A DNA stretch of 64,000 nucleotides from positions 248,001 to 312,000 of the forward strand of contig NZ_BBMC01000004.1 of the NCBI RefSeq assembly GCF_000971255.1, written 5' to 3'. Numbering within the stretch: position 1 is the stretch's first letter; the number at the start of each line of letters is the position of its first letter. The position numbers were made by a program, and so were the translations under genes. Below, piece by piece: positions 1 through 64,000 of the stretch. Source of the DNA: Demequina rhizosphaerae (lineage in GTDB: Bacteria; Actinomycetota; Actinomycetes; Actinomycetales; Demequinaceae). Under the pieces are notes generated by a model. That model was not told the origin of the DNA and did not search any database. It saw only the letters and a program-made list of their open reading frames with translations.

Positions 1-627
1 GAGCTCACCGGGCTCACCGACGCGCAGATGAACCGCCTCCGCGGCACCCGCATCGCGTACGTGCCCCAGGAGCCCATGTCGAACCTCGACCCGTCGTTCA
101 CTGTGGGCCACCAGCTCACCGAGCCGCTCGTCAAGGCGGCGGGCCTGTCCCGCACGGAGGCGAAGGAGCGCGCGCTGGCGCTGCTCGACCGGGTGGGCAT
201 CCCCGACCCGCAGCGCGCCTTCGGCTCGTACCCGCACCAGCTCTCGGGCGGCATGGCCCAGCGCGTGCTCATCGCGGGCGCGGTCGCGTCCCACCCCGAC
301 CTGCTCATCGCCGACGAGCCGACCACCGCGCTCGACGTCACCGTGCAGGCCGAGGTGCTCGACCTGCTCCGCGACCTCCAGGACGAGCTCGGGATGGCGA
401 TCCTCATCGTCACCCACAACTTCGGCGTCGTGGCCGACATCTGCGACCGCGTCTCCGTGATGCAGCAGGGGGTCATGGTCGAGACCGGCGCCACCGGCGA
501 CGTGTTCGACGACCCCCGCCACCCCTACACCCGCGCGCTGTTCGAGGCGATCCCCAAGGGGGCGCCACGCGTGCCCCTCGCGGGCGTCACGAGCGCCGGG
601 ATGCTTGGAACGGGGACCCTGAAGTGA
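1..627 (+). CDS. Oligopeptide/dipeptide-type ABC transporter ATP-binding protein (5'-truncated by window)
   Basis: The reading frame is open from base 1, so the gene begins upstream and its Walker A motif lies outside the window. Visible are the Q-loop (YVPQEPMSNLDP), the ABC signature (LSGGMAQRV), Walker B (LLIADEPTTALD), the switch histidine (VTHNFGVV) and the oligopeptide-type tail (DDPRHPYTRALFEAIPK). This is the DppD/OppD subgroup, which hydrolyses ATP at the inner face of the membrane to drive solute uptake. It is followed with a four-base overlap or very short gap by a DppF-like partner and then by glycoside hydrolases, so the imported solute may be an oligosaccharide, not a peptide; that is inference from context. 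The permeases and binding protein must lie upstream. Confidence 0.9.
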   Translation, partial: ELTGLTDAQMNRLRGTRIAYVPQEPMSNLDPSFTVGHQLTEPLVKAAGLSRTEAKERALALLDRVGIPDPQRAFGSYPHQLSGGMAQRVLIAGAVASHPDLLIADEPTTALDVTVQAEVLDLLRDLQDELGMAILIVTHNFGVVADICDRVSVMQQGVMVETGATGDVFDDPRHPYTRALFEAIPKGAPRVPLAGVTSAGMLGTGTLK

Positions 628-638
628 AGGACAACACC

Positions 639-1499
639 ATGACCGACTCCCTGCTCACCGTCGACGGGCTCGAGGTCGAGTACCCCGGCCGCGGGTTCCG
701 CGCGCAGCCCTTCCGCGCCGTCAAGGGCGTGAGCTTCGACATCAAGCCCGGCGAGACCGTGGGTCTCGTGGGGGAGTCCGGCTCCGGCAAGACCACCATC
801 GGCCGCGCCATCCTCGGGCTCGCGCCCGTGTCCGCCGGCACGGTGACGTTCAAGGGCGAGGGCATCTCGCACCCCACGAAGCAGCGCCGCCGCGAGCTCA
901 CGCGCGACATCCAGGTGGTCTACCAGGACCCCTACTCGTCGCTCAACCCCTCGCTCACGATCGGCGACTCGCTCACCGAGCCGATGATCGTCCGCAAGAC
1001 CCCGAAGCGCGAGGCCCAGGCGCGCGTCCGCGAGCTCCTCGACATGGTCAGGCTGCCGTCCGACGCCGCGGACCGCATGCCGCGCGAGTTCTCGGGCGGC
1101 CAGCGTCAGCGCGTCGCGATCGCCCGGGCCCTCGCGCTCGATCCGACGCTCATCATCTGCGACGAGCCGGTCTCCGCGCTCGACCTGTCCACGCAGGCCC
1201 GAGTGCTCGAGCTGTTCCTCGAGATCCAGGAGCGGACGGGCGTGGCCTACCTCTTCATCTCGCACGACCTCGCGGTCGTCCGCGAGATGTCGCACCGGGT
1301 CGCCGTGCTCCTCCACGGCGAGCTGGTCGAGTGGGGCGACGGCGACACGGTCACGTCGCAGCCTGAGCACCCGTACACGCAGCGGCTGCTGCTCGCGTCG
1401 CCGGTCCCGGACCCGATCGCGCAGGAGCAGCGGCGGGCCGACCGGCTGCGCCTCAAGCAGCTCCACGCCGACCAGAGCCTCCAGGCCGGCGCGGCCTGA
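639..1499 (+). CDS. Oligopeptide/dipeptide-type ABC transporter ATP-binding protein, DppF/OppF-like
   Basis: 286 residues from ATG 639. Walker A GESGSGKT (about residues 45-52), Q-loop VVYQDPYSSLNPS, signature FSGGQRQRV, Walker B LIICDEPVSALD, switch His in FISHDLAVV, and the C-terminal oligo_HPY-type stretch (QPEHPYTQRLLLASPVPDP). It should pair with the preceding DppD-like ATPase as the second nucleotide-binding subunit. A GTG at 624 overlaps the upstream stop, but AAGGAC lies 8 bases before ATG 639, so I prefer the ATG. The gene is followed after 55 bases by a GH1 gene with its own AAGGAG ribosome site, which suggests one operon for uptake and hydrolysis of plant-derived sugars (inference). 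Confidence 0.92.
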   Translation: MTDSLLTVDGLEVEYPGRGFRAQPFRAVKGVSFDIKPGETVGLVGESGSGKTTIGRAILGLAPVSAGTVTFKGEGISHPTKQRRRELTRDIQVVYQDPYSSLNPSLTIGDSLTEPMIVRKTPKREAQARVRELLDMVRLPSDAADRMPREFSGGQRQRVAIARALALDPTLIICDEPVSALDLSTQARVLELFLEIQERTGVAYLFISHDLAVVREMSHRVAVLLHGELVEWGDGDTVTSQPEHPYTQRLLLASPVPDPIAQEQRRADRLRLKQLHADQSLQAGAA

Positions 1500-1554
1500 G
1501 CACGACGTACCCGAACGACCCACCCGCCGCCCTGTCGCGGCCCGAAGGAGAATC

Positions 1555-2793
1555 ATGACCGCCTCGACCCCCGCATCGTTCCTCTGGGGCGTCGCCACCG
1601 CCGGCCACCAGACCGATGGAGGCGACACGACGTCGGACACCTCGTTCCTCGAGCTCACACAGCCGAGCGTGTTCGCCGAGCCCGCGGGGAGCGCCTGCAA
1701 CAGCTGGGAGCTGTGGGAGAGGGACCTCGACCTCGCCGTCGCGATGGGCCTCAACGCCTTCCGCTTCTCGGTGGAGTGGTGCCGCGTCGAGCCCGAGCAG
1801 GGGAGCATCGACGACGCCGCCCTCGCGCACTACGAGGACGTCATCGACGGCTGCCTCGCGCGGGGGCTCGCGCCGATCGTGACGTTCAGCCACTTCACCG
1901 CGCCGCACTGGTTCGCGTGCCGCGGGTCCTGGCTCGCGGACGAGGCGGCGGCCGACTTCGCGCGCTTCTGCACCGTCGTGATGGAGCGCATCGGCGACCG
2001 CATCGCGCTCGCGGTGACGCTCAACGAGCCCAACCTGCAGCGCCAGCTCGCGGGTGGCTTCCTGCCGCCGCAGGTGTGGGAGGCGCACCGCGCGAACCTC
2101 GACGCCGCCTCGGCGGCCGCGGGCGTCGAGCGCTACCGGGCGGGCAACGTCCAGGTGCTCGAGGAGCTGGGCGTCTTCGAGGAGGGCTTCGAGCGGGCCC
2201 ACGTCGCGGCGCGGGCCGCCATCAAGGCCGTGCGCCCCGACCTGCCGGTGGGGCTGTCGCTCGCCGTCGCCGACGATGTCGCCGCGCCCGGCGGCGAGGC
2301 CGAGCGCGACCGCGTGCGCGAGGAGTGCTACGGGCGCTGGATCCGTCTGTGCGCGCAGGACGACTTCATCGGCGTGCAGAACTACGAGCGCATCGTCCAC
2401 GGTCCCGACGGCCGGGCGGATGCGGAGGGCGGGCACACCCCGCCGGAGCCGGACTCGCTCGGGGGAGCGGTCCGCTACGTCCACGAGGCGTCCGGCGCGC
2501 CCATCCTCGTGAGCGAGCACGGCATCAACACGCAGGACGATGCGGAGCGCTGCGCCTTCCTGCCGGCCGCCCTCGCAAGCCTCGACCGCGCGATCGCGGA
2601 CGGCGTGCCGGTGCTCGGGTACTGCCACTGGACGCTGCTCGACAACTACGAGTGGATCTTCGCGTATGGGCCCAGGTTCGGGCTGCACGCGGTGGACCGC
2701 GACACGTTCGTCCGCACCCCCAAGGAGTCGGCGGGCGTCTACGCGGCGGAGATCCGCCGCCGCGCCCCGGCGGTGACCGGGGCGGGCCGATGA
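1555..2793 (+). CDS. Glycoside hydrolase family 1 (beta-glucosidase-like)
   Basis: 412 residues, near the usual GH1 length. The family start FLWGVATAGHQTDGG is present; the acid/base glutamate is in TLNEPNL (about E158) and the nucleophile in ILVSEHG (about E321), a variant of the usual I/V-T-E-N-G. The aglycone-side motif YCHWTLLDNYEW is intact. GH1 enzymes hydrolyse beta-linked glucosides, galactosides or related sugars with retention; no signal peptide is seen, so it should act in the cytoplasm on imported oligosaccharides. Good AAGGAG site 6 bases before the ATG. Its TGA overlaps the ATG of the next gene (ATGA), indicating translational coupling. The exact substrate cannot be read from sequence. 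Confidence 0.93.
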   Translation: MTASTPASFLWGVATAGHQTDGGDTTSDTSFLELTQPSVFAEPAGSACNSWELWERDLDLAVAMGLNAFRFSVEWCRVEPEQGSIDDAALAHYEDVIDGCLARGLAPIVTFSHFTAPHWFACRGSWLADEAAADFARFCTVVMERIGDRIALAVTLNEPNLQRQLAGGFLPPQVWEAHRANLDAASAAAGVERYRAGNVQVLEELGVFEEGFERAHVAARAAIKAVRPDLPVGLSLAVADDVAAPGGEAERDRVREECYGRWIRLCAQDDFIGVQNYERIVHGPDGRADAEGGHTPPEPDSLGGAVRYVHEASGAPILVSEHGINTQDDAERCAFLPAALASLDRAIADGVPVLGYCHWTLLDNYEWIFAYGPRFGLHAVDRDTFVRTPKESAGVYAAEIRRRAPAVTGAGR

Positions 2794-5210
2794 CCGTGGC
2801 CCCGCCGGTCGCCGCCTCGGCGGCGCTGTTCGACCTCGACGGCGTCATCGTCGACACCGCCGTCCACCACTTCGCCGCGTGGCGGCGGACGGCCGCGGAG
2901 CTGGGCTTCACGCTCGCGGACGAGGACGAGGAGCGGCTCAAGGGCGTCGGCCGCATGGACGCCCTGCGCATCGTGCTCGAGATCGGCGGCGTCGAGGTCG
3001 ACGAGGCCACGGCCGCTCGCCTCGCGGACGAGAAGAACACCCGCTACGTCGACGCGATCGCGTCGATCACGCCGACCGACCTGCTGCCCGGCGCGCGGGA
3101 GGTCCTCGAGGACCTGCGCGCCCGCGGCGTCCGCACCGCGCTGGGATCGGCCTCGCGCAACGCTCCGCTGATCCTCGACCGGCTCGGCATCGCGGGCCTG
3201 TTCGACGCGATCGTCGACGGCTCCGTGGTGACCGAGGCCAAGCCCCACCCGCGGGTCTTCCTCGCCGGCGCCGAGGCGCTCGGCGTCGACCCCGCCGCGT
3301 GCCTCGTCTTCGAGGACGCCATCGCCGGCGTGCAGGCGGCCAAGGCGGCCGGCATGACCGCTGTCGGCATCGGCGACCCGGCCGTCCTCACCGAGGCCGA
3401 CGCCGTCATCCCCGGGCTCCACGCCGTCGACGCCCTCGCGGCGCGCGGCATCACCTTCGCGGGCAGGCCCGCGCCACGTCTCGAGGAGGAGACCATGATC
3501 ACCGGCACGACCGTGCGGCTCGACGCCGCGCCGTTCCACCTGGACGATGCGGCGCAGGCCTGGGTGCGCGACACCCTCGCCGGCCTCACGGTCGAGCAGA
3601 AGGTCGGCCAGCTGTTCTTCCTCATGGCCAACGCCCCCGAGCAGGTCGACGCGGACATCGCGGTCGCCGAGCCCGGCGGCTGGATGCGCCGCCCCGCGCC
3701 CGTCGACGAGGCCGTGAGCCTCAACCGTCATATCCAGACCGCCTCGTCCCTCCCGGCGCTCATCGCCGGCAACCTCGAGAACGGCGCCGACGGCGCCAGC
3801 TTCGCGGCGACCCAGGTGGGCACCCCGCTCCAGGCGGCCGCGACCGGCGACGACTCGTGCGCGTACCGCATGGGCCAGGTCGCCGCGGTCGAGGGTCGCG
3901 CGCTCGGCGTGACCTGGGACTTCGCGCCGATCATCGACATCCAGTCCAACGTCCGCAACCCCATCGTCCTCAACCGCGGCTTCGGATCGGACCCTGAGCG
4001 CGTGCGCCGGATGGGCGTCGAGTTCGTGCGCGGGCTGCAGGACCACGGCATGGCCGCATCCGTCAAGCACTGGCCCGGCGACGGCGTCGACGACCGCGAC
4101 CAGCACCTCCTCACCTCGGTCAACACGCTGAGCGTGGAGGAGTGGGAGGCCACGTTCGGCGAGGCCTACCGTGCGTCGATCGCGGCCGGGGCGCTGTCGA
4201 TCATGGCGGCCCACATCGCGCTGCCGGCGTACTCGCGCGCGCTCCGCCCCGGCATCGCGGACGAGGACATCATGCCCGCGTCCCTCGCGCCCGAGCTCAC
4301 GACCGAGCTGCTGCGCGAGCGCATGGGCTTCAACGGCGTGGTCATCACCGACGCCTCGCTCATGGGCGGCCTGCTCATGCGCATGCCGCGCCGCGACCTC
4401 GTCCCCGCGACCGTGGCCGCCGGCTGCGACATGTTCCTCTTCACTCCGGACTACGCCGAGGACCTCGCGCACATGCGCGCCGGTGTCGAGTCGGGCGTCA
4501 TCAGCGCCGCCCGCCTCGACGAGGCGGTGACCCGCGTGCTCGCCCTCAAGGCCGCGCTCGGGCTGCACCGTGCATCGTCCCCCGAGGAGCTCGTGCCCGG
4601 GCTCGACGGCCTCGACACCGCGGCCCACCGCGCGTGGGCCCGCGCCCAGGCGGAGGCCGCGATCACGCTGGTCAAGGACAAGGAGGAGGGCCTGCTGCCG
4701 CTGTCGGCTGAGCGCACGCCCCGCGTGCTCGTGTACTCGCTGCGCGGCTTCCTGTCGGGCACCGGGCCCGCCGAGGCGTTCTGCGAGGCGCTGCGCTCGC
4801 GCGGGTTCGAGGCGACGCTGTTCGAGGAGGGCCCGCCCGGATCGACGATGTTCAAGCGTGTGGGCGTCGACGGCGGCGTCAACGGCGCCGACCTGCTCGA
4901 CCACTACGACGCCGTGATCTACCTCGTCGACATCCAGCCGCGGTCGAACGTCACGAGCGCCCGGATCGCGTGGGCGCCGTTCACGGCGGGCAACCTGCCG
5001 CGGCACATCACGGAGATCCCCACGCTGGTCGTGTCGCTCGGCAGCCCGTTCCACCTCCAGGACGTGCCGTTCGTCCGCACGTACGTCAACGCGTACGCGA
5101 ACAACGCGGAGACGGTCGAGGCGGTCGCGGCGGCGCTCACCGGCGAGATCGCGTTCCGCGGCGAGAGCCCGGTCGACGCGTTCGCGGGCTACGAGGACGC
5201 GCGCTGGTGA
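2790..5210 (+). CDS. Beta-phosphoglucomutase fused in frame to a glycoside hydrolase family 3 enzyme
   Basis: One uninterrupted frame of 806 residues. Residues 1 to about 225 are a HAD-type beta-phosphoglucomutase: nucleophile motif FDLDGVIVD (D15, D17), LGSASRNA, the lysine motif EAKPHPRVF and the metal motif VFEDAIAGVQAAK. Residues from about 236 are GH3: KVGQLFFLM, KHWPGDG followed by DRDQH (D437, H439; a D-x-H like the NagZ-type loop), and the nucleophile VITDASLMGG (about D521). The mutase turns beta-glucose 1-phosphate into glucose 6-phosphate; the GH3 removes a terminal beta-sugar. A strong internal Shine-Dalgarno before ATG 3495 suggests the GH3 can also be made alone. No stop or frameshift separates the domains. 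The GH3 substrate, glucoside or N-acetylglucosaminide, is open. Confidence 0.85.
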   Translation: MTVAPPVAASAALFDLDGVIVDTAVHHFAAWRRTAAELGFTLADEDEERLKGVGRMDALRIVLEIGGVEVDEATAARLADEKNTRYVDAIASITPTDLLPGAREVLEDLRARGVRTALGSASRNAPLILDRLGIAGLFDAIVDGSVVTEAKPHPRVFLAGAEALGVDPAACLVFEDAIAGVQAAKAAGMTAVGIGDPAVLTEADAVIPGLHAVDALAARGITFAGRPAPRLEEETMITGTTVRLDAAPFHLDDAAQAWVRDTLAGLTVEQKVGQLFFLMANAPEQVDADIAVAEPGGWMRRPAPVDEAVSLNRHIQTASSLPALIAGNLENGADGASFAATQVGTPLQAAATGDDSCAYRMGQVAAVEGRALGVTWDFAPIIDIQSNVRNPIVLNRGFGSDPERVRRMGVEFVRGLQDHGMAASVKHWPGDGVDDRDQHLLTSVNTLSVEEWEATFGEAYRASIAAGALSIMAAHIALPAYSRALRPGIADEDIMPASLAPELTTELLRERMGFNGVVITDASLMGGLLMRMPRRDLVPATVAAGCDMFLFTPDYAEDLAHMRAGVESGVISAARLDEAVTRVLALKAALGLHRASSPEELVPGLDGLDTAAHRAWARAQAEAAITLVKDKEEGLLPLSAERTPRVLVYSLRGFLSGTGPAEAFCEALRSRGFEATLFEEGPPGSTMFKRVGVDGGVNGADLLDHYDAVIYLVDIQPRSNVTSARIAWAPFTAGNLPRHITEIPTLVVSLGSPFHLQDVPFVRTYVNAYANNAETVEAVAAALTGEIAFRGESPVDAFAGYEDARW
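3484..3497 (+). promoter_or_regulatory. Internal Shine-Dalgarno and ATG at the mutase/GH3 junction
   Basis: AGGAGGAG ends 3 bases before ATG 3495, exactly where GH3 homology begins (M-I-T-G-T). It is among the strongest ribosome sites in the window. Either a stop codon was lost between two formerly separate genes, leaving the site behind, or the cell makes both a fusion and a free GH3 of 571 residues. Confidence 0.6.
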
Positions 5211-6664
5211 CCTCCGCGGGGACGCCGGGCGGCGACCGGGTGCGCGTGGTCGTGACCACGGACCCGGAGCTCGACGACCTCAACTCGATGCTGCGGCTGG
5301 TGCTCTACAGCAACGAGATCGAGCTGGCCGGGCTCGTGTACAGCTCGAGCATGTTCCACTGGGCCGGCGACCCGGCGCGGGGCGTCGAGCCGTTCCGGTG
5401 GCCGCCCGCCGGCGCGCGGGGCCACATCGACCAGGCGATCGACGCCTACGAGCGCGTCCACGACACGCTCCGGGTGCACGACGCGCGCTATCCGGCTCCG
5501 GGTGACCTGCGGGCGCTCGTGCGCGAGGGCAACGTCGCGACCGAGGGCGACACCCGCGACGCGACGCCCGGATCTGACCTCATCGCGGACCTGCTCGCCG
5601 ACGACGAGCCCGGCACGCTGGTGCTCCAGGCGTGGGGCGGGCTCAACACGATCGCCCGCGCGCTCATGTCGGTCGAGGAGCGCCACGCGGGCTCTCCCGG
5701 CTGGGACGCGCTCCGCGCCCGCATCATGGCGCGCACCGTCCTCACCAGCTGGGGCGAGCAGGACTCGACGTTCGCGGAGTGCATCCGACCCCGCTGGCCC
5801 GAGCTCGAGCTGCGCCAGGTCGCGACCGTCGTGTGGGGCTACGGGGCACGTCAGGTGACGCCGCCCGCGACGCACCGCTTCTACTCGGCCGCGTGGACCC
5901 GGGAGCACGTGTCCCGGGTCGGCCCGATCGGCGCGGCGTACCGCGTGTGGGGCGACGGTCTGCAGATGGCGGACGGCTTCGACAAGGAGGACTTCTTCGG
6001 CCTGCGCGGGCTGTCCCGCGAGGAGCTCGAGGACCGCGGCTACCAGGTGTTCTTCCCGGTCGAGGAGCCCGGGGCGTTCATCTCGGAAGGCGACTCCTCC
6101 AACTTCGCGCTGCACGTCGCCAACGGGCTGAGGAGCTGGCAGCACCCGACCTGGGGCGGCTGGGGAGGCCGGCAGGTGCCCGACGCCGAGGACCCGCACC
6201 GGTGGAGCTCGGACGGGTTCAGCATGGACTTCTCGAAGCCGCCGGTCGACTGGGGGGACGCCGCGCGATGGGTGCCAGCGTTCCAGAACGACTTCGCGGC
6301 GCGCCTGCGGTGGAGCGTCACGGACGAGTACGCGGGCGCGAACCACGCCCCCCGCATCGAGGTGGCGACGGGGCTCGACGTCGCCGCGACCGCCGGCGAG
6401 CGCGTCGTGGTCCGCTGGCGGGTCGAGGACCCGGACGGCGATCCCGTGGACGTCTTCGCGTGGCAGTACCGCGAGGCGGGCACCTGCCCGTCGGCGGCGA
6501 CCCTCACGCGCGGCGACGATGCGGAGGTGACCGTGCACGTCCCGGCCGACGCGGTGCCCGGGCAGACTGTGCACGTGATCCTCGAGGCGACCGACCGGGG
6601 CGAGCCGCCGCTCACCGCGTACGCCCGCATCGTCCTCACGATCGCCGACGAGACGGAGGACTGA
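5207..6664 (+). CDS. DUF1593 / Sde182-like protein (nucleoside hydrolase-like domain)
   Basis: 485 residues from GTG 5207, which overlaps the preceding TGA (GTGA). The N-terminal two thirds begins VRVVVTTDPELDDLNSML, an aspartate-rich motif like the Ca-binding start of nucleoside hydrolases, and matches the DUF1593 family that includes the cellulose-binding protein Sde182. Residues from about 390 form a beta-rich C-terminal domain (VRWRVEDPDGDPVDVFAWQY). No signal peptide is visible, unlike secreted Sde182 members, so it probably works inside the cell. Its position between GH3 and GH43 suggests a role in degrading a plant polysaccharide or glycoside; the reaction is unknown. Spacing of one base to the next GTG argues for the same operon. 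Confidence 0.75.
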   Translation: MTSAGTPGGDRVRVVVTTDPELDDLNSMLRLVLYSNEIELAGLVYSSSMFHWAGDPARGVEPFRWPPAGARGHIDQAIDAYERVHDTLRVHDARYPAPGDLRALVREGNVATEGDTRDATPGSDLIADLLADDEPGTLVLQAWGGLNTIARALMSVEERHAGSPGWDALRARIMARTVLTSWGEQDSTFAECIRPRWPELELRQVATVVWGYGARQVTPPATHRFYSAAWTREHVSRVGPIGAAYRVWGDGLQMADGFDKEDFFGLRGLSREELEDRGYQVFFPVEEPGAFISEGDSSNFALHVANGLRSWQHPTWGGWGGRQVPDAEDPHRWSSDGFSMDFSKPPVDWGDAARWVPAFQNDFAARLRWSVTDEYAGANHAPRIEVATGLDVAATAGERVVVRWRVEDPDGDPVDVFAWQYREAGTCPSAATLTRGDDAEVTVHVPADAVPGQTVHVILEATDRGEPPLTAYARIVLTIADETED

Positions 6665-6665
6665 C

Positions 6666-7889
6666 GTGGCGACGACGCCGATCCTGCCGGGCTTCCACCC
6701 GGACCCGTCGATCTGCCGCGCCGGCGACGCGTACTACCTCGCGAGCTCCTCGTTCGAGTACGTGCCGGGCGTGCCGATCCACCGGTCCACCGACCTCGTG
6801 AGCTGGGAGCTGGTCGGGCACGCGATCGCGGACGCGGACATCGTCGCGGCGCCGCCGGGCGCCGCGGGCGCGAGCTCGGGCATCTTCGCGCCCACCCTGC
6901 GCCACCACGACGGCCGGTTCTGGCTCGCGACCACCTCGATCCGCCGCATCGGCGAGGGGCAGCTCGTCGCCCACGCCGAGGACCCCTCCGGGCCCTGGTC
7001 GACGCCGGTCTTCGTCCCGGGCACGCTCGGCATCGACCCCGACCTCGCGTGGGACGACGACGGCACGTGCCTGCTCACGTGGCGCGGCTTCGGCCCGCCC
7101 GGGATCCACCAGGTCCCGATCGATCCGGAGACCGGCGCGCGGCTCGGCGAGGAGGCGGTCGTCTGGCAGGGGACCGGCCTCGCGGACACCGAGGGGCCGC
7201 ACCTTCTCCAGCGCGGCGGTTGGTGGTACCTCGTGGTCGCCGAGGGCGGGACGCACCTGGGGCATGGCGTCTCCGTCGCCCGCTCGCGCAGCCCGCGCGG
7301 GCCCTTCGAGGTGCACCCGGGCAACCCGATCCTCAGCCATCGCAGCACCCACCACCCCGTGCAGGCCGTCGGGCACGCGGACATGGTCGAGCGGCCCGAC
7401 GGCACCTGGGCGATGGTCCACCTCGGGATCCGGCAGGCGGGCTCGCACCCGCGCTTCCACGTGCTGGGACGCGAGACCTTCGTCGCGGGCGTCGAGTGGG
7501 TCGACGAGTGGCCGGTCGTGGTCGAGGACCGCCTCGACGTGCCCGCGCGCGACCGCTCGTGGACGGACGCGTTCGCCGGCCCGGCGCTCGACCCGCGGTG
7601 GGTCGCGCCGTCGGCGGCCCCCGCATCGTTCGCCCGCGTCGGCGACGGGCTGCGGCTCGACCGCTGCCGCGACGCCGCGGAGGCGGAGCAGGACCGCGTG
7701 CTGTGCGCGCGCACTCTCGACCTCGGCTGGGACGCTGCCGCCGAGGTCGCGGCCGGCGACGCGTGCCTGTCCGTGCGCGTCGACGCGTCGCACTGGTACG
7801 GCGTCGAGCTGGTGGCGGGCATGGCCCGTGCCCGCGCGCCTCACGGGGGTGACATACCTCCCGGGGCTTGCCTGACGCGCCCCCGCTAG
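6666..7889 (+). CDS. Glycoside hydrolase family 43 (beta-xylosidase/arabinofuranosidase type), apparently 3'-shortened
   Basis: 407 residues from GTG 6666. The five-bladed GH43 domain is clear: LPGFHPDPSICR (general base about D13), the WELVGHA substrate region, FAPTLRHHDG, IDPDLAWDDDG and TEGPHLL with the likely acid glutamate. Such enzymes remove xylose or arabinose from hemicellulose oligomers. After residue about 300 a C-terminal concanavalin-like domain starts (VCARTL, SVRVDASHWYGVEL) but the frame ends in PHGGDIPPGACLTRPR, shorter than the roughly 500 residues usual for family members with this domain. The last 20 residues do not resemble the expected fold, so the 3' end looks eroded or rearranged near 7840. 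Catalytic residues are intact. Confidence 0.88.
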   Translation: MATTPILPGFHPDPSICRAGDAYYLASSSFEYVPGVPIHRSTDLVSWELVGHAIADADIVAAPPGAAGASSGIFAPTLRHHDGRFWLATTSIRRIGEGQLVAHAEDPSGPWSTPVFVPGTLGIDPDLAWDDDGTCLLTWRGFGPPGIHQVPIDPETGARLGEEAVVWQGTGLADTEGPHLLQRGGWWYLVVAEGGTHLGHGVSVARSRSPRGPFEVHPGNPILSHRSTHHPVQAVGHADMVERPDGTWAMVHLGIRQAGSHPRFHVLGRETFVAGVEWVDEWPVVVEDRLDVPARDRSWTDAFAGPALDPRWVAPSAAPASFARVGDGLRLDRCRDAAEAEQDRVLCARTLDLGWDAAAEVAAGDACLSVRVDASHWYGVELVAGMARARAPHGGDIPPGACLTRPR

Positions 7890-7899
7890 GCTGAGGCCC

Positions 7900-8688
7900 A
7901 TGCGCATCCTGGTGACGGTGAAGTTCGTCCCCGATCTGCAGTCCCAGCGGTCCTTCACGGACGGCTCGGTGACGCGTACCGGGGACGACGGCACGATGAA
8001 CGAGCTCGACGAGAACGCGGTCGAGGCGGCCCTGCAGCTCAAGGAGGCCGCCGGGGAGGGCGAGGTCTACGCCCTCACCGTGGGCGGGGACGATGCGGTG
8101 GCGGCCGTCCGCAAGGCGCTCCAGCTGGGCGTCGACCACGCCGTCCACGTGTCCGACGCCGCGATCGCGGGCTCGGACGTCTTCGGCACCGCGAAGGTGA
8201 TCGCCGCGGCCGTCGAGAAGATCGACGAGGAGGCCCCGCTCGACCTCGTCATCACCGGCATGGCCGCGCTCGACGGGCTCACGTCGATGCTGCCGACCGC
8301 GCTCGCGGCGGAGCTCGACTGGTCGCAGCTCACGCTCGCCTCGGGCCTCACGGTCGACGGCACCACCGCGACCGTGGTGCGGCACCTGCCCGACGCCCAC
8401 GAGACCGTGTCGGCGTCGCTGCCGGCCGTCGTGTCCGTGACCGACGAGGCGAACAAGCCGCGCTACCCCAACTTCAAGCTCATCATGGCGGCCCGCTCGA
8501 AGCCGGTGACCACGTGGTCGCTGGCGGACGTGGGCATCGCGCCGGAGGCCGTGGGCGCCGGCGCCGCGCGCACGGTCGTCGTCGACGCCTCGCCGCGGCC
8601 GCCGAAGGAGGACCGCACGGTCGTCACCGACACGGGGGAGGGCGGCGTCGCCCTCGCCGACTACCTGCTGGGGAAGGGGCTCGCATGA
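7900..8688 (+). CDS. etfB: Electron transfer flavoprotein, beta subunit
   Basis: 262 residues beginning MRILVTVKFVPDLQSQRSF. The adenine-nucleotide-binding fold of EtfB is recognisable, including NELDENAVEAALQLKE, the GVDHAVHVSD region and PAVVSVTDEANKPRYPNF. With EtfA it forms a soluble FAD/AMP heterodimer that passes electrons from acyl-CoA and related dehydrogenases to the respiratory chain. A -10-like TAGGCT lies 7 bases before the ATG with no ribosome site between, suggesting a leaderless transcript. The stop overlaps the etfA ATG (ATGA), the usual coupled arrangement. Confidence 0.95.
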   Translation: MRILVTVKFVPDLQSQRSFTDGSVTRTGDDGTMNELDENAVEAALQLKEAAGEGEVYALTVGGDDAVAAVRKALQLGVDHAVHVSDAAIAGSDVFGTAKVIAAAVEKIDEEAPLDLVITGMAALDGLTSMLPTALAAELDWSQLTLASGLTVDGTTATVVRHLPDAHETVSASLPAVVSVTDEANKPRYPNFKLIMAARSKPVTTWSLADVGIAPEAVGAGAARTVVVDASPRPPKEDRTVVTDTGEGGVALADYLLGKGLA

Positions 8689-9638
8689 CCACCGTCGCCG
8701 TCCTGGTCGAGGCCCGCGAGGGCACGGTCACGCAGCCCACGTTCGAGGCGCTCACGCTCGCGCGCACGCTCGGCACCCCGGTCGCCGTGTGGATCGGCGA
8801 CGCTCCGGCGGACGCGGAGGCCGCCCGCCTCGGCGTCCACGGCGCCGAGGAGGTGCGCGTGGTCGCCGTCGGCGACGACGCCCGCCTGCCCGCCAAGGCC
8901 GCGGCTGCGCTCGCGGACGCCACCGGCGACGCCGACGTGGTGCTCATGATCTCGACCTTCGTCAACAAGGAGATCGCGACCCGGCTCGCGCTCGCGACCG
9001 GCGCGGGCGTCGTGGTCGACGCCGCCGGCGCGGAGCTGGTCGACGGTCACGTCGAGACGCTGCAGACCGTCTTCGCCGCCACCTGGAACGTCCGCACGCG
9101 GATCGCGACCGACAAGGCGATCGTCGGCATCCGTCCCAACACCACCCAGGCGACGCCCGCGGAGACGCCGGGCGCCGCGACCGTGGTCGAGGTGGCCGAC
9201 AACCTGCCCGAGACGCGCGAGACCATCGTGGCGCTCGAGCCCGTGCCCGCGCCCGAGGGCGTGCCGCTCGCGGAGGCGCCCGTCGTGGTCTCCGGCGGCC
9301 GCGGCACCAACGGCGACTACACCCTGGTGAAGGAGCTCGCGGAGGTGCTCGGCGGCGCCGTCGGCGCGTCGCGCGACGCCACGGACGAGGGCTGGATCTC
9401 GCACGAGCACATGGTCGGGCAGACCGGCACGACCGTGACCCCCGCGCTGTACGTGGCGTGCGGCATCTCTGGAGCCGTGCACCACCGCGGCGGCATGCAG
9501 GCCTCCGGCACGATCGTCGCGGTCAACATCGACCCCGACGCGCCGATCTTCGAGATCTCGGACTTCGGCGTCGTCGGCGACCTGGGCGACGTGATCCCGC
9601 AGGCGATCGCGCGCATCAAGGAGGTCCGCGGGGCCTGA
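8685..9638 (+). CDS. etfA: Electron transfer flavoprotein, alpha subunit
   Basis: 317 residues, normal length for EtfA. The C-terminal FAD domain is diagnostic: VVSGGRGTNGDY, GASRDATDEGW, QTGTTVTPALYVACGISGA and the tail AVNIDPDAPIFEISDFGVVGD. Partner of the beta subunit, overlapping it by four bases. A 10-bp perfect hairpin spans its stop codon, so the etfBA transcript probably ends there. No ETF-quinone oxidoreductase or acyl-CoA dehydrogenase gene lies next to it. Confidence 0.96.
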   Translation: MTTVAVLVEAREGTVTQPTFEALTLARTLGTPVAVWIGDAPADAEAARLGVHGAEEVRVVAVGDDARLPAKAAAALADATGDADVVLMISTFVNKEIATRLALATGAGVVVDAAGAELVDGHVETLQTVFAATWNVRTRIATDKAIVGIRPNTTQATPAETPGAATVVEVADNLPETRETIVALEPVPAPEGVPLAEAPVVVSGGRGTNGDYTLVKELAEVLGGAVGASRDATDEGWISHEHMVGQTGTTVTPALYVACGISGAVHHRGGMQASGTIVAVNIDPDAPIFEISDFGVVGDLGDVIPQAIARIKEVRGA

Positions 9639-9649
9639 CGGCCCCGCGG
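9626..9649 (+). terminator. Hairpin across the etfA stop codon
   Basis: CCGCGGGGCC and GGCCCCGCGG form a 10-bp perfect stem with loop TGAC, which contains the etfA TGA. There is no T run, as is common for actinobacterial terminators. It separates etfA from the convergent gene at 9665. Confidence 0.55.
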
Positions 9650-9664
9650 CACGCCCGCGCCGTG

Positions 9665-10069
9665 TCAGCCGAGCATCGAGGCGCGCTCGGCGACCAGGCC
9701 CGGCCGGCCCTCGGGCACGACCGTGGCGCCGTCGAGCGTGTAGCGCTGCGCGAAGACCAGGGAGCGCTGCTGGCCGCGCTCCTGCGCGACGACCATGACC
9801 GCGCGCTCGTCGCCGTCCTTGCCCGCGAGCATCCCGTCCCAGCAGATCGCGACGCGCTCGGCGGTGCTGGCCGTGGCGCCCTTGCGGGCGGCCTGCACCA
9901 GGGTGTCGAGCGCGCCTCCTGAGTAGGACTTGATGGTGCGCGCGCCGGTGCCGGTCTCCTCGACCAGCGCGGGCGCGAGGCCGTCGGGCGTGCCGACGGA
10001 ACGCATGCCGTGCTCGAGCACCGCGAACACGAGCCGGTGGAGGTTCTCGCCTCCGGGGATGCCGGCCAT
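9665..10069 (-). CDS. Conserved hypothetical protein
   Basis: 134 residues, starting MAGIPGGENLHRLVFAVLEHG. I do not recognise a family. It looks like a soluble alpha/beta protein: no signal peptide or membrane segment, a middle with GARTIKSYSGGALDTL and VAICWDGMLAGKDGDERAVMVVAQERG, and a beta-rich end (SLVFAQRYTLDGATVVP). It starts 3 bases after the stop of the SDR gene on the same strand, so the two are probably cotranscribed and may act together. The codon bias is that of the neighbours. Confidence 0.65.
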   Translation of the reverse strand: MAGIPGGENLHRLVFAVLEHGMRSVGTPDGLAPALVEETGTGARTIKSYSGGALDTLVQAARKGATASTAERVAICWDGMLAGKDGDERAVMVVAQERGQQRSLVFAQRYTLDGATVVPEGRPGLVAERASMLG

Positions 10070-10072
10070 CGC

Positions 10073-10900
10073 TCAGTCCTCCCGATCGATGCTGAGGGAG
10101 AGGTCCTCCCACCGGTCGACCTCGGCGCCCAGCCGTTCGAGCTTCGCGCGCGTCTGCGTGACGGCATGCCGGCCGCAGATGAGGTGCATCGGCGGCTCGG
10201 GCTCGCCGGCCAGGCGCAGCATCGCCTCGGCGGCCGCGGCGGGGGAGCCCGGCTGGTTGCCCGGCAGCGCGTGGATGCGGTCCCAGAACGGCTCCATCAC
10301 CTGCGCGTAGTCGGGCAGGATCTCCTCGTTCTTGGCGCCGCTCGGGATCCACAGCGTGCGGATCGGGCCCGGCTCCAGCACGGTGACATTGATGCCCAGG
10401 TGCCGCACCTCCGCGGCGAGCGCCTCCATGAAGCCCGACACCGCGAACTTCGAGGCGCAGTAGTAGCCCAGGCCCGCGGAGCCGCGCACGCCCGCGATCG
10501 AGGACACCGTGAACACGTGCCCGGTGCGGCGCTCGCGCATGTGGGGCAGCAGCGCCGTGGTGACCTTGGCGGCGCCCCAGAAGTTCGCGTCCATCACCTC
10601 CTGGGCATCCTCCGGGTCGGACTCCTCGATCGTGGAGAAGTAGCCGATGCCCGCGTTGTTGACGAGCACGTCGACGTGGCCGAACCGCGCGAGGGCGGCC
10701 TCGGCGGCCGCCTCGATCGCCGCATCGTCCCGCACCTCGAGCGGGAGCGCGAGGACGGTGTCGGGGAAGCGCGCGACGAGGTCGTCGAGGGTCTCGGGGC
10801 GGCGCGCCGTGGCGACGACGCGGTGGCCGGCCACCGCCGCCTTCTCCGCCGTCGCGCGGCCGATGCCGGTCGAGCATCCGGTGATGAACCAGGTGGCCAT
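10073..10900 (-). CDS. Short-chain dehydrogenase/reductase (classical SDR)
   Basis: 275 residues. The cofactor motif TGCSTGIG is at about residues 7-14, NNAG near 85, the catalytic Tyr and Lys in YYCASK, and the post-catalytic loop LEPGPIRT. Classical SDRs use NAD(P)(H) to oxidise or reduce hydroxyl and carbonyl groups in the cytoplasm; the substrate cannot be predicted. The C-terminal half (QVMEPFWDRIHALPGNQPGSPAAAAEAMLRLAGEPEPPMHLICG) resembles the large uncharacterised group of actinobacterial SDRs. Start at ATG 10900 with GGAGC 6 bases upstream on the minus strand. Confidence 0.88.
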   Translation of the reverse strand: MATWFITGCSTGIGRATAEKAAVAGHRVVATARRPETLDDLVARFPDTVLALPLEVRDDAAIEAAAEAALARFGHVDVLVNNAGIGYFSTIEESDPEDAQEVMDANFWGAAKVTTALLPHMRERRTGHVFTVSSIAGVRGSAGLGYYCASKFAVSGFMEALAAEVRHLGINVTVLEPGPIRTLWIPSGAKNEEILPDYAQVMEPFWDRIHALPGNQPGSPAAAAEAMLRLAGEPEPPMHLICGRHAVTQTRAKLERLGAEVDRWEDLSLSIDRED

Positions 10901-10956
10901 GGGGGCTCCTTCGCTAGCCGTGGGTCTCCGGCCACGCTAGCGCGCGCGGGTCCCGG

Positions 10957-11310
10957 CTACGGGGCGACGACGGTCCCGTCGTCGGTCTCGATCAGCACCG
11001 TGTCGCCGGAGCCCGGCGCCGCGTCCCACGAGCCCATGATGCTGAGGAAGAGGTAGAGGAACATGCCCGCGAAGGCGAGCCCGAACACGATCCGGGCGGT
11101 GGCGAGCACCGCCCCGACCACGCGGATCGCCGAGGCGACCGGGACGTCGCCCGCCGCGCCCGCGCCGCGGTGACGCAGGAAGGCGAAGGGCTGCGCCACG
11201 CCCGCGGCGAGCGCCGCATCGTCCACCGCCTGCTGGTGGTGCAGGCGCTCCATCTGCTCGTGGTGGAGCCGCGCCTCCGCCGCCATGCGGTCGTTGTAGC
11301 TGTCGTCCAT
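10957..11310 (-). CDS. Small membrane protein of unknown function
   Basis: 117 residues from ATG 11310. The first half is polar and rich in His, Met and Gln (RLHHEQMERLHHQQ), probably a short helical or coiled segment; then one or two membrane helices follow (ASAIRVVGAVLATARIVFGLAFAGMFLYLF), and a short acidic tail ends in TDDGTVVAP. A longer version from GTG 11334 is possible, but GGGGAC lies 4-5 bases before ATG 11310. No family recognised. It stands alone between the SDR gene and the divergent cysteine desulfurase. Confidence 0.55.
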   Translation of the reverse strand: MDDSYNDRMAAEARLHHEQMERLHHQQAVDDAALAAGVAQPFAFLRHRGAGAAGDVPVASAIRVVGAVLATARIVFGLAFAGMFLYLFLSIMGSWDAAPGSGDTVLIETDDGTVVAP

Positions 11311-11389
11311 CCCGTCCCCTTCGCCGTGGGGCACACGCTAGCGGCGCGGGGGCCCGGTGGGAAGGAGGACCGATTCCTAGACTGGCGGC

Positions 11390-12550
11390 GTGACCTACCT
11401 CGACCACGCGGCGACCACGCCCCTGCGTGCCAGCGCGCGGGAGGCGTGGCTCGCCGCGGCGGAGGAGGTGGGCAACCCGTCGTCGCTGCACGCCGCCGGC
11501 AGGCGCGCCCGCGCGATCGTCGAGGACGCGCGCGAGCGCATCGCGGCGGCGCTGGGCGCGGACGCCCCCGAGGTGATCCTCACGTCCGGCGGCACCGAGG
11601 CCGACAACCTCGCGATCAAGGGCCTCCACTGGGGCCGCCTCGCGCAGGAACCGTCCCGCCGGGACGTCGTCGTGTCCGCTGTCGAGCACCACGCGGTGCT
11701 CGATCCGGCACGGTGGCTCGCGGAGCGCGGCGACGCGGACCTGGTCGAGCTGCCGGTCGACCCCACGGGCCGCGTCGAGGCCGCCGCGCTCGCGGCGACC
11801 GTCGGCCCGGCGACCTCCCTGGTCTCGGTCATGTGGGCGAACAACGAGGTCGGCGCCGTCCAGCCCGTCGCCGACGTGGTCGAGGCCGCTCGCGTGCACG
11901 GCGTCCCGGTCCACGCGGACGCGGTCCAGGCGGTGGCGTACCTCGACGTCCACCTCCACCGCTCGGGACTCGACGCGATGACCGTGTCCGCGCACAAGGT
12001 GGGCGGCCCGGTGGGCGTGGGCGCGCTGCTCGCGAGACGCGGCCTCCCGTTGGTGCCGCTCGCGCACGGCGGCGGTCAGCAGCGGTCGGTCCGCTCCGGG
12101 ACGCTCGACGCGCCCGGCGCGGCGGCCTTCGCGGCGGCCCTGGACGAGGCGGTGGCCGAGCGGGCCGCCGAGTCCGCCCGCCTCGAGCGGCTGCGCGCGC
12201 GGCTCGCCGAGGCGCTGCGGGCGCACGTGCCCGAGGCGACCCTGTCCGGGCCCGCCGATTCCGCGCATCGTCTCCCCGGCATCGTCCACCTCGTCGTGCC
12301 CGGGGCGCGCGCCGAGTCCGTGCTCTTCCTCCTCGACGCGGCCGGCATCGCCGCGAGCTCCGGCTCGGCGTGCACGGCCGGGGTGGTGCAGTCGAGCCAC
12401 GTCGCGATGGCGATGGGCTGGTCCGCGGACGATGCGGCGTGCACGGTGCGCCTCAGCCTCGGCCGCACCTCGACCGAGGAGGACGTCGCGGCCGTGGTCG
12501 CGGCGCTGCCGGACGCCGTCGCGCGGGCGCGGGCGGCGTCGGGGCGCTGA
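11390..12550 (+). CDS. Cysteine desulfurase, NifS/IscS type
   Basis: 386 residues from GTG 11390. It is a PLP fold-type I enzyme: YLDHAATTPL, the GNPSSLHAAGR motif, TSGGTEADNLAIKG, the PLP lysine in SAHKVGGPVG (about K203), and the catalytic cysteine in SGSACTAGV (about C328). It takes sulfur from L-cysteine to give alanine and an enzyme persulfide that feeds Fe-S cluster assembly and tRNA thiolation. The gene is monocistronic here; mnmA, a typical sulfur acceptor, is 14 kb downstream. TAGACT lies 6 bases before the start codon, suggesting a leaderless mRNA, although an AGGAGG occurs about 22 bases upstream. Confidence 0.94.
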   Translation: MTYLDHAATTPLRASAREAWLAAAEEVGNPSSLHAAGRRARAIVEDARERIAAALGADAPEVILTSGGTEADNLAIKGLHWGRLAQEPSRRDVVVSAVEHHAVLDPARWLAERGDADLVELPVDPTGRVEAAALAATVGPATSLVSVMWANNEVGAVQPVADVVEAARVHGVPVHADAVQAVAYLDVHLHRSGLDAMTVSAHKVGGPVGVGALLARRGLPLVPLAHGGGQQRSVRSGTLDAPGAAAFAAALDEAVAERAAESARLERLRARLAEALRAHVPEATLSGPADSAHRLPGIVHLVVPGARAESVLFLLDAAGIAASSGSACTAGVVQSSHVAMAMGWSADDAACTVRLSLGRTSTEEDVAAVVAALPDAVARARAASGR

Positions 12551-12553
12551 CGC

Positions 12554-13279
12554 TCAGGCCGCCGTGTCGCGCAGGACGATGCGCAGGCGGTCCGAGCGGT
12601 ACGACCGGACGTGGAAGGTCCGCGCGACCCCGTCCGCGTCGACGTTGACGCCGCTGCGGCGCAGCACCGGGGCGCCGACCTCGATGTCGAGCAGGTTGGC
12701 CACGCGGCGCGGCGCGGGCACGGCGTCGAAGGCGCGCCAGCCGGAGCGCAGCGAGGCTCCCACGATCGCGTCGAAGTGCTCGGGCATCCACGGCCCCGTG
12801 AGGCGCGCGCGGACCTCGTCGGCAGCCATCGGCGTGACGAGGCTGTAGACGGTGCGCATCACGGGCGCGTCCCCGAGATGCGCGAGGGTCTCGAGCTCGA
12901 TGCCCTCGTCGAGGCCGAGCTCGGCGCGCGCCTCGCCGCGCAGCGGCGCACGCCTGACCTCGAGCACGGACTCGCGGAACGTCCTCATGGCCTCGTCGGC
13001 GGCGTCGCCCGTGGGGCGCCCGGCAGCGTCGAGGTCGATGCGCAACGGGGGGGCGGTCACGAACGTGCCGGCTCCCTGGCGTGCCACCACCCGGCCGGTG
13101 CGGCGCAGCGAGGCGATCGCCTCGCGCACCGTGAGCCGGTTGACACCGAAGCGGGCGGCCAGCTCGGGCTCGGCGGGCAGCCGCTCGCCGGCGGCCCACA
13201 CCCCCGCGTCGAGGTCGTCGAGCAGCTGCTCCTCGACCTGGACATGCAGGGGCGTCGCGAGGGACCGGTCGATCGTCAT
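12554..13279 (-). CDS. GntR-family regulator, HutC subfamily (winged helix + UTRA)
   Basis: 241 residues. The N-terminal winged helix (about 8-75) contains PLHVQVEEQLLDDLDAG, LPAEPELAARFGVNRLTVREAI and the wing VVARQGAGTFV; the rest is a UTRA ligand domain (VYSLVTPMAADEVRARL, GAPVLRRSGVNVDADG). It is divergent from a PhnD-type binding protein, and two copies of a TCTAGACGA element lie in the intergenic region. HutC-type proteins such as PhnF and DasR bind GTCTAGAC-like palindromes, so this protein probably controls the transporter operon and possibly itself. Ligand unknown; a phosphorylated or phosphonate compound is plausible. Confidence 0.88.
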   Translation of the reverse strand: MTIDRSLATPLHVQVEEQLLDDLDAGVWAAGERLPAEPELAARFGVNRLTVREAIASLRRTGRVVARQGAGTFVTAPPLRIDLDAAGRPTGDAADEAMRTFRESVLEVRRAPLRGEARAELGLDEGIELETLAHLGDAPVMRTVYSLVTPMAADEVRARLTGPWMPEHFDAIVGASLRSGWRAFDAVPAPRRVANLLDIEVGAPVLRRSGVNVDADGVARTFHVRSYRSDRLRIVLRDTAA

Positions 13280-13307
13280 AGGGCCAGGTTAGGGCGCGGA
13301 TCGAGAA

Positions 13308-13323
13308 TTCATCTAGACGACAT
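13308..13323. promoter_or_regulatory. Candidate GntR operator, copy 1 (proximal to regulator gene)
   Basis: Contains TCTAGACGA, identical to half of the perfect palindrome 88 bases away, but its left arm is degenerate (TCATCTAGACGACA). It lies about 30 bases upstream of the regulator start and could serve autoregulation. Confidence 0.55.
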
Positions 13324-13395
13324 GTGCGTTCACCTGGGCGTCACCGCGGATTCACCGCCGGTTGAGGCGCCGTCGCTACGTTCTCCGTCGTCGGA

Positions 13396-13409
13396 GTCGT
13401 CTAGACGAC
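13396..13409. promoter_or_regulatory. Candidate GntR (HutC-type) operator, perfect 14-bp palindrome
   Basis: GTCGTCTAGACGAC is a perfect palindrome around CTAG, 31 bases before the phnD-like ATG. The GTCTAGAC core is the one recognised by HutC-subfamily regulators. Its position downstream of a possible TACGTT -10 at 13377 would allow roadblock or occlusion of transcription. Confidence 0.75.
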
Positions 13410-13439
13410 CGGCCACGAACTTCTCACCGAAGGCAGGAA

Positions 13440-14312
13440 ATGATCCGCTCCCGCAAGATCGCCGGCGTCACCGCCGGCGCCGCGTTCGCCGCCGCCCTCC
13501 TCGCCGGCTGCTCGGCCGCCGCCGCGAACGAGACCCCCGAGGTCCTCAAGCTCGGAGTGCCCCCGGGTGAGGCCGACGCCGAGTACCTCGACATGCTCGA
13601 GCCCCTCGCGGGCATCATCGAGGAGGCCACCGGCATCCCCGTCGAGCTCACCGAGACCGGCGACTACCTCGGCATCGTCGAGGCCATGCGCTCCGACCTC
13701 ATCGACATGGCGATCTTCAGCCCGTTCCCCGCCGTCCTCGCGCAGAAGGTCGCGGACGTCGAGCTCATCGCCGCCGCCACCGGCGCGCCGTACTCGTCGC
13801 TCATCATCTGCTCGACCGCCTCGGGCGTCGAGGAGCTGTCCGACATCGACGACGAGACCGTCGCCTTCGTCGACCCGGGCTCCACCTCGGGCAACTTCAT
13901 CCCCAAGCTGGTCCTCAAGGAGGCGGGCGTCGACCTCGACGGCCTCAACGAGACCTACGCCGGCGGTCACGACACCGCGGCGATCGCCGTGATGCAGGGC
14001 AGCGCGGACTGCGCGGGCGTGGCCTCGCAGCTGTGGGACTACATGGTCGAGGCCGGCGCGCTGGACGAGTCGCTCGTCACCAAGGTCGCGGAGTCCGACC
14101 CGATCCCGATCTCGACCGTCGTGGTGGGCCGCGAGGGCCTGTCCGAGGAGATCTACCAGCAGGTCTCCGAGGTCTTCGTGGGCAGCTCCGACCCGGAGGT
14201 CCTCCAGGTCATGGGCGGCGCGACCGAGGTCATCGACCCCGCCGACGCGGATTGGACGATCTTCGAGGACGCCGCCAAGGAGCTGGGCGTGAACCTCGAG
14301 GACGTCGAGTGA
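13440..14312 (+). CDS. Phosphonate/phosphate-ester type ABC transporter, substrate-binding lipoprotein (PhnD-like)
   Basis: 290 residues from ATG 13440. The N-terminus MIRSRKIAGVTAGAAFAAALLAGCS is a lipoprotein signal with lipobox LAGC, so the mature protein is anchored outside the membrane. The PhnD/PtxB fold is shown by LKLGVPPGEADAEYLDMLEPLAGIIEE, the LIDMAIFSPFPAVLA segment and FVDPGSTSGNFIPKLVL with the STSG oxyanion-binding loop, and GGHDTAAIAVMQGSADCAGV. It probably captures a phosphonate, phosphite or small phosphate ester. The GntR palindrome lies just upstream. No C-P lyase or phosphonatase gene is present in the window, so the substrate cannot be fixed. Confidence 0.88.
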   Translation: MIRSRKIAGVTAGAAFAAALLAGCSAAAANETPEVLKLGVPPGEADAEYLDMLEPLAGIIEEATGIPVELTETGDYLGIVEAMRSDLIDMAIFSPFPAVLAQKVADVELIAAATGAPYSSLIICSTASGVEELSDIDDETVAFVDPGSTSGNFIPKLVLKEAGVDLDGLNETYAGGHDTAAIAVMQGSADCAGVASQLWDYMVEAGALDESLVTKVAESDPIPISTVVVGREGLSEEIYQQVSEVFVGSSDPEVLQVMGGATEVIDPADADWTIFEDAAKELGVNLEDVE

Positions 14313-15094
14313 CCGTCCTCGAGGCCGCGGACGTCACCTTCCGCTATCCCGACGGCACCCAGGCGCTCACCGAGGTGAGCGTCGGGGTCCAGCGCGGCGA
14401 GATCGTCGCCGTGCTCGGCCCCTCGGGCGCCGGCAAGTCCACGCTGTTCAAGTGCTTCGCGGGGCTCGAGCGCCCCACCGCGGGCGTCGTCAGGGTCGAG
14501 GACGTCGACCTCGCGGGGCTGCGCGGCCGGGAGCGCCGCCTCGCGCACCACCGCATCGGGCTGGTCTTCCAGGAGTTCCACCTGGTGGGCCGCGCGAGCG
14601 TGCTGTCGAACGTGCTCGTCGGGCGCCTCGCGACCGCGAACCCGGTGACGAGCCTCGTGCACTGGATGAGCCGCCGCGACCGCACGCTCGCGGTCGAGCT
14701 GCTCACCCGCGTCGGGCTCGGCGAGCAGGTGCGCAAGCGCGCAGACTCGCTCTCCGGCGGCCAGCGCCAGCGCGTCGCCCTGGCCCGCGCGCTGTCGCAG
14801 CGGCCCGAGCTGCTGCTGGCGGACGAGCCCGTGGCGAACCTCGACCCGGTGCTCGCGACCGGCGTGATCGACGACATCGTGCGCATGGTGCGCGAAGAGG
14901 GGCTCACCGCCGTCCTCAACCTGCACGACGTCTCGCTCGCGCGCCGCGTCGCGCAGCGCATCGTCGGGATGCGCGAGGGCCGCGTCGTGTTCGACCTGCC
15001 CGTCGGGGAGGTCACGGACGCGCTGCTCGCCGACCTGTACGCGAACGAGGGCCTCGCGGCGCAGGCCGCGGAGCGAGAGGAGGTGGCGGCATGA
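14309..15094 (+). CDS. Phosphonate-type ABC transporter ATP-binding protein (PhnC-like)
   Basis: 261 residues from GTG 14309, overlapping the preceding TGA. Walker A GPSGAGKS (about residues 36-43), Q-loop LVFQEFHLVGRASVLSNVL (the PhnC-specific stretch), signature LSGGQRQRV, Walker B LLLADEPVANLDP, and the switch histidine in LNLHDVSLA, again typical of PhnC. It energises the PhnD/PhnE-like system encoded on either side with four-base overlaps. Confidence 0.93.
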   Translation: MTVLEAADVTFRYPDGTQALTEVSVGVQRGEIVAVLGPSGAGKSTLFKCFAGLERPTAGVVRVEDVDLAGLRGRERRLAHHRIGLVFQEFHLVGRASVLSNVLVGRLATANPVTSLVHWMSRRDRTLAVELLTRVGLGEQVRKRADSLSGGQRQRVALARALSQRPELLLADEPVANLDPVLATGVIDDIVRMVREEGLTAVLNLHDVSLARRVAQRIVGMREGRVVFDLPVGEVTDALLADLYANEGLAAQAAEREEVAA

Positions 15095-15948
15095 CCGCGA
15101 CCATCGAGAAGGCGCCGGACCCGGCGCCCGAGAAGGCGCCGCGGCAGGCGCCCACCCGCCGCGACGAGATCGAGCGCCTCGCGCGCCTGCGCCGCCCCAG
15201 CTGGGGCACCATCGCGGGCGCCGTGGGCGTGGTCGCGCTGCTGGGCTGGTCCTCGACCTCGACGGGCTTCTCCGGCCCGGCGCTCGTCGACGGCCTGCCG
15301 CACGTGGCGGACTTCGTGGGCCGCATGTTCCCGCCGAACCTCGAGGAGCTGCCGGTCGCGATCGAGCTCATGTTCGAGACGCTCGGCATCGCGATCACCG
15401 GCACCGTGTTCGGCGTGCTGCTCGCGATCCCGCTGAGCCTCCTGGCCGCGCGGAACATCTTCCCGCAGCCGTGGATCCGCGACACCACCCGCGTGGTCGT
15501 CAACGTGTTCCGCGCGATCCCCGAGCTCATGTGGGCGCTGCTGTTCGTGTCCGCCGTGGGCCTCGGAGCCTTCGCGGGAACCCTCGCGATCATGGTGGGC
15601 ACGGCGTTCGGCGTGGCACGCCTGTTCGCGGACATCTTCGAGACCGCCGACATGCGGGCCTGGGACGCGGCCGCCGCGACCGGCGCGCGGAAGTCCCAGC
15701 GCATCGCATGGGTGCTGCTCCCGCAGCAGCTGCCGACGATGGCGAGCTACACGCTGCTCGTCCTCGACGGCAACGTCCGCGCGGCGTCCCTGCTCGGCCT
15801 CGTCGGCGCCGGCGGCATCGGCATGGAGCTCAACCAGCAGCTGCGGCTGTTCGAGTACGGCTCCGTGATGACCATCGTGCTCGTCGTCCTGGTCGTCGTC
15901 ATGTCGCTCGACCTGCTGTCCTCCTACGTCCGGAAGAGGTTCGTATGA
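15091..15948 (+). CDS. Phosphonate-type ABC transporter permease (PhnE-like)
   Basis: 285 residues. A cytoplasmic, proline- and charge-rich N-tail of about 50 residues precedes about six membrane helices. Family landmarks are MFETLGIAITGTVFGVLLAIPLSLLAARN, VVVNVFRAIPELMWALLFV, the EAA-type loop (WDAAAATGARKSQRIAWVLLPQ) and LLGLVGAGGIGMEL. One permease gene is enough for a homodimer. It overlaps the ATPase gene upstream and the phosphatase gene downstream by four bases each, so transport and dephosphorylation are translationally coupled. Confidence 0.92.
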   Translation: MTATIEKAPDPAPEKAPRQAPTRRDEIERLARLRRPSWGTIAGAVGVVALLGWSSTSTGFSGPALVDGLPHVADFVGRMFPPNLEELPVAIELMFETLGIAITGTVFGVLLAIPLSLLAARNIFPQPWIRDTTRVVVNVFRAIPELMWALLFVSAVGLGAFAGTLAIMVGTAFGVARLFADIFETADMRAWDAAAATGARKSQRIAWVLLPQQLPTMASYTLLVLDGNVRAASLLGLVGAGGIGMELNQQLRLFEYGSVMTIVLVVLVVVMSLDLLSSYVRKRFV

Positions 15949-16658
15949 CCACCGAGATCCTGCCCGTGCTCGCCAACGCCCGCGACCTCGCGGGCGCCGC
16001 CCCCGGCCTGCGCGCCGGCGCGGTGTTCCGCTCCGACGCGCCCTTCGCGGGGGACGATGCGCCCGAGGGCCTCGCGCCCTGGCCGCCCGCCGCGGTGGTC
16101 GACCTGCGCGACGCCCGCGAGTTCGACGGCGCGCACCCGTTCGCGGACTCCGCGACCATCCACGCGATCCCGGTGCTCGGCGACGCGGTGTTCGATCCGT
16201 CGATGATGAAGAGGTCCCTCGTCGACCTGTACCGCGACATGGTCGTCGGCGCCCCCGCCCGGGCGATCGTCCGCGCCGTGGTCGCGATCGCAGGCGAGCC
16301 CGGCCCGGTCCTGGTGCACTGCACCGCGGGCAAGGACCGCACCGGGGTGTCGGTGGCGCTCACGCTGGCGCTCGTCGGCGTCGACCGCGAGGCCATCGTG
16401 GCGGACTACGTGGCCACGCACGCGAACATGCGCGGCGTGATGGCGCGGTCGCGGAGCTCGTGGAACGGCGAGATGCCGCCGCTGCCCGAGGGGGTCGATC
16501 TCGAGGAGATCATGCGCGAGATGATGAGCGCGCCCGCCGCCGCCATCGAGGCGGTGCTCGACGCGTGGGCGGCCGCCGGCGGGGCCGAGGCATGGTTCCT
16601 CGCGCACGGCGGCACCACGGCCGACGTCGCGGCGCTGCGCGAGCGGCTGCTCGGCTGA
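15945..16658 (+). CDS. Tyrosine/lipid phosphatase of the Y_phosphatase3 type, copy 1
   Basis: 237 residues. The P-loop HCTAGKDRTGVS carries the catalytic Cys126 and Arg; VVDLRDAREFDGAHPF is the conserved entry strand and PVLANARDLAGAAPGLRAG the N-terminal signature of this family, which contains bacterial protein-tyrosine and phosphoinositide-type phosphatases such as PtpB relatives. No signal peptide. Because it overlaps the permease gene (ATGA), it probably dephosphorylates what the transporter brings in or an intermediate derived from it (inference). A paralogue lies 190 bases downstream. Confidence 0.85.
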   Translation: MTTEILPVLANARDLAGAAPGLRAGAVFRSDAPFAGDDAPEGLAPWPPAAVVDLRDAREFDGAHPFADSATIHAIPVLGDAVFDPSMMKRSLVDLYRDMVVGAPARAIVRAVVAIAGEPGPVLVHCTAGKDRTGVSVALTLALVGVDREAIVADYVATHANMRGVMARSRSSWNGEMPPLPEGVDLEEIMREMMSAPAAAIEAVLDAWAAAGGAEAWFLAHGGTTADVAALRERLLG

Positions 16659-16663
16659 GCCCC

Positions 16664-16699
16664 GGGTCGGGCGCGCTCCGGGGGGTGCGCGCCCGACCC
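16664..16699 (+). terminator. Hairpin terminator after phosphatase copy 1
   Basis: 13-bp perfect stem (GGGTCGGGCGCGC at 16664-16676 pairing with 16687-16699) with a 10-base loop, starting 5 bases after the stop codon. It is followed immediately by a second hairpin. Confidence 0.7.
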
Positions 16700-16705
16700 C
16701 GTCCC

Positions 16706-16740
16706 GATGCCCCGGCGGGCCCCGCGCCCGCCGGGGCATC
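16706..16740 (+). terminator. Second tandem hairpin terminator
   Basis: 14-bp perfect stem (GATGCCCCGGCGGG at 16706-16719 with 16727-16740) and a 7-base loop. Two strong hairpins in series probably end the GntR-controlled operon and isolate the second phosphatase gene. Confidence 0.65.
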
Positions 16741-16848
16741 GTCGCGCCACGGGGGTCGGGGACGGGACCATGGCACCTGGGATGCCGCGTGGCCGAGGTG
16801 GTAGGCATGGAGGCGACACCCGACCCTCGCCCCATGACCGGAGCCGCC

Positions 16849-17550
16849 ATGACCACCGACACCCTGCCCGTGCTCGCCAACGCCCGCGACATCGCGGCCG
16901 CGTGGCCGGGTCTGCGCGGCGGGGTCGCCTTCCGGTCCGACGCGCCGTTCGCGGGGGACGATGCGCCCGCGGGTCTGGCGCCGTGGCCGCCCGCCACGGT
17001 CGTCGACCTCCGCGACGCCGACGAGGCGCACGCGCACCACCCGCTCGCCGCCGCGGCGAGCATCCGGTCGATCCCCCTGCTGGCCGAGGCGGGGCTGGGC
17101 GCCGCCGCGCCCGGGTCGGAGCTCGTGACCCTCTACCGGGCGATGATCACCGGCGCGGCCGGCCGCGCGCTCGCGAGCGTCGCGGTCGCGGTGGGGACCG
17201 CGCCCGGGCCGGTGCTGGTGCACTGCTCGGCGGGCAAGGACCGCACCGGCGTCTCGGTGGCGCTGGTCCTCAGCCTCGTGGGCGCGCCGCGCGAGCGCAT
17301 CGTCGCCGACTACGTCGCGACGGCGGCCAACATGCAGGGCGTGATCGCGCGGATCAGCGCCGGCTGGGCGGGCGGCGGCCACGGGGTGGACCTGTCGCGC
17401 ATCCCGACCGAGATGCTCACCGCGCCCGCCGCCGCGATCGAGTCGGTGCTCGACGCGTGGGCGGCCGCGGGGGGAGCCGAGCCCTGGTTCCTCGCGCGCG
17501 GCGGCACGCCCGCGGACCTCGACGCGCTGCGGGAGCGGCTGCTCGGCTGA
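16849..17550 (+). CDS. Tyrosine/lipid phosphatase of the Y_phosphatase3 type, copy 2
   Basis: 233 residues from ATG 16849 (GGAG 6 bases upstream); in-frame ATGs at 16789 and 16834 would only add unconserved residues. It is a clear paralogue of the protein at 15945: PVLANARDIAAAWPGLRGG, the identical FRSDAPFAGDDAP, P-loop HCSAGKDRTGVS with Cys126 at the same position, and a C-terminus (AAAIESVLDAWAAAGGAEPWF) nearly identical to copy 1. Central regions have diverged, so this is an old tandem duplication. The two hairpins upstream mean it probably has its own promoter. It ends 9 bases from the convergent hutI stop. Confidence 0.83.
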   Translation: MTTDTLPVLANARDIAAAWPGLRGGVAFRSDAPFAGDDAPAGLAPWPPATVVDLRDADEAHAHHPLAAAASIRSIPLLAEAGLGAAAPGSELVTLYRAMITGAAGRALASVAVAVGTAPGPVLVHCSAGKDRTGVSVALVLSLVGAPRERIVADYVATAANMQGVIARISAGWAGGGHGVDLSRIPTEMLTAPAAAIESVLDAWAAAGGAEPWFLARGGTPADLDALRERLLG

Positions 17551-17559
17551 GCCCGCCGC

Positions 17560-18744
17560 TCAGGACGCGCGCGGCTCCCAGGACGTCGTCGCGACTCCGT
17601 CCCGCCACACCCGGTCGACCAGCGGCACGCCGGGGCGGTAGGCCAGATGGACGGGGTCCGGCGCGTCGAGCAGGGCGAGGTCCGCGCGGGCGCCCACGGC
17701 GACGCGGCCCACGTCGTTGCGGCGCAGCGCCTGCGCCCCGCCGCGCGTCGCCGCGCGGATCGCCTCGGACGGCGTCATGCCCATGTCGCGCACCGCGAGG
17801 GCGATGCAGAACGGCATCGACGTCGTGAAGGACGAGCCCGGGTTGCAGTCCGAGGCGAGCGCCCACGTCGCGCCGGCGTCGCGGAGGCGCTCGATGCGCG
17901 GGTACGGCTGGCGCGTCGAGAACTCGGCGCCGGGCACGAAGGTCGCGACGGTGTCGGACGCGGCGAGCGCGTCGACGTCCTCGTCCGAGAGGAACGTGCA
18001 GTGGTCGATGCTCGCGGCGCCCATCTCGACGCCGAGCGCGGCGGCGCCGGACATCGTCAGCTGGTTCGCGTGGAGGCGCAGGCCCAGGCCCGCGTCGCGG
18101 CCCGCCGCGAGGATGCGCCGCGTCTCCTCGACGTCGAAGGCGCCCTCCTCGCAGAACACGTCGATCCACCGCGCGAGCGGCGCGGCGGCGGCGAGCATGT
18201 CGCCCGCGACCAGGTCGACGTAGTCGCCGCGGCGGTCGGCCATCTCGGGCGCGACCACGTGCGCGCCCAGGAAGGTGGTCTCCTCGGTGAAGCGCGCGGC
18301 GACCTCGAGGAGACGGCGCTCGGTGTCCAGGTCGAGGCCGTAGCCGCTCTTGATCTCGGCGGTCGTGGTGCCCTGGCGCAGCGCCTCGTCGAGCAGGTGC
18401 CGCGTGCGGGCCGCGAGCTCCTCGGTCGAGGCGCCGCGGGTCGCGGCCACCGTGGAGCGGATGCCGCCCGCGGTGTACGGGGCGCCCGACATGCGGGCGT
18501 CGAACTCGGCCGAGCGGTCGCCGCCGAACACGGCGTGGGTGTGGGAGTCCACGAAGCCGGGGATCATCGCGGCGCCGGCGGCGTCGTACGAGGAGTCGGC
18601 CGCGGGGGCATCGGCGGAGGCGCCGATCCAGGCGACGCGTCCGTCCTCGATCACCACGGCGGCGTCGCGGCGCAGGCCGAGGGGGCCCTCGCCGTCGTCC
18701 ATGGTGGCGAGGACGCCGATGTTGACGATGGCCTCACTGGTCAC
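17560..18744 (-). CDS. hutI: Imidazolonepropionase
   Basis: 394 residues from GTG 18744. It is an amidohydrolase-superfamily enzyme: metal ligands in [16 protein letters not shown], the lysine region [29 protein letters not shown] and the late aspartate in [11 protein letters not shown]. It hydrolyses 4-imidazolone-5-propanoate to N-formimidoyl-L-glutamate, the third step of histidine degradation. It is the last gene of the hut operon and its start overlaps the end of hutF by 11 bases. Confidence 0.95.
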
Positions 18745-20053
18745 GGAGGTGCTCCTGTCGCGGGTAGGCGTCCACCGCGAGGCGGCGCAGGTCGGACGAT
18801 GCGCGGTGGACGCCGCGCACCACGGTGCCGAGGACGTCCGCGGACGATGCGCTCAGCACCAGCTCGTGCGGGTCCGAGCCGACGGTCCGCGGCGAGCGCG
18901 GGTCGAGGACGACGAGGTCGAGTGGGTGGCCCGGCGCGAGCGCCTGCGCGGGCGCGTCCGTGAGGGACACGGACGTGTGGCCGTCGGCCGTGCCCGCGCG
19001 CCACAGGTCGGCGGGGGAGAGCACGCCGCGGCGGTGCGACGCGAGGCGCGCGCCTCCCTCGAGGCGGCGGAGCTCGTCGAAGGGGTCGATGACGACGTTC
19101 TGGTCCGAGCCCACCGTGAGCCGCGCGCCCGCGTCCCGCAGCGCCTCGCCGTGGCCCAGGCCGTCGCCCAGGTCCGCCTCGGTGGTGGGGCACATCGACA
19201 CCGAGACGCGAGCGGCGCCGAGCGTCGCCACGTCGCCGTCGGTGAGGTGGGTCGCGTGGACCACGGTGGTGCGCGCGTCGAGCACGCCCGCGCGGTCGAG
19301 CAGCCCGGTGGGGGTGAGCCCGGTCTCTGCCAGGCACTCCTCGTTCTCGCGGGTCTGCTCGGACAGGTGGAGGTGCAGGGGGATCTCGTGCGGCAGCCCG
19401 GCCACCATGTAGGCGAGGTGGTCGGGGACGACCGCGCGCACCGAGTGGATCGCCGCGCCCAGGGTGACGTCGGGGTGGGCGGCGCGCAGCGCATCGTCCA
19501 GCGCGTGCCACCGCTCGTGCCACCGCTCGAGGCTGCCGTCCGAGAAGCGGCGCTGCGCGCCCTCGAGGGGCCGGTCGAAGCCGCCGCGCAGGTAGACGGT
19601 GTCGAGCAGGGTGAGGCGGATGCCGGCGTCGGCCGCGGCGTCCGCGAGCGCGAGCTCCATGTCGTGACCGGGGTACGGCGTGCCGTCCGGGCGGTGGTGG
19701 AGGTAGTGGAACTCGCCCACGGCGGAGTAGCCGGCCGCGACCATCTCCGCGTAGACGGCGGTGGCGGCCGCGCGCAGCCCGTCGGGGTCGAGCGTGCCCG
19801 CGATGCCGTACATGACGTCGCGCCAGCGCCAGAAGTCGCCGCCGCCCCCGTTGGTGCGGCCGCGCAGCAGCCGGTGGAACGCGTGGCTGTGCGTGTTGGC
19901 GAAGGCGGGCGCGGCGAGCGCGACGGAGAGGTCCGCGGCGGCGCCCGGGCCGGCCGTCTCGACCGCGGTCACGACCCCCGCATCGTCCAGCTCGACGAGG
20001 ACGTCGGTGCGCACCTCGTCCGGCAGGACGAGCCGCGCGCAGGCGATCCTCAC
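18734..20053 (-). CDS. hutF: Formimidoylglutamate deiminase
   Basis: 439 residues from GTG 20053, whose GTGA overlaps the upstream stop. Amidohydrolase motifs: [17 protein letters not shown] (His-x-His), [28 protein letters not shown] and [16 protein letters not shown]. HutF deaminates N-formimidoylglutamate to N-formylglutamate and ammonia, so this organism uses the two-step (HutF then deformylase) ending of the pathway. The gene is sandwiched between an M20 hydrolase gene and hutI in one tightly packed operon. Confidence 0.94.
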
Positions 20054-21299
20054 GTGAGCGCCCGGAGCGCGTCCGTGAGCGCGTCGACGCCGGCGCGGAT
20101 GTCGTCGTCCGACGCGCCCTCGAGCGGCGAGTGCGAGACGCCGTCGGGGTTGCGCACGAACAGCATCGCGGTCGGCAGGTGCGCCGCGAGGATGCCCGCG
20201 TCGTGCCCCGCGCCGGTGGGGATGCGCGGCACGTCGCCGAACGCGGGCACGAGGGCCGCGCCGATGCGGTCGGTGAGCGCGCCGTCGAACTCGACGCGCG
20301 TGCTGAAGGACTCCTCGGAGACGGCGACCTGGCAGCCCTCGGCCGCGCTCGCCCCCTCGACGTCCGCGACGACGCGGGCCACCAGGTCCCTCACCTCCTC
20401 GTCGTGCTCCGCACGCGCGTCGAGCCACAGGCGCACCTCGGATGCGATCGCGTTGGACCCGCCGGGGACCACCTGCACCTTGCCCACGGTGGCGCGCGCA
20501 CGCGCCTCCGGCGCGGTCTCGACCGCGCGGGCCCGCGCCGCCTGGATCGCGGCGGCCGCGACCAGCATCGGGTCGTGGCGCGAGACGAGCTCGGTGGCGC
20601 CCGCGTGGTCGCCGCGACCCGTGATCGTGACGCGCCAGCGACCGTGCGCGAGGATGCTCGTCGCGAGCCCCACGGGGTGGCCGAGCGGCGCGAGCTGGCA
20701 GCCCTGCTCGACGTGGAGCTCGAGGTAGAGCGCCAGGTCGGAGAGGCGGTCGGCGTCGTGGCCGATCGCGGCCGGGTCGTAGCCGCCGTCCTCGAGCACC
20801 TGGGCGCACGTGGCGCCGGTCGCGTCGGTGAGCGCGCGGACGCGGTCGGTGTCGATCTCGCCCGCGAGCAGCTGCGATCCGAGGCAGGGCACGCCGAAGC
20901 GGGCGCCCTCCTCCTCCGCGAAGTTGGCGACGCGGATCGGGTGCGCCGGCGTGTGGCCCTCGGCCATGAGCCGCGACACGGCCGCGAGGCCGGAGACCAC
21001 GCCGAGCGGGCCGTCGAGCGGGCCGCCGCCGGGGACGGAGTCGAGGTGCGAGCCGGTCGCGACCGCCTTGCCCGTGGCGCCCTCAGCGCGCCACGTGGCC
21101 CACAGGTTGGCGTTGCGGTCGGCCTCCACCTCGAGGCCCATCGAGGTCGCGGTGCGCACGAACCACGCGCGCATGGCGCGATCCGCGTCGTCGAGCAGGT
21201 GCCGCGACCAGCCGCCGCGGACCGGGTCCGCCCCCACAGGGGCGAGCTCGGCGAGCGCGGCGACCGCGTCGAGGACCGCGGGGGCCTGCACGTCTGCCA

Positions 21300-21300
<1 letters not shown>
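20050..21300 (-). CDS. M20 family amidohydrolase in hut operon (candidate N-formylglutamate deformylase, alternative form)
   Basis: 416 residues. The family is that of allantoate amidohydrolases and N-carbamoyl amino acid hydrolases: metal ligands in ATGSHLDSVPGGGPLDGPLGV, NFAEEEGARFG, ELHVEQG and VRNPDGVSHSPLE, with the dimerisation/lid motif GRGDHAGAT. It overlaps hutU by one base and hutF by four. No hutG-type deformylase is seen in the operon, so this enzyme most likely removes the formyl group of N-formylglutamate. That is inference from context; the ureide-type M20 enzyme for allantoate is more likely the one at 40055. The gene name allC would mislead here. Confidence 0.85.
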
Positions 21301-22985
<1,685 letters not shown>

Positions 22986-22995
22986 GAGGTGCTCC

Positions 22996-24558
22996 TTAGG
23001 CGTGGTCGAGGTGACCGATGCGGTCCTCGACCGCACGGAGGACGGCGCCCGAGCGGACGGCGCGGGCGGCCGCGTCGATCTCGGGGGCGAGGAAGCGGTC
23101 GGCGCCGGGACGGGCGGCGTCGGCGACGAGGGCCGCGGCGGCCCCGGTCGCGGGCGACGGCTCGAGCGGGGCGCGCAGCGCCTGGCCGCGGGACGCCGCG
23201 AGCAGCTCGATGCCGAGGACCCGGGCGAGCCCGTCGACCGCGGTGCGGAGCTTGCGGGCCGCGTGCCAGCCCATCGAGACGTGGTCCTCCTGCATCGCGG
23301 AGGACGGGATGGAGTCCGCCGAGGCGGGGGCGGCGAGGCGCTTGAGCTCGGACACGATGCCGGCGGCCGTGTACTGGGCGATCATGAGGCCCGAGTCGAC
23401 GCCCACCTCGTGCGCGAGGAACGGCGGCAGGCCGTGGTTGCGGGCGGGGTCGAGCAGGCGGTCGATGCGGCGCTCGGACATGCTCGCGAGGTCCGCCACG
23501 GCGATCGCGAGGAAGTCGAGCACGTACGCGACCGGGGCGCCGTGGAAGCTGCCGTTGGACTCGACGCGGCCGTCGGGCGTGACGATGGGGTTGTCGACCG
23601 CGGCGGCCAGCTCGCGCGAGGCGACGAGGCGCGCGTGCGCCATGGTGTCGCGGACCGCGCCGCCCACCTGGGGCGCGCAGCGCAGCGAGTACGCGTCCTG
23701 GACGCGGGTGCACTCGGGGCCCTGGTGGCTCGCGACGATGGGCGAGCCCGCGAGCACGCGGCGCATGTTGCCCGCCGCGGCGTCGAGACCGGGGTGCGGC
23801 CGCAGCTGCTGGAGGTCCTTCGCGAACGGCGAGTCCGAGCCGAGCAGCGCCTCGACGCTCATGGCGGCGGTGACGTCCGCGGTGGTGACGAGGCGGTCGA
23901 GGTCGGCGAGCGCGAGGATGAGTTGGCCGAGCATGCCGTCGGTGCCGTTGATGAGGGCGAGGCCCTCCTTCTCCTCGAGCGCGACGGGGGTGATGCCGGC
24001 CGCGGCGAGCGCGTCGCCGGAGTCCATGAGGGTGCCCTCGCGGTCGCGGACCGGACCCTCGCCGATCACGGCGAGCGCGACGTGGCTGAGCGGCGCGAGG
24101 TCGCCCGAGCAGCCGAGCGAGCCGTACTCGTGGACCACGGGGGTGATGCCCGCGTTGAGCATCGCGGCGTAGGTCTCCGCGACCAGCGGGCGGGCGCCCG
24201 TGCGGCCGGTGAGGAGCGTCGACAGGCGCAGCGTCGCGAGGGCGCGGACCACCTCGCGCTCGACCTCGGGGCCCGAGCCGGCCGCGTGCGAGCGCACGAG
24301 GCTGAGCTGGAGCTGCGCGCGGCGCTCGCGGTCGATGAACGTGGTGGCGAGCGCGCCGAAGCCGGTCGAGACGCCGTAGTGCGGCTGCGGGTCCTGCGCG
24401 AGCGCCTCGATGACGGCGCGCGAGGCGGCCATCGCGTCGAGGGCGGCCGGGTCGATGACGATGCGCGCGTCGTCGCGGGCGATGGCGGCGACGTCGGCGG
24501 GGGTCGGGGCGCCGGTGCCGAGCGTGACGGTGGCGACGGAGGAGTGCAGGACGGTCAT
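22996..24558 (-). CDS. hutH: Histidine ammonia-lyase
   Basis: 520 residues from ATG 24558 (GGGA 5 bases upstream); ATG 24567 is an alternative. [15 protein letters not shown] and the MIO-forming motif [14 protein letters not shown] are clear; the tripeptide is Cys-Ser-Gly rather than the commoner Ala-Ser-Gly, a variant known from actinobacterial enzymes. [14 protein letters not shown] near the end completes the active site. It removes ammonia from L-histidine to give urocanate and opens the hut operon. The promoter region is shared with the divergent iclR gene and contains a 16-bp inverted repeat. Confidence 0.96.
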
Positions 24559-24613
24559 GGGTCCCATCCCACCGCCACCGGGGCGGCCTCGCTCGCCGTT
24601 CCGGGCCACTCGT

Positions 24614-24629
24614 GTCTCATATGTGAGAC
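24614..24629. promoter_or_regulatory. Candidate IclR operator between hutH and the regulator
   Basis: GTCTCA-TATG-TGAGAC: 6-bp perfect arms with a 4-base centre, 8 bases before the IclR ATG and about 50 bases before hutH. GAGACT at 24625-24630 may also be the -10 of the regulator gene, so bound protein could repress its own synthesis as well as hut transcription. Confidence 0.7.
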
Positions 24630-24636
24630 TGGTGAC

Positions 24637-25419
24637 ATGTCCGAAACAACGGCGCCCCCGCGCGCCGCGGCGCCGGCCGTCGACCAGGCGCTCGCGATCC
24701 TCACGCACCTCGGCCGGCAGCGCGGTCCCGTCTCCGCCGGGGCGCTCGCGACCGCGCTGGGCATCCCGCGGGCGTCGCTCTACCGGCAGCTCGCCGCGAT
24801 GATCGACCACGGCTACGTGGTGCACGTGCCCGAGGAGTCGCGCTACGGCCTCGGGGTCGCCGCGCACGAGCTCGGCTCGGGCTACGCGCGCCAGCAGCCG
24901 CTGTCCCGCCTGGGCGCGCCCGTGCTCGCGGGCCTGGTCGACCGGGTGGGGGAGTCCGCACACCTCGCGGTCCTCGAGGGACGCGACGTCGTCTACATCG
25001 TCGAGGAGCGCGCGCCGCGGCGCCCGCCGCTCGTCACCGACGTCGGCGTGCGCCTGCCCGCGCTCGCGACCGCGACCGGGCGGGCCATCCTCGCGGCGCT
25101 GCCCGACGCCCAGATCCGGGCGACCTACCCGGGGCGCGACGCCTTCGCCGCGGCGCCCGCGGGGTCGCCGCGCTCGTACCGCGAGCTCAAGACGCTCGTG
25201 CGCGAGACCCGCGACCGCGGGCATGCGTGGGAGGACGGCGACGTCACCCCCGGCCTCGCGTCGGTCGCGACCGCGGTGCGCGACCACACCGGCTGGCCGG
25301 TCGCGGCGATCGCGGTGACCTTCGCGGCGGACCGGGCGGACGCGGGACGCCGCGCGGCGCTCGTGTCGGCCGTCGGACGCGACGCCACCGAGCTCGAGCG
25401 CCGCATCGGCCGCCGCTGA
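24637..25419 (+). CDS. IclR-family regulator, probable hut operon regulator
   Basis: 260 residues from ATG 24637. N-terminal winged helix (about 15-75: VDQALAILTHLGRQ, ALGIPRASLYRQLAAMIDHGYV) and C-terminal IclR effector domain (ESAHLAVLEGRDVVYIVEERA, VGVRLPALATATGRAILAALP, GDVTPGLASVATAVRDHTGWPVAAIAVTF). Divergent from hutH with a palindrome between, so it most likely controls histidine degradation; a hut role for IclR-type proteins is inferred from position. No Shine-Dalgarno is visible, consistent with leaderless translation. Confidence 0.88.
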   Translation: MSETTAPPRAAAPAVDQALAILTHLGRQRGPVSAGALATALGIPRASLYRQLAAMIDHGYVVHVPEESRYGLGVAAHELGSGYARQQPLSRLGAPVLAGLVDRVGESAHLAVLEGRDVVYIVEERAPRRPPLVTDVGVRLPALATATGRAILAALPDAQIRATYPGRDAFAAAPAGSPRSYRELKTLVRETRDRGHAWEDGDVTPGLASVATAVRDHTGWPVAAIAVTFAADRADAGRRAALVSAVGRDATELERRIGRR

Positions 25420-25443
25420 ACGCGCGCTGCGCCCCGCGCTTCA

Positions 25444-25600
25444 CCAGCCGCCGCATCGTGCCGCGCTTCACCTAGCGCTTCACCAGCCGCTGGGTCGGAG
25501 TATCACCGCATCGGTCCTGCCAGCGTGCTGGTTCCGACCTGCCCGTCGGATCGATCGCGCTCTGATCCGACGGGCTGCGGGAGGGGGGCGAACCCGCGCC
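25444..25600. repeat. Tandem intergenic duplication, copy A
   Basis: First copy of a roughly 160-170 bp unit with period 169 bases (copy B at 25613). It holds a near-perfect palindrome CCAGCGTGCTGG, the REP-like core GGTTCCGACCTGCCCGTCGG, and an 11-bp perfect stem CCCGTCGGATC / GATCCGACGGG. Located between iclR and mnmA, a 402-base interval with no gene; small frames here are not supported. Confidence 0.85.
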
Positions 25601-25612
25601 ACGCCGCGGTTC

Positions 25613-25782
25613 CCAGCCGCCGCATCGTGCCGTCCTTCACCCCGCGCTTCACCAGCCGCAGGGTCGGAGTATCACTGCATCGGTCCTTCCAGCATGCTGG
25701 TTCCGACCTGCCCGTCGGATCGATCGCGCAGTGATCCGACGGCGGGCGCCGGGAGGGAGCGAGAGGCCCCCGAACCCGCGCC
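25613..25782. repeat. Tandem intergenic duplication, copy B
   Basis: Second copy, with CCAGCATGCTGG as a perfect 12-bp palindrome and a 10-bp stem CCGTCGGATC / GATCCGACGG. Differences from copy A are mainly single bases in the first 130 bases plus small insertions near the end. It ends just before the TACACT/AGGAGG region of mnmA. Confidence 0.85.
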
Positions 25783-25821
25783 TCGTACACTTGACGGGTC
25801 CCGTTCCCAGGAGGTCCCCTC

Positions 25822-26907
25822 ATGCGCGTGCTCGCCGCCCTGTCCGGCGGGGTCGACTCCGCCGTCGCGGCCGCGCGCGCGAAGGACGCGGGCCACGACG
25901 TCGTCGGCGTGCACATGGCGCTCTCGCGCAGCCGCGCCGAGCACCGCACCGGATCGCGCGGGTGCTGCAGCATCGAGGACGCCAACGACGCGCGCCGCGC
26001 CGCCGACCGGCTGGGCATCCCGTACTACGTGTGGGACCTCAGCGACGAGTTCCACGACACCGTCGTCGCCGACTTCCTGTCGGAGTACGCCGCGGGCCGC
26101 ACGCCCAACCCGTGCGTCCGCTGCAACGAGCACATCAAGTTCGACACGCTGCTCGAGCGCGGCATCGCGCTGGGCTTCGACGCGGTCTGCACCGGCCACT
26201 ACGCGCGCATCGACGTGCGCGAGGACGGCGGCCGCGAGCTCCACCGCGCGGCCGACGCCGCCAAGGACCAGTCGTACGTGCTCGCCGTCATGGGCCCCGA
26301 GCGCCTCGCCCGCGCGATGTTCCCGCTGGGGACCGTCGCGTCGAAGGCCGAGGTGCGCGCCGAGGCAGTCGCCCGCGGGCTCGGCGTCTCGAACAAGCCC
26401 GACTCGTACGACATCTGCTTCGTCGCGGACGGCGACACCAAGGGCTTCCTCGCGCGCGAGCTGGGGGAGCGGCCCGGCGACATCGTCGACGAGACCGGCG
26501 AGGTCGTCGGCGCGCACGAGGGCGCGTACGCGTTCACCGTCGGCCAGCGCAAGGGGCTGCGCCTGCCGCGCCCGGCCGCCGACGGCGCGCCGCGCTACGT
26601 CACCGGCATCGACACCGCCCGCAACGTCGTGACCGTCGGCCCCGAGACGCTGCTGAGCGTGCGCGAGCTCGTGGGGGAGTCCGTCGTGTGGCTCGCGGAC
26701 GACGTCGGCGCCCGCGAGCCCACCCCCGTCGAGGTGCAGGTCCGCGCGCACGGCACCCCGGTCGCGGGCACCGTCGTGAGGGACGATGCGCGGGTCACCG
26801 TCGCGCTCGAGGAGCCGATGCGCGGTGTCGCCGCCGGCCAGTCGCTGGTCCTCTACCGGGGCTCGCGCGTGCTCGGCCAGGCGACCCTGGTCCGTCAGCC
26901 CGCGTAG
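25822..26907 (+). CDS. mnmA: tRNA-specific 2-thiouridylase
   Basis: 361 residues, normal length. The ATP-pyrophosphatase loop [12 protein letters not shown] is at residues 6-17; the catalytic cysteines are in [12 protein letters not shown] and [16 protein letters not shown] and KDQSYVL are family-typical, and the C-terminal beta domain ([19 protein letters not shown]) is complete. It thiolates U34 of Lys, Glu and Gln tRNAs using sulfur relayed from a cysteine desulfurase, for example the one at 11390. AGGAGG lies 7 bases before the ATG. Its last 13 bases overlap the convergent lipoprotein gene. Confidence 0.96.
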
Positions 26908-27323
26908 GGCTCGAGGTCCACGTCCTGGACGTGCATGACCTCGCCCCACGCGTCGGGCTCGCAGGCCTCGGGGATCGTCATGTCCTCGGTGGGCGGGCCC
27001 CAGCCCCCGCCCGCCGAGACCGCGTCCCCCATCGCGTAGTCGCGGCCGGCATAGGTCAGCACCTCGGCCTCCGCGTCCCACGCGGCGAGCCCGCGCGGAA
27101 GCACCGGCACGGTCGCGAGACCCGCGGAGTCGTCGGCGCCGACGACGTACAGGCAGCCGTCGCGCAGCTCCAGCACGCCCTCCATGAGCGCCGCGTCGCC
27201 GCCGTCCGCCGGGTCCCAGTCGTAGCGCGCGACCGGGCTGTCGGGGGTGTCCAGGTCGCCTCCGGCGGGCGCGGCGCAACCGGCCAGCGCAAGCAGGATC
27301 ACCCCTGCTAGGCAACGTTTCAT
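26895..27323 (-). CDS. Small lipoprotein of unknown function
   Basis: 142 residues from ATG 27323. [19 protein letters not shown] is a lipoprotein signal with lipobox LAGC. The mature part, about 125 residues, is acidic and beta-rich ([44 protein letters not shown]) with two cysteines ([16 protein letters not shown]) that could form a disulfide. It resembles small actinobacterial exported proteins of unknown role. Convergent with mnmA. Confidence 0.7.
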
Positions 27324-27465
27324 GGACCCATCGTGGCGCGTCGCGGACGCGGCCGCCAGGGGCGCCCGGTCACGATCCGGCCACCGCCGCATCGTGCCCC
27401 CGCACGGGCCCCGAAAGCCGTTCGTAACGTTTCGGCCACGAATGTCAACGCGCTATCGAAACGGT

Positions 27466-27494
27466 TTGACACGCCACGCCCTCCGCAATACTTT
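27466..27494 (+). promoter_or_regulatory. Sigma-70-type promoter of the cebEFG-like operon
   Basis: TTGACA at 27466 and TACTTT at 27489 with a 17-base spacer: the best vegetative promoter in the window. The two LacI operators begin 14 bases downstream of the -10, i.e. at or just after the expected transcription start, ideal for repression. Confidence 0.8.
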
Positions 27495-27507
27495 GAAGGC
27501 GATGCGA

Positions 27508-27519
27508 GAGAGCGCTCTC
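27508..27519. promoter_or_regulatory. LacI/CebR-type operator 1
   Basis: GAGAGCGCTCTC, a perfect 12-bp palindrome around CG, close to the CebR/CelR site TGGGAGCGCTCCCA. Centre-to-centre distance to operator 2 is 17 bases. Confidence 0.82.
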
Positions 27520-27524
27520 ACACG

Positions 27525-27536
27525 GAGAGCGCTCTC
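27525..27536. promoter_or_regulatory. LacI/CebR-type operator 2
   Basis: Second identical GAGAGCGCTCTC. The pair is separated by 5 bases, so two repressor dimers would sit on roughly opposite faces. Located 38 bases before the binding-protein start. Confidence 0.82.
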
Positions 27537-27574
27537 ACGATCACCGCCAGCAGTACGGACACAAAGGAGTGAAC

Positions 27575-28906
27575 GTGAGCCTCTCACGCCGCAAGACCAC
27601 CTTCGGGTTCGCCGCCGGAGCGGCAACCCTCGCGATCGCGCTCGCCGGGTGCGGGTCGTCCAGCGAGCCGGAGTCGTCGGACTCCGCCGCCGCGGGCGGC
27701 TCCATGGACGAGCCGGTCACCCTGACCCTCGCCACCTTCAACCAGTTCGGCTACTCGGCCGACTCCGAGGGCGGAGCGGACTACGCGTACGACCTCATCG
27801 CGGAGTACGAGGAGCTGCACCCCAACGTCACCATCGTCTACAACGTCGCGGACACCTCGAACACCGCGCGTGAGAACTTCTTCACGAAGCTCGGCCCCGG
27901 CGGTCTCGCCGACGTCGAGGCGATCGAGGTCGACTGGCTGCCCGAGGCCATGACGTACTCGGACCTTCTCGCGGACCTCACCAACGCCGACCTCGACGGC
28001 AACTGGCTCGACTGGAAGGTCGACGCCGCCACCGACGCCGACGGCCGCCTCATCGGCTACGGCACCGACATCGGCCCCGAGGCCATCTGCTACAACGTGG
28101 ACCTGTTCGAGGAGGCCGGCCTGCCGACCGACCCGGACGAGGTCGCCGCGCTGTTCGACGGCGACTGGGACACCTTCTTCTCGGTGGGCCAGGACTACTA
28201 CGACGCGACCGGCAACGCCTTCTACGAGGAGAACGCCGCGATCCTCCAGGGCATGATCGGCCAGCTCGACGCGCCCTACGAGGACCCCGAGACCGACGAG
28301 ATCATCGCGCTCGACAACGCCGACGTGAAGGCCACGTACGACACCCTCACCGCGGCCTCCGAGGCGGGCCTGTCCTCGGGTCTCCAGCAGTGGGGCGACG
28401 ACTGGGCGGCCGGCATGGCCAACGGCGACTACGCCGTCACGCTCTGCCCGGCCTGGTTCCTCGGCATCATCGAGGGCAACGCCCCCGACGGCAACTGGGA
28501 CATCGCCAACGTCTTCCCGAACGGCGGCGGCAACTGGGGCGGCTCGTACCTGACCGTCCCGGCCAACGGTGAGAACGTCGAGGCGGCGACCGAGTTCGCC
28601 GCATGGCTCACCGCTCCCGAGCAGCAGGCCAAGGCGTTCGAGAACGTCGGCGCCTTCCCGAGCTCGCCCGAGGCGGCCGAGTCCGACGCGGTCCAGTCCT
28701 ACGTCCGCGAGTACTACAACGACGCGCCGGCCGGTCAGATCTTCACCGAGCGTGCCGCCGCGGTCGCGGTGTCCCCGTACAAGGGCGCCCACTACTTCGA
28801 GGTGAACGACGCCATGGTCAACGCGCTGCGCCGCGTGGACGAGGGCACGATGTCCGCCGACGAGTCCTGGTCGCAGTTCGAGGCCGACGTCCAGGCGATC
28901 GGCTAG
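27575..28906 (+). CDS. Sugar ABC transporter substrate-binding lipoprotein (CebE-like)
   Basis: 443 residues from GTG 27575, with AAAGGAG 5 bases upstream; GTG 27569 lies inside that site. Twin-basic lipoprotein signal SLSRRKTTFGFAAGAATLAIALAGCGSS. The mature protein is a family-1 solute-binding protein: TLTLATFNQFGYS, PDGNWDIANVFPNGGGNWGGSYLTVP, ATEFAAWLTAPEQQAKAFENVGAFPS. CebE-type proteins bind cello- or related oligosaccharides outside the membrane. The repressor gene at 30926 and the operators upstream support a cellobiose/beta-glucoside or similar regulon. No ATPase is encoded here, as expected where a shared MsiK serves several importers. Confidence 0.9.
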   Translation: MSLSRRKTTFGFAAGAATLAIALAGCGSSSEPESSDSAAAGGSMDEPVTLTLATFNQFGYSADSEGGADYAYDLIAEYEELHPNVTIVYNVADTSNTARENFFTKLGPGGLADVEAIEVDWLPEAMTYSDLLADLTNADLDGNWLDWKVDAATDADGRLIGYGTDIGPEAICYNVDLFEEAGLPTDPDEVAALFDGDWDTFFSVGQDYYDATGNAFYEENAAILQGMIGQLDAPYEDPETDEIIALDNADVKATYDTLTAASEAGLSSGLQQWGDDWAAGMANGDYAVTLCPAWFLGIIEGNAPDGNWDIANVFPNGGGNWGGSYLTVPANGENVEAATEFAAWLTAPEQQAKAFENVGAFPSSPEAAESDAVQSYVREYYNDAPAGQIFTERAAAVAVSPYKGAHYFEVNDAMVNALRRVDEGTMSADESWSQFEADVQAIG

Positions 28907-28919
28907 CAGGACGCACGGA

Positions 28920-28949
28920 GCGGGCCGTCTCCCTCGGGAGGCGGCCCGC
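28920..28949 (+). terminator. Intercistronic hairpin between binding protein and permease
   Basis: 14-bp stem with one G-T wobble (GCGGGCCGTCTCCC with GGGAGGCGGCCCGC). Such hairpins after a binding-protein gene usually attenuate or stabilise the mRNA so that the binding protein is made in excess over the permeases. Confidence 0.6.
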
Positions 28950-28986
28950 ACCCGTCGCACGGACCGTCACGACCAGGGGACCCCTC

Positions 28987-29994
28987 ATGACCACCACCCA
29001 GCCTCAGACCGAGGCCCCGACGCCCCCCGAGCCCCCGCGCGGGCGCGCGCCCCTCACCTGGAGGCAGCGCCTGGGACGCTGGGACGTCAAGCTCTCGCCC
29101 TACCTCTACATCTCGCCGTTCTGGATCGTCTTCGCGCTGGTCGGGCTCTTCCCGATCGTCTACACCGCGGTCATCTCGTTCCAGGACTGGGACCTCGTGC
29201 GCAACACCGGCACGTTCACCGGCTTCGACAACTTCGCCTTCGTGCTCCAGGACCGCGAGTTCTGGCTGTCGCTGCGCAACACGTTCTCGATCTTCCTGCT
29301 GTCGTCGGTGCCGCAGATCATCGTCGCCACGTTCATCGCCGCGATGCTCGACAAGAACATCCGCGCGAAGACGTTCTGGCGCATGGGTGTGCTGCTGCCC
29401 TACGTGGTGGCGCCCGTCGCGGTCGCGCTCATCTTCTCGAACATGTTCGGCGACAAGTACGGCCTCATCAACTCGCTGCTCAACGACATCGGCATCGACA
29501 GCATCCGCTGGCACGTCGACGTCATCCCCAGCCACGTCGCGATCGCGACCATGGTGAACTTCCGCTGGACCGGCTACAACGCGCTGATCCTGCTCGCGGC
29601 GATGCAGGCCATCCCGCGCGACCTGTACGAGGCCGCGGCGATCGACGGGGCGGGCACGATGCGCCGCTTCTTCTCCGTCACGCTCCCGCAGATCCGCCCG
29701 ACGATGATCTTCGTCATCATCACCTCGACCATCGGCGGCCTGCAGATCTTCGACGAGCCGCGCATGTACGACACCAACGGCAGGGGCGGCTCCAACCATC
29801 AGTGGGAGACCATCACGCTGTACCTCTACAACATGGGTTGGGGCGAGTTCAACTTCGGCCGTGCGGCCGCCGTCGCCTGGATCCTGTTCCTCATCATCGT
29901 CGCGTTCGGCCTGCTGAACTTCGCCATCACCAGGCGGTTCATCGCGGGCGAGACCGCCGCGCAGCCGAAGAAGCCGAAGCAGGTGACGAAGTGA
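28987..29994 (+). CDS. Sugar ABC transporter permease, MalF/CebF-like
   Basis: 335 residues. A polar N-tail of about 45 residues is followed by six membrane helices. LSPYLYISPFWIVFALVGLFPIVYT is the standard first helix; the EAA loop reads IPRDLYEAAAIDGAGTMRRFFSVTLP. It forms a heterodimeric channel with the permease encoded downstream, whose GTG overlaps this TGA (GTGA). Imports sugars delivered by the CebE-like protein. Confidence 0.93.
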   Translation: MTTTQPQTEAPTPPEPPRGRAPLTWRQRLGRWDVKLSPYLYISPFWIVFALVGLFPIVYTAVISFQDWDLVRNTGTFTGFDNFAFVLQDREFWLSLRNTFSIFLLSSVPQIIVATFIAAMLDKNIRAKTFWRMGVLLPYVVAPVAVALIFSNMFGDKYGLINSLLNDIGIDSIRWHVDVIPSHVAIATMVNFRWTGYNALILLAAMQAIPRDLYEAAAIDGAGTMRRFFSVTLPQIRPTMIFVIITSTIGGLQIFDEPRMYDTNGRGGSNHQWETITLYLYNMGWGEFNFGRAAAVAWILFLIIVAFGLLNFAITRRFIAGETAAQPKKPKQVTK

Positions 29995-30869
29995 CCGCCA
30001 TCGCCAACCCCCTCAAGCGCAAGAAGGCGGGCGCCAGCGCCGTCGCGACGATGCGGCCCGGCTGGTTCGTGTACGCCTCGCTCGCGGTCTTCCTCATCGC
30101 GTCGGTCTTCCCGTTCTACTGGTCGTTCCTCATCGCGTCGGGCGACCGCTACACCATCAACGACCCCAACATGTCGTGGTGGCCGGGCGGCAACTTCCTC
30201 GCGAACGCGGCGACCGTCATCGACAACCCCGCGGTCAACTTCTGGAAGGCGCTGAGCAACTCGATCATCGTCTCCACGACGATGGCCGTGTCGACCGTCG
30301 TGCTCTCGACCCTCGCCGGCTACGCGTTCGCGAAGCTGCGCTTCAAGGGCTCGAACGCGCTGCTCATCGGCGTCGTCGCGACGATGGCGGTGCCCGTCCA
30401 GCTCGGCGTCGTGCCGCTGTACATCCTCATGCAGAAGTTCGGGTGGACCGGCAGCATCGGCGCGGTGATCATCCCCGGCCTCGTAACGGCCTTCGGGGTG
30501 TTCTGGATGACGCAGTACATCTCGCAATCGCTGCCCACCGAGCTCATCGAGGCGGCGCGCGTGGACGGCTGCTCGATGATCCGCACGTTCTGGCACGTGG
30601 GCCTGCCCGCCGCCAGGCCGGCCGCGGCGATGCTGTTCCTCTTCACCTTCGTGACGTCGTGGAACAACTTCATGTGGCCGTACATCGTGCTCGACTCGAC
30701 GAACCCGACCCTGCCGGTGTCGCTGTCGATCCTCCAGGCGAACTACTTCGTCGACTACTCCCTTGTCCTCGCGGGCGTGCTGCTGGCAACGGTGCCGCTG
30801 CTCCTCCTGTTCATGTTCGCCGGGCGTCAGCTCGTCTCCGGCATCATGGCGGGGGCGGTGAAGGGCTAG
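29991..30869 (+). CDS. Sugar ABC transporter permease, MalG/CebG-like
   Basis: 292 residues from GTG 29991. Six membrane helices; EAA loop LPTELIEAARVDGCSMIRTFWHVGLP, and the MalG-type ending (LLFMFAGRQLVSGIMAGAVKG). GWFVYASLAVFLIASVFPFYWSFLIAS is the first helix. Second half of the CebFG-like channel; the LacI regulator gene follows after 56 bases. Confidence 0.94.
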   Translation: MTAIANPLKRKKAGASAVATMRPGWFVYASLAVFLIASVFPFYWSFLIASGDRYTINDPNMSWWPGGNFLANAATVIDNPAVNFWKALSNSIIVSTTMAVSTVVLSTLAGYAFAKLRFKGSNALLIGVVATMAVPVQLGVVPLYILMQKFGWTGSIGAVIIPGLVTAFGVFWMTQYISQSLPTELIEAARVDGCSMIRTFWHVGLPAARPAAAMLFLFTFVTSWNNFMWPYIVLDSTNPTLPVSLSILQANYFVDYSLVLAGVLLATVPLLLLFMFAGRQLVSGIMAGAVKG

Positions 30870-30925
30870 GCGGCCATGCCGCGCGTCGTCACCGGGCGTG
30901 GGGCCATCTCCGCAAGGATGGCCCC

Positions 30926-31966
30926 ATGCCTGTGGATGAGGACCCCCTGGTGACCGCCCCCGGGCGGCACCCGGCGCCCACGCTCGAGCTCGTCGCGGCC
31001 CGAGCGGGCGTCTCGCGCGCGACCGTCTCGCGCGTGGTCAACGGCTCGACGTCGGTGTCGGCGCCCATCGCCGACGCCGTGCGGCGCGCCGTCCAGGAGC
31101 TCGGCTACGTGCCCAACCGGGCCGCGCGCTCCCTCGTGAGCCAGCAGTCGCAGGCGATCGCGCTCGTCGCGCCCGAGGACGTCAACCGCTTCTTCGGGGA
31201 CCTGTTCTTCGCGGACATCGTCGCGGGCATCGACTCTCGCCTCGAGGACTCCGACTACGTGCTCAACCTCATGATCGCCAACCATGAGCCGAGCGGGAAG
31301 ACGATGCGCTACCTCGGCGGCGGCGCCGTCGACGGCGCCATCGTCGTGTCGCACCACACGAGCGACCGCTTCCTGCGGCGCATCACCGAGGCGCTGCCGG
31401 TGGTCTTCGGCGGCCGGCCGTCGGTGTCCGGTCTCGACACGTACGTGGTCGACGTCGACAACGTCGCCGGCGCCGCAACCGCGACCCGGCACCTCATCGA
31501 CCGGGGCTGCCGCCGCATCGGCCTCATCGCCGGGCCGCTCACCATGCAGAGCTCGATCGACCGCGTCACGGGCTGGCGCCAGGCCCTCGACGAGGCCGGC
31601 GTCGAGGCCGGACCCGTGGTCGACGGCGACTTCACGATGTTCGGCGGCACCAGCGCGATGCGCGAGATGCTCGAGGGCCGCGAGGCGGTCGACGGCGTCT
31701 TCGTTGCGTCGGACCTCATGGCGGCCGGCGCCGTGCCGGTGCTGCTCGACCGCGGCATCCGCATCCCGGACGACATCGCGATCGTGGGCTTCGACGACAG
31801 TGCCGCGGCGCTGACGGCGGGCGTCCCGCTCACGACGGTGCGGCAGCCCTCGCGCGAGATGGGCTGGCACATGGCCGACATCCTCATCAAGGTGCTCGCG
31901 GGCGAGCCCGAGGTGCCGCGCGACCTCATCCTGCCGACCGCGCTGGTGGTGCGCGAGTCCGCGTAG
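30926..31966 (+). CDS. LacI-family repressor, CebR-like
   Basis: 346 residues. The LacI helix-turn-helix and hinge are at about residues 19-70 (LELVAARAGVSRATVSRVVNGSTSVS, RRAVQELGYVPNRAARSL). The periplasmic-binding-protein-like core follows (YVVDVDNVAGAATATRHLIDRG, FVASDLMAAGAVPVLLDRGIRIPDDIAIVGFDD). Placed at the end of the sugar importer operon; it most likely binds the two GAGAGCGCTCTC sites upstream of the binding-protein gene and is released by an imported disaccharide. It ends 11 bases from the convergent tetR gene. Confidence 0.93.
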   Translation: MPVDEDPLVTAPGRHPAPTLELVAARAGVSRATVSRVVNGSTSVSAPIADAVRRAVQELGYVPNRAARSLVSQQSQAIALVAPEDVNRFFGDLFFADIVAGIDSRLEDSDYVLNLMIANHEPSGKTMRYLGGGAVDGAIVVSHHTSDRFLRRITEALPVVFGGRPSVSGLDTYVVDVDNVAGAATATRHLIDRGCRRIGLIAGPLTMQSSIDRVTGWRQALDEAGVEAGPVVDGDFTMFGGTSAMREMLEGREAVDGVFVASDLMAAGAVPVLLDRGIRIPDDIAIVGFDDSAAALTAGVPLTTVRQPSREMGWHMADILIKVLAGEPEVPRDLILPTALVVRESA

Positions 31967-31977
31967 CGGTCGGCGCG

Positions 31978-32526
31978 TCAGGCCGGGCCCAGGCCCCGCA
32001 TCAGCAGCGCCCACGCGTCCTCGACGCGCGCGTGGCGCCGCTCGGCGGGCACGCGAGCGACCAGCGCGGCCAGCATGCCGACGGCCATGAGGACGTCCGC
32101 GACCGTCGTCGCGTCCGCGAGCGTGCCGCTCGAGCGCGCGGCGTCCACCTTGGGGGACAGGGCGGCCGCCATGCGGTCCTCGAAGCCGCGCATGAGCGGG
32201 TCGCCCTCGCGGGCGAAGTACGTGATGACGGCGGCGCTGCCCTCGATCTGAAGCGTGATGAGGTCGGTGAGGTCGCGCAGCGACGCGCCGGGATCCGCCG
32301 CCAGCCGCTCGATCGCGACGAGGTTCTCCTCGAACACCGCGAACGCGAGCTCCTGCCGCGACGGGAAGTGGCGGTAGAGGCTCGCCTGGCCCACGCCGGC
32401 GCGGCGTGCCACCGCGGAGATGGGGCCGTCGACACCCTGCTCGGCGAACACGTCCCGCGCCGCGGCCACGAGCGCGGCCCTGTTCTCGGCCGCCGCCTTG
32501 GGCCCGCGGTTCGACTTTGTCGCCAT
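31978..32526 (-). CDS. TetR-family regulator (divergent from SDR)
   Basis: 182 residues from ATG 32526. TetR helix-turn-helix at about residues 15-60 (ALVAAARDVFAEQGVDGPISAVARRAGVGQASLYRHFPSRQEL), followed by an all-helical ligand domain. A -10-like TATACA lies 8 bases before the ATG, suggesting a leaderless mRNA. An 8-bp-arm palindrome lies between this gene and the divergent SDR gene, which is therefore its probable target. Confidence 0.9.
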   Translation of the reverse strand: MATKSNRGPKAAAENRAALVAAARDVFAEQGVDGPISAVARRAGVGQASLYRHFPSRQELAFAVFEENLVAIERLAADPGASLRDLTDLITLQIEGSAAVITYFAREGDPLMRGFEDRMAAALSPKVDAARSSGTLADATTVADVLMAVGMLAALVARVPAERRHARVEDAWALLMRGLGPA

Positions 32527-32550
32527 GCGTCGAATGTATAGGGTGAAGGC

Positions 32551-32570
32551 ACCGGACAAGGATGTCCGGT
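32551..32570. promoter_or_regulatory. Candidate TetR operator
   Basis: ACCGGACA-AGGA-TGTCCGGT: perfect 8-bp arms with a 4-base centre, 24 bases upstream of the tetR ATG and overlapping its likely -35 region. The SDR gene starts 160 bases away on the other side. Confidence 0.72.
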
Positions 32571-32730
32571 TCTGACGCGGGGAAGAGCATGGACGGACGA
32601 CTGACAGCAACGACGCCGCAGGCGCCGCATCGCTGCGACGACGCCCTCGCACGCCCTTCCCGTCCCCGACACGTCCGGCGCCGCGTCGCCGGCCGCCACC
32701 CTTGCGCTCAGCCCTGAGGAAAGGAATCGC

Positions 32731-33807
32731 ATGTCCCCCATCGCAGCACCCACCGGAGACTCCAAGGTCGCCGAGTGGCTCTCCCACCCCGTCGCCGGCG
32801 CCGTCGTCCGCGAGTGGCTGGCCGACCAGGGCGCGAGCGAGCGCTCGATCGCGCCCGCCAAGCGGCTCTCGTTCAACAAGCTGATCAAGGTCAGCGGCGG
32901 CAAGTTCACCCAGGAGATGCTCGACGGCATGATGGCCGAGACCGCGCGTCGCATGGCCGACGGCGGCGAGCCCGTCGCCGCCACCCCCGCCGCGCCGGCG
33001 CCCGAGCCGGCCGCCGCCGAGGCGCCGGCCGAGGCCCCCGAGTGGGTCGAGCGCATCACCGAGGGCCGCTTCACCGGCCAGACCGTCATCGTCACGGGCG
33101 CAGGCTCGGGCATCGGCCGGGCCACCGCGTCCCGCGTCGCGCGCGAGGGCGGCCGCGTCATCGCGCTCGACATCTCGGAGGCGCGTCTCAAGGACTTCCA
33201 GGCATCGCACGACGGCCTCGACATCACCGTCGTCACAGCCGACGTCACCAAGGAGGACGACATCGCGCGCGTGATCGAGGCCGCGGGCGACCGCATCGAC
33301 GCGCTCGCGAACGTGGCGGGGATCATGGACAACATGACGCCGCTCGGCGAGGTGTCGGACGAGGTCTGGGACCGCGTCTTCGCCGTCAACGTCGACGGGG
33401 TCATGCGGCTGTCGCGCGCCGTGATCCAGCGGATGCTGCCGCGACGGTCCGGCTCGATCGTCAACGTCGCGTCCGAGGCGAGCCTGCGCGGGTCGGCGGC
33501 CGGTGTCGCGTACACGGCCTCGAAGCACGCCGTGGCGGGCATGACCAAGAGCAGCGCGTTCATGTACGGGCCGCACGGCATCCGCGTCAACGCGGTCGCC
33601 CCGGGCGGCGTCGCCACGAACATCGGCGACACCATGAGCTACGACTCGGACCTCGCGCAGGAGCGCCTCGAGGTCGCGATGGCGATCCTGCCGACGCCGG
33701 TCACGGCCGACCAGCTCGCGGCCTCGATCTGCTTCCTGCTGAGCGACGACGGCGTCAACGTCAACGGCGTCATCCTGCCGTCGGACGGCGGCTGGTCCGC
33801 CGTCTGA
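32731..33807 (+). CDS. SDR oxidoreductase with an unusual N-terminal helical domain
   Basis: 358 residues, about 100 more than a classical SDR. Residues 1-75 form a helical domain (VAEWLSHPVAGAVVREWLAD, RLSFNKLIKVSGGKFTQEMLDGMM) followed by an Ala/Pro/Glu-rich linker to about residue 105; then comes a complete SDR: VTGAGSGIG, NVAG, VNVASEASL with Ser, YTASK with Tyr and Lys, and the closing NGVILPSDGGWSAV. The linker looks flexible, so the extra domain may be a docking or oligomerisation module. Substrate unknown. Good GAGGAAAGG ribosome site. Probably regulated by the divergent TetR protein. Confidence 0.87.
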   Translation: MSPIAAPTGDSKVAEWLSHPVAGAVVREWLADQGASERSIAPAKRLSFNKLIKVSGGKFTQEMLDGMMAETARRMADGGEPVAATPAAPAPEPAAAEAPAEAPEWVERITEGRFTGQTVIVTGAGSGIGRATASRVAREGGRVIALDISEARLKDFQASHDGLDITVVTADVTKEDDIARVIEAAGDRIDALANVAGIMDNMTPLGEVSDEVWDRVFAVNVDGVMRLSRAVIQRMLPRRSGSIVNVASEASLRGSAAGVAYTASKHAVAGMTKSSAFMYGPHGIRVNAVAPGGVATNIGDTMSYDSDLAQERLEVAMAILPTPVTADQLAASICFLLSDDGVNVNGVILPSDGGWSAV

Positions 33808-33824
33808 GGCACGCCGTCTCCACC

Positions 33825-33858
33825 CACGAGGGCCCCGGGGCGACCCGGGGCCCTCGTG
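33825..33858 (+). terminator. Rho-independent-like terminator after the SDR gene
   Basis: 15-bp perfect stem (CACGAGGGCCCCGGG / CCCGGGGCCCTCGTG) with tetraloop GCGA, 17 bases after the SDR stop codon. Confidence 0.82.
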
Positions 33859-33889
33859 CGTCCGGCCCGCCCTCCCTACGATGGTCGGC

Positions 33890-34483
33890 ATGATCGTCAC
33901 TCATCGAGGGAAGTCCCCGTCCATCGATCCGACCGCGACCGTCGCGCCCACCGCCGTCGTATGCGGCGACGTCGTGCTCGGACCCGGCGTGCGCGTCCTC
34001 CACGGCGCGGTGCTCACGGCCGAGGACGGCCGCATCGTCGTCGGCGAGGACACCGTCGTCATGGAGAACGCCCTCGTGAAGGCGCGCTCCGGGCACGACG
34101 TGCGCATCGGCGACGCGGTGGTGCTCGGACCCCACGTCCACGTCAACGGCGCCGTCGTGGGCGACGAGTGCTTTGTCGCGACCGGCGCCGCGCTGTTCCC
34201 GGGCGCCGTCCTCGAGCACGGCTGCGAGGTGAGGATCCGCGGCGTCGTGCAGGTCAACACGCACCTGCCGGCGGAGGCGATGGTGCCCATCGGGTGGATC
34301 GCGGCGGGCAACCCGGCGACCACGCTGCCGCCGGACCGGCACGAGGAGGTGTGGGCGATCCAGCAGCAGCTCGACTTCACGGGCACCGTCTACGGCGTCG
34401 ACCGCAGCACCACGATGCGCGAGCTCCTGCGCGGCCAGAGCGAGTTCTACGGCGCGCACGCGGACGACGAGATCATCGGCTGA
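33890..34483 (+). CDS. Gamma-carbonic-anhydrase-like hexapeptide-repeat protein
   Basis: 197 residues from ATG 33890. The left-handed beta-helix repeats are clear (IDPTATVAPTAVVCGDVVLGPG, VVMENALVKARSGHDVRIGDAVVLGPHVHVNG, CFVATGAALFPGAVLEHGCEV), with histidines in SGHDVRIG and GPHVHVNG that fit metal binding as in gamma-class carbonic anhydrases and PaaY/YrdA proteins. The C-terminal helix reads DRHEEVWAIQQQL. Activity cannot be asserted. TACGAT 7 bases before the ATG suggests leaderless translation; ATG 33881 lies inside that element. Confidence 0.8.
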   Translation: MIVTHRGKSPSIDPTATVAPTAVVCGDVVLGPGVRVLHGAVLTAEDGRIVVGEDTVVMENALVKARSGHDVRIGDAVVLGPHVHVNGAVVGDECFVATGAALFPGAVLEHGCEVRIRGVVQVNTHLPAEAMVPIGWIAAGNPATTLPPDRHEEVWAIQQQLDFTGTVYGVDRSTTMRELLRGQSEFYGAHADDEIIG

Positions 34484-34487
34484 GCGC

Positions 34488-34524
34488 GCGAGGGCCCGGG
34501 AGGCGACGCCTCCCGGGCCCTCGC
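34488..34524. terminator. Bidirectional terminator between hexapeptide protein and hsp20
   Basis: 17-bp perfect stem (GCGAGGGCCCGGGAGGC with GCCTCCCGGGCCCTCGC) and 3-base loop between two convergent genes; the longest perfect stem I found in the window. Confidence 0.82.
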
Positions 34525-34538
34525 GGACTCGTGCCGGA

Positions 34539-34985
34539 TCAGTCGGTGCCGACCTCGATCCGGCGCGGCTTGGCGGCCTCGGACTTCGGGACCGTGACGG
34601 TCAGCAGGCCGTCCTTGTAGGTCGCCTTGACGTTGTCCGGGTCGACGCGGTCGGGCAGGCGGACCGCACGGTGGAAGCGGCCGAAGCGGCGCTCCACGCG
34701 GCGGAAGCCCTCCGCGGTCTTCTCCTCGTAGAAGTTCCTCTCACCGGACACGGTGAGCACGTTCTCCTCGAGGGAGACGTCCACCTCCTCGGGCTTCACG
34801 CCCGGGAGCTCGACGTGCATCGTGTACCCGTCCTCGGTCTCCTCGACGTCGAGGGCGGGGGAGAAGGCGCCGGCGAGCGACGTGTCGGTGTCGCCGAAGA
34901 ACTGCTGGACGAGGCGCTGGAACTCGTCCGGCCACGGGCTGGCGGCGCTGGCCGGAACGGAGCGACGGAGAACCTCTCGTGCCAT
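34539..34985 (-). CDS. Small heat-shock protein, Hsp20/alpha-crystallin family
   Basis: 148 residues from ATG 34985, with AGGAGG 7 bases upstream. The alpha-crystallin domain spans about residues 40-135: ALDVEETEDGYTMHVELPGVKPEEVDVSL, RRFGRFHRAVRLPDRVDPDNVKATYKDGLL. As an ATP-independent holdase it binds unfolding proteins in the cytoplasm. Regulation is visible: a HAIR inverted repeat covers the -35 of its promoter, so HspR repression at normal temperature is expected. No dnaK or hspR gene is present in the window. Confidence 0.95.
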   Translation of the reverse strand: MAREVLRRSVPASAASPWPDEFQRLVQQFFGDTDTSLAGAFSPALDVEETEDGYTMHVELPGVKPEEVDVSLEENVLTVSGERNFYEEKTAEGFRRVERRFGRFHRAVRLPDRVDPDNVKATYKDGLLTVTVPKSEAAKPRRIEVGTD

Positions 34986-35065
34986 GATCTGACCTCCTTC
35001 AGGGAGCTGTAGGCCCGCGTGGGATGGCGCCCTCGCGGGCGAGCGCATCGTGGCGCTCCGCCTCC

Positions 35066-35097
35066 AGGATAGGACTTGAGCCGCCTTCGCTCAAGTC
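35066..35097 (-). promoter_or_regulatory. hsp20 promoter with HspR operator (HAIR)
   Basis: On the minus strand, TTGAGC, a 17-base spacer and TATCCT form a promoter (-10 at 35071-35066). The 25-base inverted repeat GACTTGAGC-N7-GCTCAAGTC (35073-35097, 9-bp perfect arms) matches the HspR-associated inverted repeat CTTGAGT-N7-ACTCAAG and covers the -35 and the whole spacer. Confidence 0.85.
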
Positions 35098-35120
35098 TCT
35101 GCGTCGCGCCTGGCAGAGTG

Positions 35121-35209
35121 GTGTTCCGGCCCTGCTTGTGTGACGGATCATCGGGCCGTCGTGCCGACCAGCAGGCCGGTTCCGGCACGCCAGACGGATC
35201 GTTCGGGCG
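35121..35209. repeat. REP-like intergenic repeats (two units)
   Basis: Two imperfect units: TGTTCCGGCCCTGC...GACGGATCATCGGG (35121-35156) and GGTTCCGGCACGCCAGACGGATCGTTCGGG (about 35178-35207). The second closely matches GGTTCCGGCACGCCTGACGG near 54320, and both resemble the core of the duplication at 25.5 kb. Lies upstream of hsp20, in a 333-base interval without a gene. Confidence 0.65.
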
Positions 35210-35228
35210 AGGGTCCTGCAGACGAGTA

Positions 35229-35312
35229 GGTGGCCGCGGGTAGGAGGCGGCAGGTCGGCGACCGCGGGCCGGCGGCCGCGGGTCGGTGGCCGCGGGCGCG
35301 TGGCCGCGGAGG
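35229..35312. repeat. Low-complexity GGCCGCGGG-rich stretch
   Basis: Repeated variants of GGCCGCGGG spaced about 15-20 bases, between the REP-like units and the end of the DUF1275 gene. No coding signal or conserved motif is seen. Confidence 0.5.
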
Positions 35313-35318
35313 GGCGCC

Positions 35319-36023
35319 TCAGACCTGGTCGTAGGGCAGGCGCGCGAGGCGGCTGGGGTGCGAGACGTGGCCGAGCCACGCCACCACGATCGTGATGACC
35401 GCCGACAGCGCCATGCCCGCCCCGATGTGGAGCTTGAGCAGCAGCGCGCCCGTGAGCGCGCCCGCGCCGATGAGCACGATCGCGCCCGCGCGCCGCCTCC
35501 ACGGCTGGCCGCCGCCCTTGCCGAGCACCGAGTCCGACGCCAGGCCCGTGATGGTCGAGGTGACGACGACGGTGGTGACGTCCTTGACCGCGACGTGGCG
35601 CGCGACCGCGGCCTGGCAGCCCATCGCGGCGCCCAGCGCGAGCGTGATGGCGTACTGCAGCAGCTCGCCCGGCTCCTCGACGACCGAGGCCGGCACGGCG
35701 GCGAGCGCGATGACGATCCCGACCGCCGCGAACAGCACGGTGTGCCGGGCGGTCCAGGCGTCCGCCGAGCCGCGCAGCGCGCGCCCGCCCAGCGCCGCGC
35801 CGCCCATGAAGCCCGCGAGCGCGATGAGCGGTCCCAAGACCGGCAGCCCCGTGTCGCCCGCGAGACCCATGCCGAGGATGACCACGTTTCCCGTCATGTT
35901 GCCCGTGAAGACGCGGTCGAGGCCCAGGTAGCCGACGGCGTCGATGATCCCCGTGGAGAACGTGAGCGCGAGCATGAGGCCCAGGTGGGCGCTGGCGGGG
36001 TTGCGACGCATGCGGTCGAGCAC
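35319..36023 (-). CDS. DUF1275 (YoaK-like) membrane protein
   Basis: 234 residues from GTG 36023. About six membrane helices; the family signature is LALTFSTGIIDAVGYLGLDRVFTGNMTGNVVILGMG, followed by FMGGAALGGRALRG and GCQAAVARHVAVKDVTTVVVTSTITGLASDS. The function of DUF1275 proteins is not established; transport of a small molecule has been suggested. Divergent from the ureide operon with a 19-bp inverted repeat between them. Confidence 0.88.
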   Translation of the reverse strand: MLDRMRRNPASAHLGLMLALTFSTGIIDAVGYLGLDRVFTGNMTGNVVILGMGLAGDTGLPVLGPLIALAGFMGGAALGGRALRGSADAWTARHTVLFAAVGIVIALAAVPASVVEEPGELLQYAITLALGAAMGCQAAVARHVAVKDVTTVVVTSTITGLASDSVLGKGGGQPWRRRAGAIVLIGAGALTGALLLKLHIGAGMALSAVITIVVAWLGHVSHPSRLARLPYDQV

Positions 36024-36082
36024 GGGACCTCCGGAAGGCAGGGCACCGGGACGGGCTCCGAGGACTCGCCCCGGGGCGGCTG

Positions 36083-36101
36083 TAGTCTCGGCCCAAGACT
36101 A
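36083..36101. promoter_or_regulatory. Candidate operator of the ureide (acetamidase-pucG) operon
   Basis: TAGTCT-N7-AGACTA, 6-bp perfect arms, 37 bases before the acetamidase-like start and 60 bases from the divergent DUF1275 gene. The TetR protein encoded at the end of the operon (41347) is the obvious candidate to bind it; that is inference. Confidence 0.5.
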
Positions 36102-36137
36102 GGGCACGCCGTTCAGCGCGCACCGAGGGGAGGCCGC

Positions 36138-37226
36138 GTGGGCGACTACCAGGGCACACTCCAGCCCGGCGCGCGCGTGGACGATGCGGTGTACCTCCCG
36201 GCCGAGCCCGGCGCCGTGCGCTGGGGGCGACTCCCCAAGCGCGGCGACGCGCCCGTCCTCACGGTCGACCCCGGCACGGCGCTCACCGTCGACACGGTGA
36301 GCCACGAGGGGCTCCTGCCGGACCAGGGCTCGGACCCCGCCGCGTTCTTCGACGGCCACGGCGTGGCCCGCGAGGACGTGCTCGAGGACGCGATCGCCAT
36401 CGCGGCCGCCGGCGCGCGCGGTCCCGAGGACGGCCCCCACGTCGTCACCGGGCCCGTCGAGGTGCGCGGCGCACGGCCCGGCGACCTCCTCGCGATCACG
36501 CTGCTCGACGCCACGCCGCGCGTCGACTACGGCGTCATCTCGAACCGTCACGGCCGCGGCGCCCTCCCCGGGGAGATGCCCGCCGGCCCCGCCGACGTCT
36601 CCGTCTTCACCCCCATCTCGCCCGACGAGCACGGCGAGTGGCGCGGGCGCCTGCCGCTCACCGAGGGCGGCGAGCGCGCGGTGTCGTTCCCGCTCGCGCC
36701 CTTCCTCGGCATCATGGGCGTCGCCACCGACACCGCGGAGGCCGCCCACTCGGTGCCGCCCGGCCCGCACGGCGGCAACATCGACATCCGCCACCTCACC
36801 GCCGGCGCGACGCTCCACATCCCGGTCCAGGTCCCCGGCGCGCTCGCCTACGTGGGCGACCCGCACTTCGCGCAGGGCAACGGCGAGGTCGCGCTCACCG
36901 CCCTCGAGGCCTCGCTCCGGGTGCGCATCCGGCTCGACGTGCTCGACGCGAGCGAGGCGGCGCGGGAGTTCGGCGACCTCGCGACCCCGCTCGCGGCGGA
37001 CGCGACGCACCTCATGCCCACCGGCCTCGACGCGGACCTCGACGAGGCGATGCGCGCATGCGTGCGGCAGGCGATCGCGCTGCTCGGGGCGCGCTACGGG
37101 ATGGCGCCGCACCTCGCGTACGCGTACCTGTCGGCCGCCACGGACTTCGAGATCTCCCAGGTCGTCGACCTGGTCACGGGCGTCCACGCCCGCATCCGTC
37201 GCGCCGACTTCGAGGGGGTCAGGTGA
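36138..37226 (+). CDS. Acetamidase/formamidase family protein
   Basis: 362 residues from GTG 36138. Family features: VDTVSHEGL near residue 55, DVLEDAIAIAAAG, GPHVVTGPVEVRGARPGDLLAITLLD, FLGIMGVA, PPGPHGGNIDIRHLTAGATLHIPVQVPGAL and GDPHFAQGNGEVALTALE. These enzymes release ammonia from short amides such as formamide and acetamide. It opens an operon with a fused amidase, pucG, an M20 amidohydrolase and a TetR gene, so its natural substrate may be an amide from ureide breakdown such as oxamate (inference). Its TGA overlaps the next GTG. Confidence 0.88.
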   Translation: MGDYQGTLQPGARVDDAVYLPAEPGAVRWGRLPKRGDAPVLTVDPGTALTVDTVSHEGLLPDQGSDPAAFFDGHGVAREDVLEDAIAIAAAGARGPEDGPHVVTGPVEVRGARPGDLLAITLLDATPRVDYGVISNRHGRGALPGEMPAGPADVSVFTPISPDEHGEWRGRLPLTEGGERAVSFPLAPFLGIMGVATDTAEAAHSVPPGPHGGNIDIRHLTAGATLHIPVQVPGALAYVGDPHFAQGNGEVALTALEASLRVRIRLDVLDASEAAREFGDLATPLAADATHLMPTGLDADLDEAMRACVRQAIALLGARYGMAPHLAYAYLSAATDFEISQVVDLVTGVHARIRRADFEGVR

Positions 37227-38803
37227 GGGTTCGCATCGAGGGGGGCGCGCCCGCGCCCGAGGGCCTGATCGACGCCGTGCTCGCGTACGAGGCGGCGCTC
37301 GCGGCCGACGACCTGGACGCGCTCGCCGACGCGTTCGAGCGCGGCGCGGACGCCGTGCGTGGCGACCGCGGCGGGCTCCTGGTCGGGCACGCCCGGATCA
37401 CCGGCTTCCGTGCCCGCCGCGGCGGCGCCGGCGCGCGCGAGGTCGCCGAGCTGCGGGTCCACCTCGCGGGGGACGATGCGGCACACGTCACCACCGTCAA
37501 CGTCCCGTCGGGCGGGGGTCGCGGCCTCGTCACGCAGCTGTGGCGGCGCGCCGACGACGGCGCATGGCGCATCGCTGCCGCGCACGTCACCGCGCCCGCG
37601 CCCGCCTTCGACACCCGCGTGTGGCGCGCCGTCGGGGCTCCGCTGGTCGCCGGCGCGGGCGACGGCCCGCTCGCCGGGGAGACCGTCGCGGTCAAGGACC
37701 TCTTCGCGGTCGCCGGCCACCGCATCGGCGTCGGGGTGCGCGCGTACCTCGCCGAGGCCCCCGTCGAGGACGAGAGCGCGCCCGCCGTCCAGGCGCTTCT
37801 CGACGCCGGCGCGGACGTGGCCGGGATCGCGCAGACCGACCAGTTCGCGTACTCGATCGCGGGCCTCAACCCCGACTACGGCACCCCGCCCAACCCCGCC
37901 GTCCCCGGCGCGATCCCGGGCGGCTCGAGCTCGGGCCCGGCCGCCGCGGTCGCGCTCGGCCAGGCGAGCATCGGCCTCGGCACCGACACCGCCGGCTCCA
38001 TCCGCGTCCCGGCCTCCTACATGGGCCTGTGGGGGCTGCGCCCCACGCACGGCGCGGTGAGCCTCGAGCGCGTGGCGCCGCTCGCGCCCCGCTACGACAC
38101 GGCCGGCTGGATCACCCGCGACGGGGAGACGATGCGCCGGGTCGCCGCGGTCGGGCTCGCGGGCGTCGACGCGGTCCCCGTCTCGGGCGACCTCCTTGCC
38201 GCGCCGTCCGCCATGATGTCCTGCGACGCCGGGGTGCGCGACGCGTTCGACGCGGCGCTGGCCGCGCTCGGCGCTGCGGGGACGCGCGTCGCGCCGGTCG
38301 ACCTGCCGCCGCTCGACGCGCTGCTCACCGCGTTCCGGGTGACGCAGCAGGCCGAGGCGTGGCGCGCCGACGGCGCGTGGGTCGAGGCCCACCCCGGCGC
38401 GCTCGCGCCGGACATCCAGGAGCGCTTCGACCTCGCCCGCGACGTCACGCCCGACCAGGAGGAGCACGCGCTCGCGGACGCGGGGCTGCTCGCCGCCCGG
38501 CTCGACCTCGAGCTCGGCGACGGGATCCTGCTCGTCCCGGCCGCCGCATCGTCCGCGCCGCGGCTCGACGCGAGCGAGGCCGAGCTCGAGTCGCGCCGCC
38601 GCGCCACCCTCTCCATCACCGCGATCGCCGGCCTCACCGGACGCCCGGCGCTGTCGGTGCCGCTCCTCGACACCCCCGACGGGCCCGTGGGCCTGTGCCT
38701 CGTCGGGCCCCGCGGCTCGGACCTCGCGCTCATCGACGCGGGGCTCGCGATCGAGGCCGTGCTGCGCAATCCCGGCGAAACATCGCTCGGGCAGACTGTG
38801 TAA
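37223..38803 (+). CDS. AtzH/HpxZ-like domain fused to an amidase-signature enzyme (HpxY/AtzE-like)
   Basis: 526 residues from GTG 37223. Residues 1 to about 130 are a SnoaL-fold domain of the DUF3225/AtzH type (LIDAVLAYEAALAADDLDALADAF, RARRGGAGAREVAELRVHL, TQLWRRADDGAWRIAAAHVT). The rest is an amidase-signature domain with the Ser-cisSer-Lys triad: VAVKDLF (Lys), GGSSSGPAAAVA (cis-Ser) and GTDTAGSIRVPA (nucleophile). In Klebsiella hpx clusters separate HpxZ and HpxY proteins of these two families go with purine catabolism; here they are one chain beside pucG. It may hydrolyse oxalurate or a related acylurea (inference). No AtzG/HpxX-like small subunit is seen. Confidence 0.86.
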   Translation: MRVRIEGGAPAPEGLIDAVLAYEAALAADDLDALADAFERGADAVRGDRGGLLVGHARITGFRARRGGAGAREVAELRVHLAGDDAAHVTTVNVPSGGGRGLVTQLWRRADDGAWRIAAAHVTAPAPAFDTRVWRAVGAPLVAGAGDGPLAGETVAVKDLFAVAGHRIGVGVRAYLAEAPVEDESAPAVQALLDAGADVAGIAQTDQFAYSIAGLNPDYGTPPNPAVPGAIPGGSSSGPAAAVALGQASIGLGTDTAGSIRVPASYMGLWGLRPTHGAVSLERVAPLAPRYDTAGWITRDGETMRRVAAVGLAGVDAVPVSGDLLAAPSAMMSCDAGVRDAFDAALAALGAAGTRVAPVDLPPLDALLTAFRVTQQAEAWRADGAWVEAHPGALAPDIQERFDLARDVTPDQEEHALADAGLLAARLDLELGDGILLVPAAASSAPRLDASEAELESRRRATLSITAIAGLTGRPALSVPLLDTPDGPVGLCLVGPRGSDLALIDAGLAIEAVLRNPGETSLGQTV

Positions 38804-38806
38804 GCC

Positions 38807-38826
38807 ACATCAACATTCCGGGGAGG
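38807..38826. promoter_or_regulatory. Shared purine-catabolism motif, copy at pucG
   Basis: ACATCAACATTCCGGGGAGG, immediately upstream of pucG; 16 of 20 bases match the element upstream of the uricase gene at 55424. It partly overlaps the GGGGAGG ribosome site of pucG. Confidence 0.5.
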
Positions 38827-38831
38827 CCCCG

Positions 38832-40058
38832 ATGTCCCTGCCAGGCCCGATCGACCCGCCCGCGCGCCTGCTCATGGGGCCCGGCCCCATCACGGCGCAC
38901 CCGCGCGTGCTGCAGGCGATGTCGGCGCAGCTGGTGGGGCAGTACGACCCCTTCATGACCGGGGCGATGGGCGAGGTCCAGGACCTGTACCGCGGGGTCT
39001 TCGCGACCGCGAACACGCACACGCTGCTCGTCGACTCGACCGCGCGCGGCGCGATCGAGGCCGCGCTGGTGTCGCTGCTCGAGCCCGGCGACCGGGTGCT
39101 CGTGCCGGTGATGGGGCGCTTCGGCCACCTGCTCGTCGAGATCGCGGAGCGGTGCGGCGCCGAGGTGCACACCGTGGACGCGCCGTGGGGCGAGGTCGTG
39201 CCGCTCGAGGCGATCGCCGCGGCGATGGAGCGCGCGCGGCCCAAGGTGCTGGCGATGGTCCACGGCGACACCTCGACCACGATGCGCCAGCCGTTCGACG
39301 GCCTGCGCGAGCTGTGCGACCGCTACGACTGCCTGCTGTACGCGGACGTCACCGCGACCCTCGGCGGCAACCCGTTCCCCACCGACGCGTGGGGCGTGGA
39401 CGCCGCGACCGCGGGGCTGCAGAAGTGCCTCGGCGGGCCGTCGGGGTCGGCACCGGCCACGTTCTCGCCGCGCGCGGTCGAGGTGATCGAGGCGCGGCGC
39501 AGCATCGAGGCCGGGATCCGCGAGCCCGGCGACCCGACCGTGGCCCACCCGATCCGCTCGAACTACCTCGATCTCGCGATGATCTTCGACTACTGGTCGC
39601 CCCGCCGCCTCAACCACCACACCGAGGCCACCACGATGCTCTACGGCGCGCGCGAGTGCGCCCGGATCATCCTCGAGGAGGGCCTCGACGCGTACCAGGC
39701 GCGGCACGACCTGCACGGCCGGGCGATGCTCGCCGGCGTCGAGGGACTGGGGCTCGCCGTCTACGGCGACCGCGCGCACCGCATGGCGAACATCGTCGCC
39801 GTCGAGATCCCCGACGGAGTCGACGGCGAGGCGGTGCGCGGGTCGTTGCTGCGCGACTTCGGCATCGAGATCGGCACGTCCTTCGGGCCGCTCGCGGGGC
39901 GCGTGTGGCGCATCGGCACGATGGGCTGGAACGCCCGCACCGATGCGGTGCTCGCCACGCTCGCGGCCCTCGAGGCCGTGCTCCGGCGCCAGGGCGTGCC
40001 CGTGCCGCCGGGCGGGGGAGTGGACGCCGCCTACGACGTGTACGGGGCCGCCGCATGA
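38832..40058 (+). CDS. pucG: (S)-ureidoglycine-glyoxylate aminotransferase (PucG-like)
   Basis: 408 residues. A PLP fold-type I class V aminotransferase: LLMGPGPITAHPRVLQAMSAQLVGQYDP, VHGDTSTTMRQP, YADVTATLGGNP and the PLP lysine in LQKCLGGPSGSAP; the C-terminus has FGIEIGTSFGPLAGRVWRIGTMGWNAR. The LGGPSG context and FDYWSPRRLNHHTEAT fit PucG better than serine-glyoxylate or alanine-glyoxylate enzymes. PucG converts ureidoglycine and glyoxylate into oxalurate and glycine. Clustered with an M20 amidohydrolase and an amidase fusion, which agrees with that role. Confidence 0.87.
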   Translation: MSLPGPIDPPARLLMGPGPITAHPRVLQAMSAQLVGQYDPFMTGAMGEVQDLYRGVFATANTHTLLVDSTARGAIEAALVSLLEPGDRVLVPVMGRFGHLLVEIAERCGAEVHTVDAPWGEVVPLEAIAAAMERARPKVLAMVHGDTSTTMRQPFDGLRELCDRYDCLLYADVTATLGGNPFPTDAWGVDAATAGLQKCLGGPSGSAPATFSPRAVEVIEARRSIEAGIREPGDPTVAHPIRSNYLDLAMIFDYWSPRRLNHHTEATTMLYGARECARIILEEGLDAYQARHDLHGRAMLAGVEGLGLAVYGDRAHRMANIVAVEIPDGVDGEAVRGSLLRDFGIEIGTSFGPLAGRVWRIGTMGWNARTDAVLATLAALEAVLRRQGVPVPPGGGVDAAYDVYGAAA

Positions 40059-41347
40059 GCCGCCGGTCGCGGGCGAAGGGCCCGTCCGAGGCCGCGCTCG
40101 CGGACGCGCGCGAGGCACTTCGGCGGTGCGACGTCCTCGCGGGCCTGTCGTCGATGGAGGGCGGCATCGAGCGCGTCTACCTGTCACCCGAGCACGCGCA
40201 GGCGAACGCCCGGGTGGCCGAATGGATCGAGGCCGCCGGCATGCGCGCGTGGCAGGACGAGGCGGGCAACGCGCGCGGCTCGTACCCGGCCGAGACCGCC
40301 GAGGCGCCGGTGCTGCTCCTCGGCTCCCACCTCGACACGGTGCCCGATGCGGGCCGCTACGACGGCGTCCTCGGCGTGATGATCGCGCTCGCGGTCGTCG
40401 CGCGCCTGAGCGAGCACGGCGTGCGCCTGCCGTTCGGCCTCGAGGTGCTGGGCTTCGCCGACGAGGAGGGGGTCCGCTTCGGGCGCACCCTGCTGGGCTC
40501 GTGCGCGGTCGCCGGCACGTTCGAGCACGAGTGGCTCGAGCTGGCCGACGCCGACGGCGTGACGATGCGCGAGGCGTTCGCCGCGTTCGGGCTCGACCCC
40601 GACCGGGTGGTCGAGGCCGCGCTCGACCCCGCGGGGGTGCTCGGCTACCTCGAGGCGCACATCGAGCAGGGCCCGCTGCTGCTCGACGCGGGCCGTCCGC
40701 TCGGCGTCGTGTCGGGGATCATGGGCGCCAAGCGCTTCGACCTCGCCATGGAGGGCCAGGCCGGCCACGCGGGCGGCGTGCCGATGCTGCACCGCCGCGA
40801 CGCGCTGCTCGGCGCCGCCGAGGCCGCGCTCGCGGTCGAGCAGGTCGCGCTCACCGAGGGCGTCGTGGGCACGGTCGGCGAGATGCGGGTCGAGCCGGGC
40901 GCCGCCAACGTGATCCCGGGGCGCGCGGAGTTCTCGCTCGACGTGCGCGCCGCCTCCGACGCGCAGCGCGACGGCGCGTGGGAGCGGATCCGCGCCCACG
41001 CGGTCGAGGCCGCGGGCCGGCGCCGTCTCCAGTTCTCCGAGACGCTGCGCCACGTGGCGCGCGCGACCTCGTCCGAGCGGCGGCTGAGCGAGGCGGTCGA
41101 GCACGGCGTCCGCGCGGTCACCGGCGAGGACGAGGCGATGGAGTTGCAGTCGAAGGCGGGCCACGACGCGATGGCGATCGCGTCGCTCGCCCCGTACGCG
41201 ATGCTCTTCGTGCGCAACGGCAACGGCGGGATCAGCCATCACCCCGACGAGATCGTCACGGTCGAGGACGTCGCCCTCGCGATCGACGCGTTCGAGGCCG
41301 CGGTCCTCTCTATCGCGCAGCGGCAGGGAGCGGCTACGGTGGCGTGA
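40055..41347 (+). CDS. M20 family amidohydrolase, probable allantoate amidohydrolase
   Basis: 430 residues. Metal and substrate motifs: LLGSHLDTVPDAGRYDGVLGV, GFADEEGVRFG, LEAHIEQGP, GQAGHAGGVPM, VRNGNGGISHHPDEIV. It belongs with allantoate amidohydrolases and carbamoyl-amino-acid hydrolases. The overlap with pucG (ATGA) favours allantoate as substrate, giving ureidoglycine for PucG, carbon dioxide and ammonia. A second M20 paralogue sits in the hut operon at 20050 and probably has a different substrate. The TetR gene follows with TGATG overlap. Confidence 0.87.
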   Translation: MSRRSRAKGPSEAALADAREALRRCDVLAGLSSMEGGIERVYLSPEHAQANARVAEWIEAAGMRAWQDEAGNARGSYPAETAEAPVLLLGSHLDTVPDAGRYDGVLGVMIALAVVARLSEHGVRLPFGLEVLGFADEEGVRFGRTLLGSCAVAGTFEHEWLELADADGVTMREAFAAFGLDPDRVVEAALDPAGVLGYLEAHIEQGPLLLDAGRPLGVVSGIMGAKRFDLAMEGQAGHAGGVPMLHRRDALLGAAEAALAVEQVALTEGVVGTVGEMRVEPGAANVIPGRAEFSLDVRAASDAQRDGAWERIRAHAVEAAGRRRLQFSETLRHVARATSSERRLSEAVEHGVRAVTGEDEAMELQSKAGHDAMAIASLAPYAMLFVRNGNGGISHHPDEIVTVEDVALAIDAFEAAVLSIAQRQGAATVA

Positions 41348-42027
41348 TGACCCAGCCCGCCACGTCTCGACGCCCGCGCGCCGAGCGGGGCGACTACCGG
41401 GCGAACCACATCCGCCTCATCGACGCGGCCTTCGCCGTGTTCGACGACACCGACATCGAGGCGCCGCTGTCCGCCGTCGCGCAGCGGGCCGGCGTGGGCG
41501 AGGCGACGCTGTACCGCCACTTCGCGGGCAAGGACGAGCTGGTGCTCGAGATGTACGCGATCGCGATGACGCGCGTCGAGCAGCGGGTGCTCGCCGCGCT
41601 CGCGGTGCCGGGTCAGGACGCGGCCGCCAAGCTCGACGCGTTCTTCGACGCGATGGTCGGCGCGCTCGCGCGCCACCGCTCCTACCCTCAGCTCGCCGTC
41701 CGCGGCGCGCGCATCCGTCCCGGCCGTTCGGGCGACCCGCGGGTCCGCGAGGCGCTCCGCGCGCTCGTCGCGGAGGGCAAGGCCGCGGGGCTGCTCGAGG
41801 AGGACGTCCTCGCGGCGGACCTCGTCACCCTCGCGCTGACGTCAGGCACGCTCGCGGCCGATGCGACGCCCGCGACCGAGTTCGGGTGGAAGCGGCACCT
41901 CGCGCTGGGCAGGCGGGGTCTCGCGCCCGCCGACGCGGTCGACCGCGACCGGGCGCTCGCGGCGGTCGCCGTCCCGGCGTGGCTGTTCGAGGAGCCGGAC
42001 GACCCGGACGAGCCCGCGCCGGAGTGA
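41347..42027 (+). CDS. TetR-family regulator of the ureide operon
   Basis: 226 residues. Helix-turn-helix at about residues 20-68 (LIDAAFAVFDDTDIEAPLSAVAQRAGVGEATLYRHFAGKDEL); helical ligand domain after it and an acidic Pro-rich tail (FEEPDDPDEPAPE). Being the last gene of a five-gene operon for ureide breakdown, it may sense a purine-derived intermediate and act on the palindrome at 36083. Similar in domain plan to the TetR protein at 31978 but clearly distinct in sequence. Confidence 0.88.
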   Translation: MTQPATSRRPRAERGDYRANHIRLIDAAFAVFDDTDIEAPLSAVAQRAGVGEATLYRHFAGKDELVLEMYAIAMTRVEQRVLAALAVPGQDAAAKLDAFFDAMVGALARHRSYPQLAVRGARIRPGRSGDPRVREALRALVAEGKAAGLLEEDVLAADLVTLALTSGTLAADATPATEFGWKRHLALGRRGLAPADAVDRDRALAAVAVPAWLFEEPDDPDEPAPE

Positions 42028-42321
42028 CCGGAGCGCGCCGCCGAGGCCCCGAGTACCGCCGCCGACGCGCGAGCCGCGCGCGAGGTTGACACCATTTCTG
42101 GGGGCTTTCGGCCGTGCCGACGCGGGCGTAGCGTCGAAGACGCGCAACGAGAGCAGCGCTCTCGGAACAGGTCGGGCCCACGGGTCCGGGCCTTCGAGGG
42201 GGAGTGCGGGCGCGAGCGCCGGGCCGGACGCTTCGCCCGACCCCGCAGGCGCCCGCGGCGCACGCCTCCCCGCCACCAGCCACTGCCCGCGCCTCACGGC
42301 GCATGTCCCCGGGAGATGGAC
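42028..42321. other. Intergenic leader with hairpins before a small membrane-protein gene
   Basis: No gene is supported in these 294 bases. TTGACA occurs at 42086 without a clear -10 at the right distance. CGAGAGC-AGC-GCTCTCG (42145-42161) is a 7-bp-arm inverted repeat, and GGCCC/GGGCC (about 42176-42193) forms another small hairpin. The region could be a structured 5' leader of the small protein gene; no riboswitch class is recognised. Confidence 0.35.
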
Positions 42322-42525
42322 ATGGCAGATACGCACTCGGCGCAGTCGCACACCCGGATCCGCATCATGGTGGGCCTGGCTGCGGCCGCCATCATCGCCG
42401 CGATCGTCTGGATCGCCATCGTCGCCTCGAGCGGCTCCGACACGCCGTCCACGCTCACGGGCGACGTCGAGAACATCCCATCGCTCACCTTCGACGACAA
42501 CCTGTCGCCGATGTCGGGCAAGTGA
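42322..42525 (+). CDS. Small single-pass membrane protein of unknown function
   Basis: 67 residues from ATG 42322, with GGGAG 6 bases upstream; ATG 42316 would add two residues. A short polar start (MADTHSAQSHTRIRI) leads into one hydrophobic helix (MVGLAAAAIIAAIVWIAIVAS) and an outward Ser/Thr/Asp-rich tail ending SPMSGK. No lipobox. A 14-bp terminator follows at 42533, so it is a free-standing short transcription unit, which supports it as a real gene. Confidence 0.6.
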   Translation: MADTHSAQSHTRIRIMVGLAAAAIIAAIVWIAIVASSGSDTPSTLTGDVENIPSLTFDDNLSPMSGK

Positions 42526-42532
42526 CCCGAAC

Positions 42533-42564
42533 GCGAGGGCGGCCCCGCACGGGGCCGCCCTCGC
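42533..42564 (+). terminator. Terminator after the small membrane-protein gene
   Basis: 14-bp perfect stem (GCGAGGGCGGCCCC / GGGGCCGCCCTCGC) with loop GCAC, starting 8 bases after the stop codon. Confidence 0.82.
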
Positions 42565-42648
42565 CCCGCCTGGCACCCCCGGCCCGGTGCCACCGGGGAC
42601 CCGCGCGGCCCTGTGCCCGCGCATCGTCCCGCGCCTAGGCTCGCGGTC

Positions 42649-43488
42649 ATGACGACCCATCCCTTCCGCCAGGTCGACGTGTTCGGCTCCGGCCCCTTCA
42701 CGGGCAACCCCGTCGCCGTCGTGCTCGACGCCGAGGGCCTCACCGACGAGCAGATGGCGACCATCTCGGAGTGGACCAACCTCTCCGAGTGCACGTTCGT
42801 GCTGCCGCCGACCACGCCCGAGGCCGACTACCGCGTCCGCATCTTCACGCTGCGCAAGGAGCTGCCGTTCGCCGGGCACCCGACGCTCGGCACCGCGCGG
42901 GCGTGGCTCGACGCGGGCGGCGTCCCGCGCGATCCCGCACTGCTCGTGCAGGAGTGCGGCGCGGGCCTCGTGCCCGTCCGCCGCGAGGGCGGCACGCTCG
43001 CGTTCGCGGCCCCGCCGACGGTGCGCTCGGGCCCGGTCGACGAGGCGGAGCTCGCGCGCTACCGCGACGAGCTCGGGCTGGCGCCCGAGGACGTGGTCGC
43101 GAGCCGGTGGGTGGACAACGGGCCCGGCTGGGTCGGGCTGCTGCTGCGCGACGCCGAGGCGGTGCTCGCGATCGAGCCGACGGTCACCGCGGGCGAGCGG
43201 TTCATCGGCGTCGCGGGTCCCCACGCGCCCGGCGGCGAGGCCGCGATCGAGGTGCGCGCGTTCTTCACGGGCGGCGACGGCCCGCTGCGCGAGGATCCCG
43301 TCACGGGCAGCCTCAACGCGTCGCTCGCGCAGTGGCTCACCGAGGAGGGCATCCTGGCCGCGCCGTACGTCGCGGCGCAGGGCACCGCGATGGGCAGGGC
43401 CGGCCGCGTCACGGTCGACGCGGCGGACGGCGAGCTGTGGATCGGCGGCGCGACGGACGTCGCGATCGCCGGGACGATCGAGGCCTGA
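42649..43488 (+). CDS. PhzF-family isomerase/epimerase-like protein
   Basis: 279 residues from ATG 42649. PhzF fold: FRQVDVFGSGPFTGNPVAVVLDAEGL, the catalytic glutamate in TNLSECTFVLPP, RIFTLRKELPFAGHPTLGTA, and the second half EDPVTGSLNASLAQWL. The family includes PhzF itself and many enzymes of unknown substrate, so no reaction is claimed. TAGGCT 7 bases before the ATG suggests leaderless translation. A 12-base sequence (GAGGCCTGAGCC) is duplicated in tandem over its stop codon. Confidence 0.87.
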   Translation: MTTHPFRQVDVFGSGPFTGNPVAVVLDAEGLTDEQMATISEWTNLSECTFVLPPTTPEADYRVRIFTLRKELPFAGHPTLGTARAWLDAGGVPRDPALLVQECGAGLVPVRREGGTLAFAAPPTVRSGPVDEAELARYRDELGLAPEDVVASRWVDNGPGWVGLLLRDAEAVLAIEPTVTAGERFIGVAGPHAPGGEAAIEVRAFFTGGDGPLREDPVTGSLNASLAQWLTEEGILAAPYVAAQGTAMGRAGRVTVDAADGELWIGGATDVAIAGTIEA

Positions 43489-43507
43489 GCCGAGGCCTGA
43501 GCCGGGC

Positions 43508-44068
43508 TCAGCGCGAGTCGGCGTCCGAGGCGGCGCCGAGCCCGGTGCAGTCGACCTCCTCGGCGTGATGGCCGGCGAGGTAGTGGGCCGCGCCGCGCTC
43601 GCCGCCGACGGTCGCGAGCAGCGGGCCCAGGTGCGCGGAGCCCACGAGCACCGGATGGCCGGGCGTGCCGCCGTCGACCGCGCGGGCGAGCACCCGCGGG
43701 TCGCCGGTCCAGCGCTCGGCGACGCGGGCGACGGCCTCGGGCGCGAGGTCGGGCAGGTCCACGAGGGTCACGAGGACGGCGTCCGCGTGCGCGGCCCGGG
43801 CGATCTCGATGCCCGCCCGCAGGCTCGAGCCGATGCCCTCGTGCCACGCGTCCGCGATGACGCCGTGGGCGCCCTTGGGCAGGAGGTGCTTGGCCTCGTC
43901 GGCGCCCGCGCCGAGCACCGCGACCACGGGCTCGCACCCGGCGTCCGCGAGCAGGGTGCAGGCGCGCGGGAGCCAGGCCCCCGCATCATCGCGTGCCAGG
44001 GCCTTCGGTCCACCGAAGCGCGTGCCGGCCCCCGCCGCGAGCACCACGCCGACCAGCCTGTCTGCCAT
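43508..44068 (-). CDS. MobA/MocA-like nucleotidyltransferase
   Basis: 186 residues from ATG 44068; ATG 44077 is possible but TAGGAT lies 7 bases before 44068. The NTP-binding start GVVLAAGAGTRFGGPKALA and the metal-binding VTLVDLPDLAPEAV are typical of MocA/MobA-like enzymes; HPVLVG and DCTGLG near the end also fit. It probably attaches CMP or GMP to the molybdenum cofactor. The nearby xanthine dehydrogenase genes need such a cofactor, and the gene is divergent from uraD, so it belongs functionally to the purine set. Confidence 0.85.
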   Translation of the reverse strand: MADRLVGVVLAAGAGTRFGGPKALARDDAGAWLPRACTLLADAGCEPVVAVLGAGADEAKHLLPKGAHGVIADAWHEGIGSSLRAGIEIARAAHADAVLVTLVDLPDLAPEAVARVAERWTGDPRVLARAVDGGTPGHPVLVGSAHLGPLLATVGGERGAAHYLAGHHAEEVDCTGLGAASDADSR

Positions 44069-44091
44069 GCTGTTCATCCTAGGGAGGGAAC

Positions 44092-44568
44092 ATGATCGAA
44101 CCCCAGCGCGAGGACCTTCTCGCGTGCCTCAACGTGTCCCGCTGGGCCGATGCGCTCGCGGCCCGCGCGTACCCGACGATGCTCGAGCTGGAGCGTGCGG
44201 CGGTGTCCGCCGGCACGCCGCTCACGCCGGAGGAGATCGAGGAGGCGCTGGCGGCGCACCCGCGCATCGGCGAGCGTCGCGAGGGCGACGGCGCGGAGGC
44301 GCGCTTCTCCCGTGCCGAGCAGGCGTCGTCCGCCTCGCCCGACGAGGCGCTCGCGGCCCGGCTCGCGTCCCTCAACGCCGCGTACGAGGAGCGCTTCGGG
44401 CGGGTGTTCCTCATCCGCGCCGCGGGGCGCTCGCGCGAGGAGATCGTGGGCGAGATCGAGCGTAGGCTCGAGAACGACGACGTCGCCGAGCTCGCCGAGG
44501 TGGCGGACCAGCTGCGCGGCATCGCGCTGCTGCGGCTGCGCGCGACGTACGGCGAGGAGGCCGCATGA
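44092..44568 (+). CDS. uraD: 2-oxo-4-hydroxy-4-carboxy-5-ureidoimidazoline (OHCU) decarboxylase
   Basis: 158 residues. UraD motifs: LNVSRWADALAARAYP, AAHPRIGE with the catalytic His, the SxxEQ segment (FSRAEQASS) and GRVFLIRAAGRSREEIVGEIERRL. It decarboxylates OHCU to (S)-allantoin, the third step after uricase. AGGGAGG lies 5 bases before the ATG. Its TGA overlaps the uraH ATG (ATGA). Confidence 0.93.
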   Translation: MIEPQREDLLACLNVSRWADALAARAYPTMLELERAAVSAGTPLTPEEIEEALAAHPRIGERREGDGAEARFSRAEQASSASPDEALAARLASLNAAYEERFGRVFLIRAAGRSREEIVGEIERRLENDDVAELAEVADQLRGIALLRLRATYGEEAA

Positions 44569-44885
44569 GCCACGTCACCACCCACGTGCTCGACTCGGTG
44601 CACGGGCGGCCGGCCGCCGGCATCCACGTGCGGCTGCTCCACGGCGACGCGGAGATCGCGAAGGGCGTCACGGACGCGGACGGACGCATCTCCGCGCTCG
44701 GGCCCGACCGCCTCCACGAGGGCACCTACCAGCTGATCTTCGCCACGGGGGAGTGGTTCGCCGACCACGGGGTCGCGACGTTCTACCCGGAGGTGCGCAT
44801 CGCGTTCGGCGTCGACGGCGACCCGCACTACCACGTGCCGCTGCTGCTCAGCCCGTTCGGCTACTCGACCTACCGGGGTAGTTGA
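44565..44885 (+). CDS. uraH: 5-Hydroxyisourate hydrolase (transthyretin-like)
   Basis: 106 residues, full length for the family. Conserved start VTTHVLDSVHGRPAAGIHV, the middle TDADGRI, the active-site HYHVPLLLSPFGYSTYRGS with the C-terminal YRGS hallmark. It hydrolyses 5-hydroxyisourate, the product of uricase, to OHCU, the substrate of UraD encoded just upstream. Cytoplasmic tetramer in known homologues. Confidence 0.96.
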   Translation: MSHVTTHVLDSVHGRPAAGIHVRLLHGDAEIAKGVTDADGRISALGPDRLHEGTYQLIFATGEWFADHGVATFYPEVRIAFGVDGDPHYHVPLLLSPFGYSTYRGS

Positions 44886-44926
44886 CGCGTCAGGAATGCG
44901 CGCCGGCACGTGTACGTTGTGGCGGC

Positions 44927-45574
44927 GTGACTATCGAGATCGAGATCTGGTCGGACATCGCCTGCCCCTGGTGCTACCTCGGCAAGCGCCGCCTCGAGAA
45001 GGCCGTCGAGGCCTCGGGCGAGGACGTGTCCCTCCGCTACCGCAGCTTCCAGCTGGACCCGAGCATCCCCGCCGGTGAGGCCACGCCGCACGCCGAGGCG
45101 CTCGCGAAGAAGTTCGCCACCACCCCCGAGCGCGTGCGCGAGATGAACCAGCGCCTCATCGACCTGGGCGCGGAGGAGGGCATCGCGTACGACTTCGACC
45201 GCTACCTGTCGTCGAACACGCGCGACGCCCACCGCCTGCTCCACCTCGCGCACGAGCGCGGCCTCGGGCCGGCCATGAAGGAGCGGCTCATGCGGGCGCA
45301 GTTCGTCGACGGCGCCGTGGTCGCCGACCACGACACGCTCGTGGGCCTCGCGGCGGAGCTCGGCCTGGCCGAGGACGAGGTGCGCGCCGTGCTCTCCTCG
45401 GACGCCTACGCCGATGCGGTCGAGGCCGACATCGCGCAGGCGGCGGCCTACGGCGCGTCCGGGGTGCCGTTCTTCGTGTTCGACCGCGCGTTCGCGATCT
45501 CGGGTGCCCAGCCGGTGTCGACGTTCGAGCTGGCGCTGTCGAAGGCGCGGGAGGCCCGCGAGGCCGCGGTCTGA
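44927..45574 (+). CDS. DsbA/FrnE-type thioredoxin-fold oxidoreductase
   Basis: 215 residues from GTG 44927. IEIWSDIACPWCYLGKRRLEKA contains the CPWC redox motif (Cys13, Cys16); YRSFQLDP, NTRDAHRLLHLAHERG and GASGVPFFVFDRAFAISGAQP (cis-proline) are typical of FrnE-like and 2-hydroxychromene-carboxylate-isomerase-like proteins. No signal peptide, so it should be a cytoplasmic dithiol oxidoreductase. TACGTT 8 bases before the GTG suggests a leaderless mRNA. Followed by a strong terminator. Confidence 0.9.
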   Translation: MTIEIEIWSDIACPWCYLGKRRLEKAVEASGEDVSLRYRSFQLDPSIPAGEATPHAEALAKKFATTPERVREMNQRLIDLGAEEGIAYDFDRYLSSNTRDAHRLLHLAHERGLGPAMKERLMRAQFVDGAVVADHDTLVGLAAELGLAEDEVRAVLSSDAYADAVEADIAQAAAYGASGVPFFVFDRAFAISGAQPVSTFELALSKAREAREAAV

Positions 45575-45614
45575 CCGCCCCGCCACGGGCCGGGAACCGT
45601 CCCGCCGCACACGA

Positions 45615-45650
45615 CGAAGGAGCCCGGTCCAGACGGACCGGGCTCCTTCG
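45615..45650. terminator. Bidirectional terminator between frnE-like gene and pgi
   Basis: 16-bp perfect stem (CGAAGGAGCCCGGTCC / GGACCGGGCTCCTTCG) with loop AGAC between convergent genes. Confidence 0.85.
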
Positions 45651-45674
45651 CTGCGTCTGAGGACGTGCCTGGGA

Positions 45675-47354
45675 TCAGGCGCGGTTCGCGCGGTAGTAGG
45701 CGATGAGCGCCTGCGTGGACGCGTCCTGCGAGGCGAGCGCCGCATCGTCCCCCTCGATCGCCGGCGCGATCTCGAGGGCGAGCTTCTTGCCCAGCTCGAC
45801 GCCCCACTGGTCGAACGCGTTGATGCCCCACACGACGGACTGCGTGAAGGTGATGTGCTCGTACAGCGCGATGAGCTGGCCCACCACGGACGGCGTGAGC
45901 GACGGGGCGAAGATCGACGTGGTCGGCTTGTTGCCGGCGAACGTGCGGGCCGGGACGAGGGCGCCGGTGGTGCCCTCCGCCTCAACCTCCTCCGCGGTCT
46001 TGCCGAAGGCGAGCGCCTTGGTCTGCGCGAGGAAGTTCGCGAGGAACAGCGCGTGCACGTCCTGGCCGCCGTCCTCCAGCGGGTACGCCGGGTTCACCAC
46101 GGCGATGAAGTCCGCCGGGATGAGGCGCGTGCCCTGGTGGATGAGCTGGTAGAACGCGTGCTGGCCGTTGGTGCCGGGCTCGCCCCAGAAGATCTCGCCG
46201 GTGTCGGTGGTGACGGGCGAGCCGTCCCAGCGGACCGACTTGCCGTTGGACTCCATCGTGAGCTGCTGGAGGTACGCCGGGAAGCGGTGCAGCTGCTGCG
46301 CGTAGGGCAGCACGGCGTGCGACTGCGAGCCCAGGAAGTTGCAGTACCAGACGTTGAGCAGGCCCATGAGGACGGGCACGTTCTGCTCGAGCGGCGTCTC
46401 GGCGACGTGCGAGTCGACGGCGTGGAAGCCGGCGAGCAGCTCGCGGAACACGTCCGGGCCGAGCGCGATCGCGAGCGACAGGCCGATCGCCGAGTCGACC
46501 GAGTAGCGGCCGCCCACCCAGTCCCAGAAGCCGAAGGCGTTGGTGGGGTCGATGCCGAAGGCCGCGACCTTGTCGAGCGCGGTCGAGACGGCGACGAAGT
46601 GGTGCGCGACCGCATCGTCCTTCTCGGCGTCGGTGGCGACGGGCACGCCGGCCTCCGCGAGCGAGTCCCACAGCCAGTCGCGGGCGAGGCGCGCGTTGGT
46701 GAGCGTCTCGAGCGTGGTGAAGGTCTTCGACGCGACGATGAACAGGGTGGTCTCGGGGTCGAGGCCCTTGACCTTCTGGCCCATGTCGGTCGGGTCGATG
46801 TTGGAGACGAAGCGCGCCTCGATGCCGGCGGTCGCGTACGGCTCGAGGGCCTCGTAGACCATGACGGGGCCCAGGTCCGAGCCGCCGATGCCGATGTTGA
46901 CGATGTGCGTGACCGACTTCCCGGTCACGCCCTTCCACTCGCCCGAGCGGACGCGCGCGGCGAAGGCGTCGATCGCGGCGAGGACGTCCTGCACGTCCTT
47001 GTCCACGTCCTGCCCGTCGACCTCGAGCGCGGGGGAGGCCCCGGCGGGGCGGCGCAGCGCGGTGTGGAGGACGGCGCGGTCCTCGGTGGTGTTGATGTGC
47101 TCGCCGGCGAGCATCGCCTGGTAGCGGGACGCGACGCCGGTCTCCTCGGCGAGCTTCACGAGGCTGCCGAGGATCCCGTCGGTGACGAGGTTCTTCGACA
47201 GGTCGACGTGGAGGTCGGCGAGGGGGAGGGACATGCGCTCGACGCGGGAGGCGTCGGCGGCGAACCACCCGCGGAGGTCCGGGGTGAACGATGCGTGGTG
47301 GGCCTCGAGCTCGGCCCAGGCGGACGTGGTCGTGGGATCGATGGGTGCAGTCAC
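45675..47354 (-). CDS. pgi: Glucose-6-phosphate isomerase
   Basis: 559 residues from GTG 47354. Hallmarks: [65 protein letters not shown], the [12 protein letters not shown] segment, [19 protein letters not shown] with the catalytic Glu and His, and [16 protein letters not shown]. It interconverts glucose 6-phosphate and fructose 6-phosphate. Length and motifs match the large (E. coli-like) bacterial form. Convergent with the DsbA-like gene across a strong terminator. Confidence 0.97.
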
Positions 47355-47437
47355 GGTTGCCAGGCTAGTCCGGTTGGCGACGATGCGCCCGGGACCTGGG
47401 GCGGCGGACGCTCCCGGTCCCGGGCGAGGGGTCGCGA

Positions 47438-47467
47438 GGCGGCGGTCGCCCCTCAAGGACCGCCGCC
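47438..47467. terminator. Hairpin downstream of the AhpD-like gene
   Basis: 10-bp perfect stem (GGCGGCGGTC / GACCGCCGCC) with a 10-base loop, 12 bases beyond the stop of the gene at 47480 on the minus strand and upstream of pgi. Confidence 0.5.
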
Positions 47468-47479
47468 CCGTCGGTGGGC

Positions 47480-47824
47480 TCAGACGGGGGCCGCGATGAA
47501 CTCCTCGACGGCCTTGCGGGCCTCGTTGCCGTAGACGGCGGAGGGGCCGCCGCCCATGAGGATCGCGACGCCGATGGTCTCGTAGATCTGCTCGGGCGTG
47601 GCGCCGGAGGAGAGGGCGTCCTTGACGTGGCACGTGATGCACCCGCCGCAGCGCACGGCGATCGCGATGGCGAGGGCGATGAGCTCCTTCTCGCTCTTGG
47701 TGAGCGCGCCGTCCTCGAGGGCGGCGTGGTGGAGGTCGAAGAATCCCTTGATCGGGCCGGGGATGTGCTCGCCCAGCGCGCCGATCCCGCACATCACGTC
47801 GTCGTAGTGCTCAAAGTGGTTCAT
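47480..47824 (-). CDS. Carboxymuconolactone decarboxylase / AhpD-like protein
   Basis: 114 residues. LVPG-type helical family: [51 protein letters not shown]; the [10 protein letters not shown] stretch is the AhpD-like CxxC plus His redox site. The C-terminus [17 protein letters not shown] is family-typical. It probably acts as a small alkylhydroperoxidase-type thiol protein against oxidative stress; decarboxylase activity is unlikely with a CxxC site. GAAAGGACGCGGGACC upstream on the minus strand includes an AAGGA ribosome site. Single gene between terminator hairpin and divergent region. Confidence 0.87.
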
Positions 47825-47998
47825 GGTCCCGCGTCCTTTCGGCAGTGGACGCCCGGCGGCGTTGCCGGGCTCGTCGGGGACCCGGTTCCACGCTAGGAAG
47901 CACGTGTCAATCTGGCGCGGGACCTTGGTCCGGGACGATGCGGCGGGGTCGTCGGCGGGTGGGCGCGACGTCCGGTCGGCGCGGTGGTGGTGGGCCGC

Positions 47999-48277
47999 TC
48001 AGCCGTGGCCGAGCGCGGCGTCGAGCCGCTCGCGCCAGTCGCCGCCCGCCAGGCCGGCGCGGTCGAGCAGGTCGCGGTGGTCCTCCCGCGCGTGGTCGAG
48101 AGCGTCGTCGAGCATCGTGAGGTCGCCGCGGGCGGCGATGAGGACGGCGGCCTGGATGCGTTCGGGGTCCGCGCTCAGGCTCACCGGGAGGCGCTCGAGC
48201 GCGCTCACCACGCGCGGGGCGGAGCGCCCGAAGTCGTCGGCGGCGCGCTCCGCGATCCGATCTCCCACCACAGCCAT
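47999..48277 (-). CDS. Hypothetical protein
   Basis: 92 residues, MAVVGDRIAERAADDFGRS... with predicted all-helical composition and no membrane segment or cysteine. AAVLIAARGDLTMLDDALDHAREDHRDLLDRAGLAGGDW looks like two amphipathic helices. No family recognised. It lies 13 bases downstream of the next minus-strand gene, so the two may be cotranscribed. AGAGGA about 8 bases upstream supports the ATG 48277. Confidence 0.55.
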   Translation of the reverse strand: MAVVGDRIAERAADDFGRSAPRVVSALERLPVSLSADPERIQAAVLIAARGDLTMLDDALDHAREDHRDLLDRAGLAGGDWRERLDAALGHG

Positions 48278-48290
48278 GGCGGGAATCCTC

Positions 48291-48587
48291 TCACGGGGTG
48301 CGGGGCTCCCCGGTCTCGGGGTCGGCGGCCTCCGTGTCGGCGACGTCGCGGGCGGGCGCGAGGGCCTGCACGACCACGGCCGCGGCCACGAGGGCGGCGG
48401 CGATGGGGACGGCGAACAGCCGGATGCCGCCGATCACGTAGTCGATCAGCCAGAAGGCGAGGGCGCCGTTCTGCCCGAGGTGCTCGGAGGCGCGGATCAC
48501 GAGCTCGGTGCCGAAGACGATCGCGGCGGTGCCGACGAGCACGAGGCCGACGGCCCACTGGACGCAGCGCTTCGCCGTCGGGTGCAT
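48291..48587 (-). CDS. Small membrane protein of unknown function
   Basis: 98 residues. Two or three hydrophobic helices (CVQWAVGLVLVGTAAIVFGTELVI, GALAFWLIDYVIGGIRLFAVPIAAALVAAAVVVQAL) and a short acidic cytoplasmic tail (TEAADPETGEPRTP). No family recognised. Tail-on arrangement with the helical hypothetical gene at 47999 (13-base gap) suggests a two-gene unit. Confidence 0.6.
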   Translation of the reverse strand: MHPTAKRCVQWAVGLVLVGTAAIVFGTELVIRASEHLGQNGALAFWLIDYVIGGIRLFAVPIAAALVAAAVVVQALAPARDVADTEAADPETGEPRTP

Positions 48588-48709
48588 GACTCGAGGCTAG
48601 CGTGGGGCGGCTGTCGCGCTGGGAGGTGCTGCGTGCCCGATCGCGGGATTTCCGGGCGCTGGGCACCTCGCAGAACGCCCGGCGACATCCGCAGGACGCC
48701 CGGCAGCCT

Positions 48710-50140
48710 CTACAGCTCCGGCGTGACCGCCTGCCTGCCCTGGACGTAGACCCCGGCGATCGCGGGCTGGCGCAGCCCCACGAGCAGCGTGAACAGCTCC
48801 TCGAGCGTGGCCTGCTCCTCGTCGTCCGACCGGATCCCCATGGAGAGCATGCCCTCGAGCGGCTCCCAGCGGGAGGTGTCGATGAGGAGGAAGTCGGCGT
48901 CCTTGCCGGCGTCGAGGTTGCCGAACGCATGCTCCATGTCGAGCGCCCGGGCGCCCGCGAGCGTCGCCGCGAACAGCAGCTCGGCGGGGTGGATCGCGGT
49001 GCCCGCGTCGCCCTCCTCGGAGATGTGCACCTTGTACGCGTCGCCAGCCACGCGCGAGATCAGCCACTCGTCGCCGGCCCCGATGTCCGAGCCCAGCGCC
49101 ACGTTCACCCCCGTCGCCACCGTGGAGCGCCACGGCATCGTCCCCGAGCCCAGGAACAGCTGCGAGGTGGGGCAGTGCGCGATCGAGGTGCCGGTCTCCG
49201 CCATGCGGGCGAGCTCGCGCGGCTGGCAGTGCACGGCGTGCGCGAGCGACGACCGCCGCCCGAGCAGCGACCGCCCGCCCATCCGCGAGCCCGGGAGGAA
49301 GCGTCCGTCGTACGTGTCGAGGTACGCCTCGACGCCGTATGAGCCCAGCACGGCCGCGATCTCGCCGTCGCCCTTGCGGTTGTTCTCGTTGAGGTGCGAG
49401 TGGAAGTAGACGCCGTGCAGCTGCGCCTCCTCGTACAGCTCGCCCATCGCGGCCAGCGTCCGCTGCGTCACCGACAGCGAGAAGCGCGGCACGATCGCGA
49501 CCTGGACGAGCGCCGAGCACGGGTCGCCCGTGTCGACGGCGTGCCAGCGGTCGATCTCGTCGGCGACCAGCTCGATGGCCTTCTCCTCCGACGTGAGGAG
49601 GGACGATGCGGCGGGCGGCCCCACGGTCTGCACGCCGCGGCCGGACACGACGCGGAGGCCCGCATCGAGCGTCGCCCGGTAGAGGGCGTCCTGCGCGACG
49701 GGGAAGGCGCTGCCGAAGACCATGGCCGCGGTGGTGCCCGCGGCGATGCGGCGGCGCGTGAAGTACCGCGCGGCGCGGCCCGCGAACTCGGGGTCCGCGA
49801 AGCGCGCCTCGGTGGGGAAGATGCAGTGGTCGAGCCACTCGAGCAGCTGGCCGCCGCCGTGCGCCGCGGTCGCGTACGACTGCGGGTAGTGAACGTGCGC
49901 GTCGACGAAGCCGGGCAGGAGGTAGTCCGCGCGGGTGACCGGCGCATCGACGTACCGCGCGGGCAGCGAGGCCCACGGCCCGACCCAGGCGACCATCCCC
50001 TCGCCGTCGACGACGAGCGCGCCGTCGGGAAGCGACACGAGGTGCGCGGCCACGTCCGCCTGCGCGGGCGCGCCCGCGATGTGGAAGACGTGCGCGCGGT
50101 ACACGCGGACGCCCGATGCGACCTCTCCCGGGTCTGCCAT
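48710..50140 (-). CDS. guaD: Guanine deaminase (amidohydrolase superfamily)
   Basis: 476 residues. GuaD-type motifs: LLPGFVDAHVHYPQSYA with the His-x-His zinc ligands and the guanine-specific HYPQ, ATAAHGGGQLLEWLDHCIFPTEARF, VPRFSLSVTQRTLAAMG, VYFHSHLNENNRKGDGEI, VHCQPREL, HCPTSQLFLGSG and ALGSDIGAGDEW. It converts guanine into xanthine and ammonia, feeding xanthine dehydrogenase encoded at 57.7-61.3 kb. Monocistronic and divergent from nrdHIEF. Start ATG 50140 has GGAGG about 5 bases upstream on the minus strand. Confidence 0.92.
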   Translation of the reverse strand: MADPGEVASGVRVYRAHVFHIAGAPAQADVAAHLVSLPDGALVVDGEGMVAWVGPWASLPARYVDAPVTRADYLLPGFVDAHVHYPQSYATAAHGGGQLLEWLDHCIFPTEARFADPEFAGRAARYFTRRRIAAGTTAAMVFGSAFPVAQDALYRATLDAGLRVVSGRGVQTVGPPAASSLLTSEEKAIELVADEIDRWHAVDTGDPCSALVQVAIVPRFSLSVTQRTLAAMGELYEEAQLHGVYFHSHLNENNRKGDGEIAAVLGSYGVEAYLDTYDGRFLPGSRMGGRSLLGRRSSLAHAVHCQPRELARMAETGTSIAHCPTSQLFLGSGTMPWRSTVATGVNVALGSDIGAGDEWLISRVAGDAYKVHISEEGDAGTAIHPAELLFAATLAGARALDMEHAFGNLDAGKDADFLLIDTSRWEPLEGMLSMGIRSDDEEQATLEELFTLLVGLRQPAIAGVYVQGRQAVTPEL

Positions 50141-50306
50141 GACGGTGTTCCTCCCCCAGCGCCCGCCCCTGCATCGGACGGACGTCTTCCGTCACCGTAG
50201 ACGGCGGCCTGTTTCGGCGGCGTTTCGGGCGCGCCGGCGCTGTCCACAGGCTGTTCCGGCGTGTCGTGCGCGACGCGCCCGACTACCCACAGGCCGGGGG
50301 AGCGCC

Positions 50307-50338
50307 TGTGGGAAAAATGTGGGGAAACCTGTGGAGAA
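50307..50338. promoter_or_regulatory. Three phased TGTGGNGAA repeats upstream of nrdH (DnaA-box-like)
   Basis: TGTGGGAAA (50307), TGTGGGGAA (50318) and TGTGGAGAA (50330) follow at 11- and 12-base steps, on one face of the helix. They resemble reverse DnaA boxes (TGTGGATAA / TGTGGACAA), and CTGTCCACA at 50240 is one base from the actinobacterial TTGTCCACA box. They end 2 bases before the first NrdR box. Confidence 0.5.
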
Positions 50339-50340
50339 AC

Positions 50341-50356
50341 ACACCATCTAGTGGTG
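50341..50356. promoter_or_regulatory. NrdR box 1
   Basis: ACACCATCTAGTGGTG fits the NrdR consensus acaCwAtATaTwGtgt in most of its strong positions. The start is 31 bases (three helical turns) from box 2, the usual tandem arrangement of NrdR sites. Confidence 0.8.
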
Positions 50357-50371
50357 GCACTCAGGTACAGC

Positions 50372-50387
50372 CCCCATATATAGTGGC
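50372..50387. promoter_or_regulatory. NrdR box 2, overlapping a probable -10
   Basis: CCCCATATATAGTGGC, a second NrdR-type box; TATATA inside it is a likely -10, so NrdR with ATP/dATP bound would block RNA polymerase at nrdHIEF. Confidence 0.8.
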
Positions 50388-50427
50388 GCTTGCTGTCTCC
50401 CGTTTCGTCTCTCGAAAGGACGTCCCC

Positions 50428-50664
50428 ATGACGATCTCCGTCTACTCGAAGCCCAGCTGCGTGCAGTGCACCGCCACGAAGAAGGCGCTCGAGCGCGCCG
50501 AGCTCGAGTTCGAGATCTTCGACGTCACCGAGGACCAGGACGCCTACGACACCGTGATGAAGCTGGGCTACCTCCAGGCGCCGGTGGTCATCGCCGGCGA
50601 GGAGCACTGGTCGGGCTTCCAGCCGGACCGCATCGCCGCGCTCGCCGAGCGGGTCGCCTCCTAA
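50428..50664 (+). CDS. nrdH: Glutaredoxin-like redoxin NrdH
   Basis: 78 residues. SVYSKPSCVQCTATKKALERA carries the CVQC redox site (Cys11, Cys14) typical of NrdH, with QAPVVIAGEEHWSGFQPDRI at the end (cis-Pro and the WSGFxPD motif that binds thioredoxin reductase). It is the electron donor for class Ib ribonucleotide reductase. First gene of nrdHIEF; GAAAGGA ribosome site 7 bases upstream. Confidence 0.96.
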   Translation: MTISVYSKPSCVQCTATKKALERAELEFEIFDVTEDQDAYDTVMKLGYLQAPVVIAGEEHWSGFQPDRIAALAERVAS

Positions 50665-50676
50665 GAGCCCCGCCCT

Positions 50677-51078
50677 ATGGCCTCGCTCGTCTACTTCAGC
50701 TCCACCTCCGGCAACACCCACCGCTTCGTCGAGAAGCTGGGCGTGCCGGCGGACCGGATCCCGCTGTACCCCACGGACGAGCCCCTCAAGGTCGACGAGC
50801 CCTACGTGCTCGTCCTCCCCACGTACGGCGGCGGCAACGACCGCGGCGCCGTGCCCAAGCAGGTCATCAAGTTCCTGAACGACGAGCACAACCGCTCGTT
50901 CATCAGGGGAGTGATCAGCGCGGGCAACACCAACTTCGGTTCGGCCTACTGCATCGCCGGTGACATCGTCGCCCAGAAGTGCAAGGTGCCGCACCTGTAC
51001 AAGTTCGAGCTTTTCGGAACGCAGGACGACGTGACCGCCGTCCGCGATGGATTGGAAGACCTGTGGAAGCAACAGTGA
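50677..51078 (+). CDS. nrdI: Flavodoxin-like ribonucleotide reductase activator NrdI
   Basis: 133 residues. [18 protein letters not shown] is the FMN phosphate loop and [10 protein letters not shown] plus [20 protein letters not shown] the flavin-contact loops. NrdI supplies the oxidant that assembles the manganese-tyrosyl cofactor of NrdF. Twelve bases after nrdH; its TGA overlaps the nrdE GTG. Confidence 0.96.
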
Positions 51079-53204
51079 TCGACGCGCCCCGCACGGGCAT
51101 GGACTACCACTCGCTCAACGCGATGCTGAACCTCTACGACACCGAGGGGAAGATCCAGTTCGACAAGGACCGCGAGGCGGCGCGCGAGTACTTCCTCCAG
51201 CACGTCAACCAGAACACGGTCTTCTTCCACTCGCTCAAGGAGCGCCTCGACTACCTCGTCGAGAAGAAGTACTACGAGCCCGAGGTCCTCGCGCAGTACG
51301 ACTTCGCCTTCATCCGGGACCTCACGGAGCACGCGTACTCGAAGAAGTTCCGCTTCCCCACCTTCCTGGGCGCCTTCAAGTACTACACGAGCTACACGCT
51401 CAAGACCTTCGACGGCAAGCGCTACCTCGAGCGCTACGAGGACCGCGTCGTCATGGTCGCGCTCACCCTCGCCGCGGGCGACACCGACCTCGCGACCAAG
51501 CTGGTCGACGAGATCGTCTCGGGCCGCTTCCAGCCCGCCACCCCGACCTTCCTCAACGCGGGCAAGGCGCAGCGCGGCGAGTTCGTCTCGTGCTTCCTGC
51601 TCCGCATCGAGGACAACATGGAGTCGATCGGCCGCTCGATCAACTCCGCGCTCCAGCTGTCGAAGCGCGGCGGCGGCGTCGCGCTGTCGCTGTCGAACAT
51701 CCGCGAGGCCGGCGCGCCCATCAAGCACATCGAGAACCAGTCCTCGGGCATCATCCCCGTGATGAAGCTCCTCGAGGACTCCTTCACGTACGCGAACCAG
51801 CTGGGCGCACGCCAGGGCGCCGGCGCCGTCTACCTGTCGGCGCACCACCCCGACATCATGAAGTTCCTCGACACCAAGCGCGAGAACGCCGACGAGAAGA
51901 TCCGCATCAAGACGCTGTCGCTCGGCGTCGTCGTGCCGGACATCACGTTCGAGCTCGCCCGCAAGAACGAGGAGATGTACCTCTTCAGCCCGTACGACGT
52001 CGAGCGCGTCTACGGCGTCCCCTTCGGCGACATCTCGATCACCGAGAAGTACCACGAGATGGTGGACGACCCGCGGATCCGCAAGACCAAGATCGCGGCC
52101 CGCCAGTTCTTCCAGACCGTCGCGGAGCTGCAGTTCGAGTCCGGCTACCCGTACGTCGTGTTCGAGGACACGGTGAACAACGCCAACCCGGTCGCGGGCC
52201 GCATCAACATGTCGAACCTGTGCTCGGAGATCCTCCAGGTCAACACGCCCTCGAAGTTCAACGAGGACCTCACCTACGCCGAGACCGGCAAGGACATCTC
52301 CTGCAACCTCGGCTCGATGAACATCGCCACGGCGATGGACGGCGGCGACCTCGAGCAGACCGTCGAGATCGCGGTGCGCGGCCTCACCGCCGTGTCGACG
52401 CAGTCCGCCATCGACGCGGTGCCGTCGATCCGGTACGGCAACGACCGCGCGCACGCGATCGGCCTGGGCCAGATGAACCTCCACGGCTACCTCGGCCGCG
52501 AGCGGATCCACTACGGATCCGAGGAGGGCGTCGACTTCACCAACATCTACTTCTACACGGTGCTGTTCCACGCCATCGCGGCGTCGAACAGGATCGCGCA
52601 GGAGCAGGGCACGGCCTTCGAGGGCTTCGAGAACTCGAAGTACGCCTCGGGCGAGTTCTTCGACAAGTACACCGAGCAGGAGTGGGTCCCCGCGACCGCC
52701 CGCGTCGCGGAGCTCTTCGCCGACGCCGGCGTCGCGATCCCCACGCAGGACGACTGGCGCGAGCTCAAGGCGAAGGTGCAGGAGCACGGCATCTTCAACC
52801 AGAACCTCCAGGCCGTCCCGCCGACCGGCTCGATCTCGTACATCAACAACTCGACGTCCTCGATCCACCCGATCGCGTCGCGCATCGAGATCCGCAAGGA
52901 GGGCAAGCTGGGCCGCGTCTACTACCCGGCGCCCTTCATGGACAACGACAACCTGGAGTACTTCCAGGACGCGTACGAGATCGGCCCTGAGAAGATCATC
53001 GACACCTACGCCGCGGCCACGCAGCACGTGGACCAGGGCCTGTCGCTGACGCTGTTCTTCCCGGACACCGCCACCACGCGCGACATCAACAAGGCGCAGA
53101 TCTACGCGTGGCGCAAGGGCATCAAGACCATCTACTACATCCGCATCCGCCAGATGGCGCTCGAGGGCACCGAGGTCGAGGGCTGCGTCAGCTGCATGCT
53201 GTAG
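51075..53204 (+). CDS. nrdE: Class Ib ribonucleoside-diphosphate reductase, alpha subunit
   Basis: 709 residues from GTG 51075 (GTGA overlap with nrdI). Catalytic features: [53 protein letters not shown], the [22 protein letters not shown] block, and the C-terminal redox pair in GCVSCML. It lacks the N-terminal ATP cone of class Ia enzymes, as usual for NrdE. It reduces ribonucleoside diphosphates to deoxyribonucleotides with electrons from NrdH. No intein or insertion is seen. Confidence 0.97.
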
Positions 53205-53224
53205 CGTCCCTCGCCTGTGCTTGA

Positions 53225-54211
<987 letters not shown>

Positions 54212-54231
54212 GTCTCAGCTCTCCGACGTAC

Positions 54232-54266
54232 GGAAGCGGCGGGGCCCCGGTGGGGTCCCGCCGCTT
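54232..54266 (+). terminator. Terminator of the nrdHIEF operon
   Basis: Stem AAGCGGCGGGGCCCC (54233-54247) with GGGGTCCCGCCGCTT (54251-54265), 15 pairs with one G-T wobble and a 3-base loop, ending in TTTCG. CTCCGAC / GTCGGAG outside it can extend the structure. Confidence 0.75.
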
Positions 54267-54282
54267 TCGTGTGTCGGAGCGG

Positions 54283-54347
54283 ATGTCGGATCATCCTCGC
54301 GTCGCTCCGACATGGAAGTCGGTTCCGGCACGCCTGACGGATCATCG
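54283..54347. repeat. REP-like intergenic repeat
   Basis: GTCGGATCATCC near 54283 and GTCGGTTCCGGCACGCCTGA...CGGATCATCGG at about 54317-54347. The second matches the unit at 35178 in about 26 of 29 bases. Positioned between nrdF and the uricase gene. Confidence 0.6.
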
Positions 54348-54358
54348 GCCGGAGAGCC

Positions 54359-54466
54359 CGAGCCGCGAGCTGCTGGCCGCGCGCTGCTGGCTGCGGGCCG
54401 CGCTCCGACCGCCGCACTCAGCCCGCCGCGCGCTGCTGGCAGCAGGCCGCGCTCAGCCCGCCTCGC
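54359..54466. repeat. Low-complexity GCGCGCTGCTGGC-type repeats
   Basis: CGCGCTGCTGGC occurs twice (near 54380 and 54430) among variants of GGCCGCGCT. It lies just downstream of the uricase stop and beside a REP-like unit, the same association as at 35.2 kb. No coding signal. Confidence 0.45.
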
Positions 54467-55369
54467 TCAGACCAGCCCGGAGTACTGCTGCCACGCGGGC
54501 CCGGCGTCCGGCGCATCGTCGCGCGTCACGGAGGCCTGGATGAGGCCGTACGGCCGGTCGTCGGCGTGGAAGACCTCGTTGTCGTTGGCGATGCCGAAGC
54601 GCGCGAGGTCGTACGCGAAGTGGTGCTTGTTGGGCGCGGACAGGCGCACCTCGACGAGCTCGGGCACCGCCTCGAGTGCGGCCTTGCCCATCTCGTAGAG
54701 CGTCTGCTGGAGCGCGAGCGAGTGGAAGCCGGCGAAGGTCTCGACCAGCGCGGCCTTGATCTCCGCGTAGCTCTCGTCGAAGTCGAAGGTCGCGGCGTCG
54801 ACGTCGCCGAAGCGCCACTTGGCGACGAGCGACGTCGCCATGATGCGGTCCGAGGTGGGCTCGAGCACCGTGTACTCGTCCTCGAGGAAGCCGTGGAACT
54901 CCGAGCCGGACGACTTGAGCACCACGAGGTCCTTGAGGCCGCCCGTGATCCACGTCGCGCCGTCCTCGACGGTCACGGCGACGGTGCGGACCTCCTGGCC
55001 GGAGCGCACCCAGCTGAAGTCGTGCTCGGCACCGCCGACGGAGACGCGCTCCCACGCGAACTCCTCGAGCTCGACGCGCGCCTGGTCCACCGGCGCGACG
55101 TCCGCGACGAAGTGCGTGGCGAGGGCGAGCGCGTAGCGCTCGAGCGAGGCGAGCCCGACGGTCTTGGCGAACGCGTACGACGTCTGCTTCTGGGTGTCCG
55201 TGGGGAGCACGGCGCCCTGGTCGCCCGTGAGGTGCGCCTCCTCGAAGGCGCCGCGCAGGCACGTCGAGACGTTGACGTCGCGGATCTCGTGGCGCGGGCT
55301 GTCCCGCACGATGCGCACGATGCGGTTCTCCGCCTTGCCGTACTGGTGGTCCCCGAGGATGATCGCCAT
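54467..55369 (-). CDS. Urate oxidase (uricase)
   Basis: 300 residues. Uricase motifs: ILGDHQYGKAENRIVRIVRD with the catalytic Lys, VLPTDTQKQTSYAFAK with the catalytic Thr, HFVADVAPVDQARVELEEFAWERV, LVVLKSSGSEFHGFLEDEYTVL and the His/Gln region LSAPNKHHFAYDLARFG, EVFHADDRPYGLIQASV. Cofactor-free oxidation of urate by oxygen gives 5-hydroxyisourate and hydrogen peroxide. The chain is complete and near the usual 300 residues. A 109-base gap to allantoinase carries the shared ACATCAACATTTCG motif, so it probably has its own promoter. Confidence 0.96.
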   Translation of the reverse strand: MAIILGDHQYGKAENRIVRIVRDSPRHEIRDVNVSTCLRGAFEEAHLTGDQGAVLPTDTQKQTSYAFAKTVGLASLERYALALATHFVADVAPVDQARVELEEFAWERVSVGGAEHDFSWVRSGQEVRTVAVTVEDGATWITGGLKDLVVLKSSGSEFHGFLEDEYTVLEPTSDRIMATSLVAKWRFGDVDAATFDFDESYAEIKAALVETFAGFHSLALQQTLYEMGKAALEAVPELVEVRLSAPNKHHFAYDLARFGIANDNEVFHADDRPYGLIQASVTRDDAPDAGPAWQQYSGLV

Positions 55370-55423
55370 GGCTGCCTCTCGCGAGTAGGTGGGTGCCTGC
55401 TGGCACCGTAGAGGATGGTGATT

Positions 55424-55443
55424 ACATCAACATTTCGAGGGGT
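55424..55443. promoter_or_regulatory. Shared purine-catabolism motif, copy at uricase
   Basis: ACATCAACATTTCGAGGGGT, 55 bases upstream of the uricase start on the opposite strand to the gene. It matches 16 of 20 bases of the copy before pucG (38807). Confidence 0.55.
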
Positions 55444-55478
55444 CACATCGTTCTGCCGGGCCCCGGCCCCACCAGGGT

Positions 55479-56795
55479 TCAGGGCCGCTCGATGAGCTCG
55501 CCCTCGCTCGTCTCGGAGCCCGCGATCCACACGCGGCGCACCCGGCCGGCGAGCGCGCGACCGTCGAACGCGGTCACCTTGTTGCGGTGCTCGAGCGCGT
55601 CCGCGTGCACCTCCCACGGCACGTCCGGCGCGAACGCGATGAGGTCCGCGTCGCGGCCCGCCTCGATCGCGCCCTTGGTGGCGAGCCCCGCCCACGCGGC
55701 GGGGATCGCCGAGGTCCACTCCGAGACCGCCGCGAGGCCGTAGCCGCGCAGCCGCGCCCCGGTCCACACGGCCGGCAGCGCGACCTGGAGGCCCGCGATC
55801 CCGCCCCACGCGACCGAGAAGTCGCCCGCGCCCGCGAGCTTGAGGTCCGCGGTCGCGGGGGAGTGGTCGGACGCGACGAAGTCGATGACGCCGTCGGCGA
55901 GCGCCTGCCATAACGCCTCGCGGTTCGCCTCGGAGCGGATGGGCGGGCAGCACTTGTACTGGGTCGCGCCGTCGTCGATGTGCTCCGCGTCGAACGTGAG
56001 GTAGTGCGGGCAGGTCTCGGCCGTGAGAGGCAGCCCCTCGGCCTTGGCCTCGGCGACAAGCGGAAGAGCCGAGGCCGCCGACAGGTGCAGGATGTGCGCC
56101 CGCACCCCGGTCGCGCGCACCCCGTCGATCACCGCCGCGATCGCGCTGGTCTCGGCCTCCTCGGGCCGCGAGCCGACGAACGTGTCGTACCCGCGCCCGA
56201 CCCCGTCCTCGTGCGCGGCGAGCACCTCGGGGTCCTCCGCGTGCACGATGAGCAGCCCGCCGAAGCCCGCGATCTCCTCCATCGCGGCGCGCAGCAGGGC
56301 GCGGTCGAGGTAGCCGAACTCGTCGACGCCCGACGGCGCGAGGAAGCACTTGAAGCCGAACACGCCCGCGTCCCACAGCGCGCGCAGCGACCCGAGGTTC
56401 TCCGGCACCGCGCCGCCCCAGAAGCCGACCGTGACGTGCGACTTGCCCGCGGCGGTCGCGCGCTTGACCTCGAGAGCGTCGGGCGTGGTCGTCGGCGGGA
56501 TCGAGTTGAGGGGCATGTCGATGAGCGTGGTGACGCCGCCGGCGCGGGCGGCCCGCGTGGCGGAGTCGAAGCCCTCCCACTCGGTGCGGCCCGGCTCGTT
56601 GACGTGGACGTGGGTGTCGACGCCGCCCGGCATGAGCACCTCGTCCGGGCCGAGCGCGACCTCGGCGGCGGCGGACATCGGCGCGTCGAGCGCGCCCACG
56701 GCGACGATGCGGCCGGCATCGATCGCGACGGCTGCCGGCTCCTCGCCGGTGGGCAGGATGGCGCGCTCGGCGCGGATGACGAGGTCGTGGGTCAT
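55479..56795 (-). CDS. allB: Allantoinase
   Basis: 438 residues. Dihydroorotase/allantoinase amidohydrolase: PGGVDTHVHVNEPGRTEWEGF with the zinc His-x-His and the VNEPGR motif diagnostic of allantoinase, GVTTLIDMPLNSIPPTT, GFKCFLAPSGVDEFG with the bridging lysine region, LIVHAEDP, HILHLSAA, AETCPHYLTF and VASDHSPA. It opens the hydantoin ring of (S)-allantoin to give allantoate. Oriented like uricase and divergent from xdhC. Confidence 0.96.
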   Translation of the reverse strand: MTHDLVIRAERAILPTGEEPAAVAIDAGRIVAVGALDAPMSAAAEVALGPDEVLMPGGVDTHVHVNEPGRTEWEGFDSATRAARAGGVTTLIDMPLNSIPPTTTPDALEVKRATAAGKSHVTVGFWGGAVPENLGSLRALWDAGVFGFKCFLAPSGVDEFGYLDRALLRAAMEEIAGFGGLLIVHAEDPEVLAAHEDGVGRGYDTFVGSRPEEAETSAIAAVIDGVRATGVRAHILHLSAASALPLVAEAKAEGLPLTAETCPHYLTFDAEHIDDGATQYKCCPPIRSEANREALWQALADGVIDFVASDHSPATADLKLAGAGDFSVAWGGIAGLQVALPAVWTGARLRGYGLAAVSEWTSAIPAAWAGLATKGAIEAGRDADLIAFAPDVPWEVHADALEHRNKVTAFDGRALAGRVRRVWIAGSETSEGELIERP

Positions 56796-56830
56796 GGCTT
56801 CCCTCCACGGCTGCTGACAGACTGGCGGAC

Positions 56831-57725
56831 GTGTTCGAGATCGCGCGCGAGGCGCTGGGGGTGCTGCACGAGGGCGGCGCGCTCGGCGTCGTCGTGGTGA
56901 CCGGCGTCCACGGCTCCACGCCGCGCGCCCCCGGCTCCACCATCGCAGTGTGCGCCGACGGGCGCGCGATCGGCGCGATCTCCGGCGGCTGCCTCGAGTC
57001 GGAGGCCTACGAGCTCGCGCTCGCGCGCCACGCGGACCCGGCGCCGGTGACCGAGACGCTCGGCGGCGAGCCGGACCTCTACCGCCCGGGTCTCGCGTGC
57101 GGCGGCGCGGTCGACGTGATCGCCTTCCGCGTGGGACCCGGCGACCACGACGTCGTGGCAGCGCTCGAGGCCTCCCTCGACGACGGCGAGGTGACCCTGG
57201 CCCTTCCGGGCGGCCACCGCATCGTCCGCCCGCGCGCCCCGCGCCTGGTGATCGTGGGCGCCGTCGACTTCTCGCCGGCGCTCGCCGCGGCCGGACGTGC
57301 GCTCGGCTACCGCGTGCTGGTCGTCGATCCGCGGCCGGTCTTCGCGACGCCCGAGCGGCTGCCCGCGGCGCACGAGGTCCACGTCGCGTGGCCCGACGCC
57401 TTCCTCCGCGGCCTCGACATCGAGGACGGCACCGTGATCTGCGTGCTCACCCACGACGACCGCGTCGACGTGCCCGCGCTCGAGGTCGCGCTCGCCTCGC
57501 CCGCCGGCTACGTCGGCGCGATGGGCTCGCGCGTCACGCACGAGCGCCGGGTCGAACGGCTGCGCGAGGCCGGTGTGGGGGACGATGCGCTGGGCCGGCT
57601 CCGCTCGCCGATCGGCCTGGACCTGGGCGGGTCGAGCCCGGCGGAGACCGCGGTGGCGATCCTCGCCGAGGTGATCGCGTCCGACACGGGCGCGAGCGGG
57701 CGGCCGCTGCGCGAGACGGGCGGCG

Positions 57726-57751
<26 letters not shown>
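56831..57751 (+). CDS. XdhC-type molybdenum cofactor insertion/sulfuration factor
   Basis: 306 residues from GTG 56831. XdhC family: [45 protein letters not shown] (with the conserved SGGC cysteine) and a C-terminal Rossmann domain ([54 protein letters not shown]). It binds the molybdenum cofactor, promotes its sulfuration and delivers it to xanthine dehydrogenase, encoded convergently; the two genes overlap by 26 bases at their ends. CAGACT 7 bases before the GTG suggests leaderless translation. Confidence 0.9.
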
Positions 57752-60487
<2,736 letters not shown>

Positions 60488-60491
<4 letters not shown>

Positions 60492-61288
60492 GCGAGCTCC
60501 TCGGCGACCTCGGCGGCGAGCACGCCGGCGACGTGACGGCGCCAGTCCGCGCTGCCGAGGGCGTCGGTGTAGAAGCCCTCGGCGGCCCGCGCATCGTCCC
60601 GCGCGGTGGCGGGCGACGGGGGAGCGGGGTAGCGCAGCACGGCGGGCGTGAGCGTGGCGGCGGTGACGACGATGACGGTGCGGCCGTCGGCGTGCGCGCG
60701 GCCGGTGACGACAGCGCCCGAGCGACCCAGCTCCGCGAGCGCGATCTTCCGCAGCGCGGTGCGGGCCCGGAGGGCGTCGGCGCCGATGCGCACCTCGCGG
60801 ACGAGATCGCCGTGCGCGAGGGTGGTGGTGCCGTTGCCAGTCGGGAGGGACGCGACGGGGACGATGCGCTCGTCGCCGTCCGCGGTCCACAGGAGGGCGT
60901 CGGCGTCGAGGGTGGCGCACGCGGCGAGCATCGCGCCGGCGGAGTACGCGCGGCAGATGTTCCCGACGACCGTGGCCTCGTTCCAGATCTTGAAGCTCGC
61001 GAGCAGCGCGTTCGCGGCCTCGGCGAACAGCGGCTGCGCGGCCCAGCCGATGTGGGGCGGCAGGGCGAGGAGGTCGGCGATGGTGCACGACGGCCCGATG
61101 GTCAGGCCCTCGCGGCTCACCTCGAGGCGCGGGCCGGGCAGTCCGGCGAGGTCGACGAGCCCGGTGACGTCGCGGTTGGGCTCGGAGAACAGCCACGTGC
61201 CGCCGGCGAGGAAGCGCTCGCCGGGCGCGAGCGCCAGATCCGCGCGGGAGGTCGCGACGCGGTAGCCGGTGACGGCGGAGAGGTCCAT
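60488..61288 (-). CDS. Xanthine dehydrogenase, FAD-binding subunit
   Basis: 266 residues. FAD-PCMH fold: [13 protein letters not shown] (pyrophosphate loop), [51 protein letters not shown] and a C-terminal CO-dehydrogenase flavoprotein-like domain ([21 protein letters not shown]). It takes electrons from the Fe-S clusters of the fused subunit and passes them to NAD+ or another acceptor. First gene of a two-gene operon; its TGA overlaps the start of the fused subunit by four bases. Confidence 0.9.
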
Positions 61289-61337
61289 CGCGCCCTCCTC
61301 TCGACGGGTGACCTGCGGGCGAGTCTGCCACGCGCCA

Positions 61338-61359
61338 ATGTCACGGTTATGTCACGGAA
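61338..61359. promoter_or_regulatory. 11-bp tandem direct repeat in the xdh/transporter divergent promoter
   Basis: ATGTCACGGTT (61338-61348) is followed at once by ATGTCACGGAA (61349-61359), one helical turn apart. It lies 50 bases upstream of the FAD-subunit start and about 160 bases from the binding-protein gene; a regulator or polymerase contact site is likely. Confidence 0.5.
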
Positions 61360-61403
61360 CCCTGAATTTACGAGGGCGAAACACAAGGGCGCATGTTCAT
61401 GAA

Positions 61404-61414
61404 ATCTACATTCC
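61404..61414. promoter_or_regulatory. Weak third copy of the purine-catabolism motif
   Basis: ATCTACATTCC, 10 of 11 bases identical to the core of the pucG copy. It is part of an imperfect palindrome GAAATCTACATTCC in the divergent xdh/transporter promoter. Confidence 0.35.
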
Positions 61415-61518
61415 ATAACGTCGTGCCGACGTGCCGGAGTCATGTCCGGGCGCCGCGGGAGAGACCCCACCACGATGCTCCCTCGGCTGACCTTGCGTCC
61501 AACCACGAGGGAGAACTC

Positions 61519-62610
61519 ATGCGTTTCATCAACGGCAAGGCGGGGCGGCTCTCGGCCGCCGCTGCCGGCGTGGCTGTCGCCGCGCTCGCGCTCGCGGCGT
61601 GCTCGTCCGGCGAGGCCGACACCGGCTCGTCCGCCTCGGCCGACGCCGAGGACGCGATGGAGGCGCCCGCGTACGGCGACTTCACCGTCCAGCTGTCCTG
61701 GATCAAGAACGAGGAGTTCTCCGGCGAGTTCTTCGCGGACTCGATGGGCTACTACACCGAGGCCGGCTTCGACGCGGTCGAGCTGGTGCCCGGACCGTCG
61801 ACCGGCGCCGCCGAGCTGCTCTCCGGCACCGCCGACGTCGCGCTGTCCGACGCCGTCTCGATCGGCTCGGCCGTCGCCGCCGAGGAGGCGCCGCTGAAGA
61901 TCATCGGCACGACGTACCAGAAGAACCCGTTCACGGTCCTGTCGCTGGCGGACGGCGGCAACATCATGACCGCCGAGGACATGGTCGGCAAGAAGATCGG
62001 CGTCCAGGACTCCAACACCGCGCTCTTCATGGCGCTGCTCGCCGCGAACGGCCTCACCGAGGACGACGTCGAGATCGTCCCGGTCCAGTACGACCCCGCG
62101 CCGCTCACCAACGGCGAGGTCGACGGCTTCATCGCGTACCTCACCAACGAGTCGATCACCGTCGCGGCCGCCGGCTACGACACCGTCAACCTGCCCTTCG
62201 CGGACAACGGCCTGCCGTTCGTCGCTGAGACCATCACGGTCACCGACCAGTCGATCGCGGAGAACCGCGACGCGCTCAAGGCGTTCCTGGTCGCGGAGAT
62301 CAAGGGCTGGACCGACGCGGTCAACGACCCGGAGGAGGGCGCCCGCCTCGCGTACGAGGAGTACGGCGCCGACCTCGAGCTCAACCCGGAGAACTCGATC
62401 GCGGGCGCGATCGCGCAGGCCGAGGACCTCGTGGTCTCGGACGAGACCGTCGCGAACGGCCTCTTCACCATCTCCGAGGCGCTCCAGGCCTCCACCCTCG
62501 AGTCGCTCGCCGGCGCGGGCATCGAGCTCGAGGCCGCGGACCTCTTCGACCTCAGCCTCCTGGCCGAGGTCTACGAGGAGAACCCCGACCTCGTCGCCTA
62601 CGCGGGCTGA
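61519..62610 (+). CDS. ABC transporter substrate-binding lipoprotein, NMT1/THI5-like
   Basis: 363 residues. Lipoprotein signal MRFINGKAGRLSAAAAGVAV...LALAACSS, then an acidic Ser/Ala linker and the NMT1/THI5 fold: TVQLSWIKNEEFSGEFFADSMGYYTEAGFDAVELV, GTADVALSDAVSIGSAVA, KKIGVQDSNTALFMALL, YLTNESITVAAAGYDT. Members of this family bind pyrimidine, riboflavin, nitrate, sulfonate or related compounds. Divergent from the xanthine dehydrogenase operon, so a purine or purine product such as urate or allantoin is the favoured substrate (inference). GAGGGAGAA ribosome site before the ATG. Confidence 0.87.
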   Translation: MRFINGKAGRLSAAAAGVAVAALALAACSSGEADTGSSASADAEDAMEAPAYGDFTVQLSWIKNEEFSGEFFADSMGYYTEAGFDAVELVPGPSTGAAELLSGTADVALSDAVSIGSAVAAEEAPLKIIGTTYQKNPFTVLSLADGGNIMTAEDMVGKKIGVQDSNTALFMALLAANGLTEDDVEIVPVQYDPAPLTNGEVDGFIAYLTNESITVAAAGYDTVNLPFADNGLPFVAETITVTDQSIAENRDALKAFLVAEIKGWTDAVNDPEEGARLAYEEYGADLELNPENSIAGAIAQAEDLVVSDETVANGLFTISEALQASTLESLAGAGIELEAADLFDLSLLAEVYEENPDLVAYAG

Positions 62611-62625
62611 TCTGCGGGAGCACCA

Positions 62626-63450
62626 GTGACCGACGTCACCGAGACCGGTGCCCGGGGCGAGACCGCCCCGGGCACCGGCCTGCAGATCTCCGGGCTCACC
62701 AAGGTCTTCTCCTCCGGGAAGAAGACCGTCACCGCGCTCCAGGACGCGAACCTCCACACGGACCGCGGGTCCTTCCTGGCGCTGCTGGGCCCGTCCGGCT
62801 GCGGCAAGTCGACGATCCTGCGCATCCTCGCGGGCCTCGAGCAGCCGACGAGCGGCTCGACGCGCGTCGACGGCCGCTCGCCCAAGGACTTGCGCGCGTA
62901 CAACGAGCTGGGCATCGCGTTCCAGGACTCGGCGCTGCTGCCGTGGCGCTCCGTGTACAACAACATCAAGCTGCCGTTCGAGGTCTCCGGCAAGCCGGTC
63001 GACCACGACTACATCGAGGAGCTCATCGAGCTCGTCGGCCTCAAGGGCTTCGAGAAGGCCAAGCCCGCGCAGCTCTCGGGCGGCATGCGCCAGCGCGTGT
63101 CGATCGCCCGCGCGCTCGTGCTCAAGCCGTCGGTGCTGCTCCTCGACGAGCCGTTCGGTGCGCTCGACGACATGACGCGCCAGCGCCTCAACCTCGAGCT
63201 CATGCGCATCCTCGCCGCGAAGCCGGCGACCACCCTGCTGGTGACCCACGGCATCTCGGAGGCGATCTTCCTCGCCGACCAGGTCGCCGTGATGAGCCCG
63301 CGCCCGGGCCGGGTCAAGGAGGTCATGCAGATCGACCTGCCGCGCCCGCGCACCCCCGACATCCAGCGCAGCCCCGAGTTCCACGCCTACGTCGACCAGG
63401 CCTCCGAGCTGCTCTTCGGCGTCGGCGGCGCGGCCACCGAGGACCACTGA
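62626..63450 (+). CDS. ABC transporter ATP-binding protein, SsuB/TauB/ThiZ-like
   Basis: 274 residues from GTG 62626. Walker [10 protein letters not shown]-loop [18 protein letters not shown] (the LLPW motif of the nitrate/sulfonate/taurine group), signature LSGGMRQRV, Walker [16 protein letters not shown], switch His in [10 protein letters not shown]. It energises the importer whose binding protein precedes it by 15 bases and whose permease overlaps it (TGATG). Confidence 0.94.
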
Positions 63451-64000
63451 TGGGGCGCAGGCTGCCGGCGTGGGCGACCGCGTCCCTCAGCGCCCTCGGG
63501 CTGGTCGCGTTCTGGTGGATCGCCTCGGTGACGATCTTCGCGAACGTCGGCTCGGGCAACACCAAGGCGATCCCGAGCCCCGTGCAGGTGGTCGAGGAGT
63601 ACGGCAACGTCGGCTTCGACTTCTACGTCACCAACTTCTCCGTCACCCTCAACGAGGCCGTGCAGGGCTACCTGTGGGGCAACGGCGTCGCGCTCGTGCT
63701 CGCCGCGCTGGTGATGGTGCTGCCGCGCCTCGAGGGCGCCGTCATGCAGCTCGCGGTCATCTCGTACTGCATCCCGATCGTCGCGATCGGCCCGCTGCTC
63801 GTCCTGATCTTCGAGGTGCCCAAGAAGGGCGAGCCGTCCGGTACCGCGATCTTCATCGCGGCGCTGTCGGTGTTCTTCACCACCGTGGTCGGCTCGCTGC
63901 TCGGCCTGCACGCCGCGGACAAGGCGAGCCTCGACGTCGTGCACGTCTACGGCGGCAACGCGTGGGTGCAACTGCGCAAGGTGCGCGTGATCGCGGCCCT
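63450..64000 (+). CDS. ABC transporter permease, SsuC/ThiX-like (3'-truncated by window end)
   Basis: The frame starting at ATG 63450 stays open to the last base, giving 183 residues of a roughly 270-residue permease. ASLSALGLVAFWWIASVTIF is the first membrane helix, AIPSPVQVVEEY the conserved periplasmic segment, and SVTLNEAVQGYLWGNGVALVLAALV and ISYCIPIVAIGPLLVLIFEVPKKGE the next helices; the EAA loop is just beginning (HVYGGNAWVQLRKVRVIAA). The motif order is that of BPD_transp_1 permeases in sulfonate/pyrimidine importers. It overlaps the ATPase gene stop by one base. Confidence 0.88.
   Translation, partial: MGRRLPAWATASLSALGLVAFWWIASVTIFANVGSGNTKAIPSPVQVVEEYGNVGFDFYVTNFSVTLNEAVQGYLWGNGVALVLAALVMVLPRLEGAVMQLAVISYCIPIVAIGPLLVLIFEVPKKGEPSGTAIFIAALSVFFTTVVGSLLGLHAADKASLDVVHVYGGNAWVQLRKVRVIAA

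Follow-up and report, generated by a model that had tools for sequence, protein, structure and literature searches.

An AtzH-amidase fusion beside pucG as a candidate oxalurate-consuming enzyme in Demequina rhizosphaerae and related actinomycetes

The operon and the urate-pathway genes

The window, the whole 64,000-nucleotide stretch of Demequina rhizosphaerae contig NZ_BBMC01000004.1 analysed here, contains a plus-strand operon that runs from an FmdA-like amidase through an AtzH-amidase fusion and PucG to an allantoate amidohydrolase, with a TetR-family regulator at its end. The first gene (36138–37226) encodes an FmdA_AmdA-family amide hydrolase of 362 amino acids (PF03069, 105 bits, cut-off 27), a proposed oxamate amidohydrolase. 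A formamidase identity by family was rejected, as the protein reaches 76 bits with NF045496 against a cut-off of 500. Its gene overlaps by 4 bp that of the fusion, whose proposed product, oxamate, it would use. The fusion (37223–38803) starts with GTG and consists of 526 amino acids. After a gap of 28 bp follows the gene for PucG, the predicted (S)-ureidoglycine-glyoxylate aminotransferase (38832–40058), which in turn overlaps by 4 bp the gene of an M20-family allantoate amidohydrolase (40055–41347; NF006775, 509.1 bits, cut-off 479), the proposed source of ureidoglycine. The regulator spans 41347–42027 (PF00440, 45.8 bits). The earlier note had described one overlapping operon with acetamidase-like, PucG-like and M20 genes; these neighbours stand, except that a gap and not an overlap lies between the fusion and pucG.

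The solved structures closest to PucG are UGXT enzymes, with 3nnk as the best PDB match (E 4.2e-161, 539.8 bits) and 3isl as the second (E 1.3e-125, 422.9 bits), followed by the next structure at 312.6 bits. PucG is furthermore 60.5% identical to Klebsiella HpxJ. Further genes of the urate pathway lie in the window: OHCU decarboxylase (44092–44568, plus strand; TIGR03180, 142.9 bits, cut-off 139.4) and hydroxyisourate hydrolase (44565–44885, plus; TIGR02962, 122.6 bits, cut-off 87.45), then urate oxidase (54467–55369, minus; TIGR03383, 339.6 bits, cut-off 168.4) and allantoinase (55479–56795, minus; TIGR03178, 529.7 bits, cut-off 357.85). The xanthine dehydrogenase maturation protein XdhC (56831–57751, plus) is recognised by PF13478 and PF02625.

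Architecture of the fusion protein

The fusion, a proposed oxalurate amidohydrolase/decarboxylase, combines an N-terminal AtzH-like domain (residues 17–123; 37271–37591, plus strand) with a PRK08310-like amidase-signature domain (about residues 144–516; 37652–38770, plus strand). The first is matched by PF11533 (DUF3225) at 54.3 bits, above the Pfam gathering cut-off of 27, and the second by Amidase PF01425 at 179 bits, with its best stretch at residues 144–307. The predicted structure has a mean pLDDT of 89, with low confidence in the AtzH half at residues 43–69. Homologues in other genomes are up to 91% identical and have pucG directly downstream, so the fusion is not a chance product. Minus-strand frames across the gene were set aside as high-GC artefacts, since the homology sits on the plus-strand frame.

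In the alignment, the window's protein retains counterparts of AtzH Tyr22, Arg46, Arg63, Arg66, Arg73 and Gln108. The catalytic residues are conserved in nearly all of the 35 fusions aligned (G009 and G018, both short, were omitted): the Tyr22 counterpart is Tyr in 33 of them and the Arg46 counterpart is Arg in 34. The counterparts of Phe94 and Arg96 are not conserved, and Gln106 is replaced by Val in the window's fusion. Some genomes (L105, G025) have lost or damaged the AtzH half though PucG and FmdA are retained, and the AtzH half is therefore not always required. Azospirillum, Roseomonas and Pseudoroseomonas carry the amidase and hpxZ as pairs of unfused genes.

The amidase half is a complete Ser-cisSer-Lys amidase. 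Lys158, Ser235 and Ser259 do not vary among 15 aligned fusions, and we assign their catalytic roles by the spacing known from malonamidase E2. The claim of the earlier note that a DUF3225-type domain and a complete amidase share one chain is thus borne out by the domain search that it had proposed. Among the NCBIfam models, NF006169 (PRK08310 amidase) scores best and narrowly misses its cut-off (364.7 bits against 391); the unfused relatives L098, L113, L114 and L125 exceed this cut-off, and L123 lies just under it at 380.1. The AtzE-family models remain below theirs (TIGR02715, 134.7 against 425.75; PRK09201, 137.2 against 461). In a tree of 68 rows, the window's amidase half groups with PRK08310-type proteins, and a split with support 100/98 separates AtzE, HpxY_Kp and AtzE_Pbk from every PRK08310-type row. 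These scores and the tree rule out an HpxY/AtzE identity, and membership of the allophanate hydrolase family was rejected as well (TIGR02713, 128.5 bits, cut-off 511). By the coordinates at the locus, no GatC-like partner gene (AtzG/HpxX) adjoins the fusion, because the 4-bp overlap upstream and the 28 bp before pucG leave no room for one. In structure comparison the amidase half matches 2dc0 (Z 49.8, rmsd 2.3 over 385 residues). Many amidase-signature enzymes, including AtzE, allophanate hydrolase and malonamidase, match within a few Z units, and the comparison does not separate substrates.

Gene partnerships across genomes

Among 396 sampled genomes of the order, with the best 3 to 5 candidates per genome scored for each gene, 80 have a fusion homologue, 64 PucG and 88 the FmdA-like gene; 62 have all three. 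In 71 of the 80 the fusion match is in one piece and starts no later than query residue 18; it begins only at residue 57 or later in G018, G543, G712, G025, G680, G445, G459 and G625, and is in two pieces in G009. The earlier note had asked how often the fusion sits beside pucG: PucG and the fusion occur together in 63 genomes and lie within 10 kb of each other in 57 of these (p 5e-56 for the association at the genome level, a statistic that ignores kinship). All 14 PucG genera are fusion genera, compared with 21 of 109 genera overall (p 7e-13, ignoring kinship between genera), and in 13 of the 14 the two genes lie within 10 kb. Six genomes have the fusion distant from pucG or on another contig; four of them (G511, G525, G565, G578) carry an FmdA-like gene 83–154 bp from pucG, and in G032 and G560 the fusion and FmdA lie together, distant from pucG.

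The FmdA-like gene accompanies PucG in 63 of 64 genomes and the fusion in 75 of 80, and in 65 of these it lies no more than 15 kb from the fusion; 12 genomes have it without fusion or PucG. Within the window's own genus (34 genomes), 24 have all three genes, seven have none and three have the fusion only. One of these three fusions is split between frames and one is without the AtzH half; in G022, of the same genus, the fusion appears intact despite the missing PucG and FmdA. Surveyed through AllG among AllF, AllG and AllH, OXTCase is found in only two of the 64 PucG genomes, and AllG was not found in the window's genome, which agrees with a route that ends without oxamate carbamoyltransferase, as the earlier note had proposed. 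No AtzE/HpxY-type amidase above cut-off occurs in the 64 PucG genomes among matches at E 1e-100 or better. Ureidoglycolate lyase was likewise found in only two of the 64, so that a glyoxylate source for PucG is not apparent.

Other contexts also exist. PucG is missing from 17 of the 80 fusion genomes, and in ten of these the fusion stands beside an isochorismatase-family hydrolase in a ureide-like context, often with creatininase and cupin genes. Amycolatopsis acidicola (L103) is an example of a fusion in a PucG-free context. Specificity for oxalurate is therefore putative. For this comparison 40 fusion neighbourhoods were used, in which neighbour clusters were named by sequence or by what one or two of their members matched; L088 (G597), with no called genes, and L067 (G625), with no called fusion, are uninformative. 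An HpxW identity for cluster c74, a neighbour of the fusion in G037, was considered and dropped on the sequence of the cluster, which in our view resembles a chemotaxis receptor. A wider scan of 80 loci, mostly unfused amidases, finds pucG within the flanks examined at four and at none of the other 76. Relatives of the amidase lacking AtzH adjoin pucG in two Paenibacillaceae (L114 and L125). In L123, an Enterobacterales MAG, such an amidase lies near pucG and overlaps a gene whose best PDB match is 5hft, HpxW. Given the 17 genomes, the ten isochorismatase contexts and the 76 loci, the substrate range of the wider amidase family may go beyond oxalurate. The earlier note had counted it against its reading if homologues usually lay away from pucG and purine genes; by their closeness to pucG, the fusions pass this check.

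Proposed pathway and comparison with known systems

We consider that the fusion probably consumes oxalurate in an actinomycete pathway for urate and allantoin, in which oxalurate would be converted to oxamate and then, by the FmdA-like enzyme, to oxalate and ammonia. The allantoate amidohydrolase would supply (S)-ureidoglycine, and PucG, judged by its close homology, would convert this with glyoxylate to oxalurate and glycine. Alongside the observed architecture, residues and gene partnerships, we infer the reactions of the fusion and the FmdA-like protein as follows. The amidase half would hydrolyse oxalurate at its terminal ureido amide, so that ammonia leaves and N-carboxyoxamate remains. 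The AtzH half would accelerate decarboxylation of N-carboxyoxamate to oxamate; the analogy is with AtzE acting on 1-carboxybiuret and AtzH then acting on 1,3-dicarboxyurea. The FmdA-like enzyme would hydrolyse oxamate to oxalate and ammonia, the role of HpxW in Klebsiella. HpxW belongs to the gamma-glutamyltransferase family and the window's candidate to PF03069, so it could at most be a functional analogue. The pathway suggested in the earlier note is thereby partly supported, through the linkage of fusion and pucG and the scarcity of AllG; this support is limited by the amidase half, which is not an HpxY orthologue, by the fusion genomes without PucG and by the wider-scan loci with no pucG in their flanks. 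The enzyme functions are putative assignments from sequence and gene partnerships.

The amidase-signature family handles a wide variety of amides, and some lineages manage without the AtzH half; both would suit a fusion that cleaves oxalurate at its other amide bond to yield oxalate and urea in a single step, with the FmdA-like enzyme acting on another compound. We think this quite unlikely, since the HpxW-like partner overlapping the same type of amidase in L123 and the FmdA linkage in the fusion genomes make most sense if oxamate is the product. That partner also argues against a ureidoglycolate (or ureidoglycine) amidohydrolase that deaminates the ureido group, leaves decarboxylation to the AtzH half and feeds PucG with glyoxylate. 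The ureido-group chemistry would be identical and the rarity of ureidoglycolate lyase would be explained, but 62 of the 64 PucG genomes, those in which AllG was not found, would have no known consumer of oxalurate, and the similarity to the HpxXYZ genes, which lie close to the HpxJ gene, would not be accounted for; we regard it as decidedly improbable.

A general hydrolase of the acylurea/allophanate type that serves ureide catabolism, for which pucG clusters are one setting and several ureido acids are possible in the window, would fit the PucG-free contexts, where the fusion or its unfused relatives are paired with isochorismatase-family hydrolases resembling RutB and BiuH, and the many wider-scan loci without pucG. 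Such a role is unlikely, given the proximity to pucG in nearly all PucG genera, the low TIGR02713 score and a urate pathway in the window with no apparent allophanate source.

To our knowledge, no oxalurate consumer has been described for organisms that have PucG but neither OXTCase nor HpxXY. An oxalurate-consuming fusion would offer a candidate for this step and for the enzyme that follows it, together with PucG in 62 of the 396 genomes, as well as a candidate function for a protein group whose only name is 'amidase', and it suggests the same pathway logic built from different protein families. More tentatively, and with some doubt, HpxWXYZ may have undergone a complete non-orthologous replacement, in which a one-chain fusion performs deamination and decarboxylation and the FmdA family provides oxamate amidohydrolases of a second class, unrelated to the first. 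If so, actinomycetes would drain purine carbon as oxalate, and the PRK08310-type amidases, which would also have been recruited next to pucG in Bacillota and Enterobacterales, would be a widespread group of oxalurate hydrolases. Among the literature matches listed (titles and abstract starts), we recognised no work that deals with a fusion of AtzH and an amidase or with an oxamate hydrolase of the FmdA type.

The closest parallel is the Klebsiella hpx cluster, which likewise unites a PucG-type aminotransferase, an amidase-signature enzyme, an AtzH-family protein and an oxamate-hydrolysing enzyme (the last proposed here for the window) in one purine cluster; in the K. pneumoniae locus examined, the HpxXYZ genes lie near the HpxJ gene. 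The window's amidase, in contrast, comes from another clade, carries AtzH fused onto it and has no GatC-like HpxX gene beside it, and an FmdA-family protein occupies the place of HpxW. In PMC12625717 hpxY is called an oxalurate amidohydrolase, and PMC5270733 cites Hicks and Ealick 2016 on HpxW. The NCBIfam PRK08310 amidases share the amidase half, whereas the fusion falls just below their cut-off and adds an N-terminal AtzH domain. In the cyanuric acid operon of Pseudomonas sp. ADP, the AtzE amidase removes ammonia from a ureido compound, whose deaminated form is probably the substrate that AtzH decarboxylates, as described in PMC6219798. AtzH Tyr22 and Arg46 are conserved in the window's fusion, but AtzE-AtzG and AtzH are separate proteins with an amidase of another clade in a cyanuric acid context, whereas the window has one chain in a purine context. 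Finally, the E. coli oxamic transcarbamylase AllFGH, according to PMC11326118, consumes oxalurate to give oxamate. It shares the substrate and product proposed for the fusion; unlike the fusion, it is a transcarbamylase that yields carbamoyl phosphate and is built from other protein families.

Architecture and amidase type of the fusion

The fusion (37223-38803, forward strand) is a single open frame of 526 residues. The domain search bears out the earlier note's claim of an AtzH-like domain and an amidase in one chain, with the AtzH-like (DUF3225) Pfam match at residues 17-123 (54.3 bits, cut-off 27) and the Amidase match (PF01425, 179 bits) from residue 144 on. In a phmmer search of the PDB, amidases match the second part and AtzH (6bjt, E 5e-5) matches the first. 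Lys158, Ser235 and Ser259 are invariant in an alignment of 15 fusions, and the two serines are spaced as in malonamidase E2. The AlphaFold2 model has a mean pLDDT of 89, with low values at residues 43-69, and its amidase half resembles amidases of known structure (2dc0, Z 49.8, rmsd 2.3 over 385 residues).

The AtzE-family models give the amidase half 134.7 and 137.2 bits where 425.75 and 461 are required, and PRK08310 (NCBIfam NF006169) gives it 364.7 where 391 is required. A tree of 68 amidase domains separates AtzE and HpxY from the PRK08310-type rows with support of 100/98. The scores and the tree thus rule out HpxY as the amidase half, and the fusion is not HpxY joined to HpxZ. A separate hpxZ gene follows a PRK08310-type amidase gene on Azospirillum, Roseomonas, and Pseudoroseomonas plasmids, and the same order is seen in Roseomonas rubea (L128) and Falsiroseomonas stagni (L129); these neighbours are the unfused form of the fusion's pair. 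One Azospirillum plasmid cluster (L098, 3465-11478) combines xanthine-dehydrogenase-family genes, a PRK08310-type amidase, hpxZ, and a DUF1116 (AllG-like) protein. A single run of genes on a Paraburkholderia plasmid (L101, 3340-12098) comprises rutB, a PRK08310-type amidase, an AtzE-family amidase, and hpxZ, with a BMP-type transporter next to it on the opposite strand; both amidase types can therefore share one cluster.

Operon and co-occurrence with PucG

Upstream, an FmdA_AmdA-family gene (FmdA, 36138-37226; PF03069, 105 bits) overlaps the fusion by 4 bp, its product scoring 76 against a formamidase model with a cut-off of 500. Downstream by 28 bp lies pucG (38832-40058), whose top PDB match is 3nnk (E 4e-161), the ureidoglycine-glyoxylate aminotransferase of Klebsiella, followed by PucG 3isl; the protein shares 60.5% identity with the hpx-locus aminotransferase of K. 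pneumoniae. The allantoate amidohydrolase gene (40055-41347; NF006775, 509 bits, cut-off 479) overlaps pucG by 4 bp and is followed by a TetR regulator. The gene overlaps described previously are present at the FmdA/fusion and pucG/allantoate amidohydrolase junctions; fusion and pucG do not overlap. OHCU decarboxylase, hydroxyisourate hydrolase, urate oxidase, and allantoinase of the window each exceed their NCBIfam cut-offs, and XdhC is also encoded; operon and purine genes therefore place the fusion within the urate-to-allantoate pathway. At 61393-63450, an NMT1/THI5-like binding protein gene and a gene that by its sequence encodes an ABC ATPase adjoin genes resembling xanthine dehydrogenase. 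Clusters of NMT1 type recur close to pucG in the compared neighbourhoods, and such proteins are perhaps a purine or ureide importer.

Among 396 genomes sampled from the order (thresholds E <=1e-45 for the fusion, <=1e-100 for PucG, <=1e-60 for FmdA-like proteins), 80 carry a fusion homologue, 64 PucG, and 88 an FmdA-like protein. The fusion occurs together with PucG in 63 genomes and with FmdA in 75, PucG occurs together with FmdA in 63, and 62 genomes have all three; the sole PucG genome without a fusion match, G498, is assembled in about 700 contigs. At genus level, the fusion is present in 21 of 109 genera overall and in every one of the 14 with PucG (p 7e-13). The adjacency proposed in the earlier note recurs, as fusion and pucG lie within 300 bp in 41 of the 63 genomes and within 10 kb in 16 more; in six they are farther apart or on another contig. 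FmdA and fusion lie within 300 bp in 55 of 75 genomes and within 15 kb in 65, with the exact 4-bp overlap in 18 of 24 same-strand pairs with genes called here. Where the fusion is far from pucG, four genomes (G511, G525, G565, G578) have FmdA on the strand opposite pucG, 83-154 bp away, as does G498, so each gene is tied to pucG independently; the remaining two (G032, G560) have FmdA with the fusion. Within the window's genus (34 genomes), 24 have all three genes, seven have none, and three have only the fusion, which is split over two frames in G009, without its AtzH half in G018, and apparently intact in G022.

Oxalurate as the probable substrate

The 64 PucG genomes were searched for AllG, AtzE/HpxY-type amidases, and ureidoglycolate lyase. 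Among 14 control genomes each search matched one (E. coli for AllG and the lyase, Caulobacter for the amidase). AllG of oxamic transcarbamylase and ureidoglycolate lyase were each found in two of the 64, and no AtzE/HpxY-type amidase scored above cut-off in any, with matches considered to E 1e-100 only; G551 has one sub-threshold match (345 against 425.75 bits). None of the three was matched in the window's genome. Judged by the AllG and AtzE/HpxY-type searches, most PucG genomes are without a known oxalurate consumer, and the AllG counts agree with the route lacking oxamate carbamoyltransferase suggested earlier. The source of glyoxylate for PucG is missing, a problem for every version of the pathway.

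The best-supported reading of these sequence comparisons is that the window's fusion probably consumes oxalurate. We hold more tentatively to the exact two-step chemistry together with the assignment of FmdA, which would release oxalate and ammonia from oxamate. By analogy with AtzE, the amidase half would convert oxalurate to N-carboxyoxamate and ammonia; by analogy with AtzH, the AtzH half would accelerate loss of CO2 from N-carboxyoxamate. According to PMC6219798, AtzE forms 1,3-dicarboxyurea, which AtzH probably decarboxylates with a need for Tyr22 and Arg46. The window has counterparts of Tyr22, Arg46, Arg63, Arg66, Arg73, and Gln108, and each of these is matched in 33 to 35 of 35 aligned fusions; Phe94 and Arg96 are not conserved, and Gln106, found in 24 of the 35, is Val in the window. 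The G025 fusion (C1:1538363-1539691) is missing the stretch containing Arg46, and Nesterenkonia aurantiaca L105 gave no AtzH match at E 1e-4, the gap between its FmdA and amidase matches being only 77 bp. Both retain FmdA, amidase, and PucG. These losses weaken the claim of an essential AtzH half and fit a step also able to run unaided. Urate-pathway genes also remain in both.

Other contexts and the hpx cluster

PucG is absent from 17 of the 80 fusion genomes, and in ten of these (G444, G472, G510, G524, G591, G599, G682, G526, G539, G579) an isochorismatase-family gene of a single cluster follows the fusion. The two members tested are RutB- and biuret hydrolase-like, far under those cut-offs. 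All ten have FmdA no more than 15 kb from the fusion, and creatininase and cupin genes recur, as also in Amycolatopsis L103 and Roseomonas L099. A phylum search gave ten matches, six outside the order; FmdA occurs in three of these six and a 71%-identity PucG in one (G250, 3.3 kb from the fusion, FmdA adjoining), and G068 has a weaker PucG match (43%) far from its amidase. Judging from the PucG-free contexts, the FmdA and fusion module therefore takes part in at least one further pathway, in which oxalurate may or may not be an intermediate. At L059, L065, L068, L062-L064, L103, and L099, an isochorismatase-family hydrolase stands beside the fusion or its unfused pair with variable partners (cupin, creatininase, ABC transporter, a cytosine-deaminase-like enzyme, FmdA), and no PucG was seen there. 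On a Rhodococcus rhodochrous plasmid (L096, 877-11855), a peptide-type ABC transporter and a flavin-dependent oxidoreductase precede FmdA and fusion; the annotation has no pucG in this stretch and names FmdA and fusion only acetamidase/formamidase and amidase.

A genome_contigs scan with the fusion alignment returned at least 80 loci. Among the 80 listed, pucG lies inside the fetched flank in four (L105, Cohnella laeviribosi L114, Paenibacillus alkalitolerans L125, and uncultured Enterobacterales L123) and was not found in the flanks of the other 76, some of which are short and many of which belong to distant relatives. The amidases of L114, L125, and L123 are without AtzH and form two tree lineages separate from the actinomycete fusions, which makes their links to pucG independent ones. 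In L125, a gene at 11158-12018 directly follows the pucG-linked amidase gene with a 4-bp overlap, where FmdA or HpxW might stand; its best model is HpaG C-terminal (148.8, cut-off 276.4), and its product is fumarylacetoacetate-hydrolase-like.

In L123, the amidase gene overlaps a gene whose top PDB match, 5hft (214 and 198 bits for two chains; next match 167), is listed as gamma-glutamyltranspeptidase and corresponds to K. pneumoniae HpxW; the protein falls below the gamma-glutamyltransferase cut-off (308.8 against 357.85). PucG (3nnk, E 8e-192) and allantoate amidohydrolase follow farther along. Compared with the Klebsiella hpx cluster, the L123 amidase occupies the place of HpxXYZ, beside the enzyme expected to take oxamate, and this arrangement, present in one MAG, hints at oxamate as the product more strongly than any other single observation. 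Unlike the Klebsiella HpxY/HpxZ pair, the fusion combines AtzH with a different amidase. An Hpx-type oxalurate module is already known, and here it would appear to be rebuilt from other protein families.
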